Origin: Pelagicoccus sp. SDUM812003
GTDB taxonomy: Bacteria; Verrucomicrobiota; Verrucomicrobiia; Opitutales; Opitutaceae
Assembly: GCF_031127815.1 (NCBI RefSeq)
Contig: NZ_JARXHY010000007.1
Location: 124,001 to 188,000, forward strand
Length of the DNA stretch: 64,000 bases
Direction: 5' to 3'
Position 1 is the first letter of the stretch, and every line of letters begins with the position of its first letter. Below, one piece after another: positions 1-64,000 of this stretch. Position numbers and translations under genes: made by a program. Below the pieces are notes generated by a model. It was not told where the DNA came from. It saw only the letters and a program-made list of their open reading frames with translations, and searched no databases.

Positions 1-1050
1 ACCTACGAGTTCGCCATCATCGACGAAGCCCAGTTCATCAAGAACCCGGATTCCAAGGCGTCGCGCAGCTGCCGCCGGATCCATGCCAACAAGCGCATCG
101 CCCTGACCGGCACCCCCATCGAAAACAAGCCGCTCGATATCTGGCCCACCTTCCAGTTTCTCATGCCTGGCCTGCTGGGCTCGCGGCAGCAGTTCGAGCG
201 GCTGTACGCGGAAAACCCGGGCGCCTTCAAGGCCCGTCTCAAAACGCAGATCTCCCCCTTCATGCTGCGCCGCACCAAGAAGGAAGTGGCCTTGGAGCTG
301 CCGGACAAGGTGATCATGACTCAGACCTGCCCCGTCACGCCAGCCCAGGCTCGCGAGTACTCGCGCATCTGCACCGAAGGCATCGCTCGCTTGGGCGACG
401 ATCTCGGCTCCGCCCTGCGAACCAATCGCTTCGCCACCTTGAGTTTGCTCACCCGGCTTCGCCAGGCCAGTTGCGATCCGCAGCTTTTGCCCTGGGTGGA
501 AGCGGGCATCGAGGACAGCGGCAAGCTCATGGTGCTGCTGGAAAAGCTGATCGAAGTGCTGGGCACGGGACACAAGGTGGTGATTTTCAGCCAGTTCGTA
601 CGCTTTCTCGCGCGGGTGAGGGAGATGATCGAAGCCTCGTTTCCCGAACTGCCGATCTTCGAGCTGACCGGTTCGACCCAGAACCGCGAGCAGCCGGTGC
701 GGGAGTTCCAGGAGTCGAGCCAGACCGCCGCCATGCTGGTCAGCCTCAAAGCGGCCAGCGTGGGCATCACGCTTCATTCCGCAGACTACGTCTTCCTGCT
801 CGACCCCTGGTGGAATCCAGCGGTGGAAAGCCAGGCGATCGACCGCGTGCATCGCATCGGCCAGACCAATACCGTCTTCGTCTATCGCTTTATCGCCGAA
901 GGCACCATCGAAGAGAAGATCCAAGCCTTGCAGGCCGAAAAGCGCGATCTCTTCGATTCCCTCATCAGCGAGTCAAATCAAGGCGCCGATCTGGTGGTGA
1001 GCGGGGTGCGCTCCCTGCAGACCCTGCTGGCCCTCGCCCAAAGCAGCTAG
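1..1050 (+). CDS. SNF2/RapA-type helicase, C-terminal part (5' end outside window)
   Basis: The reading frame is open from base 1, so the gene begins upstream; 349 residues are visible. It starts just before the Walker B box DEAQ (IIDEAQFIKNP) and continues through motif III (LTGTPIENK). The C-terminal helicase lobe follows, with VVIFSQF, the motif V region SVGITLHSADYVFLLDPWW and the motif VI sequence QAIDRVHRIGQT. This order is that of bacterial SNF2-family ATPases, which move on double-stranded DNA and remodel protein-DNA or RNA polymerase complexes. The N-terminal part, which could carry a SWIM or other accessory domain, is not visible, so the subfamily cannot be named. It stops with TAG at 1048-1050. 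Confidence 0.9.
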   Translation, partial: TYEFAIIDEAQFIKNPDSKASRSCRRIHANKRIALTGTPIENKPLDIWPTFQFLMPGLLGSRQQFERLYAENPGAFKARLKTQISPFMLRRTKKEVALELPDKVIMTQTCPVTPAQAREYSRICTEGIARLGDDLGSALRTNRFATLSLLTRLRQASCDPQLLPWVEAGIEDSGKLMVLLEKLIEVLGTGHKVVIFSQFVRFLARVREMIEASFPELPIFELTGSTQNREQPVREFQESSQTAAMLVSLKAASVGITLHSADYVFLLDPWWNPAVESQAIDRVHRIGQTNTVFVYRFIAEGTIEEKIQALQAEKRDLFDSLISESNQGADLVVSGVRSLQTLLALAQSS

Positions 1051-1429
1051 AGCGCCCCGTTTCCTCGGCAAATCGTGGCCCAGGATGCGTCTTTCAGCCC
1101 CCGAAACGCCAGCTCGACGCGGACGCCCTTGCCATGGGAGCGATCCATCAGGGAAATCTGATGACTAAATTCGCTAAAAACCTCTACGCGCGGCGTAAAA
1201 CGGTTTTCAAGAGCCGACCCGCTCTGAGCGATTTCCGCAAAATCACGATGGAATCGAGGACTAGAATCGGTTTCTCGCCTTCTCCAAGACCCTGCTAGAC
1301 AGCAATCTGAGGGGATGTCGGCTAAACAATAGGTAAATCCTATGAATAGCATGCTTCGTAAGTATTTCCGATTATGGATGCCATGACGTATACTACTGGC
1401 GAACAAACACAAACCAGAGGGAAAACAAC
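1051..1429. other. Gene-poor stretch between the helicase and a small membrane protein
   Basis: No convincing gene is visible on either strand. A minus-strand open frame ending near 1047 has no recognisable domain and runs into the helicase stop region, so it is not called. A promoter candidate lies at the right end. Confidence 0.4.
1366..1394 (+). promoter_or_regulatory. Candidate sigma-70-type promoter for the small membrane protein gene
   Basis: TTCCGA at 1366-1371 and TATACT at 1389-1394 are separated by 17 bases and lie about 35 bases before the start codon at 1430. The -10 box is good and the -35 box is poor. Purely a pattern match. Confidence 0.35.
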
Positions 1430-1600
1430 ATGAACGAAGCAACGAAAACACGAATCATCGCAGGGAGCGCCGCTGCCATCCTCTTAGCCGGAGTAGCGAC
1501 ATTGCTCATGCCCAAGGCGGCAGGCGTTCTGGCAGGGCTGGCCATTGCGGGCGCTTTGGCAGGGCTCAGCGCCTTGGAGTCGAAGAAGCGGGCCTACTAA
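1430..1600 (+). CDS. Small hypothetical membrane protein (56 aa)
   Basis: The 56-residue frame starts with ATG at 1430, preceded by a purine-rich AGAGGG about 9 bases upstream. After a short basic N-terminus it has two hydrophobic stretches (about residues 9-27 and 30-47) separated by MPK, and it ends in a charged tail (ESKKRAY). This fits a two-span inner-membrane hairpin protein. No family is recognised and no function is proposed. The ribosome-binding site, the promoter candidate and the alanine/glycine-rich membrane composition make it more likely real than chance. Confidence 0.55.
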   Translation: MNEATKTRIIAGSAAAILLAGVATLLMPKAAGVLAGLAIAGALAGLSALESKKRAY

Positions 1601-1959
1601 GCTAGGCGGTCATCAGAACTTTCATTTGAGGTAGCAAACAGCAGCATGGCTTCGTTGCGAAACGTGGGCCGGCCGTCCTAGGGAGGGAGGAAACGCTCTC
1701 GGCGCTTCGCGAGGAGCCATGCTGCGATCACTTTTTTTTCGGGTAACGAATAACGATTGCTAGCAATCCTGGGCGTCACGCGCGCCCAAGGCAAACAAAG
1801 CGAGCCTGCTTTGGGGAGGGACCTCGGAGCAGGCTTCTTCGTGTCCGGAGTCGGCCTGATTCGTAAAAAACGACGCCTAGCCGCTGCCTTGCTTAGGTTG
1901 CTGGCGGTCGTGTCGTTATCATAGGGATCGCTAGCCTCGCAATCTCCTCCTGTAGCACT
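1601..1959. other. Intergenic stretch with one hairpin
   Basis: No gene is visible in these roughly 360 bases. An 8-bp perfect inverted repeat, AGCCTGCT at 1803-1810 and AGCAGGCT at 1828-1835, forms a stem with a 17-base loop. It is followed by TCTTCG rather than a T-run, so a terminator role is doubtful. Confidence 0.4.
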
Positions 1960-2343
1960 ATGTCTCAATCCACCATTCCGCTCCTTGATACCGTTGGCCA
2001 ACTCGAACTGAGGGTGGGAAACCTCGATGAAGCGCGGGCGTTTTACGGGGATGTTTTGGGAATCCACGTGGAGTCCTGCTTCGGGCAGACCATGATGCTG
2101 CAGTGTGGAGACATCACTATCCTGGTCCAGGAATCGAGCGCCCGTCCCATCGGCTGCCCCATCTATTTTCGCGTGGACGACCGCGTGCATGAAGTGGCCG
2201 ATCAGCTGAAGGCCAATGGCATTCGATTCAAGAGCGGCCCGAGCTGCATCGTGGAGGAGTTCATGGGCAAGTCCACTTGGCTGGCCTTCTTCGAGGATCC
2301 GTGGGGCAATCCGTTGGCCCTGATGGGCGACATGCCAGTTTGA
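1960..2343 (+). CDS. VOC-superfamily (glyoxalase/bleomycin-resistance-like) protein
   Basis: 127 residues, the usual size for a single vicinal-oxygen-chelate protein. The N-terminus carries the beta-alpha-beta signature LELRVGNLDEARAFYGDVLG, and the C-terminus has the matching end of the fold (STWLAFFEDPWGNPLALMGD). The second half contains the FRVDD strand seen in paired glyoxalase modules. Members bind a divalent metal and act as glyoxalase I, dioxygenases or drug-binding proteins, and the substrate here cannot be read from sequence. Start ATG at 1960. It precedes the carbonic anhydrase gene in the same direction but is separated from it by 131 bases. Confidence 0.8.
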   Translation: MSQSTIPLLDTVGQLELRVGNLDEARAFYGDVLGIHVESCFGQTMMLQCGDITILVQESSARPIGCPIYFRVDDRVHEVADQLKANGIRFKSGPSCIVEEFMGKSTWLAFFEDPWGNPLALMGDMPV

Positions 2344-2401
2344 GCTGTCCTTCGCATCGGGTAGCTCTGCGACGAACGCGTCGTCGCCCCGTCGCGCAAG
2401 T

Positions 2402-2419
2402 CGCGAAAGTATTTTCGCG
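2402..2419. promoter_or_regulatory. Perfect dyad upstream of the carbonic anhydrase gene
   Basis: CGCGAAA and TTTCGCG form a 7-bp perfect inverted repeat with a 4-base spacer, about 55-70 bases before the start codon at 2475. It could be an operator or a chance hairpin; there is no T-run after it. Confidence 0.25.
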
Positions 2420-2474
2420 CGTGGACCGTTTTTGCTTCTCCCAACTGGAGTATTCCCGTAGCAGGGATAGTGAA

Positions 2475-3098
2475 ATGTTGGTAAGCAAGGAATCGAACAC
2501 TCTGCCTAAATCCCTCATCAGCGGCCATCGCAAGTACCTGCAGAACGATTTCACTGCCAACGAGCATTTGCACGCCCGCTTAGCGAGCGAGGGACAGGCC
2601 CCGAAAGTCATGTGGGTCGGCTGCGCCGACTCTCGGGTTTCGCCGGAACTCATACTTGGGGCCAAGCCCGGCGAACTTTTCATTCTACGCAATGTGGCCA
2701 ACATCATCCCGCCGTTGGAAGCGGACGAGGCCTCGGTCGGTTCGGCTCTGGTTTTCGCGGTGGAGTCCTTGAAGGTGAACCACATCGTGGTTTGCGGCCA
2801 TTCCGATTGCGGCGGCGTGAAGGCGCTTTCTCAGCTTGGCGTCACGCCCATGGACCGCATGTTGGCCTCCTGGATCGAGTACGCGGTGCCAGCTCTGGAA
2901 GACAATATGGGCAACGACTTGGAATCGCTCATCAAGACCAATGTCGTGATGCAGGCGGAGCGTCTGCTCGAATACCCCTGCGTCATGAAAGCGGCCTCAA
3001 CCAATCAGTTGGCGATCCATGCCTGCTACTACAACATTAGCAATGGCGCCCTGACCCAGTACAGTCCCCTGGAGCGGGCGTGGAAGGAATTTAGCTAG
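2475..3098 (+). CDS. Beta-class carbonic anhydrase
   Basis: 207 residues. The enzyme interconverts CO2 and bicarbonate in the cytoplasm using one zinc ion. The zinc ligands are visible: Cys50 in CADSR, and His109 and Cys112 in HSDCGG. The Asp52-Arg54 dyad that gates the zinc is also present. The ATG at 2475 was chosen over upstream in-frame codons because the domain begins there (MLVSKESNTLPKSL) and a GCAGGGAT ribosome-binding-like stretch precedes it. Full length for the family. It may supply bicarbonate for carboxylations such as the acetyl-CoA carboxylase encoded elsewhere in the window, but nothing here links them directly. Confidence 0.92.
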   Translation: MLVSKESNTLPKSLISGHRKYLQNDFTANEHLHARLASEGQAPKVMWVGCADSRVSPELILGAKPGELFILRNVANIIPPLEADEASVGSALVFAVESLKVNHIVVCGHSDCGGVKALSQLGVTPMDRMLASWIEYAVPALEDNMGNDLESLIKTNVVMQAERLLEYPCVMKAASTNQLAIHACYYNISNGALTQYSPLERAWKEFS

Positions 3099-3119
3099 GT
3101 CTTCGGGCAACCGAAGGCC
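3098..3119. terminator. Hairpin in the convergent gap after the carbonic anhydrase gene
   Basis: GGTCTTCGG and CCGAAGGCC pair over 9 bp (one G-U) around a GCAA tetraloop, directly after the carbonic anhydrase stop. There is no T-run, so it may act as an mRNA 3' end or a weak terminator rather than a classical intrinsic terminator. Confidence 0.35.
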
Positions 3120-3176
3120 GAGGAGGGCTCGGAGGCGCCGTCCTTCCCCCCCTGAGCTCTAGCAGTCGGCTACCGA

Positions 3177-4097
3177 CTAGCTGGTGGCCCGCTTGCGGTA
3201 GGCGCTGGGGCTTTCGCCTGATACCGACTTGAACGCTCGGTTGAACTGGGCGATCGACTCGAAGCCGCTGTCGAAGGCGATCTCGCTGATCTGCCGAGCC
3301 GTTTCCCGCAGCTCCTTCTGGGCGCGTTGCACCCTGAATCGCGTCAGGTAGGCCACGAAGCTCAGTCCGGTCTCCTTCTTGAAGACCTTGCAGAAGTGCC
3401 GCTCGCTGGCTCCGGCGACCTTCGAAACCTCGCCGAGTGGGATGCGGCGCTGGTAGTGGCGCTCGACGTGCTCAACGGTTCTGCTGACCAAGGCGCTTTC
3501 GCGTGGCCGATCCTGCTCCAGCAACAAGGTGTTCGCCGCGGCGCCAAGCGTTTCCGCGAAAACCTCCAGCATGCTCAGAAATCCCTCGTAGGCTTCCGAC
3601 GTGAGTTGGCGGCTCTGCAGGTAGGCCCAGCGAGCCTTGCTCGTATCGATGTCGCCAAGCTTGTTAACGAAATCTCCGATTTGGCTAACATCCGCGTCCG
3701 CGGAAACGATTCTCACCTGTCCGGTCTGCAGGTAGGCCACCCGCTTTTCGCCGATGACGATGGGCGCCACGCTGTCGTGCAGGCCTGCCTGGCAGCGCAG
3801 CGAGACGGCTCGCCGCTTCGCTTTCGCTTCCAGTTCGGATTGCGTTTGCAGGCAGGCGACGCAGCCCTTGCGGGAGCGCGCCAGCAGGGCGCAGAAGGGG
3901 TTCTCCCGCGGACTGCCGCAAGCCGGCATCTGGAACGACTCCAGCGGGCGAATCGAGAGCGGCAAGCCCGACGCCGCTTCAAACGAACGCTGGTACTTGG
4001 CGAAGAGCCGGGTTTTTTGAAGCAGTCGCGCGATCTCGCGACTCCGTTTGGGGGAGACGCAGTCAGCGCTTTCCGCGTAGCTGGCAAAGGCTTCCAT
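3177..4097 (-). CDS. AraC-family regulator with N-terminal PocR sensory domain
   Basis: About 306 residues. The first two thirds match a PocR-type sensing domain: a Cys-containing core (PFCALLARSRKGCVACLQTQ), then the SLRCQAGLHDSVAPI and VAYLQTGQV strands. The C-terminus is a two-helix-turn-helix AraC DNA-binding domain (ASERHFCKVFKKETGLSF, then ARQISEIAFDSGFESIAQF with the usual PSAYRK end). PocR domains bind small organic ligands in anaerobic metabolism such as propanediol use, but the ligand here is unknown. The ATG at 4097 is preferred over a TTG just before it. The gene is divergent from hemN with a 160-base shared gap, so it may regulate hemN, itself, or both. Confidence 0.85.
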   Translation of the reverse strand: MEAFASYAESADCVSPKRSREIARLLQKTRLFAKYQRSFEAASGLPLSIRPLESFQMPACGSPRENPFCALLARSRKGCVACLQTQSELEAKAKRRAVSLRCQAGLHDSVAPIVIGEKRVAYLQTGQVRIVSADADVSQIGDFVNKLGDIDTSKARWAYLQSRQLTSEAYEGFLSMLEVFAETLGAAANTLLLEQDRPRESALVSRTVEHVERHYQRRIPLGEVSKVAGASERHFCKVFKKETGLSFVAYLTRFRVQRAQKELRETARQISEIAFDSGFESIAQFNRAFKSVSGESPSAYRKRATS

Positions 4098-4259
4098 CAA
4101 GCAACACGCTTCTCGCTTCTAATAAAGAGTCAATGGTATTTATTTCATTTAAGAGAAAATATGCGGAATAAAGGGCAGGAAGCGAGTAGGGGAAGGCCGG
4201 TTTTTGCGCCATAGTGCGGGCGTTCGCGAAGCTGATTTCGCGATTGTTTTAGACCGAAC

Positions 4260-5657
4260 ATGCTTACACCGAAAATCGATACCAACCGCGAAGCCCTGGG
4301 CCTGAGCGCCGAGCTGATCCGCAAGTACAACCGTCCGGCTCCGCGCTACACCTCCTATCCGACGGCCCTGAAGTTCCGATCCGTGGACGACGCCTTCAGC
4401 GCCGGGGCCTTGCTGGCGGACCTGGAAGACGCTTCCGGGCCGCTCTCGCTCTACTTCCATATTCCCTACTGCCGCAGCCTGTGCTGGTTTTGCGGTTGCG
4501 CGAAGATCATCTCCACCAAGACGGAGCTGGGAGACCGCTACCTCGATTATCTGGAGAAGGAGATCGCCCTCTACAAGCCGCTGATCCGATCCGAGCGCAA
4601 GGCCGTGCAGCTGCATTTCGGCGGGGGCACGCCGAACTTCCTGTCCGTTTCCCAGATCCAGCGCCTGTCGGAGCTGATCCACGACAACTTCGACTTCGAG
4701 CCTGGAGCTGAGATGAGCGTGGAGCTCGATCCGCGCACCTTGTCGCAGGAGCAGGTGAAGGCGTTTCGGGCCATGGGCGTCAACCGGGCTTCCATGGGGG
4801 TGCAGGACGTGAAGCTGGAAGTGCAGGAAGCGGTGCACCGAGTGCAGCCGACGGAGATGAACAAGAGGGCCATCGCTTGGTTGCGGGACTGCGGCATCGA
4901 TTCGCTCAACGTGGATTTGATCTATGGTCTGCCGCATCAGACCGAGAGCAGCTTTCGGGAAACCTTGGCCGAAGTCCTGACCTACGACGCCGATCGGCTG
5001 GCCGTTTTTTCCTACGCCCACGTGCCGTGGAGCAAGCCGGCTCAAAAGATCCTGGAGAAGTCGCCGCTGCCGGATGCGGATTCGAAAATCGAGATTCTCA
5101 TGCAGATCGTGGAAACGCTGACCGCCGCCGGCTACGCCCACATCGGCATGGACCATTTCGCTAAGGAAAGCGACCCCATCGTAGGGGCCCAGCGCTCCAA
5201 GTCGCTGCAGCGCAACTTCCAAGGCTACAGCTTGCACGCCGACGTGGAGATCCTCGCTTTCGGCATGTCCTCCATCAGCCAGTCCGCCAATGCCTTTCGC
5301 CAGAATCAGAAGACTTTGGAGGCTTACTATCAGATGATCGATCAAGGACGCATTCCATTGGAAAAGGGCTACCTGCTCACGCAGGACGATAGGATTCGCC
5401 GCGAGGTGATCATGCGTCTGATGTGCGATCTGGAGCTGGACTTCGCGGAACGCGGCGAAGCGAACGGAATCGATTTCACCACCTACTTCGCCGATGAGCT
5501 GAAGGCCCTGAGGGAGCTGGAGTCGGATGGCCTCGTGGCCTTCGGAGAGGGCTGCCTCAAGGTCACTCCGCTCGGCCGCTTGCTCATACGCAACATCGCC
5601 ATCCATTTCGACGCCTACGCCAGCACCGAAATGAAACGCTTCTCCAAAGCCATCTAA
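4260..5657 (+). CDS. hemN: Oxygen-independent coproporphyrinogen III dehydrogenase
   Basis: 465 residues, the normal length. This radical-SAM enzyme decarboxylates coproporphyrinogen III to protoporphyrinogen IX without oxygen in heme biosynthesis. The 4Fe-4S motif C-x3-C-x2-C is at Cys71, Cys75 and Cys78 (CRSLCWFCGC), followed by the HemN-typical second glycine-rich motif FGGGTPNFLS. The N-terminal RYTSYPTA motif separates true HemN from the shorter HemW proteins. The C-terminal HemN domain (RREVIMRLMCD) is present. It lies divergent from a PocR/AraC regulator. Anaerobic heme synthesis fits an organism that fixes nitrogen under low oxygen. Confidence 0.93.
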   Translation: MLTPKIDTNREALGLSAELIRKYNRPAPRYTSYPTALKFRSVDDAFSAGALLADLEDASGPLSLYFHIPYCRSLCWFCGCAKIISTKTELGDRYLDYLEKEIALYKPLIRSERKAVQLHFGGGTPNFLSVSQIQRLSELIHDNFDFEPGAEMSVELDPRTLSQEQVKAFRAMGVNRASMGVQDVKLEVQEAVHRVQPTEMNKRAIAWLRDCGIDSLNVDLIYGLPHQTESSFRETLAEVLTYDADRLAVFSYAHVPWSKPAQKILEKSPLPDADSKIEILMQIVETLTAAGYAHIGMDHFAKESDPIVGAQRSKSLQRNFQGYSLHADVEILAFGMSSISQSANAFRQNQKTLEAYYQMIDQGRIPLEKGYLLTQDDRIRREVIMRLMCDLELDFAERGEANGIDFTTYFADELKALRELESDGLVAFGEGCLKVTPLGRLLIRNIAIHFDAYASTEMKRFSKAI

Positions 5658-6059
5658 GGAATCGGTAGGGCGCGCCCGCCGCGGCACGCCGCAAGGTCAG
5701 CCTTTCAAAATTGGGCCGGCGCCTCGATCCGACAACCACCGGATTCTGGCGGTGGGATTCGACCTCCGGGCGAGTCTTGCACTCCGATCATACGATCCGT
5801 CCGTAGAATAAACCGCCCGCTTCGCTAGAGATCGCAAAGAAGACTTCTTAAAACCACCGATGGCGCCGATTTGCACCGATGGCGCCGATAGTCGTGTGAG
5901 GTGCTTGGCGCTAGGTTGTTAGCGTTCGGTTAGATAGCCAGACTCTCTGCGGCCCCATTGGTCCGGAGCAGTCGTCCCAGCAAGCAACCTCAGCGATCTT
6001 CGCGAACTCCGCGGCTAAAACAACCCCACCTTTCGATAATCATCCCCCTTGGCTTGCCG
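5658..6059. repeat. Gene-free gap with REP-like palindromic copies and a short direct repeat
   Basis: No gene is visible. Two relatives of the window-wide REP family are present: GGTAGGGCGCGCCCGCCGCG beginning at 5666, and a copy ending GACCTCCGGGCG at 5761-5772. Further right, CACCGATGGCGCCGAT occurs twice, about 20 bases apart (around 5855-5890). That second repeat resembles the left end of the inverted-repeat elements seen between the gat genes. No clear terminator was found for either flanking gene. Confidence 0.5.
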
Positions 6060-7553
6060 CTACTGGGTGGGCAGCTTCAGCAAGGTCCCTTTTTCGATGC
6101 GATCGTCGAGCTCCACTTGATTCATGATGGCCCAGTCCTGAGCGTCCATGTCGGGTGGAAGTCGGTCGGGCAGCAATTCGCGGAAGGTGGCGCTGCGGGA
6201 GGCGGGTTCGATGGTCAAGCGGTAGGGTTGTATGCTTTTGGCCGCGGCGTCGCGCAGCTCCTGAAACGAGCGAGCGGTTTGCGCGATGCTCTGGCGGTGG
6301 ACGGGATAGCTCGCGGGACTCCCGTATCCCAGAAACTGGTAGACCGATCCTTGGTACTCGATCGCTTGAGCGTAAATCGGAATCTGTCCGTTTTGCGTGG
6401 TTACGGTGCCTTCGAGGGCATAGGCAGGCAAACCGTTGACCAGTTCCTCGCCTGCGTAGCTGGGGGAAACCTTGAGGCGCTCCGCGAGAGCTTGAACCGA
6501 TGCGAAGGGGGAGTCCTGGCTAGCGGGCGTCAGGGCCAGGAGGGCGGTTCCGTTTGGTTCGGCAAGGTACACCGCTGAGCGCTCGTTTTGCACCTTCCAG
6601 CCGGTGGGAATATCGAATTGAAAGGAGAGTTCCGGATGCAGGAAACGTCCTTCCGAGACGAAGCCTTCGCGTGGATTCTGTCCTACGATCAGGCCCTCGA
6701 TGTGGTTGAAGAATTGGCGTTGGCCCACGATGGGCTCCCCGCCGCCCCCGGTCTCCCATTTTCGGGAAAGCTCCGCGATGGTGGTCTCGCGCTCGCCGGG
6801 ATCCGGGTGGCTGGACATCCAGGAGGGGATGGTCTGGCCCGACTTTTCCGAGATGCGCTTCAACGACCGGAAAAAGGCGCTGCCCTCGGACGCGTCGTAG
6901 CCGGCTTTGGTGGCGTACTCCACCCCGTGGAAGTCGGATTCGCGCTCCGCGTCGCGACCGTATTTGAGCGTCATCAATTGAAAGAGACTGCCGCTGAGGT
7001 CGACCATCTGGCGGGCCAGCTCCTTGTTTTCCGCCACCTGTTCGCCGATGATGGCGCCGGCAAGAAGGCCGATCTGTCCCCACTGCTGCTTGAGGGCCTG
7101 TTGAGAGGCGTGACGAGCCTCCACATGGGTGATCTCATGCCCGATGACCACCGCGAGCTGAGCTTCGTTGTTCAAGTGGGCGAGCAGACCGCGCGTGACG
7201 TAAACGAAGCCGCCCGGAAGGGCGAAGGCGTTGACCACCGGAGAATCGAGAACACGAAAGACGAAATCCGTATCCTGATAGATTTCGGGTGTATCCTCTT
7301 GATGGAAAGCGCTTTTCTCAAGCAGATCGTGGCCGATCCCCTTCACGTACTCGGAGAGGCCGTCGTCTGGGTAGAGGCCCATTTGCTGCACGATTTCCGT
7401 GTCCGACTTCTTTCCCAGCGCCAGTTCCTGGTCCCAGGTGTAGGCGTAGTATCCTGTTTTCCCGGTGTAGAGGCTGGGCTCGGTGGCGCAGCCGCTGAAG
7501 AGGAGAATCGAGGTGATTAGGAGCGACGAAAACGCGATTAGGCGAGATTTCAT
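6060..7553 (-). CDS. M48-family metalloprotease, predicted lipoprotein
   Basis: About 497 residues from the ATG at 7553. The N-terminus is a lipoprotein signal: a hydrophobic stretch, then SGC with the lipidated Cys22. The zinc protease motif HEITH (His139, Glu140, His143) is followed by the downstream ligand motif E-x3-D near residues 203-207 (AERESD). The domain belongs to the BepA/LoiP-like M48 peptidases, which degrade or help fold outer-membrane proteins in the periplasm. Beyond the catalytic domain is a roughly 200-residue C-terminal extension that starts near a predicted surface segment (FDIPTGWKVQN) and has no recognised motif. It is transcribed alone, away from the tRNA-Asn gene. Confidence 0.88.
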   Translation of the reverse strand: MKSRLIAFSSLLITSILLFSGCATEPSLYTGKTGYYAYTWDQELALGKKSDTEIVQQMGLYPDDGLSEYVKGIGHDLLEKSAFHQEDTPEIYQDTDFVFRVLDSPVVNAFALPGGFVYVTRGLLAHLNNEAQLAVVIGHEITHVEARHASQQALKQQWGQIGLLAGAIIGEQVAENKELARQMVDLSGSLFQLMTLKYGRDAERESDFHGVEYATKAGYDASEGSAFFRSLKRISEKSGQTIPSWMSSHPDPGERETTIAELSRKWETGGGGEPIVGQRQFFNHIEGLIVGQNPREGFVSEGRFLHPELSFQFDIPTGWKVQNERSAVYLAEPNGTALLALTPASQDSPFASVQALAERLKVSPSYAGEELVNGLPAYALEGTVTTQNGQIPIYAQAIEYQGSVYQFLGYGSPASYPVHRQSIAQTARSFQELRDAAAKSIQPYRLTIEPASRSATFRELLPDRLPPDMDAQDWAIMNQVELDDRIEKGTLLKLPTQ

Positions 7554-7672
7554 GGGCAACGTCAGACAGATGGTTTGCGGTCAGGTTCGGAGGTCGAAAT
7601 TTGCAAAATCAGCCCTGTCGGTCAACGCACGACTGAGGGGGCTCACTTTTTTGAAATTCTTGCAGCAAAGGG

Positions 7673-7701
7673 TTGACAAGACCCCCACAAACCGACTTCT
7701 T
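7673..7701 (+). promoter_or_regulatory. Candidate promoter of tRNA-Asn
   Basis: A perfect -35 hexamer TTGACA lies at 7673-7678, 42 bases before the mature tRNA. A recognisable -10 box at 17 bases spacing is missing (CTTCTT). The same TTGACA followed shortly by GAC precedes tRNA-Lys at 50194. Confidence 0.45.
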
Positions 7702-7714
7702 CCGTGTCCATTCT

Positions 7715-7789
7715 TGCCCTGTAGCTCAGTGGTAGAGCAGGTGGCTGTTAACCACTTGGTCGCTGGTTCGAGTCCAGCCGGGGCAGCCA
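7715..7789 (+). tRNA. tRNA-Asn (anticodon GTT)
   Basis: A full cloverleaf can be drawn. The acceptor pairs TGCCCTG with CGGGGCA, and the D arm contains AGCTCAGTGGTAGAGC. The anticodon stem GGTGG/CCACT encloses the loop CTGTTAA with GTT at positions 34-36, and the T arm is GCTGG-TTCGAGT-CCAGC. The discriminator is G and CCA is encoded. The 3' end of this gene is the source of the tandem repeats that follow. Confidence 0.95.
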
Positions 7790-8159
7790 TTTTTTCTTGA
7801 AACCGTCCATCCAGGGACGGCTTTTTTGTGTCCTGACAGCGCCAGCGACTGGACGAAGAACCAGCGAAGCGATTCGTTACCGAGGAGCGCCGCGACGACA
7901 GCGCGCAGCGCCCATCCAGCCGGGGCAGCCATTTTTTCTTGAAACCGTCCGTCCGGGGACGGCTTTTTTGTATCCTGACAGCGCCAGCGACTGGACGAAG
8001 AACCAGCGAAGCGGTTCGTTACCGAGGAGCGCCGCGACGACAGCGCGCAGCGCCCATCCAGCCGGGGCAGCCATTTTTCCCAGAAACCGTCCATCCAGGG
8101 ACGGCTTTTTTGTGTCCTGACAGCGCCAGCGACTGGACGAAGAACCAGCGAAGCGGTTC
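7773..8159 (+). repeat. 142-bp tandem array carrying the 3' end of tRNA-Asn and its terminator
   Basis: Three units start at 7773, 7915 and 8057 with an exact period of 142 bases; the third is cut short near 8159. Each begins with the last 17 tRNA bases (TCCAGCCGGGGCAGCCA), then T-rich DNA, a terminator hairpin, and a conserved stretch of about 85 bases of unknown nature. The first unit is the 3' end of the real tRNA. Units differ at only a few positions. The period is not a multiple of three, so the array is not protein-coding. The duplicated boundary lies in the T arm, the place where tRNA-targeting integrases cross over. Confidence 0.9.
7800..7827 (+). terminator. Intrinsic terminator after tRNA-Asn (first of three copies)
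   Basis: CCGTCC at 7803-7808 and GGACGG at 7815-7820 form a 6-bp stem followed by C and six T. The same hairpin recurs in the next two 142-bp units (around 7945 and 8086). Confidence 0.85.
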
Positions 8160-8289
8160 CAAGGTGGAACGGCTCGTCCTCGAGACGTTCAGAGCCGCGC
8201 TCCGTTCACGAGGCGTCGATCGAATACGAACTAGCCTCCTCGGAGGGTGACCGTTTTCGAACGCGCCCGGAGGTCGCGTTCCACCTTGG
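8159..8289. repeat. 131-bp element bounded by 13-bp perfect inverted repeats
   Basis: CCAAGGTGGAACG at 8159-8171 and CGTTCCACCTTGG at 8277-8289 are exact inverted copies. The right part also carries the REP-family core (CGCCCGGAGGTCGCGTTCCA). No coding capacity and no obvious target-site duplication are seen. It abuts the truncated third tRNA-tail unit. It resembles a REP doublet or a small non-autonomous element. Confidence 0.75.
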
Positions 8290-8322
8290 ACTCTTGCTTC
8301 GTCTGCTGTGACTGGGGAGGAG

Positions 8323-9948
8323 CTACGACTTGTAGTGGTCGAGCATGATATTGTATTTCTTCACCCGCAGGCCCATTTTGCGTTCGCTGATGCCGAGGCG
8401 ACGGGAGGCTTCGGCCATGTTGCTGCCGGTGTCCTTGAGCGAATCGACGATCATCTCGCGTTCCAGGGCTTCGATGGCGTCGGCCAGGGTGGCTTCCTCG
8501 TTTCGCTCCTTGGGGGACTTCTTTTGCAGCGTCGGGGGCAGGTGATGGGTTTTGACTGACTGCCCTTTGGCAAGCAGCACGGCCCGCTCCATGCAGTTTT
8601 CCAGTTCGCGCACGTTGCCTGGCCAATGGTAGCTCATGAGCAAATCGATAGCGGCGCTGGAGATGCGGATAGGCGTCTTTCGCTGACGTTTGGAATATTT
8701 TTCGATGAAGTGGTCGCAGAGCAGCAGCACGTCGCATTTGCGTTCGCGAAGAGGTGGCATGTAGATGGGGAAGACGTTGAGCCGGTAGTAAAGGTCTTCG
8801 CGAAAGGTTCCGTTGGCCATCATCTCTTCGAGATCCCTGCTGGTGGCGGCGATGACGCGCACGTCGGTTCGCTGGGTGGTTTGGCTGCCGACGCGCTCGA
8901 ACTCCTTTTCCTGCAGCACCCGCAGCAGTTTCACCTGAGTGGCGAGCGAGATGTCTCCGATCTCGTCTAGGAAAATGGTTCCGCCGTCCGCCAGTTCGAA
9001 ACGTCCCTTGCGCATGGAAAGGGCGCCGGTGAAGGCTCCTTTCTCGTGGCCGAAGAGCTCGCTTTCGATGATGGAGTCAGGCAGGGCGGCGCAGTTGAAT
9101 TTCACGAAGGGCTTCTTCACTCGGTCGCTTTTTTCGTGAAGCGCTTTCGCCACCAGTTCCTTGCCGGTGCCACTTTCGCCGCGTATCAGAACTGTGGTTA
9201 CGCTGCGAGCGACCTGATCGATGTGATAGTAGACCGAGCGCATCGCTCCGGAATTGCCGATCATGCCGTCCGGTCGGAAGCTTTTCTCTACCGCCTCCTG
9301 CAAGCGGTCGTTTTCTTCGCGCAAGCTCTGGATCTGCTCGCTGGCGTCTTGCCGAACGCGCGCCGCTTGGGCGATGATGGAGGCGATCATGGAGAGCAGT
9401 CTCAAATCCGCTTCCCATCCAAATCTGGGGTCGTGCTGCCGTTCGATGCTAAGGGTGCCGATAGCTTCCTCCTCGAATTTCATGGGAACGCACATCAGGC
9501 CGGTCCTAGGAGCGAGTTGAAGGCTTTGTATCAGATTTTCAGATACACCGTTCTCTTCAGCCCAAACCGCGAGGTCTGGCACGACCACAGGCTCTCGTTT
9601 CTCCATGGCGCGTTCCAACCGGTCGCCGATGATTTCCAGGTAGTCTTCGGGTGTGAAGTCCCTCGGCAAGCCCACCGCTTCTGAAAGAAGTAGCCCACCG
9701 GTGTCCCGGTTTCGAATGGCGATGGTGCCGCGTTCTAGACCCATCCAGTCGCGCAGTCGGTGAAGCACGGGGCTGACGACCTCGGTGAGATCGAAGCTCT
9801 TTTCGAGGGTTTGGCTGATGGCGAACATCATTCCGAGTTCGCGGACGGATCGGCAGTTGACGCCGGTCGAACGATTCAACAGCTCAAGCGATGGCCCCTC
9901 ACGGGCCAGGGCGCATCCCCCCACTTGACAGTTTGTATCGTGATTCAT
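8323..9948 (-). CDS. nifA: NifA-type sigma-54-dependent transcriptional activator
   Basis: 541 residues in the standard NifA layout. A GAF sensory domain (about residues 45-200) is followed by a coiled-coil linker and an AAA+ domain with Walker A GESGTGKE (257-264), the sigma-54 contact loop GAFTGA (304-309) and Walker B GTIFLDEIGD (323-332). A C-terminal Fis-like helix-turn-helix (SNMAEASRRLGISERKMG) ends the protein. It would activate nif transcription with RpoN. The inter-domain linker lacks the paired cysteines typical of oxygen-sensitive NifA of rhizobia. The N-terminus instead carries Cys7-x4-Cys12 and Cys32. No nifL is adjacent. It is divergent from nifH with a 334-base gap that holds the likely control sites. 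Confidence 0.93.
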   Translation of the reverse strand: MNHDTNCQVGGCALAREGPSLELLNRSTGVNCRSVRELGMMFAISQTLEKSFDLTEVVSPVLHRLRDWMGLERGTIAIRNRDTGGLLLSEAVGLPRDFTPEDYLEIIGDRLERAMEKREPVVVPDLAVWAEENGVSENLIQSLQLAPRTGLMCVPMKFEEEAIGTLSIERQHDPRFGWEADLRLLSMIASIIAQAARVRQDASEQIQSLREENDRLQEAVEKSFRPDGMIGNSGAMRSVYYHIDQVARSVTTVLIRGESGTGKELVAKALHEKSDRVKKPFVKFNCAALPDSIIESELFGHEKGAFTGALSMRKGRFELADGGTIFLDEIGDISLATQVKLLRVLQEKEFERVGSQTTQRTDVRVIAATSRDLEEMMANGTFREDLYYRLNVFPIYMPPLRERKCDVLLLCDHFIEKYSKRQRKTPIRISSAAIDLLMSYHWPGNVRELENCMERAVLLAKGQSVKTHHLPPTLQKKSPKERNEEATLADAIEALEREMIVDSLKDTGSNMAEASRRLGISERKMGLRVKKYNIMLDHYKS

Positions 9949-10067
9949 GATACCTGCTAGAAGAGCTAATTCTGCGCCTCGACAAGCTTCTGCTTAATGC
10001 TGGGCACAGTGTTCAGGAACGCTTATTCGAAGCATAAGTCGGGCCTAAGGATCTAACGGTTTTCCAA

Positions 10068-10115
10068 TCCTACCAAAACGTAGGATTTGGTCCTACATTT
10101 GACGTGAATGTAGGA
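10068..10115. promoter_or_regulatory. Four alternating TCCTAC/GTAGGA half-sites upstream of nifH
   Basis: TCCTAC at 10068-10073, GTAGGA at 10080-10085, TCCTAC at 10091-10096 and GTAGGA at 10110-10115. Neighbouring sites form perfect dyads, with start-to-start distances of 12, 11 and 19 bases. The block ends 167 bases before the nifH ATG, an enhancer-like distance. A canonical NifA site (TGT-N10-ACA) was not found anywhere in the nifA-nifH gap, so this block is the best candidate for the activator or another regulator to bind. Confidence 0.6.
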
Positions 10116-10215
10116 TTCTCGGGCCGGTTTTTTCGAGGGGAAACCCGATGTTAAAATAGAGATAAAAATTTTAAAACGCTCATGTGCAATGTGTTGCATG
10201 GGTCCAGGTGCGAGG

Positions 10216-10232
10216 TGGCACGGATGATGATT
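10216..10232 (+). promoter_or_regulatory. Candidate sigma-54 promoter of the nif operon
   Basis: TGGCACG at 10216-10222 matches the -24 element exactly. The -12 position reads ATGAT instead of TTGCA/T, so the invariant GC is GA. It lies about 50 bases before the nifH start, and an AT-rich tract (10151-10178) separates it from the half-site block, as a bending region would. An alternative is the perfect -12 box TTGCAT around 10190, which has a poor -24 box. Confidence 0.4.
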
Positions 10233-10234
10233 AA

Positions 10235-11158
<924 letters not shown>

Positions 11159-11180
11159 ACCTCTACTCCGCAGAACAAGA

Positions 11181-11220
11181 GAGCCTCCGTTTTAGCCGCT
11201 GCGTCGCAGTGGCCCGGCTC
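11181..11220 (+). other. Stem-loop between nifH and nifD
   Basis: The inner stem GCCGCTGC (11195-11202) and GCAGTGGC (11206-11213) pairs over 8 bp with one G-U. An outer GAGCC/GGCTC stem closes it. No T-run follows, so it more likely marks an mRNA 3' end or stabilises nifH mRNA than terminates all transcription. Nearer nifD, GTTAAC-CA-GTTAAC appears (from about 11232). Confidence 0.55.
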
Positions 11221-11258
11221 CCTAGCGCAAACCGTTAACCAGTTAACACCTATTTTGT

Positions 11259-12926
11259 ATGTCAGAAGAAACTACAAATAACGAAAGCCCAATGGGGCCA
11301 CATGGGCCATCTGCGGCGGAAGCTCGCGAGAAGATGTTGGAGGCCTACCCACGCAAGACTCAACGCAAGCGTGGCAAGCAGATGCTTGTAAACGAGTCGC
11401 CATCGACTCCAGCGGAGATCGGTGCCAACAGCCGAACCGTTCCAGGTATTATCACGCAACGTGGTTGTTCCTACGCAGGATGTAAAGGGGTGGTCATCGG
11501 ACCGATCTACGACATCCTCCATATCACTCACGGCCCGATCGGCTGTGGATTCTATAGCTGGCTCTCCCGTCGCAACATGACGAAGATCCGGGCCGAAGGC
11601 GAAACCAACTACCTGCAGTATTCAATGTCTACTGACATGCAGGAGGACCACATCGTCTTCGGCGGAGAGAAGCAGCTCGCTCAGGCCATTCAGGAAGCGT
11701 ACGACGAGTTCAAGCCCAAGGCGATCTCGGTTTATGCGACTTGTCCGGTCGGTTTGATCGGTGACGACATTCACTCGGTCTGCCGCACCATGAAGGAGAA
11801 GCTTGGTATCAACATCTTCGGCTTCTCTTGCGAAGGATACAAAGGCGTTTCCCAGTCCGCTGGTCACCACATCGCCAACAACGGCGTGTTCAAGCACATG
11901 ATCGGTTTGGATGACTCTCCAGTAGAGCACAAGTACAAGATCAACATCCTGGGCGAATACAACATCGGTGGAGACGCTTGGGAAATTGATCGCATCTTCG
12001 CTCGCTGCGGTATCAAGATTATCGGTACGCTATCGGGTGGTGTGAGCTACGGCGATATTTGCAACTGTCATATGGCCGACCTAAACGTGGTCATGTGCCA
12101 CCGTTCCATCAACTACATGGCGGAGATGATGGAAACGAAGTTCGGCATTCCCTGGTTCAAGGTGAATTTCATCGGACTCGAGGGTACCAAGAAGTCGCTG
12201 CGCAAGATCGCTCAATATTTCGGCGACAAGGAACTCATCGACAAGGTCGAGGAAGTCATCGCCGCGGAGATGGCGGAGGTCCGTCCAATCATCAACGATG
12301 TGAAGACTCGCACGACCGGCAAGACCGCAGCCCTCTTCGTGGGAGGCAGTCGCGCTCACCACTATCAGGATCTCTTCGAAGATATGGACATGAAGGTGAT
12401 CGCCGCCGGTTACGAGTTCGCCCACCGGGACGACTACGAAGGTCGCGACGTGCTGCCGAACATCAAGATCGACGCGGACAGCCGAAACATCGAGGAGCTC
12501 GAAGTGGAAGCCGATCCTGAGCGCTTCAATCTTCGCAAGACGGTGGATCGCAAGAAGTCCCTAGAGGACTCGGGATTCAGCTTCAGCGATTACGAAGGCA
12601 TGATGCGTCAGATGAAAAAGGATACGCTGGTCATCGACGACATCTCTCACCACGAGCTCGAAAAGCTCATCGAGTTCTACAAGCCGGACGTGATCGGATC
12701 AGGTATCAAGGACAAGTACGTCATCGAGAAGATGGGTGTACCCTGTAAGCAACTACACTCCTACGACTATGGAGGACCTTATGCCGGATTCAAGGGCGCG
12801 ATCAACTTCTTCAAGGAGATCGATCGCATGACTTCCACCAAAGTCTGGAAACTGACGCGTGCTCCTTGGCACGCCGGAGCCGGCGAATCTCCCGCATCGG
12901 AGGAGAAGGTCCCCGCTACGGTTTAG
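11259..12926 (+). CDS. nifD: Nitrogenase molybdenum-iron protein alpha chain
   Basis: 555 residues. It carries the FeMo-cofactor and half of the P-cluster. The P-cluster cysteines are Cys70, Cys96 and Cys162. The cofactor ligands are conserved: Cys280 in VMCHRSINY and His500 in LHSYDYGGPY; the His203-His204 pair in AGHHIAN is also present. The distance from Cys280 to His500 is about 53 residues longer than in the Azotobacter protein, owing to an insertion around residues 390-455. Such an insertion marks the anaerobe-type (group II, Clostridium-like) Mo-nitrogenases. No vnfG/anfG delta-subunit gene is present, which argues against an alternative nitrogenase. No strong ribosome-binding site precedes the ATG. 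Confidence 0.98.
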   Translation: MSEETTNNESPMGPHGPSAAEAREKMLEAYPRKTQRKRGKQMLVNESPSTPAEIGANSRTVPGIITQRGCSYAGCKGVVIGPIYDILHITHGPIGCGFYSWLSRRNMTKIRAEGETNYLQYSMSTDMQEDHIVFGGEKQLAQAIQEAYDEFKPKAISVYATCPVGLIGDDIHSVCRTMKEKLGINIFGFSCEGYKGVSQSAGHHIANNGVFKHMIGLDDSPVEHKYKINILGEYNIGGDAWEIDRIFARCGIKIIGTLSGGVSYGDICNCHMADLNVVMCHRSINYMAEMMETKFGIPWFKVNFIGLEGTKKSLRKIAQYFGDKELIDKVEEVIAAEMAEVRPIINDVKTRTTGKTAALFVGGSRAHHYQDLFEDMDMKVIAAGYEFAHRDDYEGRDVLPNIKIDADSRNIEELEVEADPERFNLRKTVDRKKSLEDSGFSFSDYEGMMRQMKKDTLVIDDISHHELEKLIEFYKPDVIGSGIKDKYVIEKMGVPCKQLHSYDYGGPYAGFKGAINFFKEIDRMTSTKVWKLTRAPWHAGAGESPASEEKVPATV

Positions 12927-12965
12927 TCGGTTCAGCGAACAACAATCAATAAGGAGATTTCTTCC

Positions 12966-14330
12966 ATGTTAGACGGAACCACAGCTGAAATTCGCGAGCG
13001 CAAGGCGCTGCGCATCAATCCGGCAAAAACCTGTCAGCCTATCGGCGCCATGTACGCGGCGCTAGGGGTGAACAAGTGTATGCCGCACTCCCACGGGTCG
13101 CAGGGGTGCTGCGCTTATCACCGCAGCCATTTGACTCGTACCTACAAGGAGCCAGTCGTTGCCACCACCAGCTCCTTCACCGAAGGCGCCTCGGTATTCG
13201 GTGGCTTGGCGAACCTGCAGACCGCCCTCGATAACATCTTCACCATCTACAATCCGGATATCGTGGCGGTTCACACCACTTGCTTGTCCGAGGTGATTGG
13301 CGACGACATTCCGATGATTATCAAGAAGTCGATCGAAAGCGGCAAGATTCCCGAGGGCAAGACTGTCATTCACGCCAATACGCCGAGCTTCGCTGGCAGT
13401 CACGTCACGGGTTATGCCAATCAGTTGGAAGCCTTCGTGAAGTACCTGTCGGAATCGACCGTCGAGGAGAAGAAAAACGTTATCAATCTCTTTCCGGGAT
13501 TCGTCGACCCGTCCGACATGCGTGAGATCAAGCGTCTCGCCAGCCTAGTTGGCGTAGAGTTCATCATGGCCACGGATACCTCCGATGTCCTGGACTCGCC
13601 AGCCGACGGAAGCTACCACATGTATCCAGATGGTGGTACAAAGATCGCCGAACTGAAGGCCATGGGCGATAGCTTCCTTTCTTTGGGGCTTGGTCCAACG
13701 GGTACTGAAGCCGGTACGAAAGCCTTGGAAAAGAAGTGCAACGTTCCGTTCAAGACCTTGGCTCTCCCGATCGGAGTATCCGCTACGGACGAGTTCGTCG
13801 ATGCCCTCCGGCTCGCTGGCGATACCTCAGTGCCAACCGAGCTCGAGTACGAGCGCGGCCGCTTGGTGGACATGATCAGCGATATGTCGCAGTATCTGCA
13901 CAACAAGAAGGTGGCGATCTTCGGGGATCCCGACCACCTCGATAGCATGGTCAGGTTCCTGGTGGAAATTGGCATGGAGCCAGCCATCGTTATCACGGGA
14001 ACACCTGGCAAGAAGTGGGAGCGCCAGATGAAGGAGCTCCTCCCTAACGCTGAAGTGAGAGCCTTCTCCGATATGCACTACATGCATCAGTGGATGAAGA
14101 ACAACTCAGTGGATCTTCTCATTGGCAACACCTACGGCAAACTGGTTGCCAAGGCGGAAAACATTCCGTTCGTACGCTTCGGCTTCCCGATCCTCGACCG
14201 GGTAGGCCACCGGGCGTTCCCTTTTGTTGGATACGTCGGAGCGATGCGCCTCATCGAGAAGATCACCGATCAGTTCTTCGACAAGCGCGACCGTGAGGAT
14301 CCAGATCACGAGACCGAGCTAATCTTCTAG
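12966..14330 (+). CDS. nifK: Nitrogenase molybdenum-iron protein beta chain
   Basis: 454 residues. It forms the alpha2-beta2 dinitrogenase with NifD and supplies the other P-cluster ligands, seen in SHGSQGCCAYHR and in TTCLSEVIGDD. It lacks the roughly 50-residue N-terminal extension of proteobacterial NifK, matching the insertion in NifD and the group II assignment. A strong AAGGAG lies 9 bases before the ATG, and the gap after nifD is only 39 bases. Downstream is a large hairpin before the ferritin gene. Confidence 0.98.
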   Translation: MLDGTTAEIRERKALRINPAKTCQPIGAMYAALGVNKCMPHSHGSQGCCAYHRSHLTRTYKEPVVATTSSFTEGASVFGGLANLQTALDNIFTIYNPDIVAVHTTCLSEVIGDDIPMIIKKSIESGKIPEGKTVIHANTPSFAGSHVTGYANQLEAFVKYLSESTVEEKKNVINLFPGFVDPSDMREIKRLASLVGVEFIMATDTSDVLDSPADGSYHMYPDGGTKIAELKAMGDSFLSLGLGPTGTEAGTKALEKKCNVPFKTLALPIGVSATDEFVDALRLAGDTSVPTELEYERGRLVDMISDMSQYLHNKKVAIFGDPDHLDSMVRFLVEIGMEPAIVITGTPGKKWERQMKELLPNAEVRAFSDMHYMHQWMKNNSVDLLIGNTYGKLVAKAENIPFVRFGFPILDRVGHRAFPFVGYVGAMRLIEKITDQFFDKRDREDPDHETELIF

Positions 14331-14344
14331 CCTTTTAGTTAGTT

Positions 14345-14403
14345 ATGCGAGCAGGGGGAGCCGACGGAGACGGTTCGGGCCATATTGCTCCCCCTGCACC
14401 CGC
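14345..14403 (+). other. Large stem-loop between nifK and the ferritin gene
   Basis: GCAGGGGGAGC at 14351-14361 and GCTCCCCCTGC at 14387-14397 are exact inverted copies of 11 bases. A further TATGCG/CGCATA pairing extends the stem outward past a small bulge. No T-run follows. It may act as an mRNA processing or stabilising barrier that sets the structural genes apart from the biosynthetic genes. Confidence 0.6.
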
Positions 14404-14448
14404 ATACTGAATACGCCGCCATCCCTTCATCTTTTTGCCAACCATCCT

Positions 14449-14943
14449 ATGAACGATTCCATTTCCAAAGCCCTTATCGACCAGGCCAATCACGAGCTCT
14501 ATGCGGCTCATTGCTACCACGCCATGTCGATCTGGTGCGAAACTAAAGACTACAGCGGCTTTGCCAAGTTCTTCGCCGAACAAGCGACTGAAGAACGCGA
14601 GCACGCGGAGAAATTTATAGATCACGTCATAGATAGAGGCGGATTTCCGGCTCTGACATCGATCGCTGTTCCACAAACTGAATACGGCTCGCTGAGCGAA
14701 ATCGCTCTCAAGGCCGAGGAGCTCGAGAAAGCCAATTCGAACGCGATCAAGAAGTGCTACGAGATTTCGTTGGAGACGAAGGACTACGAGTCTCAGCGCA
14801 TGCTACTTTGGTTCATAGACGAGCAGGTTGAAGAGGAAGCGTGGACCGAGAAAATGGTGACTCTGGTCAAGCGAATGGAGTGCCCCGGCGCTGCCTACAG
14901 TTTGGACAGGCACATCATCAAGGAGCTCGCTTCCGATGAATGA
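14449..14943 (+). CDS. Ferritin-like iron-storage protein inside the nif operon
   Basis: 164 residues, the usual length of bacterial non-heme ferritin (FtnA type). Helix motifs and ferroxidase-type ligands are visible: Glu16 in NHELYAAHCYHAM, the EEREHAEK motif (Glu49, His52), and the later FIDEQVEEE stretch. Such proteins oxidise Fe(II) and store iron in a 24-subunit shell; this has not been shown for this protein. It sits between nifK and nifE on the same strand, with 118 bases before it and only a short gap after. A role as an iron buffer for the many Fe-S clusters of nitrogenase, or as protection from iron/oxygen chemistry, is inferred from position. Confidence 0.85.
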   Translation: MNDSISKALIDQANHELYAAHCYHAMSIWCETKDYSGFAKFFAEQATEEREHAEKFIDHVIDRGGFPALTSIAVPQTEYGSLSEIALKAEELEKANSNAIKKCYEISLETKDYESQRMLLWFIDEQVEEEAWTEKMVTLVKRMECPGAAYSLDRHIIKELASDE

Positions 14944-15003
14944 CGGTTAGGAACGGGGATGGAGAGGGAAACAGTTTGTTCTGAGAGAAGGAGTTATCAG
15001 AAA

Positions 15004-16410
15004 ATGAATACGGGAGATCCAACAGGAGGCATACAGGTCTTGTCTGATCGTTCAGATCAGGTCTGGACCAAAGGGTCCGGAAAGGCGTTTGTCTGCGACA
15101 AGAAAAGCGCTGCCGGATCAGTGACTCAACGGGCCTGCGCCTTCTGTGGATCTCGCGTTGTTCTGTATCCCATCGCGGATGCTCTGCACATCGTGCATGG
15201 GCCCATCGGATGCGCGGTTTATAACTGGGATATCCGAGGAGCGCTCTCCTCCGGACCGCAGCTGCACCGCAACAGTTTTTCTACGGACCTCGCGGAAAAG
15301 GAGGTCGTTTTCGGAGGTGAAAAGAAGCTCAAGGCATCGCTCATCGAGCTGATTGACTACTACAAGCCCAAGGCGGCCTTCGTTTATTCCACCTGCATCG
15401 TTGGCGTCATCGGCGATGATGTGGAGGCGATTTGCAAAGTCGTTACCAAGGAAACCGGAATCGATGTCATTCCCGTCGACTCGCCAGGTTTCAAAGGAAC
15501 GAAGCGTAGCGGGTACCAAGCCGCTTGCGAAGCCGCGTATCGACTGGTAGGAACAGGAAGTACGGAAAATCTCGGCAAGTACACCATCAATTTGATGGGC
15601 GAGTTCAACATCGCTGGCGAAGCCTGGATGATTCGTCGCTATTTCGAGCAAATCGGTATCGAGGTTGTGGCTACGATTACCGGAGATGGGCGGGTCGATG
15701 ACCTGCGCCGCTGTCACGGAGCGAAGCTCAACCTGGTGCAGTGTTCCGGCTCCATGACTCATTTGGCCAAGCTGCTGAAGGACGAGCACGGCATTCCCAT
15801 GCAGCGCGTTTCCTTCTTCGGATTTGAGGATACGGCGCGAGCCATCTACGCAGCAGCGGAATTCTTCGGTGATCCGGAGATCATGCGCAAGGCCCAGGAA
15901 CTGGTTCGCAGCGAGATCGCGAAGTTCGCGCCCCAGATTCGTGACTACAAGAAGAAGCTGAAAGGTAAGAAGGCGGCCCTGTATGTCGGCGGCGCTTTCA
16001 AGGCTTTTTCCTTGGTGCTGGCGCTTCGAGCCCTTGGCATGAAAACGGTGCTTGCGGGTACGCAGACCGGCAGCGCCGAAGATTACGAGCAGCTCAAGGA
16101 GATTTGCGACGAAGGCACCGTGATCGTGGATGACTCGAATCCATTGGAGCTGGCGAAATTCGTCATCGAAAAGGACGTCGATCTCTTTATCGGCGGAGTT
16201 AAGGAGCGGCCGGTCGCCTACAAGTTGGGAGTCGCCTTCTGCGATCACAATCACGAGCGCAAGATCCCCTTGGCCGGATTCGAGGGCATGCTGAGCTTTG
16301 CGGAAGAAGTCGCAGCCAGCGTTCTGAGTCCCGTTTGGAAATTTGTTCCCAGACGGGAGGCTCTAGCAGTCGCCGCGTTTGAGGAAGCGAGGAAAGGAGA
16401 GGGAAAATGA
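15004..16410 (+). CDS. nifE: FeMo-cofactor scaffold protein NifE
   Basis: 468 residues from the ATG at 15004, chosen because AAGGAG lies 10 bases upstream; an in-frame ATG at 14959 would add 15 residues. It is a NifD paralogue that forms the NifEN scaffold on which the NifB-cofactor is matured with Mo and homocitrate. Cluster-ligand cysteines appear in QRACAFCGSR, HGPIGCAVY and YSTCIVGVIGDD. The MTHLAKLLKDEHGIP region matches the NifE family. Its stop overlaps the nifN start by 4 bases (ATGA), which indicates translational coupling and equal output of the two subunits. Confidence 0.95.
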   Translation: MNTGDPTGGIQVLSDRSDQVWTKGSGKAFVCDKKSAAGSVTQRACAFCGSRVVLYPIADALHIVHGPIGCAVYNWDIRGALSSGPQLHRNSFSTDLAEKEVVFGGEKKLKASLIELIDYYKPKAAFVYSTCIVGVIGDDVEAICKVVTKETGIDVIPVDSPGFKGTKRSGYQAACEAAYRLVGTGSTENLGKYTINLMGEFNIAGEAWMIRRYFEQIGIEVVATITGDGRVDDLRRCHGAKLNLVQCSGSMTHLAKLLKDEHGIPMQRVSFFGFEDTARAIYAAAEFFGDPEIMRKAQELVRSEIAKFAPQIRDYKKKLKGKKAALYVGGAFKAFSLVLALRALGMKTVLAGTQTGSAEDYEQLKEICDEGTVIVDDSNPLELAKFVIEKDVDLFIGGVKERPVAYKLGVAFCDHNHERKIPLAGFEGMLSFAEEVAASVLSPVWKFVPRREALAVAAFEEARKGEGK

Positions 16411-17822
16411 TTTCGGGAATGGAGCACAAGAATCCGGATTTGTTCACCGTATCGGGAGTACGGGTACAAGGGGCGCCGCCTGAAGCGGCAACGCGAAACG
16501 CATGCAAGCTTTGCAGTCCGCTCGGAGCGGCGATGGTATTCAATGGCATCCGCGGCTGCCTGCCGTTTTTGCACGGCAGTCAGGGCTGTGCGACCTACAT
16601 ACGCCGCTACATGATCAGCCACTTTCGCGAGCCGGTGGACATCGCCTCGTCGAGCTTCACGGAAGATGACGCTATCTTCGGCGGAGCCCGGAATTTCGAA
16701 AACGGGGTGGAGAATGTGATCGCCCAGTACTCGCCCGAATGCGTCGGGGTGGCGACCACCTGCCTTTCCGAAACCATCGGCGAGAACATGATCGGCATGA
16801 TCAAAGACTTTCAAAAGAACCATGCTGATAAAGGACCTCCTTTGATCCATGTATCCACTCCTGCTTACACCGGGACGCACAGCGATGGATACTACGCGGC
16901 CATTCGCGAGGTAGTGGCGGCGTTCGCTGAGCCCTGCAAGGAACGCGATGTAACGCGGGTCAACATTCTTCCCGCCATGATGTCCTGCGAGGATCTTCGC
17001 CACCTGAGGGAGCTTTGCACGATATACGGTCTTGAAGCGACGGTTCTGCCGGACTATTCCACGCGACTGGAAGGCAGCAGTTGGGGAGAGTACAATCGCA
17101 TCCCGCCCGGAGGCACATCGATCGATGAGATCAAGAGCATGGGCGATGCGGCGGCCACCATTGAATTTGGTCACCTCGTTGCCAACCGAATCGATTCTGC
17201 CGGAATGCTTTTGGAAAAGCGTTCCGGTAGCAGACGGCATGCCCTTGGCTGGCCCATCGGTATCAAGTTAAGCGACCAGCTGTTCACTTCCTTGGCTATC
17301 GTATCCGGAAAGCGGATGCCGGAATCGATCGCTTTTGACCGCGGCCGGGTGGTGGACGCTTATGTGGACGCCCACAAGTATGTTTCCGGAAAGAAGGCGG
17401 TGGTGTACGGTGAGCCGGATCTGGTGATCGGCCTTGCGTCCTTCCTCAGCGAGATCGGCATTCGCCCAGTGGTTTGCGCCACCGGCTCGAAGGGAAAGGG
17501 CTGGAAAGATCTGATTGCTAGCGAGATCGAAGGCGGCATGGAAGACGTGTTGGCCCTCAGTGGAGCCGACCACGCCAAGATCGCCGAGGCGGCGCGCGAG
17601 GTGAAACCTGATCTGCTGCTGGGCTCAAGCAAAGGATACCCGTTGGCTCGCGAATTGAACGTGCCGTTGGTGCGTATCGGTTTTCCCATACACGACAGAT
17701 TTGGCGGTCAGCGACAACTGAGCGTAGGCTATCGAGGCACGCTGGCTCTCTTCGATCGGCTGGTGAATGCAGTGATGGAGAGCAAGCAGGAGGATTCGAA
17801 GACCGGATACAGCTATCTGTAG
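16407..17822 (+). CDS. nifN: FeMo-cofactor scaffold protein NifN
   Basis: 471 residues, a NifK paralogue and partner of NifE. Conserved regions include ACKLCSPLGA, HGSQGCATYIRR, ASSSFTEDDAIFGG and TTCLSETIGENM. The C-terminal half keeps the nitrogenase fold (RIGFPIHDRFGGQR). It is coupled to nifE through an ATGA overlap. No NifX fusion is present on this protein; the NifX-like domain of this cluster is on NifB. Normal length for the family. Confidence 0.95.
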   Translation: MISGMEHKNPDLFTVSGVRVQGAPPEAATRNACKLCSPLGAAMVFNGIRGCLPFLHGSQGCATYIRRYMISHFREPVDIASSSFTEDDAIFGGARNFENGVENVIAQYSPECVGVATTCLSETIGENMIGMIKDFQKNHADKGPPLIHVSTPAYTGTHSDGYYAAIREVVAAFAEPCKERDVTRVNILPAMMSCEDLRHLRELCTIYGLEATVLPDYSTRLEGSSWGEYNRIPPGGTSIDEIKSMGDAAATIEFGHLVANRIDSAGMLLEKRSGSRRHALGWPIGIKLSDQLFTSLAIVSGKRMPESIAFDRGRVVDAYVDAHKYVSGKKAVVYGEPDLVIGLASFLSEIGIRPVVCATGSKGKGWKDLIASEIEGGMEDVLALSGADHAKIAEAAREVKPDLLLGSSKGYPLARELNVPLVRIGFPIHDRFGGQRQLSVGYRGTLALFDRLVNAVMESKQEDSKTGYSYL

Positions 17823-17841
17823 TGAGAATTGAACGACGAAT

Positions 17842-17878
17842 ATGGAGCGATAGAGAAAAATGGAAGCGATAGAGAAAA
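17842..17878 (+). repeat. Tandem duplication at the nifB start creating a three-codon mini-ORF
   Basis: ATGGAGCGATAGAGAAAA at 17842-17859 is followed at once by ATGGAAGCGATAGAGAAAA at 17860-17878. The second copy has one extra A, which moves TAG out of frame and lets nifB be read. The first copy reads ATG-GAG-CGA-TAG, so it could be translated as a 3-codon leader immediately before nifB. Confidence 0.7.
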
Positions 17879-19176
17879 CACCACCGACACCTGAAGCCAT
17901 CAACCTGGATAACCATCCTTGTTTTAACCGCGAGGCCTGTTCGTCCTTTGGACGCGTGCATCTGCCGGTGGCTCCCAAGTGCAACATAATGTGCAACTAC
18001 TGCAATCGCGACTACGATTGCGTAAACGAGAGTCGCCCCGGTGTGACATCCACCGTGCTCTCTCCCGGTCAGGCTTTGGCCTACCTGGAGAAGATCATGG
18101 AAAAGCGACAGGACATTGCAGTGGTCGGAATCGCCGGACCGGGCGATCCCTTCGCCAATCCGGAGGAAACCATGGAAACCTTCCGCTTGGTTCGTCAGCG
18201 TTTTCCCAGCATGATTCTTTGCTTGTCCACCAATGGACTGGGCTTGACCGAGGATTACGTGAAAGAGCTGGCCGAGCTAAAGGTCAGCCACGTTACCATC
18301 ACCATGAACGCTACCGATCCCGAGGTAGCTGGACAGGTCTATGCTTGGGCGCGGCACGAGAAGCGGATCTTTCGCGGAACGCAGGCCGGCGAATTGATGA
18401 TATCCAAGCAGCTGCAAGCGATCCGCTGGATCAAGCAGTATGGTATGATCGCCAAGGTGAACTCCATCATCGTGCCAGGCATCAACGACGAGCACATTCC
18501 GGAGATCGCCAAAGAAGTCGGCTCCATGGGCGCGGATATCATGAATTGTATCCCACTTCTCCCTACAGCGGATACAGCCTTCGAGCATCTGCCGGAACCG
18601 GACGCCAAGATGCGTTTCGCTCTTCGTCTCAAATGTGGCGAGCACATGAACCAGATGACGCATTGCGCTCGCTGTCGGGCGGATGCCATCGGCAAGCTGA
18701 GCGAGCCCATGCAGGACGAAGCGTTCGAACTGATTCAGAGCTGCGCCAAGCTGCCTCTCAACCCGCAGCAGGAACGCCCTTGCGTCGCGGTCGCGACCCG
18801 TGAAGGAATGCTGGTGAATCAGCACCTTGGCGAAGCGGAAGTCTTTTCCATCTACCGCGTCGATCCCGAGGATGAGGAGGAATTCGAGTTTGTGGAAACG
18901 CGTCCGGCGCCACCGCTCGGCGGTCGTGACGATCGCTGGGCGCAGTTGGCCGAGTCGCTCAAAGACTGCCGGGCCTTGTTGGCCGCGGCTGCAGGTCCAT
19001 CGCCGAAAGAGTCGCTCAAGAAGGCGGGCATCAAGGTGATCGAGATGGAGGGCATGGTCGATGTCGGTCTATCCCACGTTTTCCATGGCGAAGAACTGCC
19101 TCCCACGCTGATGCGCAGTTTCAAAAGCTGCGGGGCAGGCGTCACCTGTGGCGGCGACGGAACCGGATGCGGCTGA
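17860..19176 (+). CDS. nifB: Nitrogenase cofactor biosynthesis protein NifB with C-terminal NifX-like domain
   Basis: 438 residues. The radical-SAM domain (about 30-290) has the C-x3-C-x2-C motif at Cys41, Cys45 and Cys48 (CNIMCNYCNR). It makes the 8Fe-9S-C precursor of FeMo-cofactor. From about residue 305 a NifX/NafY-like cofactor-binding domain follows (CVAVATREGMLVNQHLGEAE). The end is cysteine/glycine-rich (CGAGVTCGGDGTGCG), a feature known in several NifB proteins. This two-domain form is common, so a separate nifX gene is not required. The start lies in an 18-base tandem repeat with weak ribosome-binding sequence. Confidence 0.96.
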   Translation: MEAIEKTPPTPEAINLDNHPCFNREACSSFGRVHLPVAPKCNIMCNYCNRDYDCVNESRPGVTSTVLSPGQALAYLEKIMEKRQDIAVVGIAGPGDPFANPEETMETFRLVRQRFPSMILCLSTNGLGLTEDYVKELAELKVSHVTITMNATDPEVAGQVYAWARHEKRIFRGTQAGELMISKQLQAIRWIKQYGMIAKVNSIIVPGINDEHIPEIAKEVGSMGADIMNCIPLLPTADTAFEHLPEPDAKMRFALRLKCGEHMNQMTHCARCRADAIGKLSEPMQDEAFELIQSCAKLPLNPQQERPCVAVATREGMLVNQHLGEAEVFSIYRVDPEDEEEFEFVETRPAPPLGGRDDRWAQLAESLKDCRALLAAAAGPSPKESLKKAGIKVIEMEGMVDVGLSHVFHGEELPPTLMRSFKSCGAGVTCGGDGTGCG

Positions 19177-19231
19177 TTGTGAAGAGTTTTATACCCAAAT
19201 AGTGAATACTTAAAATCAAGAATCTAAGATC

Positions 19232-19540
19232 ATGAATAAGCCAGAACATCATCTGTTTATCTGTGGCAGCGCTCGGGCGAACGGGGAACTGAAAGGCGTC
19301 TGCTGCAACAAGGAGTCGATCGATCTCCTTTCCTACACCCAAAGCGAGGTCCAAGACCGCATGCTCGGTGGGGTGGAAGTCTCCATGACCGGCTGCTTGA
19401 ACATGTGCACGCGCGGTCCGGTGGTCATCGACTACCCAAGCGGCAACTTCTACGAAAAGGTGACCGAGGAGCTCATCGACGAGATCCTTGACGCGATCGA
19501 AGAGGGCGAGGTTTGCCAGACCAATCTGATTAAGGACTAA
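19232..19540 (+). CDS. Thioredoxin-like [2Fe-2S] ferredoxin
   Basis: 102 residues. The cysteine pattern (Cys11, Cys24/Cys25, then Cys55 and Cys59 in CLNMCTRGP) fits the thioredoxin-fold 2Fe-2S ferredoxin family, whose members sit next to nif genes in several diazotrophs. It may pass electrons to NifB or nitrogenase, or serve as an Fe-S carrier. It lies 55 bases after nifB and 23 bases before nifV on the same strand, so it is very likely co-transcribed. The acidic C-terminus ([10 protein letters not shown]) is usual for ferredoxins. Confidence 0.88.
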
Positions 19541-19563
19541 GCGCCGAGGAGCGAGAAAACCTC

Positions 19564-20700
19564 ATGGAGCGTAATCAACATTTCCTGATCGATACGACCT
19601 TGCGCGATGGAGAGCAAGCCGCAGGGGTGGCGTTTCGCTTGGAAGACAAAAAGTCTATCGCCTTGCAGCTGGCGGCCCTTGGGGTGCCGGAGCTGGAGGT
19701 AGGCATTCCCGCTATGGGCGATGACGAGATCGCTCATATCCGTTCGCTTGTTGATCTGAAGCTGCCCTGCCGTATTCTGACATGGGGCAGGGCTTGCAAG
19801 GACGATGTGGACGCGGCAGCTCATACCGGTGCCGACGGCTTTCACTTCTCACTGCCTGCGAGTTCCATCCACCAGCGCATCTGGGCGAAAGACGAGGATT
19901 GGGTCTTCGATCAAATGGAGAGAATTGCCCGCCTGGCCGAAAACCGATTTAAGTACTTTTGCGTCGGAGCTCAGGACGCGTCACGAGCTGATCGCGGCTT
20001 TCTGCAGGACTTTGCATTGATGGCTCAATCGCTTGGCGCGCGCCGCATCCGATTAGCGGATACGACTGGTTGCCTCAATCCTTTTTCCACTGCGGAAATG
20101 GTGAGGGCGGTACGCGAAGTTTGTACCATAGAGATCGAGTTTCACGGACATAACGACCTAGGCATGGCGGTAGGCAACTCGGTTGCCGCGATGCTCTCCG
20201 GAGCTCAAGCCGCTAGTGTGACCGTGAACGGGCTGGGCGAGCGAGCGGGCAATGCCGCTCTGGAGGAACTGGTTATGGCCTTGCGTCACAGCGCGAAGAT
20301 CGAGCTCGGACTCAATACCTTGGGCTTGACCGCCCTAAGCGAGTGCGTGGCCCAAGCGTCAGGACAGCCGATCTTTGACCGCAAGCCGGTGGTCGGAGCG
20401 GCCGCTTTTCGTCACGAATCCGGAATTCATTGCAAAGGACTGCTCAGCGATCGAAGCAGCTACGAGGTCTTCGCTCCTGAATCCGTTGGCCAGCAAGCGC
20501 AGGCTTTCGTTGTCGGGCGCCATTCTGGCACTGCGGCGATTCGTTCCGTGGCTGCTGCAATGGGCGTGGTCTTGGATTTATCGGAGGCGAAAGGCGTTCT
20601 GAGGAGCGTGCGCCGTTTAGCCAGCTCGCTCGGGCGGGCGCTGTCGCAGGAAGAATTTATTGGGATCCTATCGACGAGAACTTCAACGGAGAATACGTAG
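19564..20700 (+). CDS. nifV: Homocitrate synthase
   Basis: 378 residues. It condenses acetyl-CoA with 2-oxoglutarate to (R)-homocitrate, the organic ligand of FeMo-cofactor. The DRE-TIM metallolyase signature [17 protein letters not shown] begins the protein. The metal-binding [13 protein letters not shown] and the active-site region [14 protein letters not shown] are intact, and the C-terminal HxSGxH-type segment ([12 protein letters not shown]) is present. Its place in the nif operon separates it from leucine-pathway isopropylmalate synthase. The TAG stop shares its G with the GTG start of the next gene. Confidence 0.94.
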
Positions 20701-21227
20701 TGAGCTTTTGGATATACAAACGGGAGGATAGAGAAGGATTGAGCTGCTTCAGCAAGGATGTTGAACTAAAGCTGAGCGGAACGGGCGGAATTATCGCAAG
20801 AATGCTTTCCGAGTGTCAGCAGGTAGACGCGCCGCTAGCTTGGAAGCTAGAGATGGCGGAACTAGTGAACATGGTCTATCCGAATGCTCGCGCATGCGAC
20901 TATGCGGTGGTTTCGGATAGATCCGATCCGAAGGCGAATCTCGTGTCGCTATGTTTTGTGACCACTATTCGCGGGCAGTCCCTCGATGAGCATAGCGATG
21001 TCGTGCTGATGTGTCGTCCCTTGTTCCAGGAGTCAGTTCAAGGCAATGCCGAAGCCTACAAGGAGGCGGTCGAGGTCGCCTGGCCCTTCGACAAACGAGA
21101 GGACTTCGAAACCCTGGGCCTCAAGGGAGGCGTTCGGGGAGGGAGCTTTTTCTGGACGCAACCGAAGATGAACATCGGAGGAGCGATCTTCTCAAGCCAG
21201 GACGCCTTGATGGAAGCAAGCGCCTGA
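20700..21227 (+). CDS. Unknown protein coupled to nifV in the nif operon (175 aa)
   Basis: 175 residues, starting with GTG at 20700 that overlaps the nifV stop by one base. GGAG lies 8 bases upstream, a good sign of real, coupled translation. No family is recognised. It is soluble by appearance, with no signal peptide or membrane span. It has five cysteines (16, 39, 66, 85 and 105), tryptophans in FWIYKRE, AWPFDKRED and FFWTQPK, and a glycine-rich segment GLKGGVRGGSFF near the C-terminus. The flavodoxin gene follows after 32 bases. Position suggests a role in nitrogenase maturation, protection or electron delivery, but the sequence gives no reaction. Confidence 0.8.
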   Translation: MSFWIYKREDREGLSCFSKDVELKLSGTGGIIARMLSECQQVDAPLAWKLEMAELVNMVYPNARACDYAVVSDRSDPKANLVSLCFVTTIRGQSLDEHSDVVLMCRPLFQESVQGNAEAYKEAVEVAWPFDKREDFETLGLKGGVRGGSFFWTQPKMNIGGAIFSSQDALMEASA

Positions 21228-21259
21228 CAATCGAAACTTAACCCAAACCCGAAATTAAG

Positions 21260-21727
<468 letters not shown>

Positions 21728-21802
21728 TCGATTTTATCAAATAGGACTGCGCGTGGTAGGTCTCTAACCGCGCCCATAGCTCAACAGTCAACCAATTGAC
21801 GA

Positions 21803-24800
21803 ATGATCTCCACACCGAAAGAAATAGCTCGCAGACGACTGGTCGTCGACGGGAACGAAGCCGCGGCCCGCGTCGCGTACCAGTTTAGCGAAATTGTATC
21901 CATATTTCCGATCACTCCTTCGTCTCCCATGGCGGAGCTATGCGACGAATGGGCGGCTGCCGGGCAGCCGAACCTGTGGGGTGACGTTCCTCGCGTAGAG
22001 CAGCTGCAAAGCGAAGGGGGCGTCGCTGGAGCGTTTCACGGGTCTTCGATGGCGGGCTCGTTGAGCACCACCTTCACCGCGTCCCAGGGCTTGTTGTTGA
22101 TGATCCCGAACATGTACAAGATGGCGGGCGAGTTGACTCCTGCCGTGATGCACGTCACGGCCCGCGCCATCGCGACAAACGGGCTTTCCATCTTTGGCGA
22201 TCAGAGCGACGTGATGGCCTGTCGTCAGACCGGCTGGGCGATGTTGGCGTCGAATAGCGTGCAAGAGGCTCACGACATGGCAGCCATCGCTCATGCCGCT
22301 ACCATCCGCTCGCGCATTCCGTTCATGCACTACTTTGACGGATTTCGCACCTCGCACGAGATCAACGGGGTCGAGCCTTTGGATACGGAAACCTTGCTAG
22401 CGTTGGTCGATGATCAGGCTCTTGAGGCTTTCTACGAAGGCGCTCTGACGCCTGATCATCCTTCGACCCGCGGCACGGCTCACAATCCGGACACCTATTT
22501 CCAGAGTCGCGAAGCGGTTAACAGCTACTACAAGAAAGTTCCAGGCATCGTCCAGGATTGCATGGATGAAATGGCGAAGCTGACCGGACGCGAGTATCGG
22601 ATTTTCGACTACTATGGAGCGCCCGATGCTACCTCCGTGATTGTCGCCATGGGGTCAGGCGTGGAAACCGCGGTCGAGACGGTCGAATACCTCAACGCCA
22701 ATTTCGGAACCAAGTATGGGGTGGTCGCGGTGCACTTGTACCGTCCCTTCTTCACTAAGGCCTTCTTGGAATGCTTGCCTAAATCGGTAGAGCGTGTGGC
22801 GGTTCTGGATCGCACCAAAGAGCCCGGTTCCATAGGCGAGCCCCTGTATCTCGATGTGGTGATGGCTTTGAGCAAGAGCGCTAGCTGTTTCCCAGGCGAA
22901 TTCGCCACGCCTTCGGTTACTATCGGCGGGCGTTACGGATTGGGATCGAAGGAGTTCACGCCCGCCATGGTGAAAGCCGTTTTCGATCAGTTGAATTCGG
23001 AGAAGCCCAAGGATCATTTCACCATTGGTATCCAAGATGATGTGACAGAGACTTCGCTGGAGTACGATTCCAGTTTCGATATCGAACCCGCTGACAACTC
23101 AGCTGCTGTATTCTATGGGCTTGGCTCTGACGGAACGGTTGGCGCGAACAAGAATACCATCAAGATTATCGGTGAGGCGACTGATCTCTACGCCCAGGCG
23201 TATTTCGTCTACGATTCGAAGAAATCCGGTGGGTTGACCACTTCCCACCTGCGATTTGGCCCACAAGCCATCAAGGCCCCTTATTTGATCAACGAAGCTA
23301 ATTTCGTCGGCTGCCACCAGTTCCAGTTTCTCGGTCGTGTCAAGATGTTGGAGCACGCGAGCAAAGGCGCGGTGTTCCTGCTGAACAGTCCTTATTCCGC
23401 GGATACAGTTTGGGATCATCTTCCTCGTGACGTGCAGGAACTGATTCTGGAGAAGGAGCTCAAGTTTTATGTGATCGACGCCTTCAAGCTCGCTGGCGAG
23501 CTCGGTCTAGGGCGACGCATCAATACCATCATGCAGGTCGGATTTTTCGCCTTGAGCGGATTGCTTCCGGTAGGGGAGGCGATCGATCGGGTGAAGACCG
23601 CCATCAAGAAGACTTACGGCAAGAAGGGCCAGAAGATCGTCGACTTGAACTGCAGCGCAGTGGATGCCGCAGCGGCGAAGCTCGAGAAAGTGACCTTGCC
23701 AAGCGAAGCGACGGCGGAGTTTGCTCCGGTACGTTGGGTGCCAGAGGATGCTCCCGATTTCGCTCATCGAGTTACGGCCTCTCTCTTGGCGGGGGATGGT
23801 GACTTGCTGCCAGTAAGCGCGTTTCCAGCTGATGGCGTGTGGCCCACCGGAACCTCGCGCTTCGAAAAACGTCGCATCGCGACGGCGATTCCGGTTTGGG
23901 ATGCGGAAACCTGCACTCAGTGCAACAAGTGCAGCCTCTTCTGTCCCCATGCGGCCATTCGTCCCAAGGTCTACGAAGAAGGGTCTTTGGAAGGAGCTCC
24001 GGAAGGGTTCAAGTCAGTCGATTACAAGGGACCAGGCGGCACGGGCAAGAAACTGACACTGCAGGTGTATCCAGAAGATTGTACCGGCTGCTCCGCTTGC
24101 GTGGAGCTCTGTCCAGCCAAGAACGCTGAGGGACGCCGAGCCATCGAGATGACTCCGATCGAAGCGGTGATCGAGGAGGAGAAGCTTAGCTTGGCCTTCT
24201 TCGAAAGTATCGAGCACCAGGAATTCGATCCTTCGAAGGTCTCCGCCAAGAACCTCAGCTACGTGGAGCCGTTGTTCGAGTTTTCCGGAGCTTGCTCCGG
24301 CTGTACGCAAACTCCTTATGTGCGCATGCTGACCCAGCTTTTTGGAGACAGAATGCAAATCGCCAATGCCACTGGTTGCTCGTCGATTTACGGAGGCAAT
24401 CTGCCGACCACGCCGTACTGCACCAACAAGCAAGGCAAAGGGCCGGCTTGGGCGAATTCGCTCTTCGAAGACAACGCGGAGTTTGGACTCGGCTTGCATC
24501 TCGCGGCGGAGCAGAAACGCAGTTCCGCGCTTCGCCTGTTGACTGAGCTTTCCGACGAAGTCGGGCACGCCTTGACCAGCGATATCCTTTCTGCGGATAC
24601 AAGGTCCCTCGCTGAGCGAAGCGCTCAGGGACGGCGTATCGAAGCCCTGAAGGAGATCCTCTCAAGCCTGGACTCGCCGAAGGCGAAACGACTGCTGAAG
24701 CTCTCCGATTCCTTGATGAAGAAGGCCACGTGGATCGTGGGTGGTGATGGCTGGGCCTATGATATCGGCTTTGGCGGACTGGACCACGTTCTGGCCAGCG

Positions 24801-25399
24801 GGCATAACATCAACGTTCTCGTTCTTGATACGGAGGTGTATTCAAATACTGGAGGCCAGGCTTCCAAGGCGACCCCGATAGGGGCCATCGCGAAGTTCGC
24901 CGCAGCGGGCAAGGACGCTCCTAAGAAGGATCTCGGACGATTGGCTATCAGCTATGGCCAGGTCTATGTGGCGCAGATCGCTTTGGGCGCTAACGAGCAG
25001 CAAGCCCTCGACGCTCTGCGCGAAGCGGAAGCCTATGACGGACCGTCGCTGGTCATTTGCTACAGCCCCTGCGCCGCTCATGGCATCGATCTGGTCAATG
25101 GCCCGAAGCGCCAGAAGGATGCGGTGTCCAGCGGGTATTGGCCGCTGTACCGCTACGATCCGCGAAACGTCGCGGGCGATGCTCCGGCCTTCCGCCTGGA
25201 TTCCTTCGAGCCGAGTCTGCCCGTATCGGACTTCATGTCGCAGGAGAATCGATTCCGTTCCTTGCAGCGCAGCGATCCGGAACGCGCGGCTGCCTTGGCA
25301 GTATCGGCCCAGAAGCATGTCGACACCCGCTGGTCGGAGCTAGAGGCCCTAGCCTCCGCCGGTCTGGAAGATGACGACGATGACGATGGCTGGGGTTGA
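21803..25399 (+). CDS. nifJ: Pyruvate:ferredoxin/flavodoxin oxidoreductase
   Basis: 1198 residues, the full single-chain form. It oxidises pyruvate with CoA to acetyl-CoA and CO2 and reduces ferredoxin or flavodoxin to feed nitrogenase. The N-terminal domain has FPITPSSPMAE. Two 4Fe-4S motifs are present, CTQCNKCSLFCPHAAI and CTGCSACVELCPAKN. The proximal cluster region CSGCTQTPYVRM and the thiamine-diphosphate site GDGWAYDIGFGGLDH with DTEVYSNTGGQ follow. The C-terminus ends in an acidic run (EDDDDDDGWG). The gene is 75 bases after the flavodoxin gene and is followed by a terminator, so it is the last gene of the operon. The enzyme is oxygen-sensitive in most species, fitting anaerobic fixation. 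Confidence 0.97.
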   Translation: MISTPKEIARRRLVVDGNEAAARVAYQFSEIVSIFPITPSSPMAELCDEWAAAGQPNLWGDVPRVEQLQSEGGVAGAFHGSSMAGSLSTTFTASQGLLLMIPNMYKMAGELTPAVMHVTARAIATNGLSIFGDQSDVMACRQTGWAMLASNSVQEAHDMAAIAHAATIRSRIPFMHYFDGFRTSHEINGVEPLDTETLLALVDDQALEAFYEGALTPDHPSTRGTAHNPDTYFQSREAVNSYYKKVPGIVQDCMDEMAKLTGREYRIFDYYGAPDATSVIVAMGSGVETAVETVEYLNANFGTKYGVVAVHLYRPFFTKAFLECLPKSVERVAVLDRTKEPGSIGEPLYLDVVMALSKSASCFPGEFATPSVTIGGRYGLGSKEFTPAMVKAVFDQLNSEKPKDHFTIGIQDDVTETSLEYDSSFDIEPADNSAAVFYGLGSDGTVGANKNTIKIIGEATDLYAQAYFVYDSKKSGGLTTSHLRFGPQAIKAPYLINEANFVGCHQFQFLGRVKMLEHASKGAVFLLNSPYSADTVWDHLPRDVQELILEKELKFYVIDAFKLAGELGLGRRINTIMQVGFFALSGLLPVGEAIDRVKTAIKKTYGKKGQKIVDLNCSAVDAAAAKLEKVTLPSEATAEFAPVRWVPEDAPDFAHRVTASLLAGDGDLLPVSAFPADGVWPTGTSRFEKRRIATAIPVWDAETCTQCNKCSLFCPHAAIRPKVYEEGSLEGAPEGFKSVDYKGPGGTGKKLTLQVYPEDCTGCSACVELCPAKNAEGRRAIEMTPIEAVIEEEKLSLAFFESIEHQEFDPSKVSAKNLSYVEPLFEFSGACSGCTQTPYVRMLTQLFGDRMQIANATGCSSIYGGNLPTTPYCTNKQGKGPAWANSLFEDNAEFGLGLHLAAEQKRSSALRLLTELSDEVGHALTSDILSADTRSLAERSAQGRRIEALKEILSSLDSPKAKRLLKLSDSLMKKATWIVGGDGWAYDIGFGGLDHVLASGHNINVLVLDTEVYSNTGGQASKATPIGAIAKFAAAGKDAPKKDLGRLAISYGQVYVAQIALGANEQQALDALREAEAYDGPSLVICYSPCAAHGIDLVNGPKRQKDAVSSGYWPLYRYDPRNVAGDAPAFRLDSFEPSLPVSDFMSQENRFRSLQRSDPERAAALAVSAQKHVDTRWSELEALASAGLEDDDDDDGWG

Positions 25400-25451
25400 T
25401 TTATAAAGCGTTAGCGGACGCTGAAAACGTTTTCTCGCTCCATACAAACTG

Positions 25452-25491
25452 GCCGATCTTTGGTTCTCTCCCGTTCCGAAGGTCGGCTTTT
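25452..25491 (+). terminator. Intrinsic terminator of the nif operon
   Basis: GCCGATCTTTGG at 25452-25463 pairs with CCGAAGGTCGGC at 25476-25487 (12 bp, two G-U pairs), followed by TTTT. It lies about 50 bases after the nifJ stop. Confidence 0.8.
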
Positions 25492-25513
25492 GTGTGGTGG
25501 AGCTAGTGGGGGA

Positions 25514-25575
25514 GTCGCCTCGGCGCGGCGACCTACATGCGGGGATGGGATCGTCGCCTCGGCGCGGCGACCTAC
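25514..25575. repeat. Pair of REP-like palindromes after the nif operon
   Basis: Two exact 23-base copies start at 25514 and 25553. Each holds the stem GTCGCC and GGCGAC around TCGGCGC and ends in CTAC. They lie between the nif terminator and draT and belong to the same broad class as the other palindromes in this window. Confidence 0.75.
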
Positions 25576-25612
25576 CGATGAAATGCGCTGTGGGTCTGGG
25601 CGGTGAGCTGCG

Positions 25613-26437
25613 CTAATACAAGTGTTCCTTGACCCAGTATTCTCCGCCGATGACGAGGTATTCATCTTCCCCGCACAGGAGATCGTTTGGTAGAAGGCCG
25701 CTGAAAAAGAGGATTTTTACGAGGGGTACTTTGGCTCCCCACACGGTCGACCCGAACTCCCAGGCCCGCTCCCGATCGGAGGTGAAGGAACAGAGGTTGT
25801 TGAGGCGAATGCAGGACTGGCGTTTGTCGCCGACGCTGATCACCGGATGCTCTTCCGGGTCGTAGGTGCCGCGAAAGAGCTGCAGGTGCTGCTTGTCCGG
25901 ATGAGCTCGCTTCAACTCGTATTGGCAATACTCATACACCAGATCGAGCTGGGCTTCGATGGCGTTGGTGAACGCCGCCCCCTTCACTCGGTCGCGGGCG
26001 AAGGCGTAGTCCTCGTCCTCGCGGTCGATGCGTAGCTTTTTGCGGTGGAAGGTCGGGTAGAGCCCGAAACGACTCTGGACCCAGTACTTGAGCACGGCCC
26101 CCTCGACCGAGCTGCTATCTACGCCCCACTTGGTCAAGTAGCGCAGGTAGCTATTACGGATGCACTGGCCGCTGCGGCCCGAATATTGTTTCCAGTTGTG
26201 CAGGCCGAATTTTACCGAGACGTAATCGTGGAAGAACGTTCCCCGCTCCGATCGGGTGCTCAGTTTGTCGAGCTCGCGAAAGAGCCTCTGATTGGTAGCC
26301 CGTACGCCAATCAGGGAAAGCGGCCTCGGGTCCTCGTTGAACTCGAAGGAGGCGATCTTCCAGGGCGGGATCTCGCAATGGCCGAACCAGATGCTCTCCG
26401 GGGGGAGGCTAGGGGGCGTGGTGATATCGGTCTTCAT
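25613..26437 (-). CDS. draT: NAD+-dinitrogen-reductase ADP-ribosyltransferase
   Basis: 274 residues, the length of Rhodospirillum/Azospirillum DraT. Family blocks are evident: GVRATNQRLF, VEGAVLKYWVQSRFGLYPTFH, AIEAQLDLVYEYCQ, LFRGTYDPEEH (Arg189), RLNNLCSFTSDR (Ser217 region) and GEDEYLVIGGEY, where Glu257-x-Glu259 forms the catalytic E-x-E of the R-S-E class. DraT switches off NifH by ADP-ribosylating one arginine when ammonium or darkness/energy signals appear; Arg114 of the NifH here is the matching target. The gene faces the nif operon from the opposite strand. No draG (the reversing glycohydrolase) lies in the window. Confidence 0.92.
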   Translation of the reverse strand: MKTDITTPPSLPPESIWFGHCEIPPWKIASFEFNEDPRPLSLIGVRATNQRLFRELDKLSTRSERGTFFHDYVSVKFGLHNWKQYSGRSGQCIRNSYLRYLTKWGVDSSSVEGAVLKYWVQSRFGLYPTFHRKKLRIDREDEDYAFARDRVKGAAFTNAIEAQLDLVYEYCQYELKRAHPDKQHLQLFRGTYDPEEHPVISVGDKRQSCIRLNNLCSFTSDRERAWEFGSTVWGAKVPLVKILFFSGLLPNDLLCGEDEYLVIGGEYWVKEHLY

Positions 26438-26891
26438 CGGAGGAGTTTGCCGGCGATTCTCGCTTCAGCGCCGTAAGAAGATGCGTCGGCGGAGCCAGAC
26501 TGGCAAGTGGAGGGGGCGCTTGCCCGCCATTATAAGGAGAGCTTGGTTCGAGGGTAACGATTTCGAATGCTGCTATGCCGGGCCGGAGCCGTTTTGTCTG
26601 TTGACAAAGCCCCCGCGATGGATTGCTGCTTTTCCGTGTCCGCTGCGGGAACGCGACGGACGTTTCAGACGCTCGTTTGTCGAGCTTCATCGGCGCCGCA
26701 TCGACCAGGGCGCGAACGAAAACTAGGCAGCTGCTCCGGCATCGGAAAACGTCAGCTCAACTAGGCTGGCTTTCGCTATTCGCAAAAAAAGACGCGAATG
26801 GCTCATGTTTTGATTGATTTCCGGCAGCGCGCACTTACGGTTCTCCGCCTTTTCCCGGGAGATCCCCTCTAGAGAAAACGAATTTCTAACC
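26438..26891. other. Gene-free gap between draT and rplY
   Basis: About 450 bases lie upstream of both flanking genes. No convincing coding frame or RNA gene is seen. A small ATTCGC/GCGAAT hairpin around an A-rich loop is at about 26778-26800. Promoters for draT and rplY must lie here but no clear boxes were identified. Confidence 0.4.
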
Positions 26892-27446
26892 ATGAAAACG
26901 CTCACAATCAACGCTTCCAATCGCAACCAGGCGGGTTCTGCCGCTTCTGGCCGTCTTCGCGCTGAAGGCCGCGTGCCAGCCGTCGTTTACGGCAAGAGCA
27001 AGGAGCCGGAAAACCTTTCCGTCGACGCTCGCGAGCTGCGCAGTCTCCTCCGTACCATCGGAAACAACACACCTGTTGTGCAGCTCAAGTCCGGCGAAAG
27101 CGCGGCGCGCACCTCGATCATCAAGGAAGTGCAGCGTCACCCGATCAAGGACAGCTACACGCACATCGATTTTCAGGAAGTCGCTGACGACGAGCTGGTC
27201 GAAATCGAAGTGCCTGTGCACCCGGTCGGCGAGGCATGGGGCGTGAAGAACGAGAACGCCACTATCGAAACCGTTTCCCAGACCGTGCTGGTGCGTTGCT
27301 TGCCCAAGGACATTCCCGAGTCCATCAACGCCGACGTCACCGCTCTCAAGGTGGGCGACAGTTTGCACGTCAGCGAGCTCCCGGCCATCGACGGCGTCAA
27401 GTACCTCGACGCTCCCGCCCAGCCGGTGTTCGCGGTCGTAAAGTAG
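26892..27446 (+). CDS. rplY: 50S ribosomal protein L25/CTC
   Basis: 184 residues, the long (CTC/TL5) form: an N-terminal 5S rRNA-binding L25 domain (RLRAEGRVPAVVYGK) plus the C-terminal CTC domain (VEIEVPVHPVGEAWGVKNENA). The ATG at 26892 is where homology begins (MKTLTINASNRNQ). It starts the conserved run rplY-pth-rpsF-ssb-rplI and is followed by a terminator-like hairpin, so readthrough or a second promoter is needed for pth. Confidence 0.93.
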   Translation: MKTLTINASNRNQAGSAASGRLRAEGRVPAVVYGKSKEPENLSVDARELRSLLRTIGNNTPVVQLKSGESAARTSIIKEVQRHPIKDSYTHIDFQEVADDELVEIEVPVHPVGEAWGVKNENATIETVSQTVLVRCLPKDIPESINADVTALKVGDSLHVSELPAIDGVKYLDAPAQPVFAVVK

Positions 27447-27462
27447 GGCTGACCTTTTTCCC

Positions 27463-27497
27463 GGCGGACCGACGCCTCGCAGCGGTTCGCCTTTTTT
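27463..27497 (+). terminator. Intrinsic terminator between rplY and pth
   Basis: GGCGGACCG at 27463-27471 pairs with CGGTTCGCC at 27483-27491 (9 bp, one G-U), followed by six T. Confidence 0.8.
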
Positions 27498-27525
27498 GTT
27501 CTTTCCACAACTTTTAGAACGGCAG

Positions 27526-28131
27526 ATGAGCTTCCGGTTGGTAGTCGGTCTAGGCAATCCCGGTAGCGAGTATGTCAGCACACGCCACAACATTGGCTTT
27601 CGCGTGCTCGACGCTTTCGCGGACAATCGCGGGGCCGAGCCCTGGAAGAAGGAGCGATCCTTCAAAGGCGAGCTGACCTCGATGGTGGACGACGCCTTCG
27701 GCAAAGTGATTCTTCTCAAGCCCCAGACCTACATGAACGATAGCGGACGCTGCGTGCAAAAGGTCTGCAGCTACTACAAGATTCCGCCCGAGGAGATGGC
27801 GGTGGTCTACGACGAGCTCAACCTGGAGCTCGGCGAGGTGAAGATCAGCCTTGCTGGCAGCGCCGGAGGGCACAATGGCGTAGCTGACATTCTAAGCCGC
27901 ATCGCCCCGCGTTTCGCCCGGGTGAGGGTGGGCATCGGCCAAAAGCCGCTCAAGGAAATGGCCTTGGCGGACTACGTTCTAAGCAAATTTTCCAGCGACG
28001 AGGAAACCATCGTCGCAGCCTCGATGGAGCGTTACGTGGACAGTCTGGTACGACTGCTGCGGGATGGACCGGAGATGGCCATGAATCATATCAATCGAAA
28101 AAAGAAAAACGATGACAGCAACAGCATCTAA
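27526..28131 (+). CDS. pth: Peptidyl-tRNA hydrolase
   Basis: 201 residues. It frees tRNA from peptidyl-tRNA that drops off ribosomes. The signature FRLVVGLGNPGSEYVSTRHNIGF includes the active-site His of RHNIG. KPQTYMNDSGRCV and GSAGGHNGVADI complete the substrate site. The ATG at 27526 gives the usual MSFRLVVGLGNPG start. Its last 20 bases overlap the rpsF start, so the two are translated as a coupled pair. Confidence 0.95.
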   Translation: MSFRLVVGLGNPGSEYVSTRHNIGFRVLDAFADNRGAEPWKKERSFKGELTSMVDDAFGKVILLKPQTYMNDSGRCVQKVCSYYKIPPEEMAVVYDELNLELGEVKISLAGSAGGHNGVADILSRIAPRFARVRVGIGQKPLKEMALADYVLSKFSSDEETIVAASMERYVDSLVRLLRDGPEMAMNHINRKKKNDDSNSI

Positions 28132-28408
28132 CTACAGAGCAACCTTCATCCTCGACACCCGTGGTCGTGAGGAGAGCGTCGAAGACCTGATCGAAGGCCT
28201 GAAGGCCGAGCTTTCGGAAGCCGGCGCGGAAGTGACCAAGGTGGAAGACCTCGGCCGCAAGGACTTCGCTCGGATTCCCGACGTCAAGTACGAGAGTGGC
28301 GTTTACGTGCAGTACGAGTTCTCGGGATCCGCAGAGACCCCGGCAGCCGTTCTGGAAAAACTTCGCTTGAACAAACTGGTGTCGCACAAGATGATTCAGA
28401 AGGCGTAA
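28112..28408 (+). CDS. rpsF: 30S ribosomal protein S6
   Basis: 98 residues, typical for S6. The ferredoxin-like fold begins with YRATFILDTRGREESVEDLIE and ends KLRLNKLVSHKMI. It overlaps the end of pth by 20 bases and precedes ssb by 36 bases. The usual partner rpsR (S18) is not in this cluster. Confidence 0.9.
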   Translation: MTATASNYRATFILDTRGREESVEDLIEGLKAELSEAGAEVTKVEDLGRKDFARIPDVKYESGVYVQYEFSGSAETPAAVLEKLRLNKLVSHKMIQKA

Positions 28409-28444
28409 CGCCTCAACTGAACCCTTATCCCCACCGTTTGATCC

Positions 28445-28897
28445 ATGGCTAACTTCAATAGAGTAATCCTCCTAGGCAACCTGACCCGCGACCCCGAGTT
28501 GCGCACCACTCCGAGAGGCACCGCGGTGTGCCAGTTCGGCATGGCGGTCAATCGCACCTACCGCACCAGCGATAGTGGCGAGACCCAGGAGGAAACCACC
28601 TTTGTCGATCTGGAAGCATGGGGCAAGCAGGCGGAAATCATTTCCAAGTACGTTACCAAGGGCAACCCGCTCTTTGTGGAAGGTCGCTTGAAGTTCGATT
28701 CCTGGGAGTCGAAGGAAGGCGAGAAGCGCAGCAAGCTGAAGGTCATCGTTGAAAACATGCAGCTCATGGGCGGCCGCAGCGGCGGCGAGGGCGGTCAGTC
28801 CTCCGGCAGTTACGCTCCGGCTCAGCGCTCCAACGCTCCTTCCTCATCAAACAAACCCGCTCCAAGCGACGACATCGAAGAAGACGTGCCATTCTGA
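28445..28897 (+). CDS. ssb: Single-stranded DNA-binding protein
   Basis: 150 residues. An OB-fold (FNRVILLGNLTRDPELRTTP, then FVDLEAWGKQAEIISKYV) is followed by a flexible Gly/Ser/Pro-rich linker and the acidic tip DDIEEDVPF. That tip recruits replication and repair proteins. It coats ssDNA at replication forks. The rpsF-ssb-rplI-dnaB order is widely conserved. Confidence 0.96.
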   Translation: MANFNRVILLGNLTRDPELRTTPRGTAVCQFGMAVNRTYRTSDSGETQEETTFVDLEAWGKQAEIISKYVTKGNPLFVEGRLKFDSWESKEGEKRSKLKVIVENMQLMGGRSGGEGGQSSGSYAPAQRSNAPSSSNKPAPSDDIEEDVPF

Positions 28898-28951
28898 AAC
28901 GGCCGGCGATTCGCAACAACAATTTAGCATACACTTAACCACTCGCATATC

Positions 28952-29467
28952 ATGGCAACCAGCGAAGTACTACTCATCGAGCCCGTTGAAGGTCTCGGCG
29001 GCGAAGGCGATCAAGTAAAAGTAAAAGCGGGCTTCGCTCGCAACTTCCTCCTTCCTACCAAGAAGGCGATCCCCGTCAACCGTTCCAATCGCAAGCAGAT
29101 CGAAGCCCTCAAGGCCCGTCGGGCCGAGCGCGAAGCCAAGAACCTCGAAGACGCGAAGGCTCAGGCGGCCAAGCTCGCCGAGACTCAGATCGGCATCGCG
29201 GTCAAGACTGGCGAAGCGGGCCGCATGTTCGGCGCCGTCACCTCCATCCACATCCACGAGAAGCTTTCCGAAGCGGGCTACGAGATCGACCGCAAGAAGA
29301 TCCACCTCGACCAGCCCATCAAGGAGCTCGGTCAGCACGTCTTCATCGTGAAGATCCATCCTGAAGTGGAGGTCGAGATGAAGATCGACGTGGTTTCGGA
29401 AAATCCGATCGTCGAAGCGGACGCTGAAGAAGCCGAAGCCAAGGAAGAAGAAGCTTCCGCAGAGTAA
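28952..29467 (+). CDS. rplI: 50S ribosomal protein L9
   Basis: 171 residues. The N-terminal domain has EVLLIEPVEGLGGEGDQVKVKAGFARNFLLP (given by its key parts: GLGxxGD and GFARNFL). A long helical connector of charged residues and a C-terminal domain (KIHLDQPIKELGQHVFIVKIH) follow. A 20-residue Glu/Ala-rich tail (EADAEEAEAKEEEASAE) extends past the usual end. Confidence 0.94.
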   Translation: MATSEVLLIEPVEGLGGEGDQVKVKAGFARNFLLPTKKAIPVNRSNRKQIEALKARRAEREAKNLEDAKAQAAKLAETQIGIAVKTGEAGRMFGAVTSIHIHEKLSEAGYEIDRKKIHLDQPIKELGQHVFIVKIHPEVEVEMKIDVVSENPIVEADAEEAEAKEEEASAE

Positions 29468-29492
29468 TCCTTATCAGGCTTGACGATCCCGC

Positions 29493-30902
29493 ATGTCGAA
29501 CAAGCCGTTTTCGGGGCGCGACGCCCCTGCAATGAATTCTAGCCCGGCGCTCTCCACGATCGCCGGGCGAACCTTGCCGCATAGTCCAAATGCGGAGAAA
29601 GGCCTCCTCGCCGCATGTTTGCTGGACCCGGCCGAGATCATCTCGCGCTGCATGGCCCAGAAGCTGCCGCCGGAGGCTTTCTACAATCCGGCCAACCAGG
29701 TCATCTTCCAGGTTTGCTGCGAGCTCTTCGAAGGGAAGAGCATGCTCGACGCCCAGATCCTGGCGGAGGAACTGCGCAGCCGAGGAAAGCTGGACGAAGT
29801 CGGCGGACCGCTGTACGTGGCGGAGCTCACCTCCCACATCGAGACCACTGCCCACGCCAACTACTTTCTCGACAAGGTCCGCGAGCACTTCACGCGTCGC
29901 CGTTTGATCTCCACCGCGACCAAGAGCTTGGAGAAATGCTTCGAAAACGGGGACGGCTCCATCGAGATGCTCATCGACGAAGTGGAAAAGGAGATTTACG
30001 CCATCTCCGACGAGCAGGTTGCCGACACCTCGCGCTCCATTCGCGAATCCGTCGACGAGGCGGTGAACTTGGTGAAGCGCATGCTGGAGGGAAAGGGCCA
30101 GCTCACCGGGCTCTCCACCGGCTATCGCGACTTGGACAAGATGACCAACGGCATCAAGTCCACCGAAATGATCGTGCTGGCGGCTCGTCCCTCCATGGGC
30201 AAGACCAGTTTGGCTCTCAATATCGCCGAAGCGATCGCCATGCCCCGCGACCCGAAGGCGAAAAAGGCCGGCGTGCTGGTCTTCAGCCTGGAAATGGGCG
30301 CCGAGCAGCTCGCCATGCGAATGCTTACCGGCCGGGCTCGCGTCAGTTCGCAGCGCTTGCGCGAAGGTTTCGTCAACAAGGAGGAGCAGCAGCGCCTGGC
30401 CGCCGCGGCCATCGAGCTCAAGCAGGCTCCGCTCTGGATCGACGACGCTTCGCAGGTCACCATCAACCAGCTGCGAGCCAAGTCGCGCCGCGTTTTCGCC
30501 CGCAATCCAGGCATGGGACTGATCGTGGTCGACTACCTGCAGCTGCTCGCCGGCACCGATCCGCGCGTGCCTCGAGAACAGCAGATCGCGGAAATCTCGC
30601 GAGGAATTAAGGGGCTTGCGAAGGAACTCAAGGTGCCGGTGATTGTTCTAAGTCAGCTCAACCGCGACTCCGAGAAGGAGAAGCGTCAGCCCAAGCTTTC
30701 CGACCTGCGCGAATCAGGCTCGATCGAGCAAGACGCTGACGTGGTCCTTCTTTTAGCTCGACCTAAGGACGCAGGTGACGATTTTTCCGTTGCAGCTGAC
30801 GAGGCCGACCTAATCATCGCCAAGCAACGTGCCGGACCCGTAGGCGAAGTTAAGCTCAAATTCATCAAAGACATCACTCGTTTTGAAGACTACACGGAAT
30901 AG
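29493..30902 (+). CDS. dnaB: Replicative DNA helicase
   Basis: 469 residues. The N-terminal DnaB domain (PHSPNAEKGLLAACLLDP) is followed by the RecA-like helicase core: Walker A ARPSMGKTSLALNIA, Walker B GLIVVDYLQLL, and the arginine-finger region SDLRESGSIEQDADVVLLL. It unwinds DNA ahead of the fork as a hexamer. It starts 25 bases after rplI and ends 10 bases before the chosen bamA start. Confidence 0.96.
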   Translation: MSNKPFSGRDAPAMNSSPALSTIAGRTLPHSPNAEKGLLAACLLDPAEIISRCMAQKLPPEAFYNPANQVIFQVCCELFEGKSMLDAQILAEELRSRGKLDEVGGPLYVAELTSHIETTAHANYFLDKVREHFTRRRLISTATKSLEKCFENGDGSIEMLIDEVEKEIYAISDEQVADTSRSIRESVDEAVNLVKRMLEGKGQLTGLSTGYRDLDKMTNGIKSTEMIVLAARPSMGKTSLALNIAEAIAMPRDPKAKKAGVLVFSLEMGAEQLAMRMLTGRARVSSQRLREGFVNKEEQQRLAAAAIELKQAPLWIDDASQVTINQLRAKSRRVFARNPGMGLIVVDYLQLLAGTDPRVPREQQIAEISRGIKGLAKELKVPVIVLSQLNRDSEKEKRQPKLSDLRESGSIEQDADVVLLLARPKDAGDDFSVAADEADLIIAKQRAGPVGEVKLKFIKDITRFEDYTE

Positions 30903-30912
30903 CCTCTCCCAT

Positions 30913-33381
30913 ATGGCGCGCTTATCCTTCGCGCTGTTCCTCCTCCCACTCAGCATCCTGACGCTTTCCGCTCAAACCGAAGAGCCAGAGCCTCCCACGA
31001 TACGAAAGCTGATCATCAACTTCACCGGCTTGTCCAACGTGAACGCTGAGGTCGCTCGAGCCAACATGTCGTTGCGCGAAGGCGAGCCCTACGACCCGGT
31101 GATGGTCGATCGCGACATCCGCTCCCTCTACCGGTCCAACCTTTTCGAATACATCGAAGCTCGCGTCGCTCCGGTGGACGAGGACGAGATCGATGTCATC
31201 TTCGACATTCGCCCAAAGTTTCGCATCTCCGCCATCATCTTCGAAGGCAACGAGAAGCTCAAGGACGGCAAGCTCAAGCGGGAGATCGAGCTGGTGGAAA
31301 ACCAGACCCTCAACGAGCCGCGCGTGAAGGCCGCTTCCGAAACGCTGCAGGAGCTATATCTGAAAAAAGGGTTCTCCCAGGCTCGCGTGGACTACCAGAT
31401 CGATCGCAGCGCCGTCACGGGTTTCGCCACCGTGACCTTCCAGATCAAGGAAGGGCGCAAGTTCAAGATCGGCAAAGTCGCTTTCGAGGGCAACGAGAAC
31501 ATCAAGGACCGCAAGCTCAAGAAGTCCATGGAGACCCGCAAGTGGGGCCTTCTCTCGATCTTTACCGGCAGCGGCCGCTTCGACCGCGACCAGTTCGAGG
31601 ATGACCTGGAGTCGCTCAAGGACGCCTACCGCAAGGAGGGCTACCTCGATGTGGAAATCGATCCGACCGACGTGCAGTTCTCCTATCCGAGCGACAACCG
31701 CATGCGCATCGATATCCAAGTGGACGAGGGCAAGCAGTACCGCATCGGGAATATCGAGTTCGTGGGCAACGACATTTACGAGGATTCCGTGCTGCGTCTG
31801 ATGCTGCGTTCAGTGCCCGGATCGGTCTACAAACCCGAAAAGCTGGACGAGGACGTGAACCGACTGGAGGATTTCTACGGCCAGTTCGGATACATGGAAA
31901 CGCGAGTTCGTCTGGTTCGCGTGCCCAACGTGCAGACCGGCGACATCGATATCCAGTACGTGGTGCGCGAGAGCGAGAAATTCCTCGTCGAATCCATCGA
32001 CATCGAAGGGAACACTAAGACCAAGAGCGTGGTGGTGCTTCGCGAGCTGGCTCTCAGCCCAGGCAGCACCTTCGACAGCGTGCGCATGGAGTCCAGCCGT
32101 ATGCGTTTGGACAATACGCGATACTTCGAAGACACAAACGTCACCTCCCAGTCCACAAACATCCCCGGCCGCAAGGATTTGCGCATCACGTTCCGCGAAG
32201 GCCGTACCGGAAACTTCTCCTTCGGCGCTGGCTTCAGCTCCCTGGAAAAGGGCGTCTTCTTTATCGAGCTCACGCAGTCGAACTTCGATATTCTCAACTG
32301 GCGCGGCGCCTTCCAGGGCGATGGTCAGAAGTTCCGCCTCAAGGCTCAGCTCGGCGGCCGCTCCACCTCCACCATTCTAGCGTTCGAGGAGCCTTGGCTG
32401 TTTGAAAAGCGCTTGGCGCTTGGTATCCAACTTTTCAACACCACGACCGACTACGAGTCTGACTACTATGACTCCGAACGCCGCGGTTTTGAAATCTCCC
32501 TTCGCAAGCGATTGATCGAACTGATCGAAGGTCGCGTATCCTACGGACTTTCCAAACAGGACTACGGTTCCGCGGTCGATTCGAACACTGGCACTCCGGA
32601 ACAGATTCGCCGCCAGCTGCTGAACAGCATCGGCACCACATCTCGCCTCAATCTCCTGCTTATTCGCGATACCCGCGACCGCATCATTAACTCCCACCGC
32701 GGCATGCGTCTGGAACTCGACATGCATTACGCCGGCGACTTCCTCGGGGGGGATTTCGAGTTCTACAAGCTCGAGTCGCGCAACGCCCTCTACCTGCCGC
32801 TTTCCGAGCGACTTACTCAGACGCTCGAGTTTCTCGTTCGCTTCGGCATCGTTGACGAACTTGACGAAGACGATCCGACGTCCGTAGTGCCTTGGAACGA
32901 GCGCTTCTTCCTAGGCGGCCCGAACACCTTGCGCGGTTTCGAGTACCGTGACGTCAGCCCGCGGGAGTACGGCGGCCAGATCCGCACCAACCCCTTCACG
33001 GGAGCCAAGTCGTTGTTGAAAACGCCGCCAGTCTACATCGGTGGCAAGACCTACGGAATGTTTGGCGCCGAGTATTCCTTCGGCTTGACCGAGGACTTCC
33101 GAATCGCGGCCTTCTACGATGGTGGTTTCGTTAATAAGGAAGCGGGCGATTTCGGTATCGATCGCGAGAACATTTACTACGAATACGGAGGCGAAACCTA
33201 CTTGGCTGGAAACAACCGAAGCGGTTGGAATGACAACTACGGATTCGGCATCCGTATGTCCATGATGGGTACTCCGCTACGCCTCGACTACGCCATCCCG
33301 CTCACTACGGACGGACCTTCCGAGCAGGGCGGCAACGACAATGGCGGACAATTCAACTTTACATTTGGAAGCAGATTCTAA
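30913..33381 (+). CDS. bamA: Outer-membrane protein assembly factor BamA
   Basis: 822 residues from the ATG at 30913, chosen because it begins a clean signal peptide (MARLSFALFLLPLSILTLS-A). Five POTRA repeats follow (about residues 30-440; for example IIFEGNEKLKDGKLKREIE and VAFEGNENIKDRKLKKSME). A 16-strand Omp85 barrel with the conserved loop-6 motif NTLRGFE comes next. It folds beta-barrel proteins into the outer membrane, which proves a Gram-negative envelope. It is followed within 31 bases by the Skp-like chaperone gene, its functional partner. Confidence 0.94.
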   Translation: MARLSFALFLLPLSILTLSAQTEEPEPPTIRKLIINFTGLSNVNAEVARANMSLREGEPYDPVMVDRDIRSLYRSNLFEYIEARVAPVDEDEIDVIFDIRPKFRISAIIFEGNEKLKDGKLKREIELVENQTLNEPRVKAASETLQELYLKKGFSQARVDYQIDRSAVTGFATVTFQIKEGRKFKIGKVAFEGNENIKDRKLKKSMETRKWGLLSIFTGSGRFDRDQFEDDLESLKDAYRKEGYLDVEIDPTDVQFSYPSDNRMRIDIQVDEGKQYRIGNIEFVGNDIYEDSVLRLMLRSVPGSVYKPEKLDEDVNRLEDFYGQFGYMETRVRLVRVPNVQTGDIDIQYVVRESEKFLVESIDIEGNTKTKSVVVLRELALSPGSTFDSVRMESSRMRLDNTRYFEDTNVTSQSTNIPGRKDLRITFREGRTGNFSFGAGFSSLEKGVFFIELTQSNFDILNWRGAFQGDGQKFRLKAQLGGRSTSTILAFEEPWLFEKRLALGIQLFNTTTDYESDYYDSERRGFEISLRKRLIELIEGRVSYGLSKQDYGSAVDSNTGTPEQIRRQLLNSIGTTSRLNLLLIRDTRDRIINSHRGMRLELDMHYAGDFLGGDFEFYKLESRNALYLPLSERLTQTLEFLVRFGIVDELDEDDPTSVVPWNERFFLGGPNTLRGFEYRDVSPREYGGQIRTNPFTGAKSLLKTPPVYIGGKTYGMFGAEYSFGLTEDFRIAAFYDGGFVNKEAGDFGIDRENIYYEYGGETYLAGNNRSGWNDNYGFGIRMSMMGTPLRLDYAIPLTTDGPSEQGGNDNGGQFNFTFGSRF

Positions 33382-33412
33382 TTCCTCTCCCCAACACGAA
33401 CCCTTACGATTT

Positions 33413-34009
33413 ATGACCCGTTTCAAGTCCCTCCTATGCCTTTTCAGTGCCATCGCTATGGCTGCCGCAACAGCGAACGCTGCCGAAGACGTCATCCTAA
33501 CCGTCAAGGTCGACGAGGCGCTGAACAAGTACTACAAGGTTGAGCAGTTCCTCTCCGAGATGGAAGAGAGTGAAACGAAGGCTCGCGAAAAGGCCACCGC
33601 CATGGAAACCGAAATCAACGCTCAGGTGACCGTTTTCGAAGAGCTGCGCGAGCAGGCTCAAAGCGACATCTTGACCGAGGAGGCTCGCAAGGAAGCCATG
33701 CAGGATGGTCAGGCGAAAGCTCAGGAGATCCAGGCCAAGGATCAGGAGCTGCGCAAGTTCCTATCCGAGACGCAGCGTCAGTTCGCGGCTCGCCGCCAGC
33801 AGCAGCTCAACCTCTTCTACCAGGACATCGCCGAAGTGGTGAACGAGATCTCCGAGGAGCGTAGCGCTACCTTGGTCATCGACATCACCGCTCGCGCTGG
33901 AGATGGCCGCGCCCCGGTTCTCTACACCGACGGTTCCTACGACATCACTCCTGAAGTGATCACTCGCATCAACGCGACCAAGGGCATGGAAGAGGAAGCC
34001 GCCGAATAG
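33413..34009 (+). CDS. Skp/OmpH-family periplasmic chaperone
   Basis: 198 residues from the ATG at 33413. A signal peptide (MTRFKSLLCLFSAIAMAAA, cleaved near ANA-A) is followed by a long Glu/Lys/Gln-rich coiled coil (about 55-150), the tentacle structure of Skp. The C-terminal segment returns to the body domain (SATLVIDITARAG, APVLYTDGSYDIT). It would hold unfolded outer-membrane proteins on their way to BamA, encoded just upstream. A terminator follows. Confidence 0.87.
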   Translation: MTRFKSLLCLFSAIAMAAATANAAEDVILTVKVDEALNKYYKVEQFLSEMEESETKAREKATAMETEINAQVTVFEELREQAQSDILTEEARKEAMQDGQAKAQEIQAKDQELRKFLSETQRQFAARRQQQLNLFYQDIAEVVNEISEERSATLVIDITARAGDGRAPVLYTDGSYDITPEVITRINATKGMEEEAAE

Positions 34010-34040
34010 GGCGTTCCTTTCCATGTAGATTACACTTTCT

Positions 34041-34066
34041 AGCCCTGCCTTTCTGGCGGGGCTTTT
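34041..34066 (+). terminator. Intrinsic terminator after the skp-like gene
   Basis: AGCCCTGCC (34041-34049) pairs with GGCGGGGCT (34055-34063) around TTTCT, followed by a short T-run. Confidence 0.75.
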
Positions 34067-34135
34067 CTATTTTCAAGCGGATTGCCTCCGGAAGCCTTGG
34101 CGCTCACGCTCAATCTCCTTTTCAAAGTCACACGC

Positions 34136-35176
34136 ATGGACGTTTCTCTGTCTCTCAACACCATCTTGGATCGCGTCACCTACAGCTCCTACGAAGGCGA
34201 GCTCGGGGTGCGAGCCATCACGGGAGTTTCCTCGCTCACGGAAGCCCAGACGGGCGAGGCCTGTTTCGTCTCCTCCAACAAGTACGCCCGGGAATTGGAA
34301 GCCAGCAAGGCCTCCTTGGTCATCCTAGGCGAGGATGTCGAAGCCAGCCCCAAGGAGGGGCAGCTGTTTCTGCGAGTGGAGCATCCCTCCATCGAAATCG
34401 CCAAGCTTTGCGAGCTCATCGAACGTGCTATGTGGGTGAAGCCGGCTCCGGGAATACACCGCATGGCGGAGATCGCGGACTCGGCGGAGATCGATCCGAG
34501 CGCCAGCATCGCCGCGTTTGTGACCATCGGCGAGGGGGCCGTGGTGGGCCCGAGATGCGTCATCGGATCCGGATCTCGCATCGGCGAGAACTGTCGGCTC
34601 GGCGAGGATTGCTGGCTGGGAGCCAACGTCTCGATCGAACGCGATTCCGTATTGGGAAAACGAGTACGAATCCATGCGTCTACCGTGATTGGAGCGGACG
34701 GTTTCGGGTACGAGTTCGAGGCCGGGCGCCATCGCAAGGTGCCGCAGATCGGATCGGTGCTGATCGGAGACGACGTAGAGATCGGAGCAAACACCACCAT
34801 CGATCGCGGCCGCTTTGGTCCGACGCGAATCGGGGAGGGCACCAAGATCGACAATCTGGTGCAGGTCGGCCACAACTGCGACATCGGCAAGCACTGCATC
34901 CTCTGCGCCCAGGTAGGGCTCGCTGGCAGCACCACGTTGGGCAACTACGTGGTCATGGGCGCCCGCTCGGGAGCGGCAGGACACCTCACCATAGGCGACG
35001 GGGCTCAGCTGTCGGGCGAATGCGTGGCCTACGCGGATGTGCAGGGGGGCGGCAAATACGGCGGCTCGCCGGCAGTGTCGCTCATCGCCCATCAGCGCAT
35101 CACAGTGTTGAGGCGTCGCCTGCCCGATTTGTTCAGGCGCCTCAAGCGAGTGGAAGCCCAACTGCTCCAGGATTAG
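34136..35176 (+). CDS. lpxD: UDP-3-O-(3-hydroxyacyl)glucosamine N-acyltransferase
   Basis: 346 residues from the ATG at 34136. It adds the second acyl chain in lipid A synthesis. The N-terminal uridine-binding domain ([18 protein letters not shown]) is followed by about ten left-handed beta-helix hexapeptide repeats (for example [16 protein letters not shown]). The catalytic His is in QVGHNCDIG. The C-terminal helix ends the protein. It fits with bamA and skp as an envelope-building group. Confidence 0.92.
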
Positions 35177-35263
35177 GCCATTTCGTTCTGTGCATGCGGC
35201 GTGGCTCTGCTACAAACGCGCTTCCTTCCTCTTCTCTCCAATCCACACACTTACCAAAACGCC

Positions 35264-36211
35264 ATGCGAGCGGATAACCTGAAGATCATAGCTGGAAATT
35301 CGAATCGGCAGCTCGCCGACGACATTTGCCAATTCGTGGGGGTCCCTCTCACCGACGCCACCGTAACGAGTTTCCCCGACGGAGAATCCTTTGTCAGGAT
35401 CAACGAGAACGTGCGCGGACAGGACGTCTTTCTCATCCAGTCCAGCTGCCCACCGGTGAACAACAACCTGATCGAGCTGCTCATCATGATCGACGCGGCT
35501 CGTCGGGCCTCTGCGGCTCGCATCACGGCGGTGATCCCCTTCTATGGGTACGCTCGGCAGGATCGAAAGGACCAGCCGCGCGTTCCCATCACTGCCAAGC
35601 TGGTGGCGAACCTTCTGACTTCTGCGGGCGCCAACCGCGTGCTGGCCGTCGACCTCCACGCCGGACAGATCCAGGGCTTCTTCGATATCCCGGTCGATCA
35701 TCTGCTGGCCTTCCCGGTGCTCTACGAATACATCTCCAAGTTGGATTTGAAGAATCTGGTGGTCATGTCGCCCGACGTGGGCGGCGTGAAGATGGCCGAC
35801 GCCTACGCCCGCATGCTTAAGAGCGGTCTGGGCTTCGTGGCCAAGAAACGGCACAGCGCTACCCAGGTCGAGGCCACGAGCATCGTGGGCGATGTCAAGG
35901 ACTGCGACGTGCTGCTGATCGATGACATGACGGAGACCGCGGGCACGATTTGCGCTGCCGCGAAACTGATCAAACGCCAGGGCGCTAGCCGCATTTTCGC
36001 CGCGGTGACGCATGCGAATCTGCAGGACATGGCCTACGAGCGCCTGAAGGACGGCCCGATCGACGAGCTGATCGTCACCGACACGATCCCGGTGGATACT
36101 CGCGGTCTGCCCATCAAGGTGTTGAGCGTGGCCAAGCTGCTCGGCGAAGCCATCATCCGCATCAACAACAACGAGAGCGTGACCAGCCTCTTTCGCGTGA
36201 AGGGCTTCTAA
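35264..36211 (+). CDS. prs: Ribose-phosphate pyrophosphokinase
   Basis: 315 residues from the ATG at 35264, the normal length. It makes PRPP from ribose 5-phosphate and ATP for nucleotides, His and Trp. Seen are the ATP site region FPDGESFVRINENVRGQDV, the regulatory flexible loop YGYARQDRKDQPR, VDLHAGQIQGFFDIPVDHL, and the PRPP-binding loop VLLIDDMTETAGTI. An upstream in-frame start would add a non-homologous tail and was rejected. Confidence 0.95.
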   Translation: MRADNLKIIAGNSNRQLADDICQFVGVPLTDATVTSFPDGESFVRINENVRGQDVFLIQSSCPPVNNNLIELLIMIDAARRASAARITAVIPFYGYARQDRKDQPRVPITAKLVANLLTSAGANRVLAVDLHAGQIQGFFDIPVDHLLAFPVLYEYISKLDLKNLVVMSPDVGGVKMADAYARMLKSGLGFVAKKRHSATQVEATSIVGDVKDCDVLLIDDMTETAGTICAAAKLIKRQGASRIFAAVTHANLQDMAYERLKDGPIDELIVTDTIPVDTRGLPIKVLSVAKLLGEAIIRINNNESVTSLFRVKGF

Positions 36212-36263
36212 GCGCCCTTTCTTTTGTCTGGAAAGCCATTGCCGCAGTCGCTGACCGCGGCCG

Positions 36264-36373
36264 AAAGCGTGCCCGGAGGTCCCGCTCCACCTTCTACAAA
36301 GTCGTTTGGGCCTGCGAGCAACGGTCGCGGCTAAAGCGTTTGAGAGGTGGAACGCGACCTCCGGGCGCGTTTG
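36264..36373. repeat. REP-like doublet between prs and the htrA-type gene
   Basis: A left arm (36271-36292) and a right arm (36345-36366) are inverted copies over 22 bases with two mismatches. The right arm reads GGTGGAACGCGACCTCCGGG. The core is the same as in the element at 8159-8289. The rest of the 36212-36445 gap holds no gene. Confidence 0.7.
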
Positions 36374-36445
36374 AAACTCTCACTCCGGGCTTTGGTTTCT
36401 TGTCCCGGCGCGATCAAGGGTTAGGGTTGAAGCGTTACTCCTATC

Positions 36446-37918
36446 ATGTTTCTCAGCCCCACCATCCGACTGTTTCGCTTCACGTTCATTTTCGTTCCGA
36501 TGGCTCTACTGGCTGAGCCGTCGAGCCCGTCGAAGGTGGACGAGCTGGTGCGGATCGATCCAACCCCACTGGATCGGGACCAGTCCGAGTTTGTCGTCAG
36601 CTACGCTGCGGCCTTGCGAACGGCGCGTCCCTCCGTGGTGAGCGTTTACGCGGAGTCGCTTCGGGACCAAAGCGTTGATCAGGAATCCCTCTTGGAGCAG
36701 TTGTTCGGAAACGCTCCGGAGGTCGAGGCGCTGCCGCGACTTGGCATCGGCTCAGGAGTGATTGTTTCAAAAAACGGATACATTATAACCAACGAGCATG
36801 TGATCAGCCGAGCTGACGAGATTCGAGTGCAGCTGGATGATCTTCGCGTGTTCGAAGCGACTTTGGTAGGAGCGGATCCCCGCACCGATATCGCGGTCCT
36901 CAAGATCGATGAGGACGATCTGCCGCATGCGACCTTGGCCGATAGCGACTTGCTGGAAGTGGGAGATGTGGTGTTCGCCATTGGCAATCCGCTAGGCGTG
37001 GGGAAAACCGTCACCATGGGTATTGTATCCGCTTTGAAACGACAGCAGATGGGCGTCATCCAGGGCGGTTTCGAGAGCTTCATCCAAACCGACGCTCCCA
37101 TCAACACTGGAAACTCCGGTGGGGCATTGGTGGATGCTTACGGTCGGGTGGTCGGCATCAATACCTTGATTCAGACCGATGGGCTTTCTGGTGGAAGCAT
37201 CGGCATCGGATTTGCGGTACCAGCGAATCTGGCCTACTCCGTGATGACGGATCTGATCGAGGTCGGCTCGGTGATGCGCGGATTTCTCGGGGTGGGCATC
37301 GAGCCTTTGAGCGAACTGCAAGCGGACCTGATCGGCGTGGAGAGCCTGAAGGGCGCTTTGGTGAATCAGGTCAATCGAGGCACCCCCGCGGAAGCTGCCG
37401 GGATCGAAGTGGGCGATTTGATCGTGTCCGTGGACGGCGCCGAAATCCTATCGCCTAGCGATCTGCGGGTGACCATCGCCCAGAAGAAGCCGGGCGACGA
37501 GGTATCGGTGATCGTGATACGAGATGGCGAGAGACTGAGCTTGCTCGCGCGCCTCGTTCAACGAGACGGCGAGATCGCGTCGCGAGAGGAGCCGCGCGCT
37601 CCGCGCATCGAAACGGTCGAGCCGGAGGTGCCGGTCGAGCTGGAGGGCGTGTCGCTTGGAGAGTTGGACGATGAAGCGCGCAAGCGTTTCGACTTAGACG
37701 AGCACTTGGAGGGAGTGGTGGTTTTCTCTGTTGACCCGAACAGTCCCTTCGCGGAAGCCTTGCCGGAGGGGATGGTGATCCAAAAGGTGAACGGCCGTAA
37801 AGTGGCGACTCCGGAAGACGTCTCTTTCGCCCTGAAGAGGGATGGGAAAAACAGCCTTTTGGTCGCGTACCTGGGAGTCTATCGCTGGATCGGCGTCGAA
37901 GTCTCCGAAGGGCAGTGA
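36446..37918 (+). CDS. DegP/HtrA-family periplasmic serine protease
   Basis: 490 residues. A signal peptide (about 1-23) is followed by a trypsin-like domain with His118 (TNEHVIS), Asp148 (DPRTDIAVLK) and Ser224 (TGNSGGALVD), and then two PDZ domains (FLGVGIEPLSELQ onward, and EGVVVFSVDPNSPFAEALPEGM). It degrades or refolds damaged envelope proteins. A roughly 50-residue linker between the PDZ domains is rich in Glu and Pro. It is preceded by a REP doublet and stands as a single gene. Confidence 0.92.
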   Translation: MFLSPTIRLFRFTFIFVPMALLAEPSSPSKVDELVRIDPTPLDRDQSEFVVSYAAALRTARPSVVSVYAESLRDQSVDQESLLEQLFGNAPEVEALPRLGIGSGVIVSKNGYIITNEHVISRADEIRVQLDDLRVFEATLVGADPRTDIAVLKIDEDDLPHATLADSDLLEVGDVVFAIGNPLGVGKTVTMGIVSALKRQQMGVIQGGFESFIQTDAPINTGNSGGALVDAYGRVVGINTLIQTDGLSGGSIGIGFAVPANLAYSVMTDLIEVGSVMRGFLGVGIEPLSELQADLIGVESLKGALVNQVNRGTPAEAAGIEVGDLIVSVDGAEILSPSDLRVTIAQKKPGDEVSVIVIRDGERLSLLARLVQRDGEIASREEPRAPRIETVEPEVPVELEGVSLGELDDEARKRFDLDEHLEGVVVFSVDPNSPFAEALPEGMVIQKVNGRKVATPEDVSFALKRDGKNSLLVAYLGVYRWIGVEVSEGQ

Positions 37919-37954
37919 GGCTCTGCTCCACTGCGCCGCGCGAAAAGGGGCGCG

Positions 37955-37987
37955 AAAAAAGCCGCGACTTGCGAGAGCCACGGCTTT
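37955..37987 (-). terminator. Terminator of the DUF5069 gene
   Basis: Read on the minus strand, AAAGCCG pairs with CGGCTTT over 7 bp and is followed by six T. It sits 28 bases after the DUF5069 stop; it could also slow transcription arriving from the plus-strand protease gene. Confidence 0.7.
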
Positions 37988-38014
37988 GGTAGGTCGGATC
38001 GCTTTCTCGAGCGT

Positions 38015-38551
38015 TTAAGCGGGCGCCGTTTCCGGGCTGCGGGTTTTGACGAAGTCGACGATGGCTTCCGGTTCGTCGACCTTGGCCCAAACCAGACGCA
38101 GAAATTCGGCCGGGTGGATGTCATGGGTTTGCAGGAAATGGCGGTCGCCGCCGCAGCAGTACATGATGTCCTCGCAAAGCTCCCCGCGCAGTTTGCCGAT
38201 GGCCTTTTGAATGATGCGCGGAAGCCAGACGATCCCGTCCATTTCCGCGTCCTTGGGTGGCAGCTCCGACGCATCGATGGTTTTTCCCGAGCGCTTCCCG
38301 TTTTGCATGTGCAGGAAGTAGTCTCGGCGAGCCTGCTCGATGGACTGGGCGATTTCGTAGGAAGGCTCGCCCCCGGTGGCCTGATCCTCTCCGTAGTCGA
38401 AGAAGTCCTGCACGCGCCAGCCATTCGCTTTGATGAAGGCCAACTCCTCGGCGTCGAACCAGCTTGCTTTGTTGGTGTTTCCCGAGCGGTAGAGCTCGAC
38501 TGATTTCTGGTACAGTTTCTTGAAGCGGTCTTGGTAGTGGTAGTGGGTCAT
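38015..38551 (-). CDS. DUF5069-type protein of unknown function
   Basis: 178 residues from the ATG at 38551. The C-terminal half (GIVWLPRIIQKAIGKLRGEL, then YCCGGDRHFLQTHDIHPAEF) matches the DUF5069 pattern, known mainly from Verrucomicrobia and Planctomycetes. The N-terminal part (ELAFIKANGWRVQDFFDYGED) looks like a small separate helical module. Upstream in-frame sequence passes through REP repeats and is Arg-rich, so it was excluded. No reaction is known. Confidence 0.75.
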   Translation of the reverse strand: MTHYHYQDRFKKLYQKSVELYRSGNTNKASWFDAEELAFIKANGWRVQDFFDYGEDQATGGEPSYEIAQSIEQARRDYFLHMQNGKRSGKTIDASELPPKDAEMDGIVWLPRIIQKAIGKLRGELCEDIMYCCGGDRHFLQTHDIHPAEFLRLVWAKVDEPEAIVDFVKTRSPETAPA

Positions 38552-38743
38552 AGAGGCTAAACACTCTGCGAAATCTCGTTTTTTACGAGCTTTTGCAGGC
38601 TTTTGTTGAAAGTCGAATTTCCAGAGTCTCGCTGCGGGCAAAAAACTCTCAGCCTGTGGAATCAGGGACTGAGAGCTCACTCTTCGTGAGTCGTCGAAGG
38701 TTGGGCTCGACCGCCGGGCGAGCCGGTTCGAATCGCTGCGGCG

Positions 38744-38815
38744 TGCCCGGCGGTCACGCCCTACCTCTGCCCGGCGGTCACGCCCTACCTCTGCCCGGCG
38801 GTCACGCCCTACCTT
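38744..38815. repeat. Three tandem REP-like units overlapping the rnr stop codon
   Basis: Units start at 38744, 38768 and 38792, each 24 bases (TGCCCGGCGGTCACGCCCTA plus CCTC or CCTT). An inverted partial copy (GACCGCCGGGCGA) is at about 38709-38721. On the minus strand the last unit encodes the final Gly-Arg-Ala and the TGA stop of rnr. With unique spacers absent and only three units, this is not CRISPR. Confidence 0.85.
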
Positions 38816-41324
38816 GCTTTTGGGAGCGGCGGTTGCGGCGGGCTTTCTTGGTGGGGGTTGGCTTCCGCTTGGGCGGTGCCTCGCGGGCCTTTTTAGCGGC
38901 CTTTTTGGCCGGCTTCTTTCGTGAGACTGACCTGCGAGAGGGCGCTTTGCTGGAGGCGCTTTTGGCGTCTCGCGGCGCAACCCGCGATTCGAAGCGAGCG
39001 CTCACCAATGGCGATTCCTTGTCGCGCGGTTTCAAGTCCTTTTCCGAAATACGGAAGTCCACTTGACGCTTGAATCGGTCCACTCGGTGCACCATCACCG
39101 GAATGCTATGCCCGAGGCCGTAGACCCGCTTGTTTCGTCGGCCTACGAGGGCTGAGCCGCTCGGGTTGATGCGGTAGAGGTCGTCCTTGAGCGTCGAGAT
39201 GTGCACCATGCCGAAGGCGTTGGACTCGGTCAGTTCGATGAACATGCCGTGGTTGCGCACTTCGGTGATGATGGCGTCGAAGACGGTGGGCTGCTTCTTT
39301 TCCAGCTCGCGTTCGAAGAACTCCAACAGCTTCACCTTGATGGACTCGCGTTCGGCCTCGGTGCTGTTGACCTCGGTGTGGCTGAGGTGTTCGGCGACCG
39401 AGGCGGCGGCGGATGCGTTGTAGCGCGCGGCTTTGCCTTCGAGCGGTTTCTGGCCGCCGACCTTCACGAGGAAGGTTTCGAAGACGCGATGCACCACGAG
39501 GTCGGAGTATCGACGGATTGGAGACGTGAAATGCGTGTAGTCGTTCTTGCACAGTCCGTAGTGGCCGTCTGGAGACGACTTGTAGCAAGCCTTCTTCAGG
39601 GAGCGCAGCACCTGGGTGCGCAGCAGGCGACCTTGCGGATGGTCTTTGAGGACTTCCAGCAGCTTGATGAGATCGTTTCGGTTGTTGAGGTCGGCCGTCT
39701 CGATGCCCCAGGTTCCCATGTACTGGCGTAGCTCGTTGAGGCGCTCTTCGTCCGGATCCTCATGCACGCGATAGATGCAGGGCAGATTGTTACGCTTCAT
39801 ATCGCGAGCCACGCATTCGTTGGCCAGCAGCATGAACTCCTCGATCAGCTGGTGGCTCTCGTCGTTGACGATTTTCTCCAAGCGATCCGCGTATCCATTT
39901 TCGTCTACGAAGATCTTGGTCTCTTCCATATCGAGGTTGAGGCTGCCTTTCTTGAAGCGGTCCTCTCGCAGCTTGGAGGCGATGCTCCAGAGGTCGCGCA
40001 CGCTTTTCTGCAGTTTCAACAGCTCCTTGTTGCTCAGCGAATTCAGGGCGCGTCCGGTCGCTCCGGTTTGGTGGGCGGGCGGAAGTTTGAGGTCTCGGGC
40101 CGCTTGCAAATCGTCGTTTTTCAGCAGGCAATAGGCTTGCTTGTAGGTCAGGCGTTTGTCGCTGCGGATGACGGAGTTGGCGTAGTCGATCTGGGTGACG
40201 GCCTTCTTCCTGTCGAAGGTCACGAAAACCGATTTGGTGAGGCGGTCCTCATCCTCCACCAAGCTGCAGATGCCGTTGGAGAGGGCGTGCGGCAGCATGG
40301 GAATGACGGTGCCGACCAGATAGGTGGAGTTGCCGCGATTGTGGGCTTCCTTGTCGAGGGCGGTGCCGGGCTTCACGTAGCTAGCGACGTCCGCGATATG
40401 GATGCCGATGCGTATGGTGTCCTTGCTCGGATATTCGAGGGACAGGGCGTCGTCGAAATCCTTGGCGTCGTCCGGGTCGATGGTGAAGGTGAAGACCTCG
40501 CGAAGATCGTGGCGTCCGCGTAGTTGGTTTTTGGTGACTTTCGGAGAAATCGCTTTCGCTTCCTCGATGACCTTAGGCGGGAATTCCGGATCGAGATTGT
40601 ATTTGTGCAGGATGGCCATGAGCTCGGCTTGCGGCTCGTGGGTCTTGCCTAGGTTGAGGATGATCTCGCCCTCCGGATTGACGTGCCGCTGCTCCCATTC
40701 GTGCAGCTTGACCACGACCTTGCTGCCGACTTCCGGCGTCGGGTCGACTTTCGCCTGTTCGGGATCCGGGACGTAGATGTCGTGGATGATGCGCGGATCG
40801 TCAGGCGCGACGTAATGGAAGAAGCGCGTCTTGCAGAGCGTGCCCACGATGGTCTCTCGGGCTCTCTCCTGGATTCGGATCACGCGGCCTTGCGGGGCGT
40901 CGCTGCGATTGCGCGGCTGGGAGGCTTTTTTGCGATCCCAGACCGTGCGCTTGGGCGGGATGCGATCGTCGAGGCGCACCACTACGCGATCGCCATGCAT
41001 GGCCACGCCGGTATCTTCGGCCCGCACCTCGATGGCTTTCTGCTGTTCGTCGCTGGTGGGCTTGGGGTCGGGGATGAGGATGGCGGATCCGGTCTGGCGA
41101 AACTTGATGACGCCGGTCACTAGATCCACGTCCTTGGGCAGGCAGAAGCGGTCGCCCTTGATGCGGATGATGTCCCCTTCGGCGAGAAGGAGACGCATTT
41201 CGTAGTCGAGTTTGCGGCGTTCTTTTTTGCCGAGTTTCAGTTCGGTGGAGAGTCCATGCTTGTCGAGCGCGGCGTAGTCCGGCGTCTGCATGAGGGCGAT
41301 AATTCGTTCCCTGAGTTTCTTCAT
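38802..41324 (-). CDS. rnr: Ribonuclease R
   Basis: 840 residues. This 3'-5' exoribonuclease degrades structured RNA. An N-terminal winged-helix-like region is followed by cold-shock domains (about 60-230), the RNB catalytic domain with the metal site TIDPDDAKDFDDALSLE, and an S1 domain (DAIITEVRNHGMFIELTESN). A tail of about 60 residues rich in Lys, Arg and Ala follows. The last three codons and TGA stop are supplied by a REP repeat, so the original C-terminus may have been cut or replaced. ATG at 41324, divergent from glgA. Confidence 0.93.
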   Translation of the reverse strand: MKKLRERIIALMQTPDYAALDKHGLSTELKLGKKERRKLDYEMRLLLAEGDIIRIKGDRFCLPKDVDLVTGVIKFRQTGSAILIPDPKPTSDEQQKAIEVRAEDTGVAMHGDRVVVRLDDRIPPKRTVWDRKKASQPRNRSDAPQGRVIRIQERARETIVGTLCKTRFFHYVAPDDPRIIHDIYVPDPEQAKVDPTPEVGSKVVVKLHEWEQRHVNPEGEIILNLGKTHEPQAELMAILHKYNLDPEFPPKVIEEAKAISPKVTKNQLRGRHDLREVFTFTIDPDDAKDFDDALSLEYPSKDTIRIGIHIADVASYVKPGTALDKEAHNRGNSTYLVGTVIPMLPHALSNGICSLVEDEDRLTKSVFVTFDRKKAVTQIDYANSVIRSDKRLTYKQAYCLLKNDDLQAARDLKLPPAHQTGATGRALNSLSNKELLKLQKSVRDLWSIASKLREDRFKKGSLNLDMEETKIFVDENGYADRLEKIVNDESHQLIEEFMLLANECVARDMKRNNLPCIYRVHEDPDEERLNELRQYMGTWGIETADLNNRNDLIKLLEVLKDHPQGRLLRTQVLRSLKKACYKSSPDGHYGLCKNDYTHFTSPIRRYSDLVVHRVFETFLVKVGGQKPLEGKAARYNASAAASVAEHLSHTEVNSTEAERESIKVKLLEFFERELEKKQPTVFDAIITEVRNHGMFIELTESNAFGMVHISTLKDDLYRINPSGSALVGRRNKRVYGLGHSIPVMVHRVDRFKRQVDFRISEKDLKPRDKESPLVSARFESRVAPRDAKSASSKAPSRRSVSRKKPAKKAAKKAREAPPKRKPTPTKKARRNRRSQKQGRA

Positions 41325-41404
41325 GTGATAAACCGCCCGATAACTTGCAAGGGCGGGAGAATGTTGTTGGATTTGATTTTCTAATCCCTAGACCAGAGTG
41401 ATCT

Positions 41405-42844
41405 ATGAAAGTCGTTCATGCAGCAAGCGAGATGTTCCCCTTCGTGAAGACCGGAGGATTAGCGGATGTTTGCGGGTCGTTATTCAAGTCGTTGGCTAGT
41501 GTAGGTCACGAAGTCTCGTTTTTCCTTCCTGGATATCGAAAGATTCTGGAATCCAAAGAGTTCGAAAAGGCGAAGCTCAAGGTCGTGCTGCAGGTGGAAC
41601 TGGGAGAACAGTACCTGCGAGGCGAGGTGTGGGAGCTTTCCCTGGGGCGGCGCCAGACGCTATACATCATCCGCCGCGACGAGTTCTTCGATCGTACCAA
41701 CCTTTACGGTACGCGGGAGCGTGACTATGACGACAACGATCGGCGCTACATCTACTTTTGCAAGGCTGTAGTTCAGGCCATGCGCTTGCTGGGGATCAAG
41801 GCCGACATCCTGCACTGCCACGACTGGCAAGCGGGGCTGCTGCCGCTTTTCCTGAGAATGGAGGAGCAGGCCAATAGCATTTCCCTCGCTCTCAAAACCT
41901 TTTTCTCCATCCACAACCTGGCGTTTCAGGGACTCTTCCCGCAGCCGTCCTTCGAGCTCACCAACTTGCCGGACGAGTTCAACGCCATCGATGGGCTGGA
42001 GTTCTACAAGCAGATCAGCATGATCAAGGGCGGCATCTTCTTCGCCGACAAGATCATGACGGTGAGCCAGAACTACGCTCGCGAGATCCTCACTCCGCGC
42101 TTCGGATGCGGGCTGGAGGGAGCGCTCAAGGTGCGGGAGGACGACCTGGTGGGCATCGCTAACGGCATCGACACCGAGGTCTGGAACCCGAAAACCGATC
42201 CGTGTCTTCCGTTTCACTACAGCGCCAAGGACTTGAGCGGAAAAGCCAAGTGCAAGGCAGCCCTGCTGGAAAAGCTCGGCCTGCCGGTCGACGCGTCCCC
42301 GGTCTTCGGCATGGTTTGCCGTTTGACCGAGCAGAAAGGCTTGGACCTGCTGCTGCGGCAGCTGAATTTCTTCGCCAAGGAGGACTGCAAGCTGGTGCTG
42401 CTCGGAAAGGGGGATCCCGACTACGAAAAGGCTCTCAAGCGCTGGGCCAAGGCCCACCCGAACAAGGTCGGCTTAAGCATCCAGTTGGACGAGGCGATGT
42501 CGCACTTGGTGGAGGCGGGCAGCGATTTCTTCCTGATGCCGTCCATCTTCGAACCCTGCGGCCTCAACCAGATGTACAGCCAGCGCTACGGCACGGTCCC
42601 TCTGGTCTCCGGTGTGGGAGGCCTCAAGGATACGGTGATCGACATCGTCGAGGATCCGGAGTCCGGCACCGGCATCGTTTTCGAGCCAAACGACGTGGCG
42701 TTTCGCGGGGCCTTGAGAGCGGCCCTCAAGCTTTTTGCTGACAAGAAACGCATGGCCAAGGTGATCGCGAACGGCATGGGGCGCGACTTCTCCTGGAAGC
42801 GTGTAACCGCCGAGTACGAAGCGCTTTATAGGGATTCCATTTGA
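41405..42844 (+). CDS. glgA: Glycogen synthase (ADP-glucose)
   Basis: 479 residues, normal length, GT5 family. The N-terminal ADP-glucose motif KTGGLADVCGSL is present. The middle region has LHCHDWQAGLLPLF and NGIDTEVWNP, and the C-terminal catalytic motif SIFEPCGLNQMYSQRYGT is intact. It elongates glycogen in the cytoplasm. No other glg gene is adjacent. Confidence 0.94.
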   Translation: MKVVHAASEMFPFVKTGGLADVCGSLFKSLASVGHEVSFFLPGYRKILESKEFEKAKLKVVLQVELGEQYLRGEVWELSLGRRQTLYIIRRDEFFDRTNLYGTRERDYDDNDRRYIYFCKAVVQAMRLLGIKADILHCHDWQAGLLPLFLRMEEQANSISLALKTFFSIHNLAFQGLFPQPSFELTNLPDEFNAIDGLEFYKQISMIKGGIFFADKIMTVSQNYAREILTPRFGCGLEGALKVREDDLVGIANGIDTEVWNPKTDPCLPFHYSAKDLSGKAKCKAALLEKLGLPVDASPVFGMVCRLTEQKGLDLLLRQLNFFAKEDCKLVLLGKGDPDYEKALKRWAKAHPNKVGLSIQLDEAMSHLVEAGSDFFLMPSIFEPCGLNQMYSQRYGTVPLVSGVGGLKDTVIDIVEDPESGTGIVFEPNDVAFRGALRAALKLFADKKRMAKVIANGMGRDFSWKRVTAEYEALYRDSI

Positions 42845-42966
42845 GGCCCATCGCTTGGCCGGGCACGTGTGGCTTGCCGTTGAAGTACTTCGTAAGCTGC
42901 TGGCTGGCAGGGTGTTGCTTTTCGAATTCGCTTGTTTGACGCGGGCGAATCCGTGAAGCTCGCCTC

Positions 42967-44397
42967 ATGCCGAATCCAAGTTGCGTGATCGTCTGGTTCC
43001 GTAAGGACCTGCGCCTGTCCGACAATCCAGCGCTCGCCAAGGCAGGGGAATCCGGGCTCCCGGTGCTGCCGCTCTTCATTCTCGATGAGGAAGGCGAGGG
43101 CGAATGGCCGGACGGCGCAGCGAGCCGTTGGTGGCTGCATCATTCGCTGGCTCGCCTAGGCGAGCAGCTGGAGTCGCTTGGCTCGCGCTTGATTCTGCGC
43201 CGCGGTTCCTCTTGGCAGGTTCTGAGTGACCTGGTCGAGAGCGAAGCTGCGGTGGAAGTGTATTGGAATCGTCGCTACGAGCCAGCCATTGTGGATCGCG
43301 ATACCGAAATCAAGAAACGTTTGGCCGACATCGGGGCGCAAGGTCGGAGCTTCAATGGAAGCCTGCTGCATTCGCCTCCCCAGATCGCCAACAAGTCCGG
43401 CTCTCCCTTCAAGGTCTTCACCCCGTTCTGGAAGCATTTGAAGCCGCGCTCGGTGCGCCAGCTCTCGGATGCCCCGAAGACGCTCGAGGCGCCGCAGAAA
43501 TGGCCCCAATCCGATCCGTTGGAGGCCTTCGATCTCCTGCCGGAAATCCCTTGGGACGAAGCCTTTTACGATCATTGGACGCCTGGAGAGAAGGGAGCTC
43601 GCGAGCGCTTGTCGATGTTTGCGAAGCAAGGACTGGCGCGTTACGACGACCAACGCGATCTGCCTGCGGAGGACGGAGTGTCGCGACTCTCGCCGCATTT
43701 GCATTTCGGCGAGATCTCGCCGGTGCAGCTTTGGCGCGAGCTGGAAAGCGACGAGGCTGAGCCCTACCTGCGACAGATCGTCTGGCGGGAGTTCGCTCAC
43801 CATCTGCTGTTCCATTTTCCGGATACGCCGAGCAAGCCGCTGCGGCCGGAGTTCGAGGACTTCCCGTGGAAAAAGAACCAGAAGGCCCTGCGGGCTTGGA
43901 AAAAGGGGCAAACCGGCTACCCGATCGTGGACGCCGGCATGCGGCAGCTGTGGACCACTGGCTGGATGCACAATCGCGTGCGCATGATCGCGTCCTCGTT
44001 TTTGGTGAAGCACCTGCTCATCCCGTGGCAGGAGGGCGCTGCGTGGTTTTGGGACACTTTGGTCGACGCGGACTTGGCTAACAACACTATGGGCTGGCAA
44101 TGGATCGGTGGCTGCGGGGCGGACGCTGCCCCGTACTTTCGTATTTTCAATCCCATTACGCAGGGGCAGCGATTCGACTCGGAAGGCGAATACGTTCGAA
44201 GATGGGTTCCCGAACTTGCGAAACTGCCGAACAAGTATCTGTTTGCTCCATGGGAAGCTTCGGAGGAAGAGTTGGAATCTGCGAACGTGACGTTAGGCGA
44301 AACCTATCCACGTCCCATCGTCGGACATGCGGAGGGGCGCCAGGCCGCGCTCGATGCCTATCAGCGCATGAAGGAAAAGAAGGAGGAGGCTTCCTAG
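42967..44397 (+). CDS. phrB: Deoxyribodipyrimidine photolyase
   Basis: 476 residues. It repairs UV-made cyclobutane dimers using light and FAD. The N-terminal antenna domain begins IVWFRKDLRLSDNPAL. The FAD-binding C-terminal domain carries GYPIVDAGMRQLWTTGWMHN and WQWIGGCGADAAPYFRIFNP, both hallmarks of class I photolyases. The next gene starts one base after its stop. The presence of photolyase suggests a sunlit habitat. Confidence 0.93.
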   Translation: MPNPSCVIVWFRKDLRLSDNPALAKAGESGLPVLPLFILDEEGEGEWPDGAASRWWLHHSLARLGEQLESLGSRLILRRGSSWQVLSDLVESEAAVEVYWNRRYEPAIVDRDTEIKKRLADIGAQGRSFNGSLLHSPPQIANKSGSPFKVFTPFWKHLKPRSVRQLSDAPKTLEAPQKWPQSDPLEAFDLLPEIPWDEAFYDHWTPGEKGARERLSMFAKQGLARYDDQRDLPAEDGVSRLSPHLHFGEISPVQLWRELESDEAEPYLRQIVWREFAHHLLFHFPDTPSKPLRPEFEDFPWKKNQKALRAWKKGQTGYPIVDAGMRQLWTTGWMHNRVRMIASSFLVKHLLIPWQEGAAWFWDTLVDADLANNTMGWQWIGGCGADAAPYFRIFNPITQGQRFDSEGEYVRRWVPELAKLPNKYLFAPWEASEEELESANVTLGETYPRPIVGHAEGRQAALDAYQRMKEKKEEAS

Positions 44398-44398
44398 G

Positions 44399-45775
44399 AT
44401 GAGCTCTGGGGTTCAAACGTTTCGCAAGCAAAGCGAGGTCGCTCTGTCGGCCAAGGAGCTCTTCGCCTGGCATGGGCGTCCCGGAGCCTTCTTGCGCCTG
44501 AGCCCGCCCTGGGAAAAGGTGGAGCTGCTGCGCGAGGACGAAGGTCTGGGGGTGGGCAAGCGTATCGAGATCTCCTTAAAGACGCCTTTTGGCAGGCGGT
44601 CTTGGAAAGGGGAGCACGTCGAATGCGAAAACGGTAGCCATTTTGTCGATACGCAGGTTCAAGGTCCGTTTCGTTCCTGGAACCACCGGCACCGATTCGA
44701 ATGGATCAACGATACCCGTTGTCGCATGTCGGACGAGATTGAATACGAACTGCCGCTTGGAGGCTTGGGCCGTGGCGTCGCTGGTTCGATGGTTCGCGAA
44801 AAGCTGGAGCGGATGTTCGAATACCGCCATCAGCTGATCGCTTCCGATGTCGCCTTTCGCAAAGCCGCGCCGGCCACCGGGTCGCTTCGCGTGCTGGTCG
44901 CCGGCGGCAGCGGCTTTCTCGGGCAGCAGCTGATCGCCTTCCTCGGCACGCAAGGCCATCGGGTGCAGACGCTGACGCGCCATCCGAAAAAGCCGGGCGA
45001 TATCCGTTGGGATCCGGCGAAAGGGGAGATCGAGCTGGCGCGGCTGGAAGGCTTCGACGCGGTGATTTCCTTGATGGGGCAGTCGCTTTTTTCGGGACGT
45101 TGGTCGGAGGAGCGAAAGCAGGGGCTTTGGAAGAGCCGCGTGGACGCCACCCAGTTTCTGATCACTGCGCTCACCCGCTTGGAAAGTCCGCCCAATCGCT
45201 TCCTCGGCGGGTCGGCCGTCGGTTTCTACGGCCAGAAAAGCGATGGCCTGGTGGATGAGTCTGCGAAACGGGGTGCCGGTTTCTTGGCCGACCTCTGCGA
45301 CGCGTGGGAAGCTGCCGCCTACCGGGCCGAAAGCTTGGGCTGTCGGGTCGCCTTGCTGCGCACCGGAGTGGTGCTCGATCCCCGCGGTGGAGCCCTCGCT
45401 CAGATGTTGCCAGCCTTTCGACTCGGACTTGGCGGGCCGCTGGGCGATGGCCAGCAAGGGTTCCCTTGGATCGCATTGGAAGATTGGGTGAAAGGCGTGA
45501 CGTGGACTTTGTTGCAGCCGAAACTCCATGGCCCGGTCAACCTGACCGCCCCGGAAACGCTGAGCCAAGGGGCGTTCGCTCGCAAGCTCGGGGCGCGTCT
45601 CAGGCGACCCGCGATCCTGCCCGCACCGCAGTTCGCCCTGCGCGGCGCCCTTGGCCAAATGGCCGATGAGCTTCTGCTGAGCGATTTGCAGATCTATCCG
45701 CGCGCCTTGGAAAACAGCAAGTACCCTTTCCAGCTGCCCAAGCTCGACGACGCCCTAGCGTTTTCCCTGGCCTGA
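44399..45775 (+). CDS. SRPBCC domain fused to a TIGR01777-type NAD(P) epimerase
   Basis: 458 residues. Residues 1 to about 155 form an SRPBCC (START-like) ligand-binding module with the PF...SWNHRHRFEWI...D pattern; the rest is a YfcH-type short-chain dehydrogenase starting with the glycine motif VLVAGGSGFLGQQLIAF. Its active-site region (GSAVGFYGQKSDGLVDE) holds the Tyr of YxxxK-like extended SDRs, and it ends in the DUF1731-like tail. This fusion occurs in several bacteria; the substrate is unknown. It follows phrB by one base and is likely co-transcribed, as seen in other genomes. Confidence 0.85.
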   Translation: MSSGVQTFRKQSEVALSAKELFAWHGRPGAFLRLSPPWEKVELLREDEGLGVGKRIEISLKTPFGRRSWKGEHVECENGSHFVDTQVQGPFRSWNHRHRFEWINDTRCRMSDEIEYELPLGGLGRGVAGSMVREKLERMFEYRHQLIASDVAFRKAAPATGSLRVLVAGGSGFLGQQLIAFLGTQGHRVQTLTRHPKKPGDIRWDPAKGEIELARLEGFDAVISLMGQSLFSGRWSEERKQGLWKSRVDATQFLITALTRLESPPNRFLGGSAVGFYGQKSDGLVDESAKRGAGFLADLCDAWEAAAYRAESLGCRVALLRTGVVLDPRGGALAQMLPAFRLGLGGPLGDGQQGFPWIALEDWVKGVTWTLLQPKLHGPVNLTAPETLSQGAFARKLGARLRRPAILPAPQFALRGALGQMADELLLSDLQIYPRALENSKYPFQLPKLDDALAFSLA

Positions 45776-45923
45776 GGAATCGCTGCCTCCGTTTTCCCAG
45801 GCCAGTCGTCTATTAGATTAACGCATTCCGTAGTCGACCCTGCGAGGCGGATCGCTTAGCGTTTAATCCCGTCTTCAACTAATCTTGACTAAGTAGAGTA
45901 AGAAACCCAAATATACGCTCACT

Positions 45924-46880
45924 ATGGCAAAAGCATTCCCTAACATAATCGCCGCGATCGGCAACACCCCGCTCATCAAGCTGAACCGTCTCACAGAGGG
46001 TTTGGCTGCTGACGTTTACGTGAAGTGCGAGTTCTTCAACCCGCTCTCCAGCGTGAAGGATCGTATCGGTCGCGCCATGATCGAGGCCGCCGAGAAGGAA
46101 GGAAAGCTCGGTCCGGACAGCATCATCGTGGAGCCGACTTCCGGAAACACGGGCATCGCGCTGGCTTTCGTGGCTGCCGCCAAGGGCTATCGCTTGGTGC
46201 TGACCATGCCGGAAACCATGTCCATGGAGCGTCGGGTGCTGCTTCGCATGTTGGGAGCCGAACTGGTGCTCACCCCGGGCCCTAAGGGTATGCCGGGCGC
46301 CATCGCTCGCGCCCAGGAGCTGCTCGAAGAGTATGGCGAGAAGGCGTTCATGCCGCAGCAGTTCGAGAATCCGGCCAATCCGGAGGTGCATCGCCAGACC
46401 ACCGCGGAGGAGATCTGGGAAGCGACTGAAGGCAAGATCGACGCCTTCGTGGCTGGCGTGGGCACAGGTGGCACCATCACTGGGGTCTCCGAGGTCATCA
46501 AGAGCCGCAAGGAATTGTTCACCGTCGCAGTCGAGCCGACTAACAGCCCGGTGATTTCTGGTGGTCAGCCAGGTCCGCACAAGATCCAAGGCATCGGGGC
46601 CGGTTTCATCCCCAAGAACTGCAACAAGGATATCATCGACGACGTCATCACCGTGACCAACGAAGACGCGTTCCAAACCGCTCAGGACCTCGCCCTCAAG
46701 GAAGGCATCTGTGGCGGCATCTCCTCCGGAGCCAACGTATGGGCGGCCTTGCAGCTGGCCAAGCGTCCGGAAATGGCTGGCAAGACCATCGTCACGGTGG
46801 CCTGCAGCTGCGGCGAGCGCTACATCAGCACTCCATTGGGCGAAAAGGCCCGAGCCGAAACGACCGGAGCAACCGCTTAG
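45924..46880 (+). CDS. cysK: Cysteine synthase A (O-acetylserine sulfhydrylase)
   Basis: 318 residues. It makes cysteine from O-acetylserine and sulfide with PLP. The PLP lysine is Lys45 in SSVKDRIG. The substrate loop [10 protein letters not shown] and the PLP phosphate-binding glycine loop [13 protein letters not shown] are intact, and [13 protein letters not shown] closes the site. Cysteine supply also serves Fe-S cluster building, but no nifS/iscS is next to it. A strong terminator follows. The upstream gap contains TTGACT, too close to the start for a normal promoter to be certain. Confidence 0.95.
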
Positions 46881-46923
46881 CGTTCGGGCCGAGCGATCTC
46901 CAGCTGATCGACCGTTTTTTAGC

Positions 46924-46953
46924 GGGCCTCCCTTCGCCGGGGAGGCCCCTTTT
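46924..46953 (+). terminator. Intrinsic terminator of cysK
   Basis: GGGCCTCCC at 46924-46932 and GGGAGGCCC at 46940-46948 form a perfect 9-bp stem, followed by C and TTTT. Confidence 0.88.
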
Positions 46954-47004
46954 CATTTGTATCGACCCACGGGCGCGCCGGGGCGTCTCCGAGCGCCGAC
47001 GGCC

Positions 47005-47040
47005 GCAACTGTTGATTGCGACGTTGCAAATAACAGTTGC
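47005..47040. promoter_or_regulatory. Dyad upstream of the comF-type gene
   Basis: GCAACTGTT at 47005-47013 and AACAGTTGC at 47032-47040 are exact inverted copies of 9 bases with an 18-base spacer, about 70-105 bases before the start at 47109. It could be an operator or an RNA hairpin. Confidence 0.35.
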
Positions 47041-47108
47041 TCTGGAGGCGATCGCCTTTTTGGGGTGGCGCCTGGGGCGAGTGGGCTTAGGTTTAAGAGG
47101 TTACCCTT

Positions 47109-47846
47109 ATGTTGCCTCGTTTGTTCAGCCGTTGTTTCGAAGCCTTCACCGCGGCCGCCTTTCCGTCCCAGTGCGTGGAATGCGGCGGATTGGTGGAGGC
47201 GCGGAGCGACTTTGCCAGCGTCTGCGTCGCGTGCTGCGATCGCGTCCAGTTGGTGCGGGAGCCGAAGTGCCTGACCTGCGGATTTCCGTTTTTCGGCGAG
47301 ACGGAGTCGAAGGCGGGCTGCATGCATTGCGAGCACCTGAGCCCGGTCTTTGGGCAAGGCTGGTCGGTGTCGCTGTTTCGCGGCCCGGTGCGGCATCTGA
47401 TTCACGAGTTGAAGTATGAGCGGGGATTCTGGGCCTTGCGCGACATCGCTGCCATGGCCCGCCTGGGGCCAGGATTGCGGGAGTTCGTCGGCGACGCGAT
47501 TCTGCTGCCGGTGCCGTTGCACGCTCGTAAAATGAGGGAGCGGGGCTACAACCAGAGCGAGTTGATCGTTCGCGAGCTGGCGAAGGTGTTTCCGGACAGC
47601 GAGATGGGGGACGTCTTGGAGCGGCGCGTGGATACCGTTTCGCAGACGCGGTTCAACCGGCGCGAGCGGGTGCGCAACCTGAAAAATGCCTTTTCATTGC
47701 GCCGAAACCGTGCCATACAGCCCGGCCGACGCTATGTTATCGTCGATGACGTTTTTACGACAGGCTCGACGCTCAATGCCTGCGCTCACGCGCTGGAGCA
47801 GGCGGGGGCCGGTCGCATAGATGTCTTGACTATCGGGCATGGCTAG
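47109..47846 (+). CDS. ComF-family phosphoribosyltransferase-like protein
   Basis: 245 residues. The N-terminal double zinc ribbon has CVECGG, CVACC, CLTCGF and CMHCEH. The type I phosphoribosyltransferase domain has YVIVDDVFTTGSTLNACAHAL (PRPP loop). In competent bacteria ComF helps bring ssDNA through the inner membrane for natural transformation; in others its role is unclear. It is preceded by a dyad and followed by accD after 40 bases. Confidence 0.88.
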   Translation: MLPRLFSRCFEAFTAAAFPSQCVECGGLVEARSDFASVCVACCDRVQLVREPKCLTCGFPFFGETESKAGCMHCEHLSPVFGQGWSVSLFRGPVRHLIHELKYERGFWALRDIAAMARLGPGLREFVGDAILLPVPLHARKMRERGYNQSELIVRELAKVFPDSEMGDVLERRVDTVSQTRFNRRERVRNLKNAFSLRRNRAIQPGRRYVIVDDVFTTGSTLNACAHALEQAGAGRIDVLTIGHG

Positions 47847-47886
47847 ACCTGATCCCAAGCGATTTTTCAACTAGAAGGCTCTGACA

Positions 47887-48747
47887 ATGGCACTCTTTCA
47901 AAAACCGAAGTACTCGACCGTAATCGTCAAAAAGAAGGACATTCCGCAGGGGATGTGGAAGAAGTGCCCGGTTTCCGGCGAGATCATCTACAACAAGGAA
48001 CTGGAGCAGAACCAGAACGTGGTGCCCAAGAGCGGCTACCATTTTCCCATCACTGCCCGCAAGCGCATCCAGAGTCTGCTTGACGAGAATAGCTTCAAGG
48101 AGGAGGACCGCGATCTCATGCCGGGCGATGCTCTGGAGTTCGTGGATTCCAAGCCCTATCCGGAGCGCGTGGCTCAGTATCAGAAGAAGACCGGCGAAAA
48201 GGAGTCGCTCATCAGCGGTCTGGGCAAGATCCAGGGGATCCCGGTTTCCATCGCGGTGTTCGATTTCCAGTTCAGCGGCGGTTCTCTGGGTTCGGTCGCC
48301 GGGGAGAAGATCACGCGAGCCATCGAGCGGGCCATCAAAAACAAGATCCCGTGCATTGTGATTTCCGCCTCTGGCGGCGCTCGCATGCAGGAGGGCATCC
48401 TCAGTCTGATGCAGATGGCCAAGACCAGCGCGGCGCTCAGTCGGCTTTCGGCGGCCCGGCTGCCATTCATATCGATCCTCACCGATCCGACCGCGGGTGG
48501 AGTGACGGCGAGTTTCGCTACGTTGGGCGACGTCATCTTGGCCGAGCCGGGCGCTCGCATCTGTTTCGCAGGGGCTCGGGTGATCAAGGAGACCACCAAC
48601 GCGGAGCTGCCGGAAGGCTTCCAGTCCGCGGAATTCCTGTTTCAGCGTGGACTCATCGATCAGATCGTGCCTCGCACCGAGATGCGGGCCCGACTGCACG
48701 AGCTGCTGGCTGCTCTTTACCTGAAAAAAGAGCCAGAGTCCGCATAA
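47887..48747 (+). CDS. accD: Acetyl-CoA carboxylase carboxyltransferase beta subunit
   Basis: 286 residues. With AccA it moves a carboxyl group from biotin to acetyl-CoA to make malonyl-CoA. The crotonase-fold core is intact ([24 protein letters not shown], shown by its SGGARMQEG box, and [15 protein letters not shown]). The N-terminal zinc ribbon that should have two C-x2-C pairs instead reads KCPVSG and VVPKSG: Cys27, Ser30, Val46, Ser49. Zinc binding is therefore unlikely unless other residues help. It is followed by folC after 41 bases, a common accD-folC pairing. Confidence 0.94.
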
Positions 48748-48788
48748 CGTAAGGAAGCGGGAGCGCCGCGGCCCTCCCGTCGAACGCC

Positions 48789-50093
48789 ATGCCTGATCTC
48801 AGCTCCTACGAGGCAGCCCGCGAATGGTTGTATTCGCTCAAGAATGCGGGGTCGAAATACGGAATCGACCGTATGGAACGTTTCGCGGATGCGCTTGGGC
48901 AGCCGCAGCGCAGCTTTCCGTCAATCCACGTCGCTGGCACCAACGGGAAGGGGTCGACCTGCGCCATGTTGGAGCAGGTGTTTCGCGACCAAGGGTTCAA
49001 AACGGGGCTTTCGACGTCGCCGCACCTGGTTCGGCAGGGCGAGCGCATTCAGGTGAACCGCCGCATCCTCAGCGAGGAGGCGATTCTGGATTTCGTGCGC
49101 GAACTGGCTCCCTTGGCGAGCGCGATTGCCCAGCCTGATGCGGAGTTGCACCCGAGTTTCTTCGAGTTCATGACGGCCATGGCGTTTCTGCGTTTTCAGC
49201 GTGAAGCGGTGGACATCGCCTTGGTGGAGGTGGGGCTCGGCGGGCGGCTGGACGCGACCAACGTTTTGGTGCCGGAGTGCAGCGTGATCACTTCCATCGG
49301 ATTGGACCACTGCGAAATCCTAGGAGACTCCCACGCCGCGATCGCTCGGGAGAAGGGCGGCATCATCAAGCCTGGCGTGCCCGTGGTGGCGGGGCTGCTG
49401 CCGGAGGACGCCATGGCGGAAGTGCGAAGCATTTGCCGCGAGCGCGGCTGCGAGCTCATCACGGTAGCGGAGCGTTTCGGCGAGGATTTGGAAAGCTTTC
49501 CTCGGACCAATCTGTACGGACGCTACCAGCGCATCAACGCCGCCATTGCCATGACGGTGGTGGAGGCGATGGCGGGGCGTTTCGGCTTGGACCGCGCGAC
49601 CGCCGAAGCCAGCTTGGCCTCCGTTTCCTGGCCCGGTCGCTGGGAAGAGCGGCAGCTGCGGCATCGGAAGATCGTTTTCGATGTCTCGCACAATTCCGAA
49701 GGAGCGCGTTGGCTGGACGACAACTTGGCCGATTTGGTCGAGCGCAGCGGCGGAGCTAAGCCTGACGTGGTGATGGGCGTGATGGGCGGCTATCGAGCCA
49801 GCAGCCTGGTGCCGGTGGCGGCGAAGTGGGCCCGCAGCATCACCTTCGTGGTGCCCCAGCAGAGTCGAGCCTGTTCGCTGGAGGAGCTAGCGTCGTTCGT
49901 GCCCGACGATTTCGAGGGGGCGGTGGAGCGGGGCGAGATCGCTCGGATCTTTCCGTCGAAAGGCGTCTGCTCCCTCGATCAGCACGGAGCCCCTCCTCTG
50001 GTGGTCACGGGTTCGATCTACCTGATCGGCGAGATTTGGGATCGGTTTCTGGAAGAGAGCCCGCTTGGGCAAGGCGCGTTGCAGGATTTCTAA
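48789..50093 (+). CDS. folC: Folylpolyglutamate synthase / dihydrofolate synthase
   Basis: 434 residues. It adds glutamate to dihydropteroate and folates. The Mur-ligase ATP loop VAGTNGKGSTCAMLEQVF is near residue 50. The LVEVGLGGRLDATNV segment and SIGLDHCEILGDSHAAIAREK with the carbamylated-Lys region EKGGIIKPGVP are present. The C-terminal domain has FDVSHNSEGARWL. It lies directly downstream of accD on the same strand. Confidence 0.93.
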   Translation: MPDLSSYEAAREWLYSLKNAGSKYGIDRMERFADALGQPQRSFPSIHVAGTNGKGSTCAMLEQVFRDQGFKTGLSTSPHLVRQGERIQVNRRILSEEAILDFVRELAPLASAIAQPDAELHPSFFEFMTAMAFLRFQREAVDIALVEVGLGGRLDATNVLVPECSVITSIGLDHCEILGDSHAAIAREKGGIIKPGVPVVAGLLPEDAMAEVRSICRERGCELITVAERFGEDLESFPRTNLYGRYQRINAAIAMTVVEAMAGRFGLDRATAEASLASVSWPGRWEERQLRHRKIVFDVSHNSEGARWLDDNLADLVERSGGAKPDVVMGVMGGYRASSLVPVAAKWARSITFVVPQQSRACSLEELASFVPDDFEGAVERGEIARIFPSKGVCSLDQHGAPPLVVTGSIYLIGEIWDRFLEESPLGQGALQDF

Positions 50094-50193
50094 GGGCCCG
50101 GCGGAGACAGGCGAGAGCGCGAAACGCACCTGTCCGATTTCGGGGGCTTCCCTCTGCGATGGCGATTTTTCGGATCGATTTTTGAAAACACTA

Positions 50194-50222
50194 TTGACAG
50201 ACGGGTCCGAACTTGGATTTTC
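50194..50222 (+). promoter_or_regulatory. Candidate promoter of tRNA-Lys/tRNA-Thr
   Basis: A perfect TTGACA at 50194-50199 lies 48 bases before tRNA-Lys. At 17-base spacing the -10 box reads ATTTTC, a poor match. It shares the TTGACA-(A)GAC context with the tRNA-Asn promoter. Confidence 0.45.
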
Positions 50223-50241
50223 GGGGGCCTTTCCAATTCAT

Positions 50242-50317
<76 letters not shown>

Positions 50318-50363
50318 ATTTCCTAAAGGTGCACGGTCCCGCGCCGTTATCAGACAAAGCCAC

Positions 50364-50439
50364 GCCGGCGTAGCTCAATTGGTAGAGCAACTGATTTGTA
50401 ATCAGTAGGTTGCGGGTTCGAGTCCCATCGCCGGCTCCA
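50364..50439 (+). tRNA. tRNA-Thr (anticodon TGT)
   Basis: Acceptor GCCGGCG/CGCCGGC is fully paired. The anticodon loop TTTGTAA region within CTGAT-TTGTAAT-CAG gives TGT. The T arm has GCGGG against CCCAT, with one C-A mismatch. The discriminator is T and CCA is encoded. 46 bases after tRNA-Lys, likely one transcript. Confidence 0.93.
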
Positions 50440-50445
50440 TTTTCC

Positions 50446-50477
50446 AAAAACCGCTTTCCGCGAGAAGGCGGTTTTTT
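50446..50477 (+). terminator. Terminator after tRNA-Thr
   Basis: AACCGC (50449-50454) pairs with GCGGTT (50468-50473), extended by an A/T run; TTTTTT follows. A weaker CCCC/GGGG hairpin with T-rich end (about 50583-50606) precedes rpmI and could be an attenuator for ribosomal protein control. Confidence 0.75.
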
Positions 50478-50634
50478 CGTATCGGCTGGCCGCGACGAAC
50501 AGGGCGGCTCGCCCGAGCGAAACCTGACCGGAATCGCGGCGGCCATCGAGCTCGCCGACGCCTGCCGAAAATTCCCGTCTTTCCCCTTTACACAGGGGGG
50601 CTTTTGTATCTTTGTCTTCGGTTTCTTCAAAGTC

Positions 50635-50829
50635 ATGCAAAAGACCAAGAAATCCATAGCAAAGCGCTTCAAGCTTACCGGCAACGGCAAGCTCCGTCGT
50701 CGCTCACCTGGCCAGCGTCACCATCTGCACCAGAAGAGCACCAAGCAGAAGCGTAACCTCAACAGGGACAAGTCCGTCTCCGACGGCCGTCAGGCAGACC
50801 TCATGCGCGGTCTTCCCCACGGTCTCTAA
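50635..50829 (+). CDS. rpmI: 50S ribosomal protein L35
   Basis: 64 residues from the ATG at 50635, which gives the family start MQKTKKSIAKRFKLTGNGK. The sequence is strongly basic (RRRSPGQRHHLHQKSTKQKR), as usual. It is followed by rplT after 86 bases. The translation factor gene infC, which heads this operon in most bacteria, is not upstream; two tRNA genes are there instead. Confidence 0.93.
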   Translation: MQKTKKSIAKRFKLTGNGKLRRRSPGQRHHLHQKSTKQKRNLNRDKSVSDGRQADLMRGLPHGL

Positions 50830-50915
50830 GACCCTGTTACGACGAGAATTATTTCGATTGGGTAAATACTTAGTAGGCGACCTAACGAAATCGAGCACTA
50901 GAAAGATCACCAAAC

Positions 50916-51287
50916 ATGCCTAGAGCAACAAACGCACCCGCATACAACAAGCGTCGCAAGAAGATGCTGAAGCAAGCCAAGGGCTACTTCGGCAACAAGT
51001 CGCGACTCTACCGCTACGCGAAGGAAGCAGTGGCCCACGCCCTGCAGTACGCCTATCGCGACCGCCGCGCCAAGAAACGCACCTGGCGCCAACTCTGGAT
51101 CGTCCGCATCAACGCCGCTTGCCGCGCGGAAGGCATCAGCTACAGCCGATTTACCGAGGGCCTCAAGGCTGCGGAAGTCGTGCTCGATCGCAAGATCCTC
51201 GCTGATCTCGCTGTGAACGATCCCGTCGCGTTCAAGGGACTGGTCGAAAAGGCCAAGGACGCCCTGAAGGCGAAGGCAGCCGCCTAG
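50916..51287 (+). CDS. rplT: 50S ribosomal protein L20
   Basis: 123 residues. Starts [20 protein letters not shown] with the standard RNA-binding N-terminal helix ([19 protein letters not shown]) and the globular part with [20 protein letters not shown]20 represses its own operon in several bacteria by binding the leader. A strong terminator follows. Confidence 0.95.
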
Positions 51288-51360
51288 AGCGGGCTCGTTC
51301 CACACGACATTCCGAAGCTCGCTAAAAAGAGCTCGGACATCTAAATTTAGCCTTTCATCA

Positions 51361-51397
51361 AAAGGAGTTCGGGTATCTGCTCGAACTCCTTTTTTTC
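51361..51397 (+). terminator. Intrinsic terminator after rplT
   Basis: GGAGTTCG at 51364-51371 and CGAACTCC at 51382-51389 form a perfect 8-bp stem, flanked by AAA and seven T. Confidence 0.9.
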
Positions 51398-51416
51398 ATT
51401 TTCGACCCACTTGTTG

Positions 51417-51471
51417 GGCGGATCCAAGATCCGCCGTCGTCCAGTCCCATTCCAAGCGGATCAGCGATCCG
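51417..51471. repeat. Two related palindromes before pheS
   Basis: GGCGGATCCAAGATCCGCC (51417-51435) and CGGATC-AGC-GATCCG (51457-51471) share the core CGGATC-N3-GATCCG. They lie between the rplT terminator and the pheS start, 22 bases before the ATG for the second one. They may be REP-like or an operator/leader of pheST. Confidence 0.6.
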
Positions 51472-51492
51472 TCCCGCACCGATTTCCAGACC

Positions 51493-52533
51493 ATGGAAGA
51501 AGAACTCAAAAACATCGTAGAAACCGCGAAGAAGAAAGTCAGCGCCGTGAGCAGCCGCGCTGGATTCGAAAGCATCAAGGCGGAGATCACCGGCCCCAAC
51601 GGAGCCTTGACCAAGGTCATGAAGGGCATGGGCTCCGTTCCCAAGGAGGATCGTCCGGCCTTCGGCAAGATGATCAATCAGGCCAAGCAGCAGATTCAAG
51701 GCTTCTACGACCAGGCGCTCGAGGCCATCGAGAACGCGGAGCTCGCCGCCCGCATCGGTCCGGCGATCGACCCATCGCTGCCTTCGGTGGAGCCCGGTCC
51801 GGGCAGTCTTCATCCGCTTACCAAGGTTCGGGAGGAAATCTGCAGCATCTTCAAGCAGATCGGCTTCACGGTGGTGGAAGGCACGGAAGTGGAAACGGAG
51901 TACTACTGCTTCGACGCTTTGAACACGCCGGCCGATCACCCGGCTAGAGATTTGCAGGACACGTTCTATCTGCCTGACGACGCCCGGTTCGGCAATGTAT
52001 CCAAAAAGGAAGACGAGCGCTACCTGCTGCGCACGCACACCTCTTCGGTCCAGATCCGCACCATGCTCAAGGAGAGGCCGCCGCTGCGGGTCATTTCTCC
52101 GGGCCGCTGCTTTCGCCGCGACACGGTGGACGCCACGCACAGCGCCAATTTCCATCAGATCGAAGGGTTGTACGTGGACGAGAACGTGACCGTTCGCGAC
52201 CTCAAGGCGGTGCTCGACTACTTCTTCGAGCAACTGCTAGGCAAGGGAACCAAGACCCGCTTTCGTCCGCACTTCTTCCCGTACACCGAGCCGAGTTTCG
52301 AGGTCGATTTCTCCTCGAGCCATCTTGCGAAGCTGGGCAGCGAGTGGGTGGAAATCGCCGGCTGCGGCATGGTCGAACCCGCGGTTTTCGACTCCGTCGG
52401 CTACGATCCGGAGACGTATTCCGGTTTCGCCTTCGGCATGGGGATCGAGCGCATCGCCATGATTCTCTACGGCATCGACGACATTCGCTACTTCTACCAA
52501 AACGACGCCCGCTTCCTGTCGCAGTTCGCCTAA
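51493..52533 (+). CDS. pheS: Phenylalanyl-tRNA synthetase alpha subunit
   Basis: 346 residues. It forms the alpha2-beta2 enzyme with PheT. The N-terminal coiled coil binds tRNA; class II motifs follow: HPLTKVREEICSIFKQIGF, RTHTSSVQIRTM (motif 2 region), and the motif 3 segment GFAFGMGIERIAMILYGI. PheT follows after 37 bases. Normal length. Confidence 0.96.
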   Translation: MEEELKNIVETAKKKVSAVSSRAGFESIKAEITGPNGALTKVMKGMGSVPKEDRPAFGKMINQAKQQIQGFYDQALEAIENAELAARIGPAIDPSLPSVEPGPGSLHPLTKVREEICSIFKQIGFTVVEGTEVETEYYCFDALNTPADHPARDLQDTFYLPDDARFGNVSKKEDERYLLRTHTSSVQIRTMLKERPPLRVISPGRCFRRDTVDATHSANFHQIEGLYVDENVTVRDLKAVLDYFFEQLLGKGTKTRFRPHFFPYTEPSFEVDFSSSHLAKLGSEWVEIAGCGMVEPAVFDSVGYDPETYSGFAFGMGIERIAMILYGIDDIRYFYQNDARFLSQFA

Positions 52534-52570
52534 GCGAACGTGTATCCAAAATCCCTAACACTTTCCTACA

Positions 52571-55009
52571 GTGAAACTTTCTCTGAAATGGCTTAAACGC
52601 TATGTAGATCTCGACGAGACTCCACAGGAGCTTGCCGACTCGCTGACGCTGCTCGGCTTCGAAGTCGACGACATGGAAACCACCGGCGTGCCCCTCTTGG
52701 AAAACGTGGTGGTTGGCGAGGTGCTTCAGCGCGATCCGCATCCCGATGCGGACAAGCTGGGCGTGTGTCGCGTCGATTGCGGTCCTGAGTTTGGCGAAAA
52801 GTCGATCGTGTGCGGAGCCAGCAACTACAAGGTGGGCGATCGCGTGCCGGTCGCTCTTCCCGGTGCGGAGCTGCCAGGCGGCTTCAAAATCAAGCGTTCC
52901 AAGCTGCGTGGCGTGGAGTCCGATGGCATGATGTGCTCCGGCAAGGAAATCGGAGCCGGGCAGGATCATGCAGGTCTGCTGATCCTGGAAGATCGCCCGG
53001 AAGTCGGCACGCCGATCAACGAGGCCCTGAGCGACAGCGACACTGTTTTTAATCTCGAGGTGACGCCAAATCGACCGGATTGCCTTTGCCATCTTGGTAT
53101 CGCCCGTGAGCTTGCCGCCTGGTATCGCCGAGAGCTGAAGTATCCGGAAATCAACGACATCACCCCTGAAGGAGATCGTCCGAATGGCGAATCGATTTTC
53201 GGCGGAGTCGAAGTCGATGCAGCGGAGGATTGTCCGCTCTACCTAGCCAGCGTGATCAAAGGCGTGAAGATCGGGCCGAGCCCGAAATGGCTGCAGGAGG
53301 CGCTTGCTTCCATCGGCTTGCGTCCCATCAACAACGTGGTGGATGTGACCAACTTCGTAATGCACGAATGCGGCAACCCCATGCATGCCTTCGATGCCCG
53401 GGATATCGCGGGCGGCCGGATTCGCGTGCGCCATGCTAGCGATGGCGAGCCGATGACTACGCTCGATGAGACGGAGAGAAAGCTTTCGGACCGCATGGTG
53501 GTGATCGCTGATCAGGAAAAGCCGTTGGCCGTGGCCGGCGTCATGGGAGGCTTGAACTCGGAAGTGAAGGGCGACACGACGGACGTTGTTTTGGAAGTCG
53601 CATACTTCAAGCCGTCCACCATTCGCTGGGTATCCAAAAAGCTGGGACTTTCTACCGACAGCTCCTATCGCTTCGAGCGCGGGGTGGATCCGCTCTCCTT
53701 GCGTTACGCAACTGACCGAGCCATATCGCTCATCCTGCAGACCGCGGGCGGCGAGCTTTGCTCGAACAGCTACACGGCTGGCAAGGAGCCGAACTGGGAG
53801 ACCGAGATCGAGATGGACCCGAATTGGGTGCGTCGCAAAGCCGGCTTCGACATTTCGGATGACGATATCAAGGAAGCGTGGGAGTTGCTGGACCTATCGG
53901 TCAACGAAGCGTCTGAAGACGAGTGGCGGGTATCCATCCCCAGCTACCGAGGCGACCTGTACCGTCCCATCGACCTGTTGGAGGAGGTTCTTCGAATCTA
54001 CGGTACGCATCGCATCCCCGGCGGACAGGTTCGGGCCACTGCGACTACCGCTGTCGACAGTCCTATCACGGAGTTCGTGAGGAAGTCCTCCAGCTTCCTC
54101 GTTGGCCAGAATTTCGCCGAGGCGGTGAACTACACATTGCGTTCGCAGGAGGAGCAAAAGACCTGGTCGGGCCATGTGTGCGCTGAAGAGCTGGCTTTGC
54201 TGAATCCGATCAGCGAGGACCAGACGCAGCTCCGTCACAGCCTGCTGCCTGGCTTGCTGGAAACGCTGCGCCTCAATCAGGCCCGCAAGACAGGGGCCAA
54301 CCGTTTCTTCGAAAGCGGTCGCATCTTCGCGGAGCTTAACGGGAAGATCGTGGAGATGATCGCGGTGGCGTTCATCGAATGCAACGGGGGCGTCGAACGC
54401 AGCTGGAAGGAGCGCGGTTTCGACGATTTCTACGCGGTGAAAAAGCGGGTGGAGACCATCGCGAGCTTCGCCGGACTCGACCTGAGCAAGTTCAAGATCC
54501 GTCCAGTGGGTGAAAACGGAACTGCTTGGCAGGAAGGCCACAGCGCTGCCTACGAGGAGCCGAAGGCTGGTTTCTTCGCCCGCATAGGCTTGATGAGTTT
54601 GCCTCGTATCAAGGAAATGGATATCCAAGGCGAGGTCGTGGGAGGTATCTTCTGCTATCTGCCCGAGCGCCTGCGTCAGCCCAAGCGCATCAAGTTCAAG
54701 CCGTTCAGTCTGTACCCGGCGACGAGTCGGGACTTGGCTCTGGTAGTTGACCAGAACGAGAGCGCGGAGGAGGTGGCCCGCACCCTGTCTAAGCTCGCGA
54801 GCAAGGCAGCGAAGGGGTTCGAGGTCGAAGCCGTTTCCATTTTCGATGTTTATCAGGGGACCGGCCTAGCGGAAGGAAAGAAAAGCGTCGCTATTTCAAT
54901 CGCCTTCCGAGCGATGGACCGGACTTTGAAGGACAAGGAGGTGAGCAAAGTCTTCGAGGCGATCTGCAAGCAGGTCCCGGAAAAGACGAGCTACACGATT
55001 CGCGACTAG
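52571..55009 (+). CDS. pheT: Phenylalanyl-tRNA synthetase beta subunit
   Basis: 812 residues from a GTG at 52571 giving MKLSLKWLKRYVDLDETPQE. It has the tRNA-binding EMAP-like domain (VVVGEVLQRDPHPDADKLGV), the B3/B4 editing region, B5, the catalytic-like core and the C-terminal FDX-ACB anticodon domain (KFKPFSLYPATSRDLALVVD). No ribosome-binding site is evident before the GTG. Co-transcribed with pheS. Confidence 0.95.
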   Translation: MKLSLKWLKRYVDLDETPQELADSLTLLGFEVDDMETTGVPLLENVVVGEVLQRDPHPDADKLGVCRVDCGPEFGEKSIVCGASNYKVGDRVPVALPGAELPGGFKIKRSKLRGVESDGMMCSGKEIGAGQDHAGLLILEDRPEVGTPINEALSDSDTVFNLEVTPNRPDCLCHLGIARELAAWYRRELKYPEINDITPEGDRPNGESIFGGVEVDAAEDCPLYLASVIKGVKIGPSPKWLQEALASIGLRPINNVVDVTNFVMHECGNPMHAFDARDIAGGRIRVRHASDGEPMTTLDETERKLSDRMVVIADQEKPLAVAGVMGGLNSEVKGDTTDVVLEVAYFKPSTIRWVSKKLGLSTDSSYRFERGVDPLSLRYATDRAISLILQTAGGELCSNSYTAGKEPNWETEIEMDPNWVRRKAGFDISDDDIKEAWELLDLSVNEASEDEWRVSIPSYRGDLYRPIDLLEEVLRIYGTHRIPGGQVRATATTAVDSPITEFVRKSSSFLVGQNFAEAVNYTLRSQEEQKTWSGHVCAEELALLNPISEDQTQLRHSLLPGLLETLRLNQARKTGANRFFESGRIFAELNGKIVEMIAVAFIECNGGVERSWKERGFDDFYAVKKRVETIASFAGLDLSKFKIRPVGENGTAWQEGHSAAYEEPKAGFFARIGLMSLPRIKEMDIQGEVVGGIFCYLPERLRQPKRIKFKPFSLYPATSRDLALVVDQNESAEEVARTLSKLASKAAKGFEVEAVSIFDVYQGTGLAEGKKSVAISIAFRAMDRTLKDKEVSKVFEAICKQVPEKTSYTIRD

Positions 55010-55039
55010 AACGAACGTTTTCCCAGAACGCAGAAGACC

Positions 55040-55330
55040 ATGTCGAAAAAGACGCATATCGATATCGACTACACCGCCAAGCTCGCTCGCATCGCTTTGA
55101 GCGACGAGGAAAAGGCCAAGTACTCGGAGCAGCTGGATTCAATCATTGGATACGTGGAGAAGCTCGAGGAGCTCGATACGAGCGATGTCGAGCCCACGGC
55201 CCATCCTCATCCGGTGAGCAACGTTTGGCAGGAGGACAAGGTAAGCTCGGAGCTGTCCGTGCAGGAAGCGCTCAAGAACGCTCCCGCCCAACGCGACAAC
55301 ATGATCGTGGTGCCGAAGGTGGTGGATTGA
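55040..55330 (+). CDS. gatC: Asp-tRNA(Asn)/Glu-tRNA(Gln) amidotransferase subunit C
   Basis: 96 residues. The family pattern YTAKLARIALSDEEKAKYSEQL, YVEKLEELDTSDVEPTAHP and a conserved C-terminal NMIVVPKVVD are visible. It links GatA and GatB. Thirty bases after pheT. An 80-base inverted-repeat element follows it. Confidence 0.93.
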   Translation: MSKKTHIDIDYTAKLARIALSDEEKAKYSEQLDSIIGYVEKLEELDTSDVEPTAHPHPVSNVWQEDKVSSELSVQEALKNAPAQRDNMIVVPKVVD

Positions 55331-55339
55331 ACGGAGTCG

Positions 55340-55419
55340 CCCACGAATAACACAAATTGACACGAATTGATCGACTAGAGGAGCATAGCGCATTCGTGCG
55401 GATTGGAGCAATTCGTGGG
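55340..55419. repeat. 80-bp element with inverted ends between gatC and gatA
   Basis: CCCACGAAT at 55340-55348 and ATTCGTGGG at 55411-55419 are perfect 9-bp inverted ends. The inside has further copies of the ACGAATT/ATTCGT theme. No coding capacity. It starts 10 bases after the gatC stop. Confidence 0.65.
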
Positions 55420-55440
55420 ATGTGTAGTTAGTTATTCACG

Positions 55441-56910
55441 ATGCAGGAACTTTATTATAAAACGGCGAGCGAGCTTTCGGAGCTGCTGGACAAGAAGGAG
55501 CTGTCTGCGGTGGAGCTGACCAAGACGGTTATCGAGCGCACCAAAGCGGTCGAGGATCGCGTGGCCGCTTTCAACAGCTACGACGAAGCCGACGCTCTGA
55601 AGCAGGCTGAAGCCTCTGATCTCCGGCGAGCGGGAGGGAAGACCTTAGGTCCCCTTGACGGCATTCCGGTAGGAATCAAGGACGTGCTGGCGGTGAAGGA
55701 CCAGCCGCTCACTTGCTCGAGCAAGATGCTGGAGAACTTCGTCTCTCCCTACGATGCGACCTGTATCCAAAAACTGAGGTCGAACGGGGCTGTGCTGTGG
55801 GGACGGCTCAATATGGACGAATACGCCATGGGCTCTTCCACTGAAAATTCCGCTTTCAAGAAGACCTCCAACCCATGGAATCTCGATTGCGTGCCTGGCG
55901 GTAGTTCCGGCGGAAGCGCTGCTGCCCTAGCGGCGGGTGAAGCTCCTTTGACCTTGGGCAGCGATACGGGCGGCTCGATTCGACAGCCAGCTTCGTACTG
56001 CGGAGTGGTGGGGTTGAAACCGACTTATGGGCGGGTGTCGCGCTTCGGTTTGGCGGCCTTCGCGTCGTCGCTCGATCAGGTCGGGCCGATGGCCCGAAGC
56101 GTGAAGGACGCGGCGATGCTGCTGCAGGGTATAGCAGGTCACGACGAACGAGATTCCACATCCTACCGGGCGGACGTGCCGGACTATTTGGCGGCCATGG
56201 AGTCTCTGAAAGGAAAGAAGTGGACCCTCGGCCTGCCCAAGGAGTATTTCGAAAACGTCTCCGACGAGTCGGCGATGAAACCGGTGCAGGACGCGATCGA
56301 GTTCTACCGAAGCCTAGGTTGCGAGATCAAGGAAGTCAGCTTGCCGCATACCGAGTATGCGGTCGCGACCTACTACATCATCGCCACCGCGGAGGCCTCT
56401 TCGAATCTCGCCCGCTACGATGGGATCCGCTACACTCACCGTGCCGAGGCGTTTGACGCCAAGGACTCGGTTGACATCTATTGCCAATCCCGAGCGGAGG
56501 GATTTGGCGAGGAAGTGAAGCGTCGTGTGATTTTGGGTACCTACGTTCTGAGCAGTGGCTATTATGACGCCTACTATCTAAAGGCACAGAAGGTGCGCAC
56601 GCTGATCCGTCGCGATTTCGAAAACGCGTTCAAGGAAGTCGACGCGATCTTAGCTCCCACCTCGCCTTCGACCGCCTTCAAAAAGGGCGAGAAGACGGCG
56701 GACCCGCTTTCGATGTATTTGAGCGATATCTACACGATCTCGGCGAATTTGGCTGGGATCGCAGGTTTGTCGTTGCCTTGCGGATACAGCGATGGACTGC
56801 CAGTGGGGCTGCAGGTCCTCGGCAAACCGTTCAAGGAAGAAGAGATTCTGGCCGTGGCGCAAGCGTTCGAATCGGCTCACGATTTTAAGAACCAGCACCC
56901 GAACTTGTAG
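55441..56910 (+). CDS. gatA: Asp-tRNA(Asn)/Glu-tRNA(Gln) amidotransferase subunit A
   Basis: 489 residues, an amidase-signature enzyme that frees ammonia from glutamine. The catalytic Lys is in [10 protein letters not shown]; the Ser-cis-Ser-Ser centre is in [14 protein letters not shown] and [15 protein letters not shown]-terminal [21 protein letters not shown] is typical. The GatCAB pathway is expected to charge tRNA-Asn or tRNA-Gln indirectly here. Confidence 0.96.
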
Positions 56911-56918
56911 TTATATTT

Positions 56919-57009
56919 TAACCACTGATTTCAAGAATAGACACAGGTGATATGAAGGATGGTTTTGCGAATGGAGCGCTTTCTGTGCTCGTCTGAGCCA
57001 TCTGTGGTT
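56919..57009. repeat. 91-bp element with inverted ends between gatA and gatB
   Basis: It begins AACCACTGAT and ends ATCTGTGGTT, near-perfect inverted copies (one mismatch). No coding capacity. The right end lies 20 bases before the gatB start. It looks like a different family from the gatC-gatA element but has a similar size and position. Confidence 0.65.
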
Positions 57010-57028
57010 GAAAAAAGCATTTAGGAAA

Positions 57029-58477
57029 ATGGAATACGAAGCAGTTATCGGACTGGAAGTCCATGTTCAGATCAAGACCGAGTCGAAGATCTTCACCCGT
57101 TGTCGCCAAGGTTATGGATACGAGCCAAACACGCTTGTCGACGCCGTGATCATGGGCCTGCCAGGGGCGTTGCCGGTGATGAACAAGGCGTCGCTAGATG
57201 GCATCATCAAGGCGGGTCTGGCTCTCAATTGCGTCATTCCCGACTACTGCAAGTGGGACCGGAAGAACTACTTTTATCCAGATAGCCCGAACAACTACCA
57301 GATCACTCAGTACGACAAGCCGATCTGCGAAGGCGGCTATGTCGAGATCGAGTTGCCCGGAGAAAACCGTGGCGTGATGGGAGAGCATAAGAAGATCCAG
57401 CTCACCCGCATCCATTTGGAGAACGACGTAGGAAAGCTGAACCACTTTTCCGAGGACAGCTTGGTGGACTACAATCGCGCTGGGTCTTCCTTGATGGAGA
57501 TCGTGAGCGAGCCGGACATGCATTCCGGCGAGGAGGCGTTCGCCTTTCTGACCGCCATCCGGCAGACTATGATCTATTGCGGGATTTCGGACTGCGACAT
57601 GGAAAAGGGGCAGATGCGCGCGGATGCCAACATTTCGGTTCGTCCGGTGGGGCAGAAGGAGCTCGGAACGAAGATCGAGCTCAAGAACCTCAATAGCATT
57701 ACGGGCGTGAAGAACGGCATCGACTACGAGATCAAGCGTCAGATCAGCGAGCTAAAGCGTGGCAAGCAGCAGGTCCAAGCCACCTGGCGCTGGAACGCGG
57801 ACCTCGGTCGCACGGAGCTGATGCGCGAGAAGGAGGACGCTCACGACTACCGCTATTTCCCCGATCCGGATCTGATGCCGGTGGAGATCGATGATGAATG
57901 GCGGCAGCGCTTGCGCGACGAGATTCCCGAGCTTCCGTGGGATAAGCAGCGCCGCTTCATGAAAGAGTACGGTCTGCCCTATACCATCACCTGCGTGCTT
58001 GTGCCGGACCGCAAATTGAGCGATTGGTTCGAGTCCGCGGCCAAGCAGGCTCCCAAGAGCGCTCAGGCCTTAGGAAATCTGGTGGCCAACGACCTGTTGC
58101 GCGAGATGGGCGAGGCGGGGATCTCGCTCGACGAGTGCAAGATCACTCCGGACTCGCTGCTGACGCTGGTCCGAGCGGTGGAAAAGGGCGTCGTGCCCAA
58201 GAACGTGGCCAACAAGGACGTGTTTCCCGAAATGTTCAAGACCGGCGAAACGGCGGATCAGGTCATCGAGCGAAAGGGACTGAAGCCGGACTTCGACGAA
58301 GGTCAGGTCAGGGCCTGGTGCCAGGAGGCCATCGACGAGAATCCGCGCCCAGTGGAGGATTTTCGTTCCGGAAACGACAAGGCGCTCAACGCCTTGCTGG
58401 GGCCGGTGATGAAAAAAAGCCGCGGCAAGGCGAATCCGCAGCTCGTGCAGAAGCTGATTCGCGAGCTGCTGGGATAG
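57029..58477 (+). CDS. gatB: Asp-tRNA(Asn)/Glu-tRNA(Gln) amidotransferase subunit B
   Basis: 482 residues from the ATG at 57029 (MEYEAVIGLEVHVQIKTESK), chosen over a TTG at 57008 that lies inside a repeat end. It binds misacylated tRNA, activates it with ATP and moves ammonia onto it. The signature NYFYPDSPNNYQITQYD and DYNRAGSSLMEIVSEPD are present, plus the helical YqeY-like tail. A bidirectional terminator follows. Confidence 0.95.
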   Translation: MEYEAVIGLEVHVQIKTESKIFTRCRQGYGYEPNTLVDAVIMGLPGALPVMNKASLDGIIKAGLALNCVIPDYCKWDRKNYFYPDSPNNYQITQYDKPICEGGYVEIELPGENRGVMGEHKKIQLTRIHLENDVGKLNHFSEDSLVDYNRAGSSLMEIVSEPDMHSGEEAFAFLTAIRQTMIYCGISDCDMEKGQMRADANISVRPVGQKELGTKIELKNLNSITGVKNGIDYEIKRQISELKRGKQQVQATWRWNADLGRTELMREKEDAHDYRYFPDPDLMPVEIDDEWRQRLRDEIPELPWDKQRRFMKEYGLPYTITCVLVPDRKLSDWFESAAKQAPKSAQALGNLVANDLLREMGEAGISLDECKITPDSLLTLVRAVEKGVVPKNVANKDVFPEMFKTGETADQVIERKGLKPDFDEGQVRAWCQEAIDENPRPVEDFRSGNDKALNALLGPVMKKSRGKANPQLVQKLIRELLG

Positions 58478-58560
58478 CGAGCTCCCGTTTTCGAAGCGTG
58501 AAAAGGCGGGACTGCGAGGCGCTCGCCTCTGCCGGTTCGGGGCCTGGTCGCTGGGACGCA

Positions 58561-58594
58561 AAAAGCCAACCGCTCGGTTGAGGGGTTGGCTTTT
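58561..58594. terminator. Bidirectional terminator between gatB and the PEP-CTERM gene
   Basis: AAAAGCCAACC (58561-58571) and GGTTGGCTTTT (58584-58594) form a perfect 11-bp stem with T-runs readable on both strands; the two flanking genes converge here. Confidence 0.88.
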
Positions 58595-58618
58595 GTAGAG
58601 TAAAAAACTGGCGGCCGA

Positions 58619-58864
58619 CTAGCTTTGCAGCTGGGCGCCAATTCGTCTTGCTGCGATGACGAGCGTCAGCGCAGCGGCACCCACCAGCCCGTAGGCGCTG
58701 GGTTCCATATTGCCTGACGTGCTATCGGTGTAAGCGTTTTGGATATACGAGACGATAGGTTGTTGTTTGGCTTCAGTGGAGCTGGATTCCGTACCGTCGG
58801 ATATGTGAGCGCATACCACCGTAGCGGTGATGAAGCAGGCGGTTGCGGCGATTATAGGTTTCAT
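58619..58864 (-). CDS. Small secreted protein with PEP-CTERM-like sorting tail (81 aa)
   Basis: 81 residues. A signal peptide (about residues 1-19, MKPIIAATACFITATVVCA) leads to a polar Ser/Thr/Gln-rich middle of only about 32 residues. The tail has MEPSAYGL, a hydrophobic span (VGAAALTLVIA) and the basic cluster ARR. This is the layout of PEP-CTERM proteins processed by an exosortase, with Met in place of the first Pro. The mature protein would be very short. The exosortase gene is not in the window. Function unknown. Confidence 0.7.
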   Translation of the reverse strand: MKPIIAATACFITATVVCAHISDGTESSSTEAKQQPIVSYIQNAYTDSTSGNMEPSAYGLVGAAALTLVIAARRIGAQLQS

Positions 58865-59112
58865 GGGACAGAGGGATCTTGGCAGGCTACGTTGCTAATA
58901 TCACCCTATTCGTCCGTAGAGGGCAATGCCTAGAGAGCGTCAGAGGCGTGAAACGGATGCACGCCTAAGTCCGCGTCAGCGATTGCCTGATGGGGGGGAA
59001 GGGGCGATCCCTCGGCTGGCGCCGAAGTGGCGCGTTTTCGGGTCTTGGCCGGTGGAAACCAGCTCCTGCTGAGGCGCTTGGAGCGCTTCGTTTAGCGTCG
59101 GGAAGCGGGTCG

Positions 59113-61173
59113 CTAGGATTCCTCTCCGCCCCAGGGCAGAGCGCGCAGGGCGTTCTCGTATTCGGTCTGGGTAAGGTCGGTGTAGTCCACCCGTCGGTAG
59201 GTGCGCAGCAGGGGCGTTCCTGGGGGGAAGGTGCCGTTGAGGAAGAGCTGGCTGAACCCCCATTTGCGAGCGGGCGGGCTGTAGTAGTTGATCTGCCATT
59301 GGCTGTCGTCCACTTCGCTTTCGTAGAGGCAGACCAGCGATCCTCTGATGTAGAGGCTCTTGCCGCCCCAGTCCTCGAGGAAGCGGGGGAAGTTGTGCAC
59401 GCCGCCGCTGCTTTTCCCGTTGCTGCGTGCGTCGGAGGGGATGAGGCCCGAGACGATGGCGGCCGCCACTTCAGTGCTGCTGGCGTCGGGTTTGCTCGAG
59501 GTGATGGAATCGTCCCAGCTGTTTGAGAGAATGGTGACGCTATCTCCGTAGAGAGCCACCGGCACTTCGCCCACTTCGGGCACCAAGGCGCTGTTTTCGC
59601 TGGTCCAGGTATCGTGCAAGGTGCCGTCGGCATTGAAATGGCCTTTCACGTAGAGGGCGTTGTTGGTGGCGAAGGTCAAACCTGGGTCTTCTCCATAGCT
59701 GGGAATGCCCTGTCCGCTGCGGTCGGTCTCGCCGCCCCAGACGCGAATGCCCGAGTGGTGCAGGCGCTCCTGGTTCTGGGCGTTGCTGGAGCTGGTCTTG
59801 GTTTCGAAGTAGACGATGCCGTTCCACTCGGAGCCGGGGTTGTAGGCCGAGTGAGGGATATCAGGATCGTAGACGCCGATGTGGCCGTTGGGTGAGGAGA
59901 CGTCGGGATTCTCGATCAACTGCTTCAGTTTTCCCACGTTGAAATCGACCATGTCGATCTGCTTGTTGCGTCGTTTGTCCTGCATGGCGTTTTCCTTGAT
60001 CTCGTAGAGGTAGTCGCTGCCGGGGCCTTCCAGATTCGAGATGTCGTACTCGTAGCCATCGCCATCGAAGGCTTTCACTTCCCCTGTTTCGACGTCCCAG
60101 GAAAAGTAGAGGCCGGCTTTGGTGGAGAGCTTTTGTTTCTCGATTTCGGCGTTGTAGTCCGGACTGGCGGTAGGCAGCGGCGGCTCGATGAGGGCGTGAC
60201 CGGAATTGACCGGATCGTATTCGTGAGTGGAGGGATCGTCTTTCTTGTAGTCGGGAAAGGCCACAGGCTGGTAGGTTTCCACGCCATGCTCCTGGGTGAG
60301 CAGGTTGCCGTTCCATCGATTGGAGGCGTATTCGCGCCAGTCGCTGCGATTGGAGTCCATGAAGCTGCCGCCGTCCTTCATGGAGACCAGGTCTCCAGCC
60401 CGGTTCTTGAAGCGCACGTCGCCCGTCTGCAGGCGCTCGTTGCCGGATCCTTGGGCGGAGGGTTTGCCGGTGCCCCAGCCGTAGAACATGTCTTTCGAAG
60501 TGGATACGGGGTAGTGAAAGTCGACCCCGTCGATGCCTTGCAGGTACAAGTCCCCGTTGGTGTGGACCGGGCCGAAGATGTCCATTTTGGGTCCGGGCGA
60601 GACTTCCAGATCGAGGTTGTAGAAAATGGCGTGGGCGAAGAGCGGGGCGTCGCGGACTTGGAGCTTCTGGGAAATGTAGCTGGTGATGCTGGAGCCGCCG
60701 AGGGGGTCATTGACCACCGCCTTGGCGTAGATGCCGATGTTTCGGGCGTAGACCTTCTGGCCGCGCAGCGGATCGAATTCGTTGGCTGGGTCGACGGGGT
60801 CGATGTAGGTCAGCTCGGTGGGGTAGTCGGGCACGGTGCCGCCCACCAGCTCGGATTTTTCGTAGTCGAGCACGCTGCCGAACAGGCTTGAGGCTGGCAT
60901 GGTCAACTCGTCGCTGGAGCCGGGCTTGAGAGCGTCCATGGAGAAGTTGGTGCGGTTTTCGAACTTGTGGCGCAGCTGCGCGAAGCCGTATTCGGCGATG
61001 GCTTCGGAGGCGTTTTTCGAAATGAGCCGCAGTTCGTGGCGCTTGTTGATTCTTCGTTCCGACATGGAATGGCTGAAGAGGGAAGCGATGATGACTGCGA
61101 GCGAAGTGGCGATCACGAAGACCGCCAGCAAGGCTCCGCCGCGTTTTTCGGATATCAGGTTGGAAGCTCTCAT
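59113..61173 (-). CDS. PilX-like type IV pilus/pseudopilus assembly-associated protein
   Basis: 686 residues. One N-terminal hydrophobic span (about 12-33, GGALLAVFVIATSLAVIIAS) precedes a large exported part; it lacks the classical prepilin cleavage motif but looks like PilX/PilV-neighbour proteins that begin with a membrane anchor. The large domain is rich in Gly/Asp/Ser/Tyr and includes phrases such as GPKMDIFGPVHTNGDLYLQG, suggestive of a beta-rich structure. It is the last of three genes (gap of 4 bases from the next), so it likely works with the two prepilins upstream. Confidence 0.65.
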   Translation of the reverse strand: MRASNLISEKRGGALLAVFVIATSLAVIIASLFSHSMSERRINKRHELRLISKNASEAIAEYGFAQLRHKFENRTNFSMDALKPGSSDELTMPASSLFGSVLDYEKSELVGGTVPDYPTELTYIDPVDPANEFDPLRGQKVYARNIGIYAKAVVNDPLGGSSITSYISQKLQVRDAPLFAHAIFYNLDLEVSPGPKMDIFGPVHTNGDLYLQGIDGVDFHYPVSTSKDMFYGWGTGKPSAQGSGNERLQTGDVRFKNRAGDLVSMKDGGSFMDSNRSDWREYASNRWNGNLLTQEHGVETYQPVAFPDYKKDDPSTHEYDPVNSGHALIEPPLPTASPDYNAEIEKQKLSTKAGLYFSWDVETGEVKAFDGDGYEYDISNLEGPGSDYLYEIKENAMQDKRRNKQIDMVDFNVGKLKQLIENPDVSSPNGHIGVYDPDIPHSAYNPGSEWNGIVYFETKTSSSNAQNQERLHHSGIRVWGGETDRSGQGIPSYGEDPGLTFATNNALYVKGHFNADGTLHDTWTSENSALVPEVGEVPVALYGDSVTILSNSWDDSITSSKPDASSTEVAAAIVSGLIPSDARSNGKSSGGVHNFPRFLEDWGGKSLYIRGSLVCLYESEVDDSQWQINYYSPPARKWGFSQLFLNGTFPPGTPLLRTYRRVDYTDLTQTEYENALRALPWGGEES

Positions 61174-61177
61174 GGGG

Positions 61178-61795
61178 TTATCCTCTCGGCGAGACGGTGA
61201 AATTGTAGGTGTTGGTCGCCCGTTTGGCGAGATTGCCTTCGTGCAGGATCTCGCCCTGCACCGTGATGCTGCGATTGAAGAAGTTGTAGAAGAGCCGCCC
61301 GTCGCTCAGACCGCGGGAGAGCTCGATGATCTCCTCGTGGCTGCCCGCGGAGCTGGATGCTGGCAGCAGGTCGGCCAGGGGCTGGTCGGAGGGAGGATCG
61401 AAGGCGATAGAGAACTTTTGCACGGGACCTTCGGTGGTCTCGGTAGCGGAACGATAGAAGCCGATGAGCTGGGTATAGAGCGATGGATCGTCATCGTCCA
61501 CGAATGCCAGCACCATGAAGTCGCCTGAGCCGCCTTCGTCGACCACGGTGCGGTCGGAGAAGGACTTGTAGATGACGAAGTAGTTGGAGTAGGTGGCGAA
61601 GTCGGAGAGCTCGCTGGTGAAGGCTCTGATGTCGCGGTTGACCAGTAGCTTGCCTTCGGTGTACGCAGCGAAATTGGAGGTATTGATCAGGAAGGCGGTG
61701 GTTCCTGCCATGATTAGGCTGAAGATACCTAGGGCGATCATCACTTCGACCAAGGTGTAGCCGCGGTTGCTGGTTTTGGGGGCGGGCGTGTTCAT
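61178..61795 (-). CDS. Prepilin-like protein (PilW type)
   Basis: 205 residues. The type III signal is clear: a short basic leader, then RGYTLVEVMIALGIFSLIMA, with cleavage expected after Gly12 and Glu5 of the mature part. The rest is a globular minor-pilin domain. It lies between another prepilin gene (7 bases away) and the 686-residue protein gene. Confidence 0.85.
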   Translation of the reverse strand: MNTPAPKTSNRGYTLVEVMIALGIFSLIMAGTTAFLINTSNFAAYTEGKLLVNRDIRAFTSELSDFATYSNYFVIYKSFSDRTVVDEGGSGDFMVLAFVDDDDPSLYTQLIGFYRSATETTEGPVQKFSIAFDPPSDQPLADLLPASSSAGSHEEIIELSRGLSDGRLFYNFFNRSITVQGEILHEGNLAKRATNTYNFTVSPRG

Positions 61796-61802
61796 GTTTT
61801 CC

Positions 61803-62372
61803 TTAAAAAGTTGGGACGCGGGATCGGATGGCGTAGAGGGTGTTTCCGACCGATTGGGCGCTTCCCGGTCCGGGGTTCTGGTAGGACCAGCGCAGGATGA
61901 TGCGTCGGGCGTCGCTGACGCCGGCCGCTTCGTTGGTGATGTCTTCCACGTAGACCACGTAGTTGATGGCGAGATCGTCCGCTTCGTCGTCGGGCGTGTT
62001 GTTGATGTCGATCAGGCGGGTGTTCAGGATGTCCGAGTTTTCGTTTCCCGCTTCGGGGTCGGCCGGCATCGGCGAAACCGCTAGGCTATCGGCCGCTCCC
62101 TGGTTGATCAGTTCCTCGATGGAGCTCTGGTCGAGCAGGGAGTACTCCATGTTCTTCATTTGCTCGATGTAGCCCTGAGCCACGGCGGTTGCGGTGCCAA
62201 GTTGGATGGACCCCTCCGTGAGACGCCGCACCTGCAGGAGTCCGCTCAAGGTCCCGAAAGCGAGAAGACTCAGAATGACGGTGGCGATCATCAGCTCGAT
62301 CAGCGAGTAACCGTCGCTTCGCGACAAGGAGGCATGGATGCTTTTTTTGGGTAATGGCGGAGCAGGGTTCAT
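61803..62372 (-). CDS. Prepilin-like protein (PilV/GspI type)
   Basis: 189 residues from the ATG at 62372. The leader of about 21 residues ends in SDG before YSLIELMIATVILSLLAFG, the prepilin peptidase site and hydrophobic helix. Starts further upstream would give an implausibly long leader. The three-gene group probably makes minor pseudopilins of a type IV pilus or type II secretion system whose core genes lie elsewhere. Confidence 0.82.
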   Translation of the reverse strand: MNPAPPLPKKSIHASLSRSDGYSLIELMIATVILSLLAFGTLSGLLQVRRLTEGSIQLGTATAVAQGYIEQMKNMEYSLLDQSSIEELINQGAADSLAVSPMPADPEAGNENSDILNTRLIDINNTPDDEADDLAINYVVYVEDITNEAAGVSDARRIILRWSYQNPGPGSAQSVGNTLYAIRSRVPTF

Positions 62373-62636
62373 TTTCTGAGGAACGAAGGTGTCAGCAATA
62401 TCGCTTAAATTTGGCGATTTTAGATCCATCAGGGCGAAATGAGCTCCTTCCTCTAGGGCGACTTGGGCAGGAGACCTTTTTTCCGTTTGGAAAATCCCTG
62501 AATTCCCCTGAATCGAAGCGCTTCCCGCATGGAGAGGCGGACGAACGACACGGCGTCGCTCGTAGAGTGGCCGGCGTCGCATTTAGATTGCGGCGAGCAG
62601 ACCCTGGCCTTATGCCGTTTCGCTTTCTAACGAACC

Positions 62637-64000
62637 ATGAAGTCTTTCTACATCACCACCGCTATCGATTACGCAAACGGTTCGCCGCACCTTGGCCATG
62701 CCTACGAGAAAGTGTTGACTGACGTCGTCGCTCGCTTCCGACGCCTCAAGGGGGAGGACGTGCGCTTTCTCACTGGCCTCGACGAGCATGGACAAAAGGT
62801 CCAGCAGTCGGCTCGCCAGCGCGGTATCGAGCCCATCGAGCTGTGCGACGAAGCGGCGGAGAAGTTTCAAGGGCTTTGCAAGCGCTTGGAGATTTCCAAC
62901 GACGATTTCATCCGCACCACGGAAGAGCGTCACAAGAAGGTGGTGCGAGCTCTCTTGCAGGATCTCTACGACCGCGGTGAGATTTATCAGGCCGAGTACA
63001 AGGGCTACTACAGCTCCCGCGCCGAGCAATTCCTGCAGGAGAAGGACAAGGTGGACGGCGCGTGGCCGGAGATCTACGGAGAGGTCACGGAGATCACAGA
63101 AAGCAACTATTTCTTCAAGCTCAGCAAATACCAGGATTGGCTGGTCGATCATCTCAAGAACAACGAGGACTTCATCTTCCCGCGCTTCCGCGCCAAGCAG
63201 GTGCTGGAGTTTCTCAAGGAGCCGATCAACGATCTGTGCATCTCTCGGCCCAAGGAACGCTTGGAATGGGGCATCCCGCTCCCCTTCGACGAGCAGTACG
63301 TGACCTATGTCTGGTTCGACGCCCTCGTGAACTACATCAGCGCGGTGGGCTATGGGACGCCGGATTTCGAAAAGTATTGGCCAGTGGACTACCACGTCAT
63401 CGGCAAGGACATTCTTCTGCCCCCGCACGCCGTCTATTGGCCCATCATGCTGAAAGCGTGCGGCATCGAGCTGCCCAAGGGGCTGCTGGTGCATGGCTGG
63501 TGGATGACTGGCGGTCAAAAGATGTCCAAGAGCACCGGTAAGGTGATCAACCCGCTGGATCTCATGGACGAGTTCGGCGCGGACGCCTTCCGCTACTTCG
63601 TCACCCGCGAAATGAATGTGGGGCAGGACAGCGAGTTCTCCGACGAGCTGTTCATGAGCCGCTACAACAGCGACCTCGCCAACGATCTGGGCAACTTGCT
63701 CAATCGGGTGCTGACGATGACGCCGCGCTATTGCGGCGAGACCTTTCCCGCCCGAACCATCGAGGAAGCTCCGGAGAAGGAGCTCGAAGCGGTTTGGGCG
63801 GAAACCGAGGAGCAGGTCGTGACCCTCTACGAGGAGTTTCAGTTTCACAAAGCCCTCGAGCTGACCTTCAATTTCATCCGCTCCATCAATCGCTATGCCG
63901 AGCAACGTTCGCCTTGGAAGCTGGCCAAGTCGGATGACGAAAAGGACAAGCAGATCGTGGCGACTTCGCTTTCGCTGATGGCGGAGGCCCTGCGGCGAGC
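62637..64000 (+). CDS. metG: Methionyl-tRNA synthetase (3' end outside window)
   Basis: 454 residues are visible and the frame runs off the window. Class I motifs are present: the HIGH-like box in NGSPHLGHAYEK and KMSKS in GGQKMSKSTGK. The sequence YTTAIDY-type start (MKSFYITTAIDYANG) matches the family. The connective peptide lacks the usual pairs of zinc cysteines (it reads YYSSRAEQFLQEKD), placing it with the zinc-free MetRS type. The anticodon-binding domain begins near residue 400. A large minus-strand frame over this gene is a shadow. Confidence 0.95.
   Translation, partial: MKSFYITTAIDYANGSPHLGHAYEKVLTDVVARFRRLKGEDVRFLTGLDEHGQKVQQSARQRGIEPIELCDEAAEKFQGLCKRLEISNDDFIRTTEERHKKVVRALLQDLYDRGEIYQAEYKGYYSSRAEQFLQEKDKVDGAWPEIYGEVTEITESNYFFKLSKYQDWLVDHLKNNEDFIFPRFRAKQVLEFLKEPINDLCISRPKERLEWGIPLPFDEQYVTYVWFDALVNYISAVGYGTPDFEKYWPVDYHVIGKDILLPPHAVYWPIMLKACGIELPKGLLVHGWWMTGGQKMSKSTGKVINPLDLMDEFGADAFRYFVTREMNVGQDSEFSDELFMSRYNSDLANDLGNLLNRVLTMTPRYCGETFPARTIEEAPEKELEAVWAETEEQVVTLYEEFQFHKALELTFNFIRSINRYAEQRSPWKLAKSDDEKDKQIVATSLSLMAEALRR

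Follow-up and report, generated by a model that had tools for sequence, protein, structure and literature searches.

Tandem tRNA-tail units behind tRNA-Asn of Pelagicoccus and their probable kinship with the Escherichia coli rtT repeats

The rtT repeats and an array behind tRNA-Asn

Directly behind the tRNA genes of the Escherichia coli tyrT and tyrV loci lie 178-base repeats (rtT, RttR, Tpr; Rfam RF00391, RtT), each of which opens with the 3' end of the tRNA. This tail is followed by an inverted T-arm (GGGGAAGGATGAGAAGCTTCGA, to be compared with GGGGAAGGATTCGAACCTTCGA), GGTTCGA, a hairpin insert and the next tail, and the units stand in tandem in variable number. To our knowledge, these repeats have long been an isolated oddity. 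One paper, in passages on Salmonella Paratyphi A, describes rtT as a variable-number repeat of 175 bp (PMC2658671), and a passage of another mentions that some BIME leader elements are similar to rtT (PMC2965389). As far as these passages go, the RtT-like family was previously known from one corner only, namely, E. coli rtT, the variable repeat of Salmonella and the BIME similarity. Among the titles and abstract openings of one library, we found no paper on tail arrays outside enterobacteria or on GIY-YIG genes behind bacterial tRNAs, and no prior description of the occupancy of many tRNA genes in distant lineages by units with a tRNA-matched arm.

The stretch of DNA analysed here, referred to as the window, comprises 64,000 nucleotides of Pelagicoccus sp. 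SDUM812003 (NCBI RefSeq assembly GCF_031127815.1, or G000) and belongs to a contig of 297 kb (NZ_JARXHY010000007.1, or C7). An earlier note, made from the letters of this DNA, had reported tandem copies of the tRNA-Asn 3' end and terminator with an exact 142-base period, and Tandem Repeats Finder recovered the same array at 7773-8159 (period 142, 2.7 copies, 95% matches, zero indels). The copies, at 7773-7914, 7915-8056 and 8057-8159, align without gaps and differ from one another by point changes. Each 142-base unit opens with the last 17 bases of tRNA-Asn, from the 3' strand of the T-stem through CCA, and continues with a terminator-like site and a spacer. The unit start falls after the T-loop, with the tRNA-Asn gene left intact according to ARAGORN, and the breakpoint in the T-arm that the note had pointed out holds at this array as well as at other RtT-like arrays. 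The features of the locus are as follows.

7715..7789, + strand: intact tRNA-Asn(GTT) gene (ARAGORN; Rfam tRNA model, 70.7 bits)
7773-7789, + strand: first tail copy, made up of the final 17 bases of tRNA-Asn
7773..7914, + strand: unit 1, 142 bases, with tail, terminator, inverted T-arm, hairpin and insert
7915..8056, + strand: unit 2, 142 bases, 97% identity with unit 1
8057..8159, + strand: unit 3, cut off after GGTTC and without the insert, 96% identity over 103 bases
7803..7827, repeated at 7945-7969 and 8087-8111, + strand: intrinsic terminator-like site behind tRNA-Asn
7846..7867 in unit 1, the same at 7988-8009 in unit 2 and 8130-8151 in unit 3, + strand: inverted T-arm
7858..7875 in unit 1 (one mismatch), intact at 8000-8017 and 8142-8159, + strand: hairpin GAACC-A-GC(GAA)GC-GGTTC, read from the sequence and matched by model R1 (see below)
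7876..7914 in unit 1 and 8018-8056 in unit 2, + strand: short 'class A' insert
7901-7911, + strand: GCGC(GCA)GCGC hairpin within the insert of unit 1
8158..8290, strand not assigned: stretch with 14-base inverted ends adjoining the cut-off unit 3, excluded from the element

The three terminator-like sites start at the equivalent place of each unit (7803, 7945 and 8087), shuffled sequences being expected to hold 0.9. The inverted arm of unit 1 reads CGACTGGACGAAGAACCAGCGA, and the reverse complement of tRNA-Asn reads CGGCTGGACTCGAACCAGCGA. Homologues of the class A insert are found behind tRNA-Gln of the same genome and behind tRNA-Asn of a second genome of the genus (G002). The array has as neighbours an M48 peptidase, a sigma-54 activator with a GAF domain (8323-9948, - strand) and NifH (10283-11158). 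As for the excluded stretch at 8158..8290, its end pieces resemble a dispersed REP-like repeat with 37 matches in the genome, itself included.

An assembly artefact is an unlikely source of the array, because its copies differ by point changes and because arrays of this kind are found as well in the one-contig genome G010 (another genus of the same family), in a 5.5-Mb scaffold of G006 (same genus) and in complete E. coli genomes. The 85-base core that the earlier note had singled out is indeed repeated, but it is shared with a second array, behind tRNA-Gln(CTG), which was located through a weak homologue of the spacer (87% over 50 bases) and which has a period of 150 bases and 3.5 copies. At E below 1 the core matches only these Asn and Gln loci of its own genome, and so it is not a dispersed repeat.

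Both the window array and the RtT repeats consist of tandem units directly 3' of a tRNA that open with its own 3' end, and both have an inverted arm that is complementary to the host tRNA in its T-arm and tail. The Rfam RtT covariance model (gathering score 45 bits), which gives 133-138 bits on the E. coli loci, found no match in 7400-8400 of the window up to an E of 5. It aligned over all 130 positions with the tRNA-Tyr units of G006, at 43.1 bits and E 1.6e-5, the highest score among ten other loci and just under the cut-off of 45; its matches at Glu, Gln and Ser arrays were weaker (E 0.035, 0.094 and 0.2), and none of 10 further non-E. coli loci reached the cut-off. Matches to the Rfam families HPnc0260, PhotoRC-I, sX4, mascRNA and plastid stayed under their cut-offs, except that sX4 passed it at one locus (L264), where the match covers the tRNA-Ser itself. 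We also used R1, a sequence-only model of 19 units that does not include those of the window. On the + strand of 7700-8300, R1 matched 7851-7899, 7993-8045 and 8135-8159 (E 0.0019, 0.022 and 0.043 for 601 bases), covering only the first part of the window's short insert, and on the other strand it matched two weaker places (E 0.31 and 0.86). Since R1 hits the three expected places whereas the Rfam model fails, the window array appears, on these sequence comparisons, to be a divergent, short-insert relative of the RtT-like units.

Tail repeats across tRNA genes and lineages

The tRNA genes of G000 were listed with the Rfam tRNA model, which gave 40 matches, and the stretch downstream of each was read. 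A tail repeat was defined as the last 15 nucleotides of the tRNA, with at most two mismatches, within up to 700 bases behind the gene, leaving out whole-tRNA duplications (three Gly-GCC and one Glu). Tail copies were found behind 11 of the 40 genes, namely, Asp, Phe, Gly-TCC, Asn, Thr-CGT, His, Leu-CAA, Ser-GCT, Glu, Ser-GGA and Gln-CTG, in arrays that differ in period and tail and whose units measure 95-185 bases. The earlier note had placed the array beside the nif genes, and NifH does lie there; this nearness looks incidental, however, because tail arrays follow so many tRNA genes across the genome. The comparison with related strains that it had advised gave tail repeats at 9 of 42 tRNA genes in G002 and 6 of 43 in G006. 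In G010 two of the 21 tRNAs examined have one, of which one is a GIY-YIG unit. Over these four genomes, 28 of 146 tRNA genes are followed by a repeat of their own tail, against 11 of 5220 for clearly different tails of the same genome, which excludes chance as the source; 15-base windows from elsewhere in the tRNA recur behind the gene they come from in 4-5 of 146 cases.

Three contig ends of G000 (C28, C17 and C14) hold units whose tails fit Glu, Gln-TTG and Leu-CAA genes situated at other contig ends. Tail arrays therefore seem to break this assembly, with three likely breaks, and probably 13 of the 40 tRNA genes are occupied, Leu-CAA being already counted in the 11.

Beyond these genomes, R1 matches 28 of the 288 genomes of the phylum in a survey that scored only 13 candidates per genome, and two of the 28 (G000 and G010) had contributed units to the model. 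A same-strand tRNA ends at most 600 bases upstream in 26 of the 30 R1 loci read, two of these loci being one array; the matches L422 and L423 stand away from a tRNA. In addition, we scanned named genomes for a 20-base core pattern, GGATGAGAACC N(2-16) GGTTCGACG, for which we estimate, assuming even base composition, about 7 chance occurrences in 257 billion bases. The pattern was found in at least 118 stretches, with 87 occurrences in 80 of them. Sixty-four of the 87 listed occurrences lie within 600 bases 3' of a same-strand tRNA, whose tail is repeated in 44 cases. The upstream sequence is shorter than 600 bases in 11 of the remaining 23 and long enough in 12, one of which is the third unit of an array.

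Among the matches listed, the tRNA-adjacent bacterial records are by name Verrucomicrobiota, Kiritimatiellota (Pontiellaceae), Alphaproteobacteria, Gracilibacteria and Gammaproteobacteria, the last including Stenotrophomonas, Klebsiella pneumoniae, Dyella, Salinisphaera, Sedimenticola and others. The archaeal ones are, by record name and with binning errors possible, Nanoarchaeota, Pacearchaeota or 'archaeon' MAGs; three of these archaeal loci were inspected, and they have tails without CCA and the same layout as in bacteria.

The inverted arm, folding and copy number

The better-preserved units of G002 and G006 open with the tail and then a trailer or terminator. There follow the T-arm of the same tRNA in inverted form, the sequence GGTTCGA, which is the 5' strand of the T-arm, the insert and the next tail, a layout equal to that of the E. 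coli tyrT/tyrV units. Their insert is hairpin-rich and about 60-90 bases long, and its end is often ...AACCAA or a similar sequence. It is absent from the last copy in most arrays, but part or all of it is kept in the Glu array of G002 and the Gln array of G006. Neither the inverted T-arm nor the likeness to E. coli tyrT/rtT had been remarked upon in the earlier note.

The inverted arm matches the tRNA behind which it stands. For Asp (arm GACGGGCCTCGATCCCGCGGCCT against GACGGGACTCGAACCCGCGGCCT), for the Asn array of the window (own tRNA 26, with none of 142 tRNAs of other types as high), for Thr in two genomes, for Met of G010 and for Tyr of G006, no tRNA of another type scores as high as the own one. 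Over 30 arrays the own T-arm has a median rank of 11.4% and falls in the better half in 28, and the test is not decisive for every array, since only 11 of the 30 are within the best 5%. Unanchored complementarity between arm and tail is weak (at least 8/9 in 11 of 45 units, against 13 of 770). When anchored, that is, when the six bases before the fixed pattern were set against bases 4-9 of the own tail, 59 tRNA-adjacent pattern loci gave a mean contiguous pairing of 2.88 bases, against a mean of 0.59 (sd 0.12, highest 1.08) in 2000 reassignments of the tails; 11 of the 59 loci pair over 0 bases.

The His orthologues of the genus offer a view of both sides of this pairing, a change of the tail from TCC to CCC being accompanied by one of the arm from GGA to GGG (A-U to G-C). 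RNAalifold found no consensus structure in a MAFFT alignment of 19 units, which we think is due to their differing hairpin lengths, and for this reason pairs were counted in the His orthologues on a named structure. This structure was taken from one of the seven His units, a choice that favours it. Of its 168 cells, 94.6% are paired and 11 show two-sided change; for slid controls the values are 20-49% and 0-3. On three of five measures the structure exceeds all 500 shuffles, and on the other two it does not (4 pairs with two-sided change against 2.9, and 8 further pair types against 11.0). G-U pairs are also present in the His structure.

Folded singly as RNA, the 19 units have a mean z of -2.0, ranging from +0.2 to -4.6, and so many of them are not strikingly stable in this form. 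Their loops are of a particular kind. In 29 units, 28 of 48 triloops in perfect hairpins are C(GNA)G, with 0.52 expected in shuffles, and in 58 pattern loci the figures are 51 of 97 and 0.96, all four bases occurring at N; these hairpin counts are not independent, the units being homologous. Tetraloops of the cGNRAg type number one and four in the two sets, and GNRA tetraloops are few yet above shuffles (3 against 0.64, and 6 against 1.54). DNA mini-hairpins with GNA or GNNA loops are described in a passage of PMC4686876 as extraordinarily stable, d(GCGAAGC) melting at 78 C; the stability of the GNA loops rests here on this literature, because the DNA parameters of ViennaRNA give them no bonus. 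By a strict scan, 9 of 25 arrays, the window's among them, and 13 of 56 pattern loci have a terminator that separates the tail from the insert. Together, the GNA triloops and the terminators before the insert suggest that a folded DNA strand matters for these units. This is not proof, since the counts are non-independent, G-U pairs occur and RtT is annotated as RNA in E. coli.

The number of units varies. A tyrT query, which includes tRNA-Tyr itself, matches in 5375 of 5426 complete E. coli genomes, and in the alleles that we read the units after the second tRNA-Tyr number zero (E7-1N7), one (FDAARGOS_943, NWU_1), three (K-12) and five (SCU-102), with one additional unit between the two tRNA-Tyr in K-12. 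The empty allele of E7-1N7 has a single tail, and its trailer resembles the one that follows the final unit in other alleles. In JJ1886 there is only one tRNA-Tyr at the locus, with other genes behind it. Within the genus of the window, a His unit is present in six of eight species (G000, G001, G002, G004, G006 and G007), and the His genes found in G003 and G005 are without it. In G004 the unit stands behind a His gene missed by ARAGORN, and a second His gene of that genome has none.

To relate the inserts, a tree of 55 of them was built on 89 columns, with mostly weak forks. Phylum-level taxa require four changes on this tree, which is the least possible (18.5 when shuffled), and tRNA types require 26, with a least possible of nine and a shuffled mean of 35.9. 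Clustering by tRNA type is nonetheless above chance, none of 200 shuffles being as low, and it concerns His, Tyr and Gln, whereas Ser is scattered as by chance. The insert nearest to that of Gln in G000 is the one of Asn in G000, not that of Gln in G006, and the insert of Asn in G007 is nearest to that of Ser-CGA in G002, not to those of Asn in G000 or G002. Because the inserts cluster by lineage and much less by tRNA, these comparisons point to movement between tRNA genes within lineages, with some sites inherited vertically. Gene conversion between arrays, together with vertical inheritance, could mimic part of this spread.

Possible origins and comparison with known systems

We consider it on balance probable that the window array belongs to a widespread class of small, non-coding, hairpin-forming elements situated directly 3' of tRNAs, of which rtT is the known case. 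The reading draws on the layout, the tRNA-matched arm, the compensatory structure of the His units, the spread over tRNA types and lineages, and the change in copy number down to an empty allele, all of which can be read in the sequences. One unit would sit in the T-loop and supply a new 3' end for the tRNA, comprising the 3' strand of the T-stem, the acceptor strand, CCA and the trailer or terminator, and the old tail would be displaced downstream, so that each unit gained would be one tail gained. By pairing with the next tail, the inverted copy of the host T-arm could close a structure of several hairpins. New tRNA genes would be reached by insertion into the T-loop, between A58 and base 60 in what we take to be the standard tRNA numbering, with copying of the target tail; none of the loci compared caught such an insertion event. 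Because the loops are mostly cGNAg and the insert stands behind a terminator in a good part of the arrays, the form acted on may be a folded single DNA strand. Integron attC acts as a folded single strand. Once established, an array would grow and shrink by recombination between its direct repeats. The window has three units at an intact tRNA-Asn, the last of them cut off.

Several other origins deserve to be weighed. The units may be RNA genes, co-transcribed with the tRNA, excised during 3' processing and acting as small RNAs, with the inverted arm folding away the surplus tail. RttR is indeed a small RNA in the annotation of E. coli K-12, an RtT sRNA is annotated under the tyrT-query match in 52 of the 60 matches listed, and a passage of PMC2965389 refers to a transcript of rtT that may play a part in the stringent response. 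The compensatory changes of the His structure fit RNA genes as well, and the tandem GA motif in RtT RNA, given in a passage of PMC7657543, fits RNA as well as DNA. However, RNA genes are at odds with the intrinsic terminators that separate tRNA and insert, in the window among other arrays, with a unit number that drops to zero in E7-1N7, and with loops that are mostly cGNAg triloops and not GNRA tetraloops, and we regard this account as possible but doubtful. Plain tandem duplication, in which slippage or unequal recombination at the hairpin-rich 3' end doubled tail and trailer at each tRNA independently, with conversion homogenising the arrays and without a mobile element, would explain why copy number changes by whole units, why rtT is a variable-number repeat in Salmonella and why the units of the window are 96-97% alike. 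It is not a full account, since the insert is shared: the same core pattern, insert and inverted arm stand behind different tRNAs in different phyla, and the insert is missing from the last copy in most arrays. We find it quite unlikely.

The earlier note had seen in the array a possible fossil of repeated integration and excision. Gain and loss of units at tRNA 3' ends is real, as the empty and occupied alleles attest, but integration driven by an integrase finds no support. The T-arm breakpoint and an intact tRNA with a displaced tail copy behind it are what attachment sites of tyrosine-recombinase elements would leave, and integrases do lie near some tRNAs, as at C4:106478 of G000, 0.8 kb from tRNA-Arg(CCT). 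That tRNA-Arg(CCT) nevertheless has no tail repeat, and the six PF00589 matches of the genome, the integrase genes that the note had proposed to look for, are all on contigs other than that of the window. Units of 95-185 bases in G000, too short for cargo and carrying none, and the presence of one family behind many tRNA types per genome, make such fossils very improbable. The window array may also amount to spare attachment sites or be a source of 3'-tRNA-like small RNAs.

Homing by GIY-YIG nucleases is a different matter, in which small, tRNA-associated enzymes would cut the 3' part of the tRNA, and the RtT-like units would be their non-coding derivatives or would be moved in trans. We examined 36 standalone GIY-YIG loci of the family, in the main one best match per genome, and in 19 of them the domain lies at most 350 bases 3' of a same-strand tRNA, most often Ser (seven). 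G010 has three tandem units of about 318 bases behind tRNA-Arg(CCT) and one GIY-YIG unit behind tRNA-Met. Each of the three combines an intact 85-aa GIY-YIG frame with a partial tRNA and a tail, and one of these tails is altered. Coding and non-coding tail units thus share a niche behind tRNAs, since GIY-YIG units with tails stand there as RtT-like units do. On the other side, G000 and G002 have only a UvrC-size match (a 499-aa frame in G000) and yet 11 and 9 tRNA genes with tail repeats, a tail copy is found behind only four of the 19 tRNA-adjacent loci, and no sequence link was seen between GIY-YIG units and the RtT-like insert. We thus hold this origin to be unlikely, and treat the link between GIY-YIG nucleases and RtT-like units as a lead only.

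Returning to a class of hairpin-forming elements at tRNA 3' ends, it can be extended, tentatively and with considerable doubt, to the idea that RtT-like units are minimal mobile DNA of bacteria and DPANN archaea that passes from tRNA to tRNA as a folded single DNA strand. The arm would pair like a guide with the T-arm of the target and be rewritten for each host tRNA, E. coli tyrT would be one resident copy, and the tRNA-associated GIY-YIG nucleases would be a candidate helper. With such a class, the tyrT repeats of E. coli no longer stand alone but belong to a family found behind many tRNA genes of distant lineages, and the origin of the rtT RNA is made directly testable. The tail arrays, which can break assemblies, would point to a process that copies tRNA ends.

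Known systems share some of these properties. Tyrosine-recombinase elements that target tRNAs likewise make use of the 3' end and leave the tRNA intact, but the RtT-like units are without cargo, occupy many tRNA types, are shorter than 200 bases in G000 and, in the window, lie on a contig without an integrase. The free-standing GIY-YIG nucleases of relatives have the same place behind tRNA genes, some of them in tandem with tail copies; unlike the RtT-like units they are coding, and they have no sequence that we saw in common with the inserts. The REP and BIME sequences of enterobacteria are likewise short, palindromic and non-coding, whereas RtT-like units are tied to the 3' ends of tRNAs and carry an arm and a tail that match the tRNA, and the core of the window, confined to two tRNA loci of its genome, has no dispersal away from tRNAs. 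The E. coli repeats, for their part, differ in that the insert of the window is shorter, out of reach of the RtT model, and in that the rtT of K-12 stands at tRNA-Tyr and is annotated as RNA, whereas the units of G000 stand behind many tRNAs, partly after a terminator.

Inserts of the tail arrays

Several tail arrays, namely those of tRNA-Phe, Thr, Arg, Asp and Met, carry inserts that are not covered by R1, the sequence model built from 19 units with those of the window excluded. One insert kind, with the pattern TTCGATG ... GTGTCG ... CTCGGTA, is common to the arrays of tRNA-Phe in the Pelagicoccus sp. SDUM812003 genome, of Thr-CGT in this genome and in G002, and of Arg-CCT in G006, the latter two being other species of the genus. 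The inserts of the Asp array of SDUM812003 and of the Met array of G006 are of other kinds. The SDUM812003 assembly itself seems to break inside tRNA-tail arrays, at contig ends C6/C14, C29/C28 and C30/C17.

GIY-YIG genes behind tRNA genes

Tandem units with coding capacity were found in G010, which represents another genus of the family:

G010 C1 1973420-1974500 (L198): tRNA-Arg(CCT), followed by three tandem GIY-YIG units

Each of these three units has an intact 85-aa GIY-YIG frame, together with a partial tRNA in which a hairpin replaces the anticodon arm. Among the standalone GIY-YIG genes examined in the family, 19 of 36 have a tRNA directly 5' on the same strand.

Other repeats in the window

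Downstream of the array lies a further repeat:

8156-8292: 137-base stretch with 14-base inverted ends, flanked by the array and by the gene of the sigma-54 activator

At E up to 0.1, fragments some 24-36 bases long give 37 genomic matches, a count that takes in the stretch itself, and it resembles a REP-like dispersed repeat. Elsewhere, at 38744-38814, the 24-base unit TGCCCGGCGGTCACGCCCTACCTC occurs in three perfect tandem copies.

Unusual units and tRNA clusters

RtT-like stretches at L422 and L423 have no tRNA called nearby, one of them still with a Leu-like tail. In G004, another species of the genus, one His gene missed by ARAGORN is followed by a His unit (L357, C134), while a second His gene in this genome has none. 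Five rtT units are present in E. coli SCU-102 (L388), where units 2-3 and 4-5 resemble a copied two-unit block. Finally, many tRNA genes are densely clustered on a single strand at G010 C1 1305042-1308554 and at L217 (G212), an arrangement like that of phages or plasmids.
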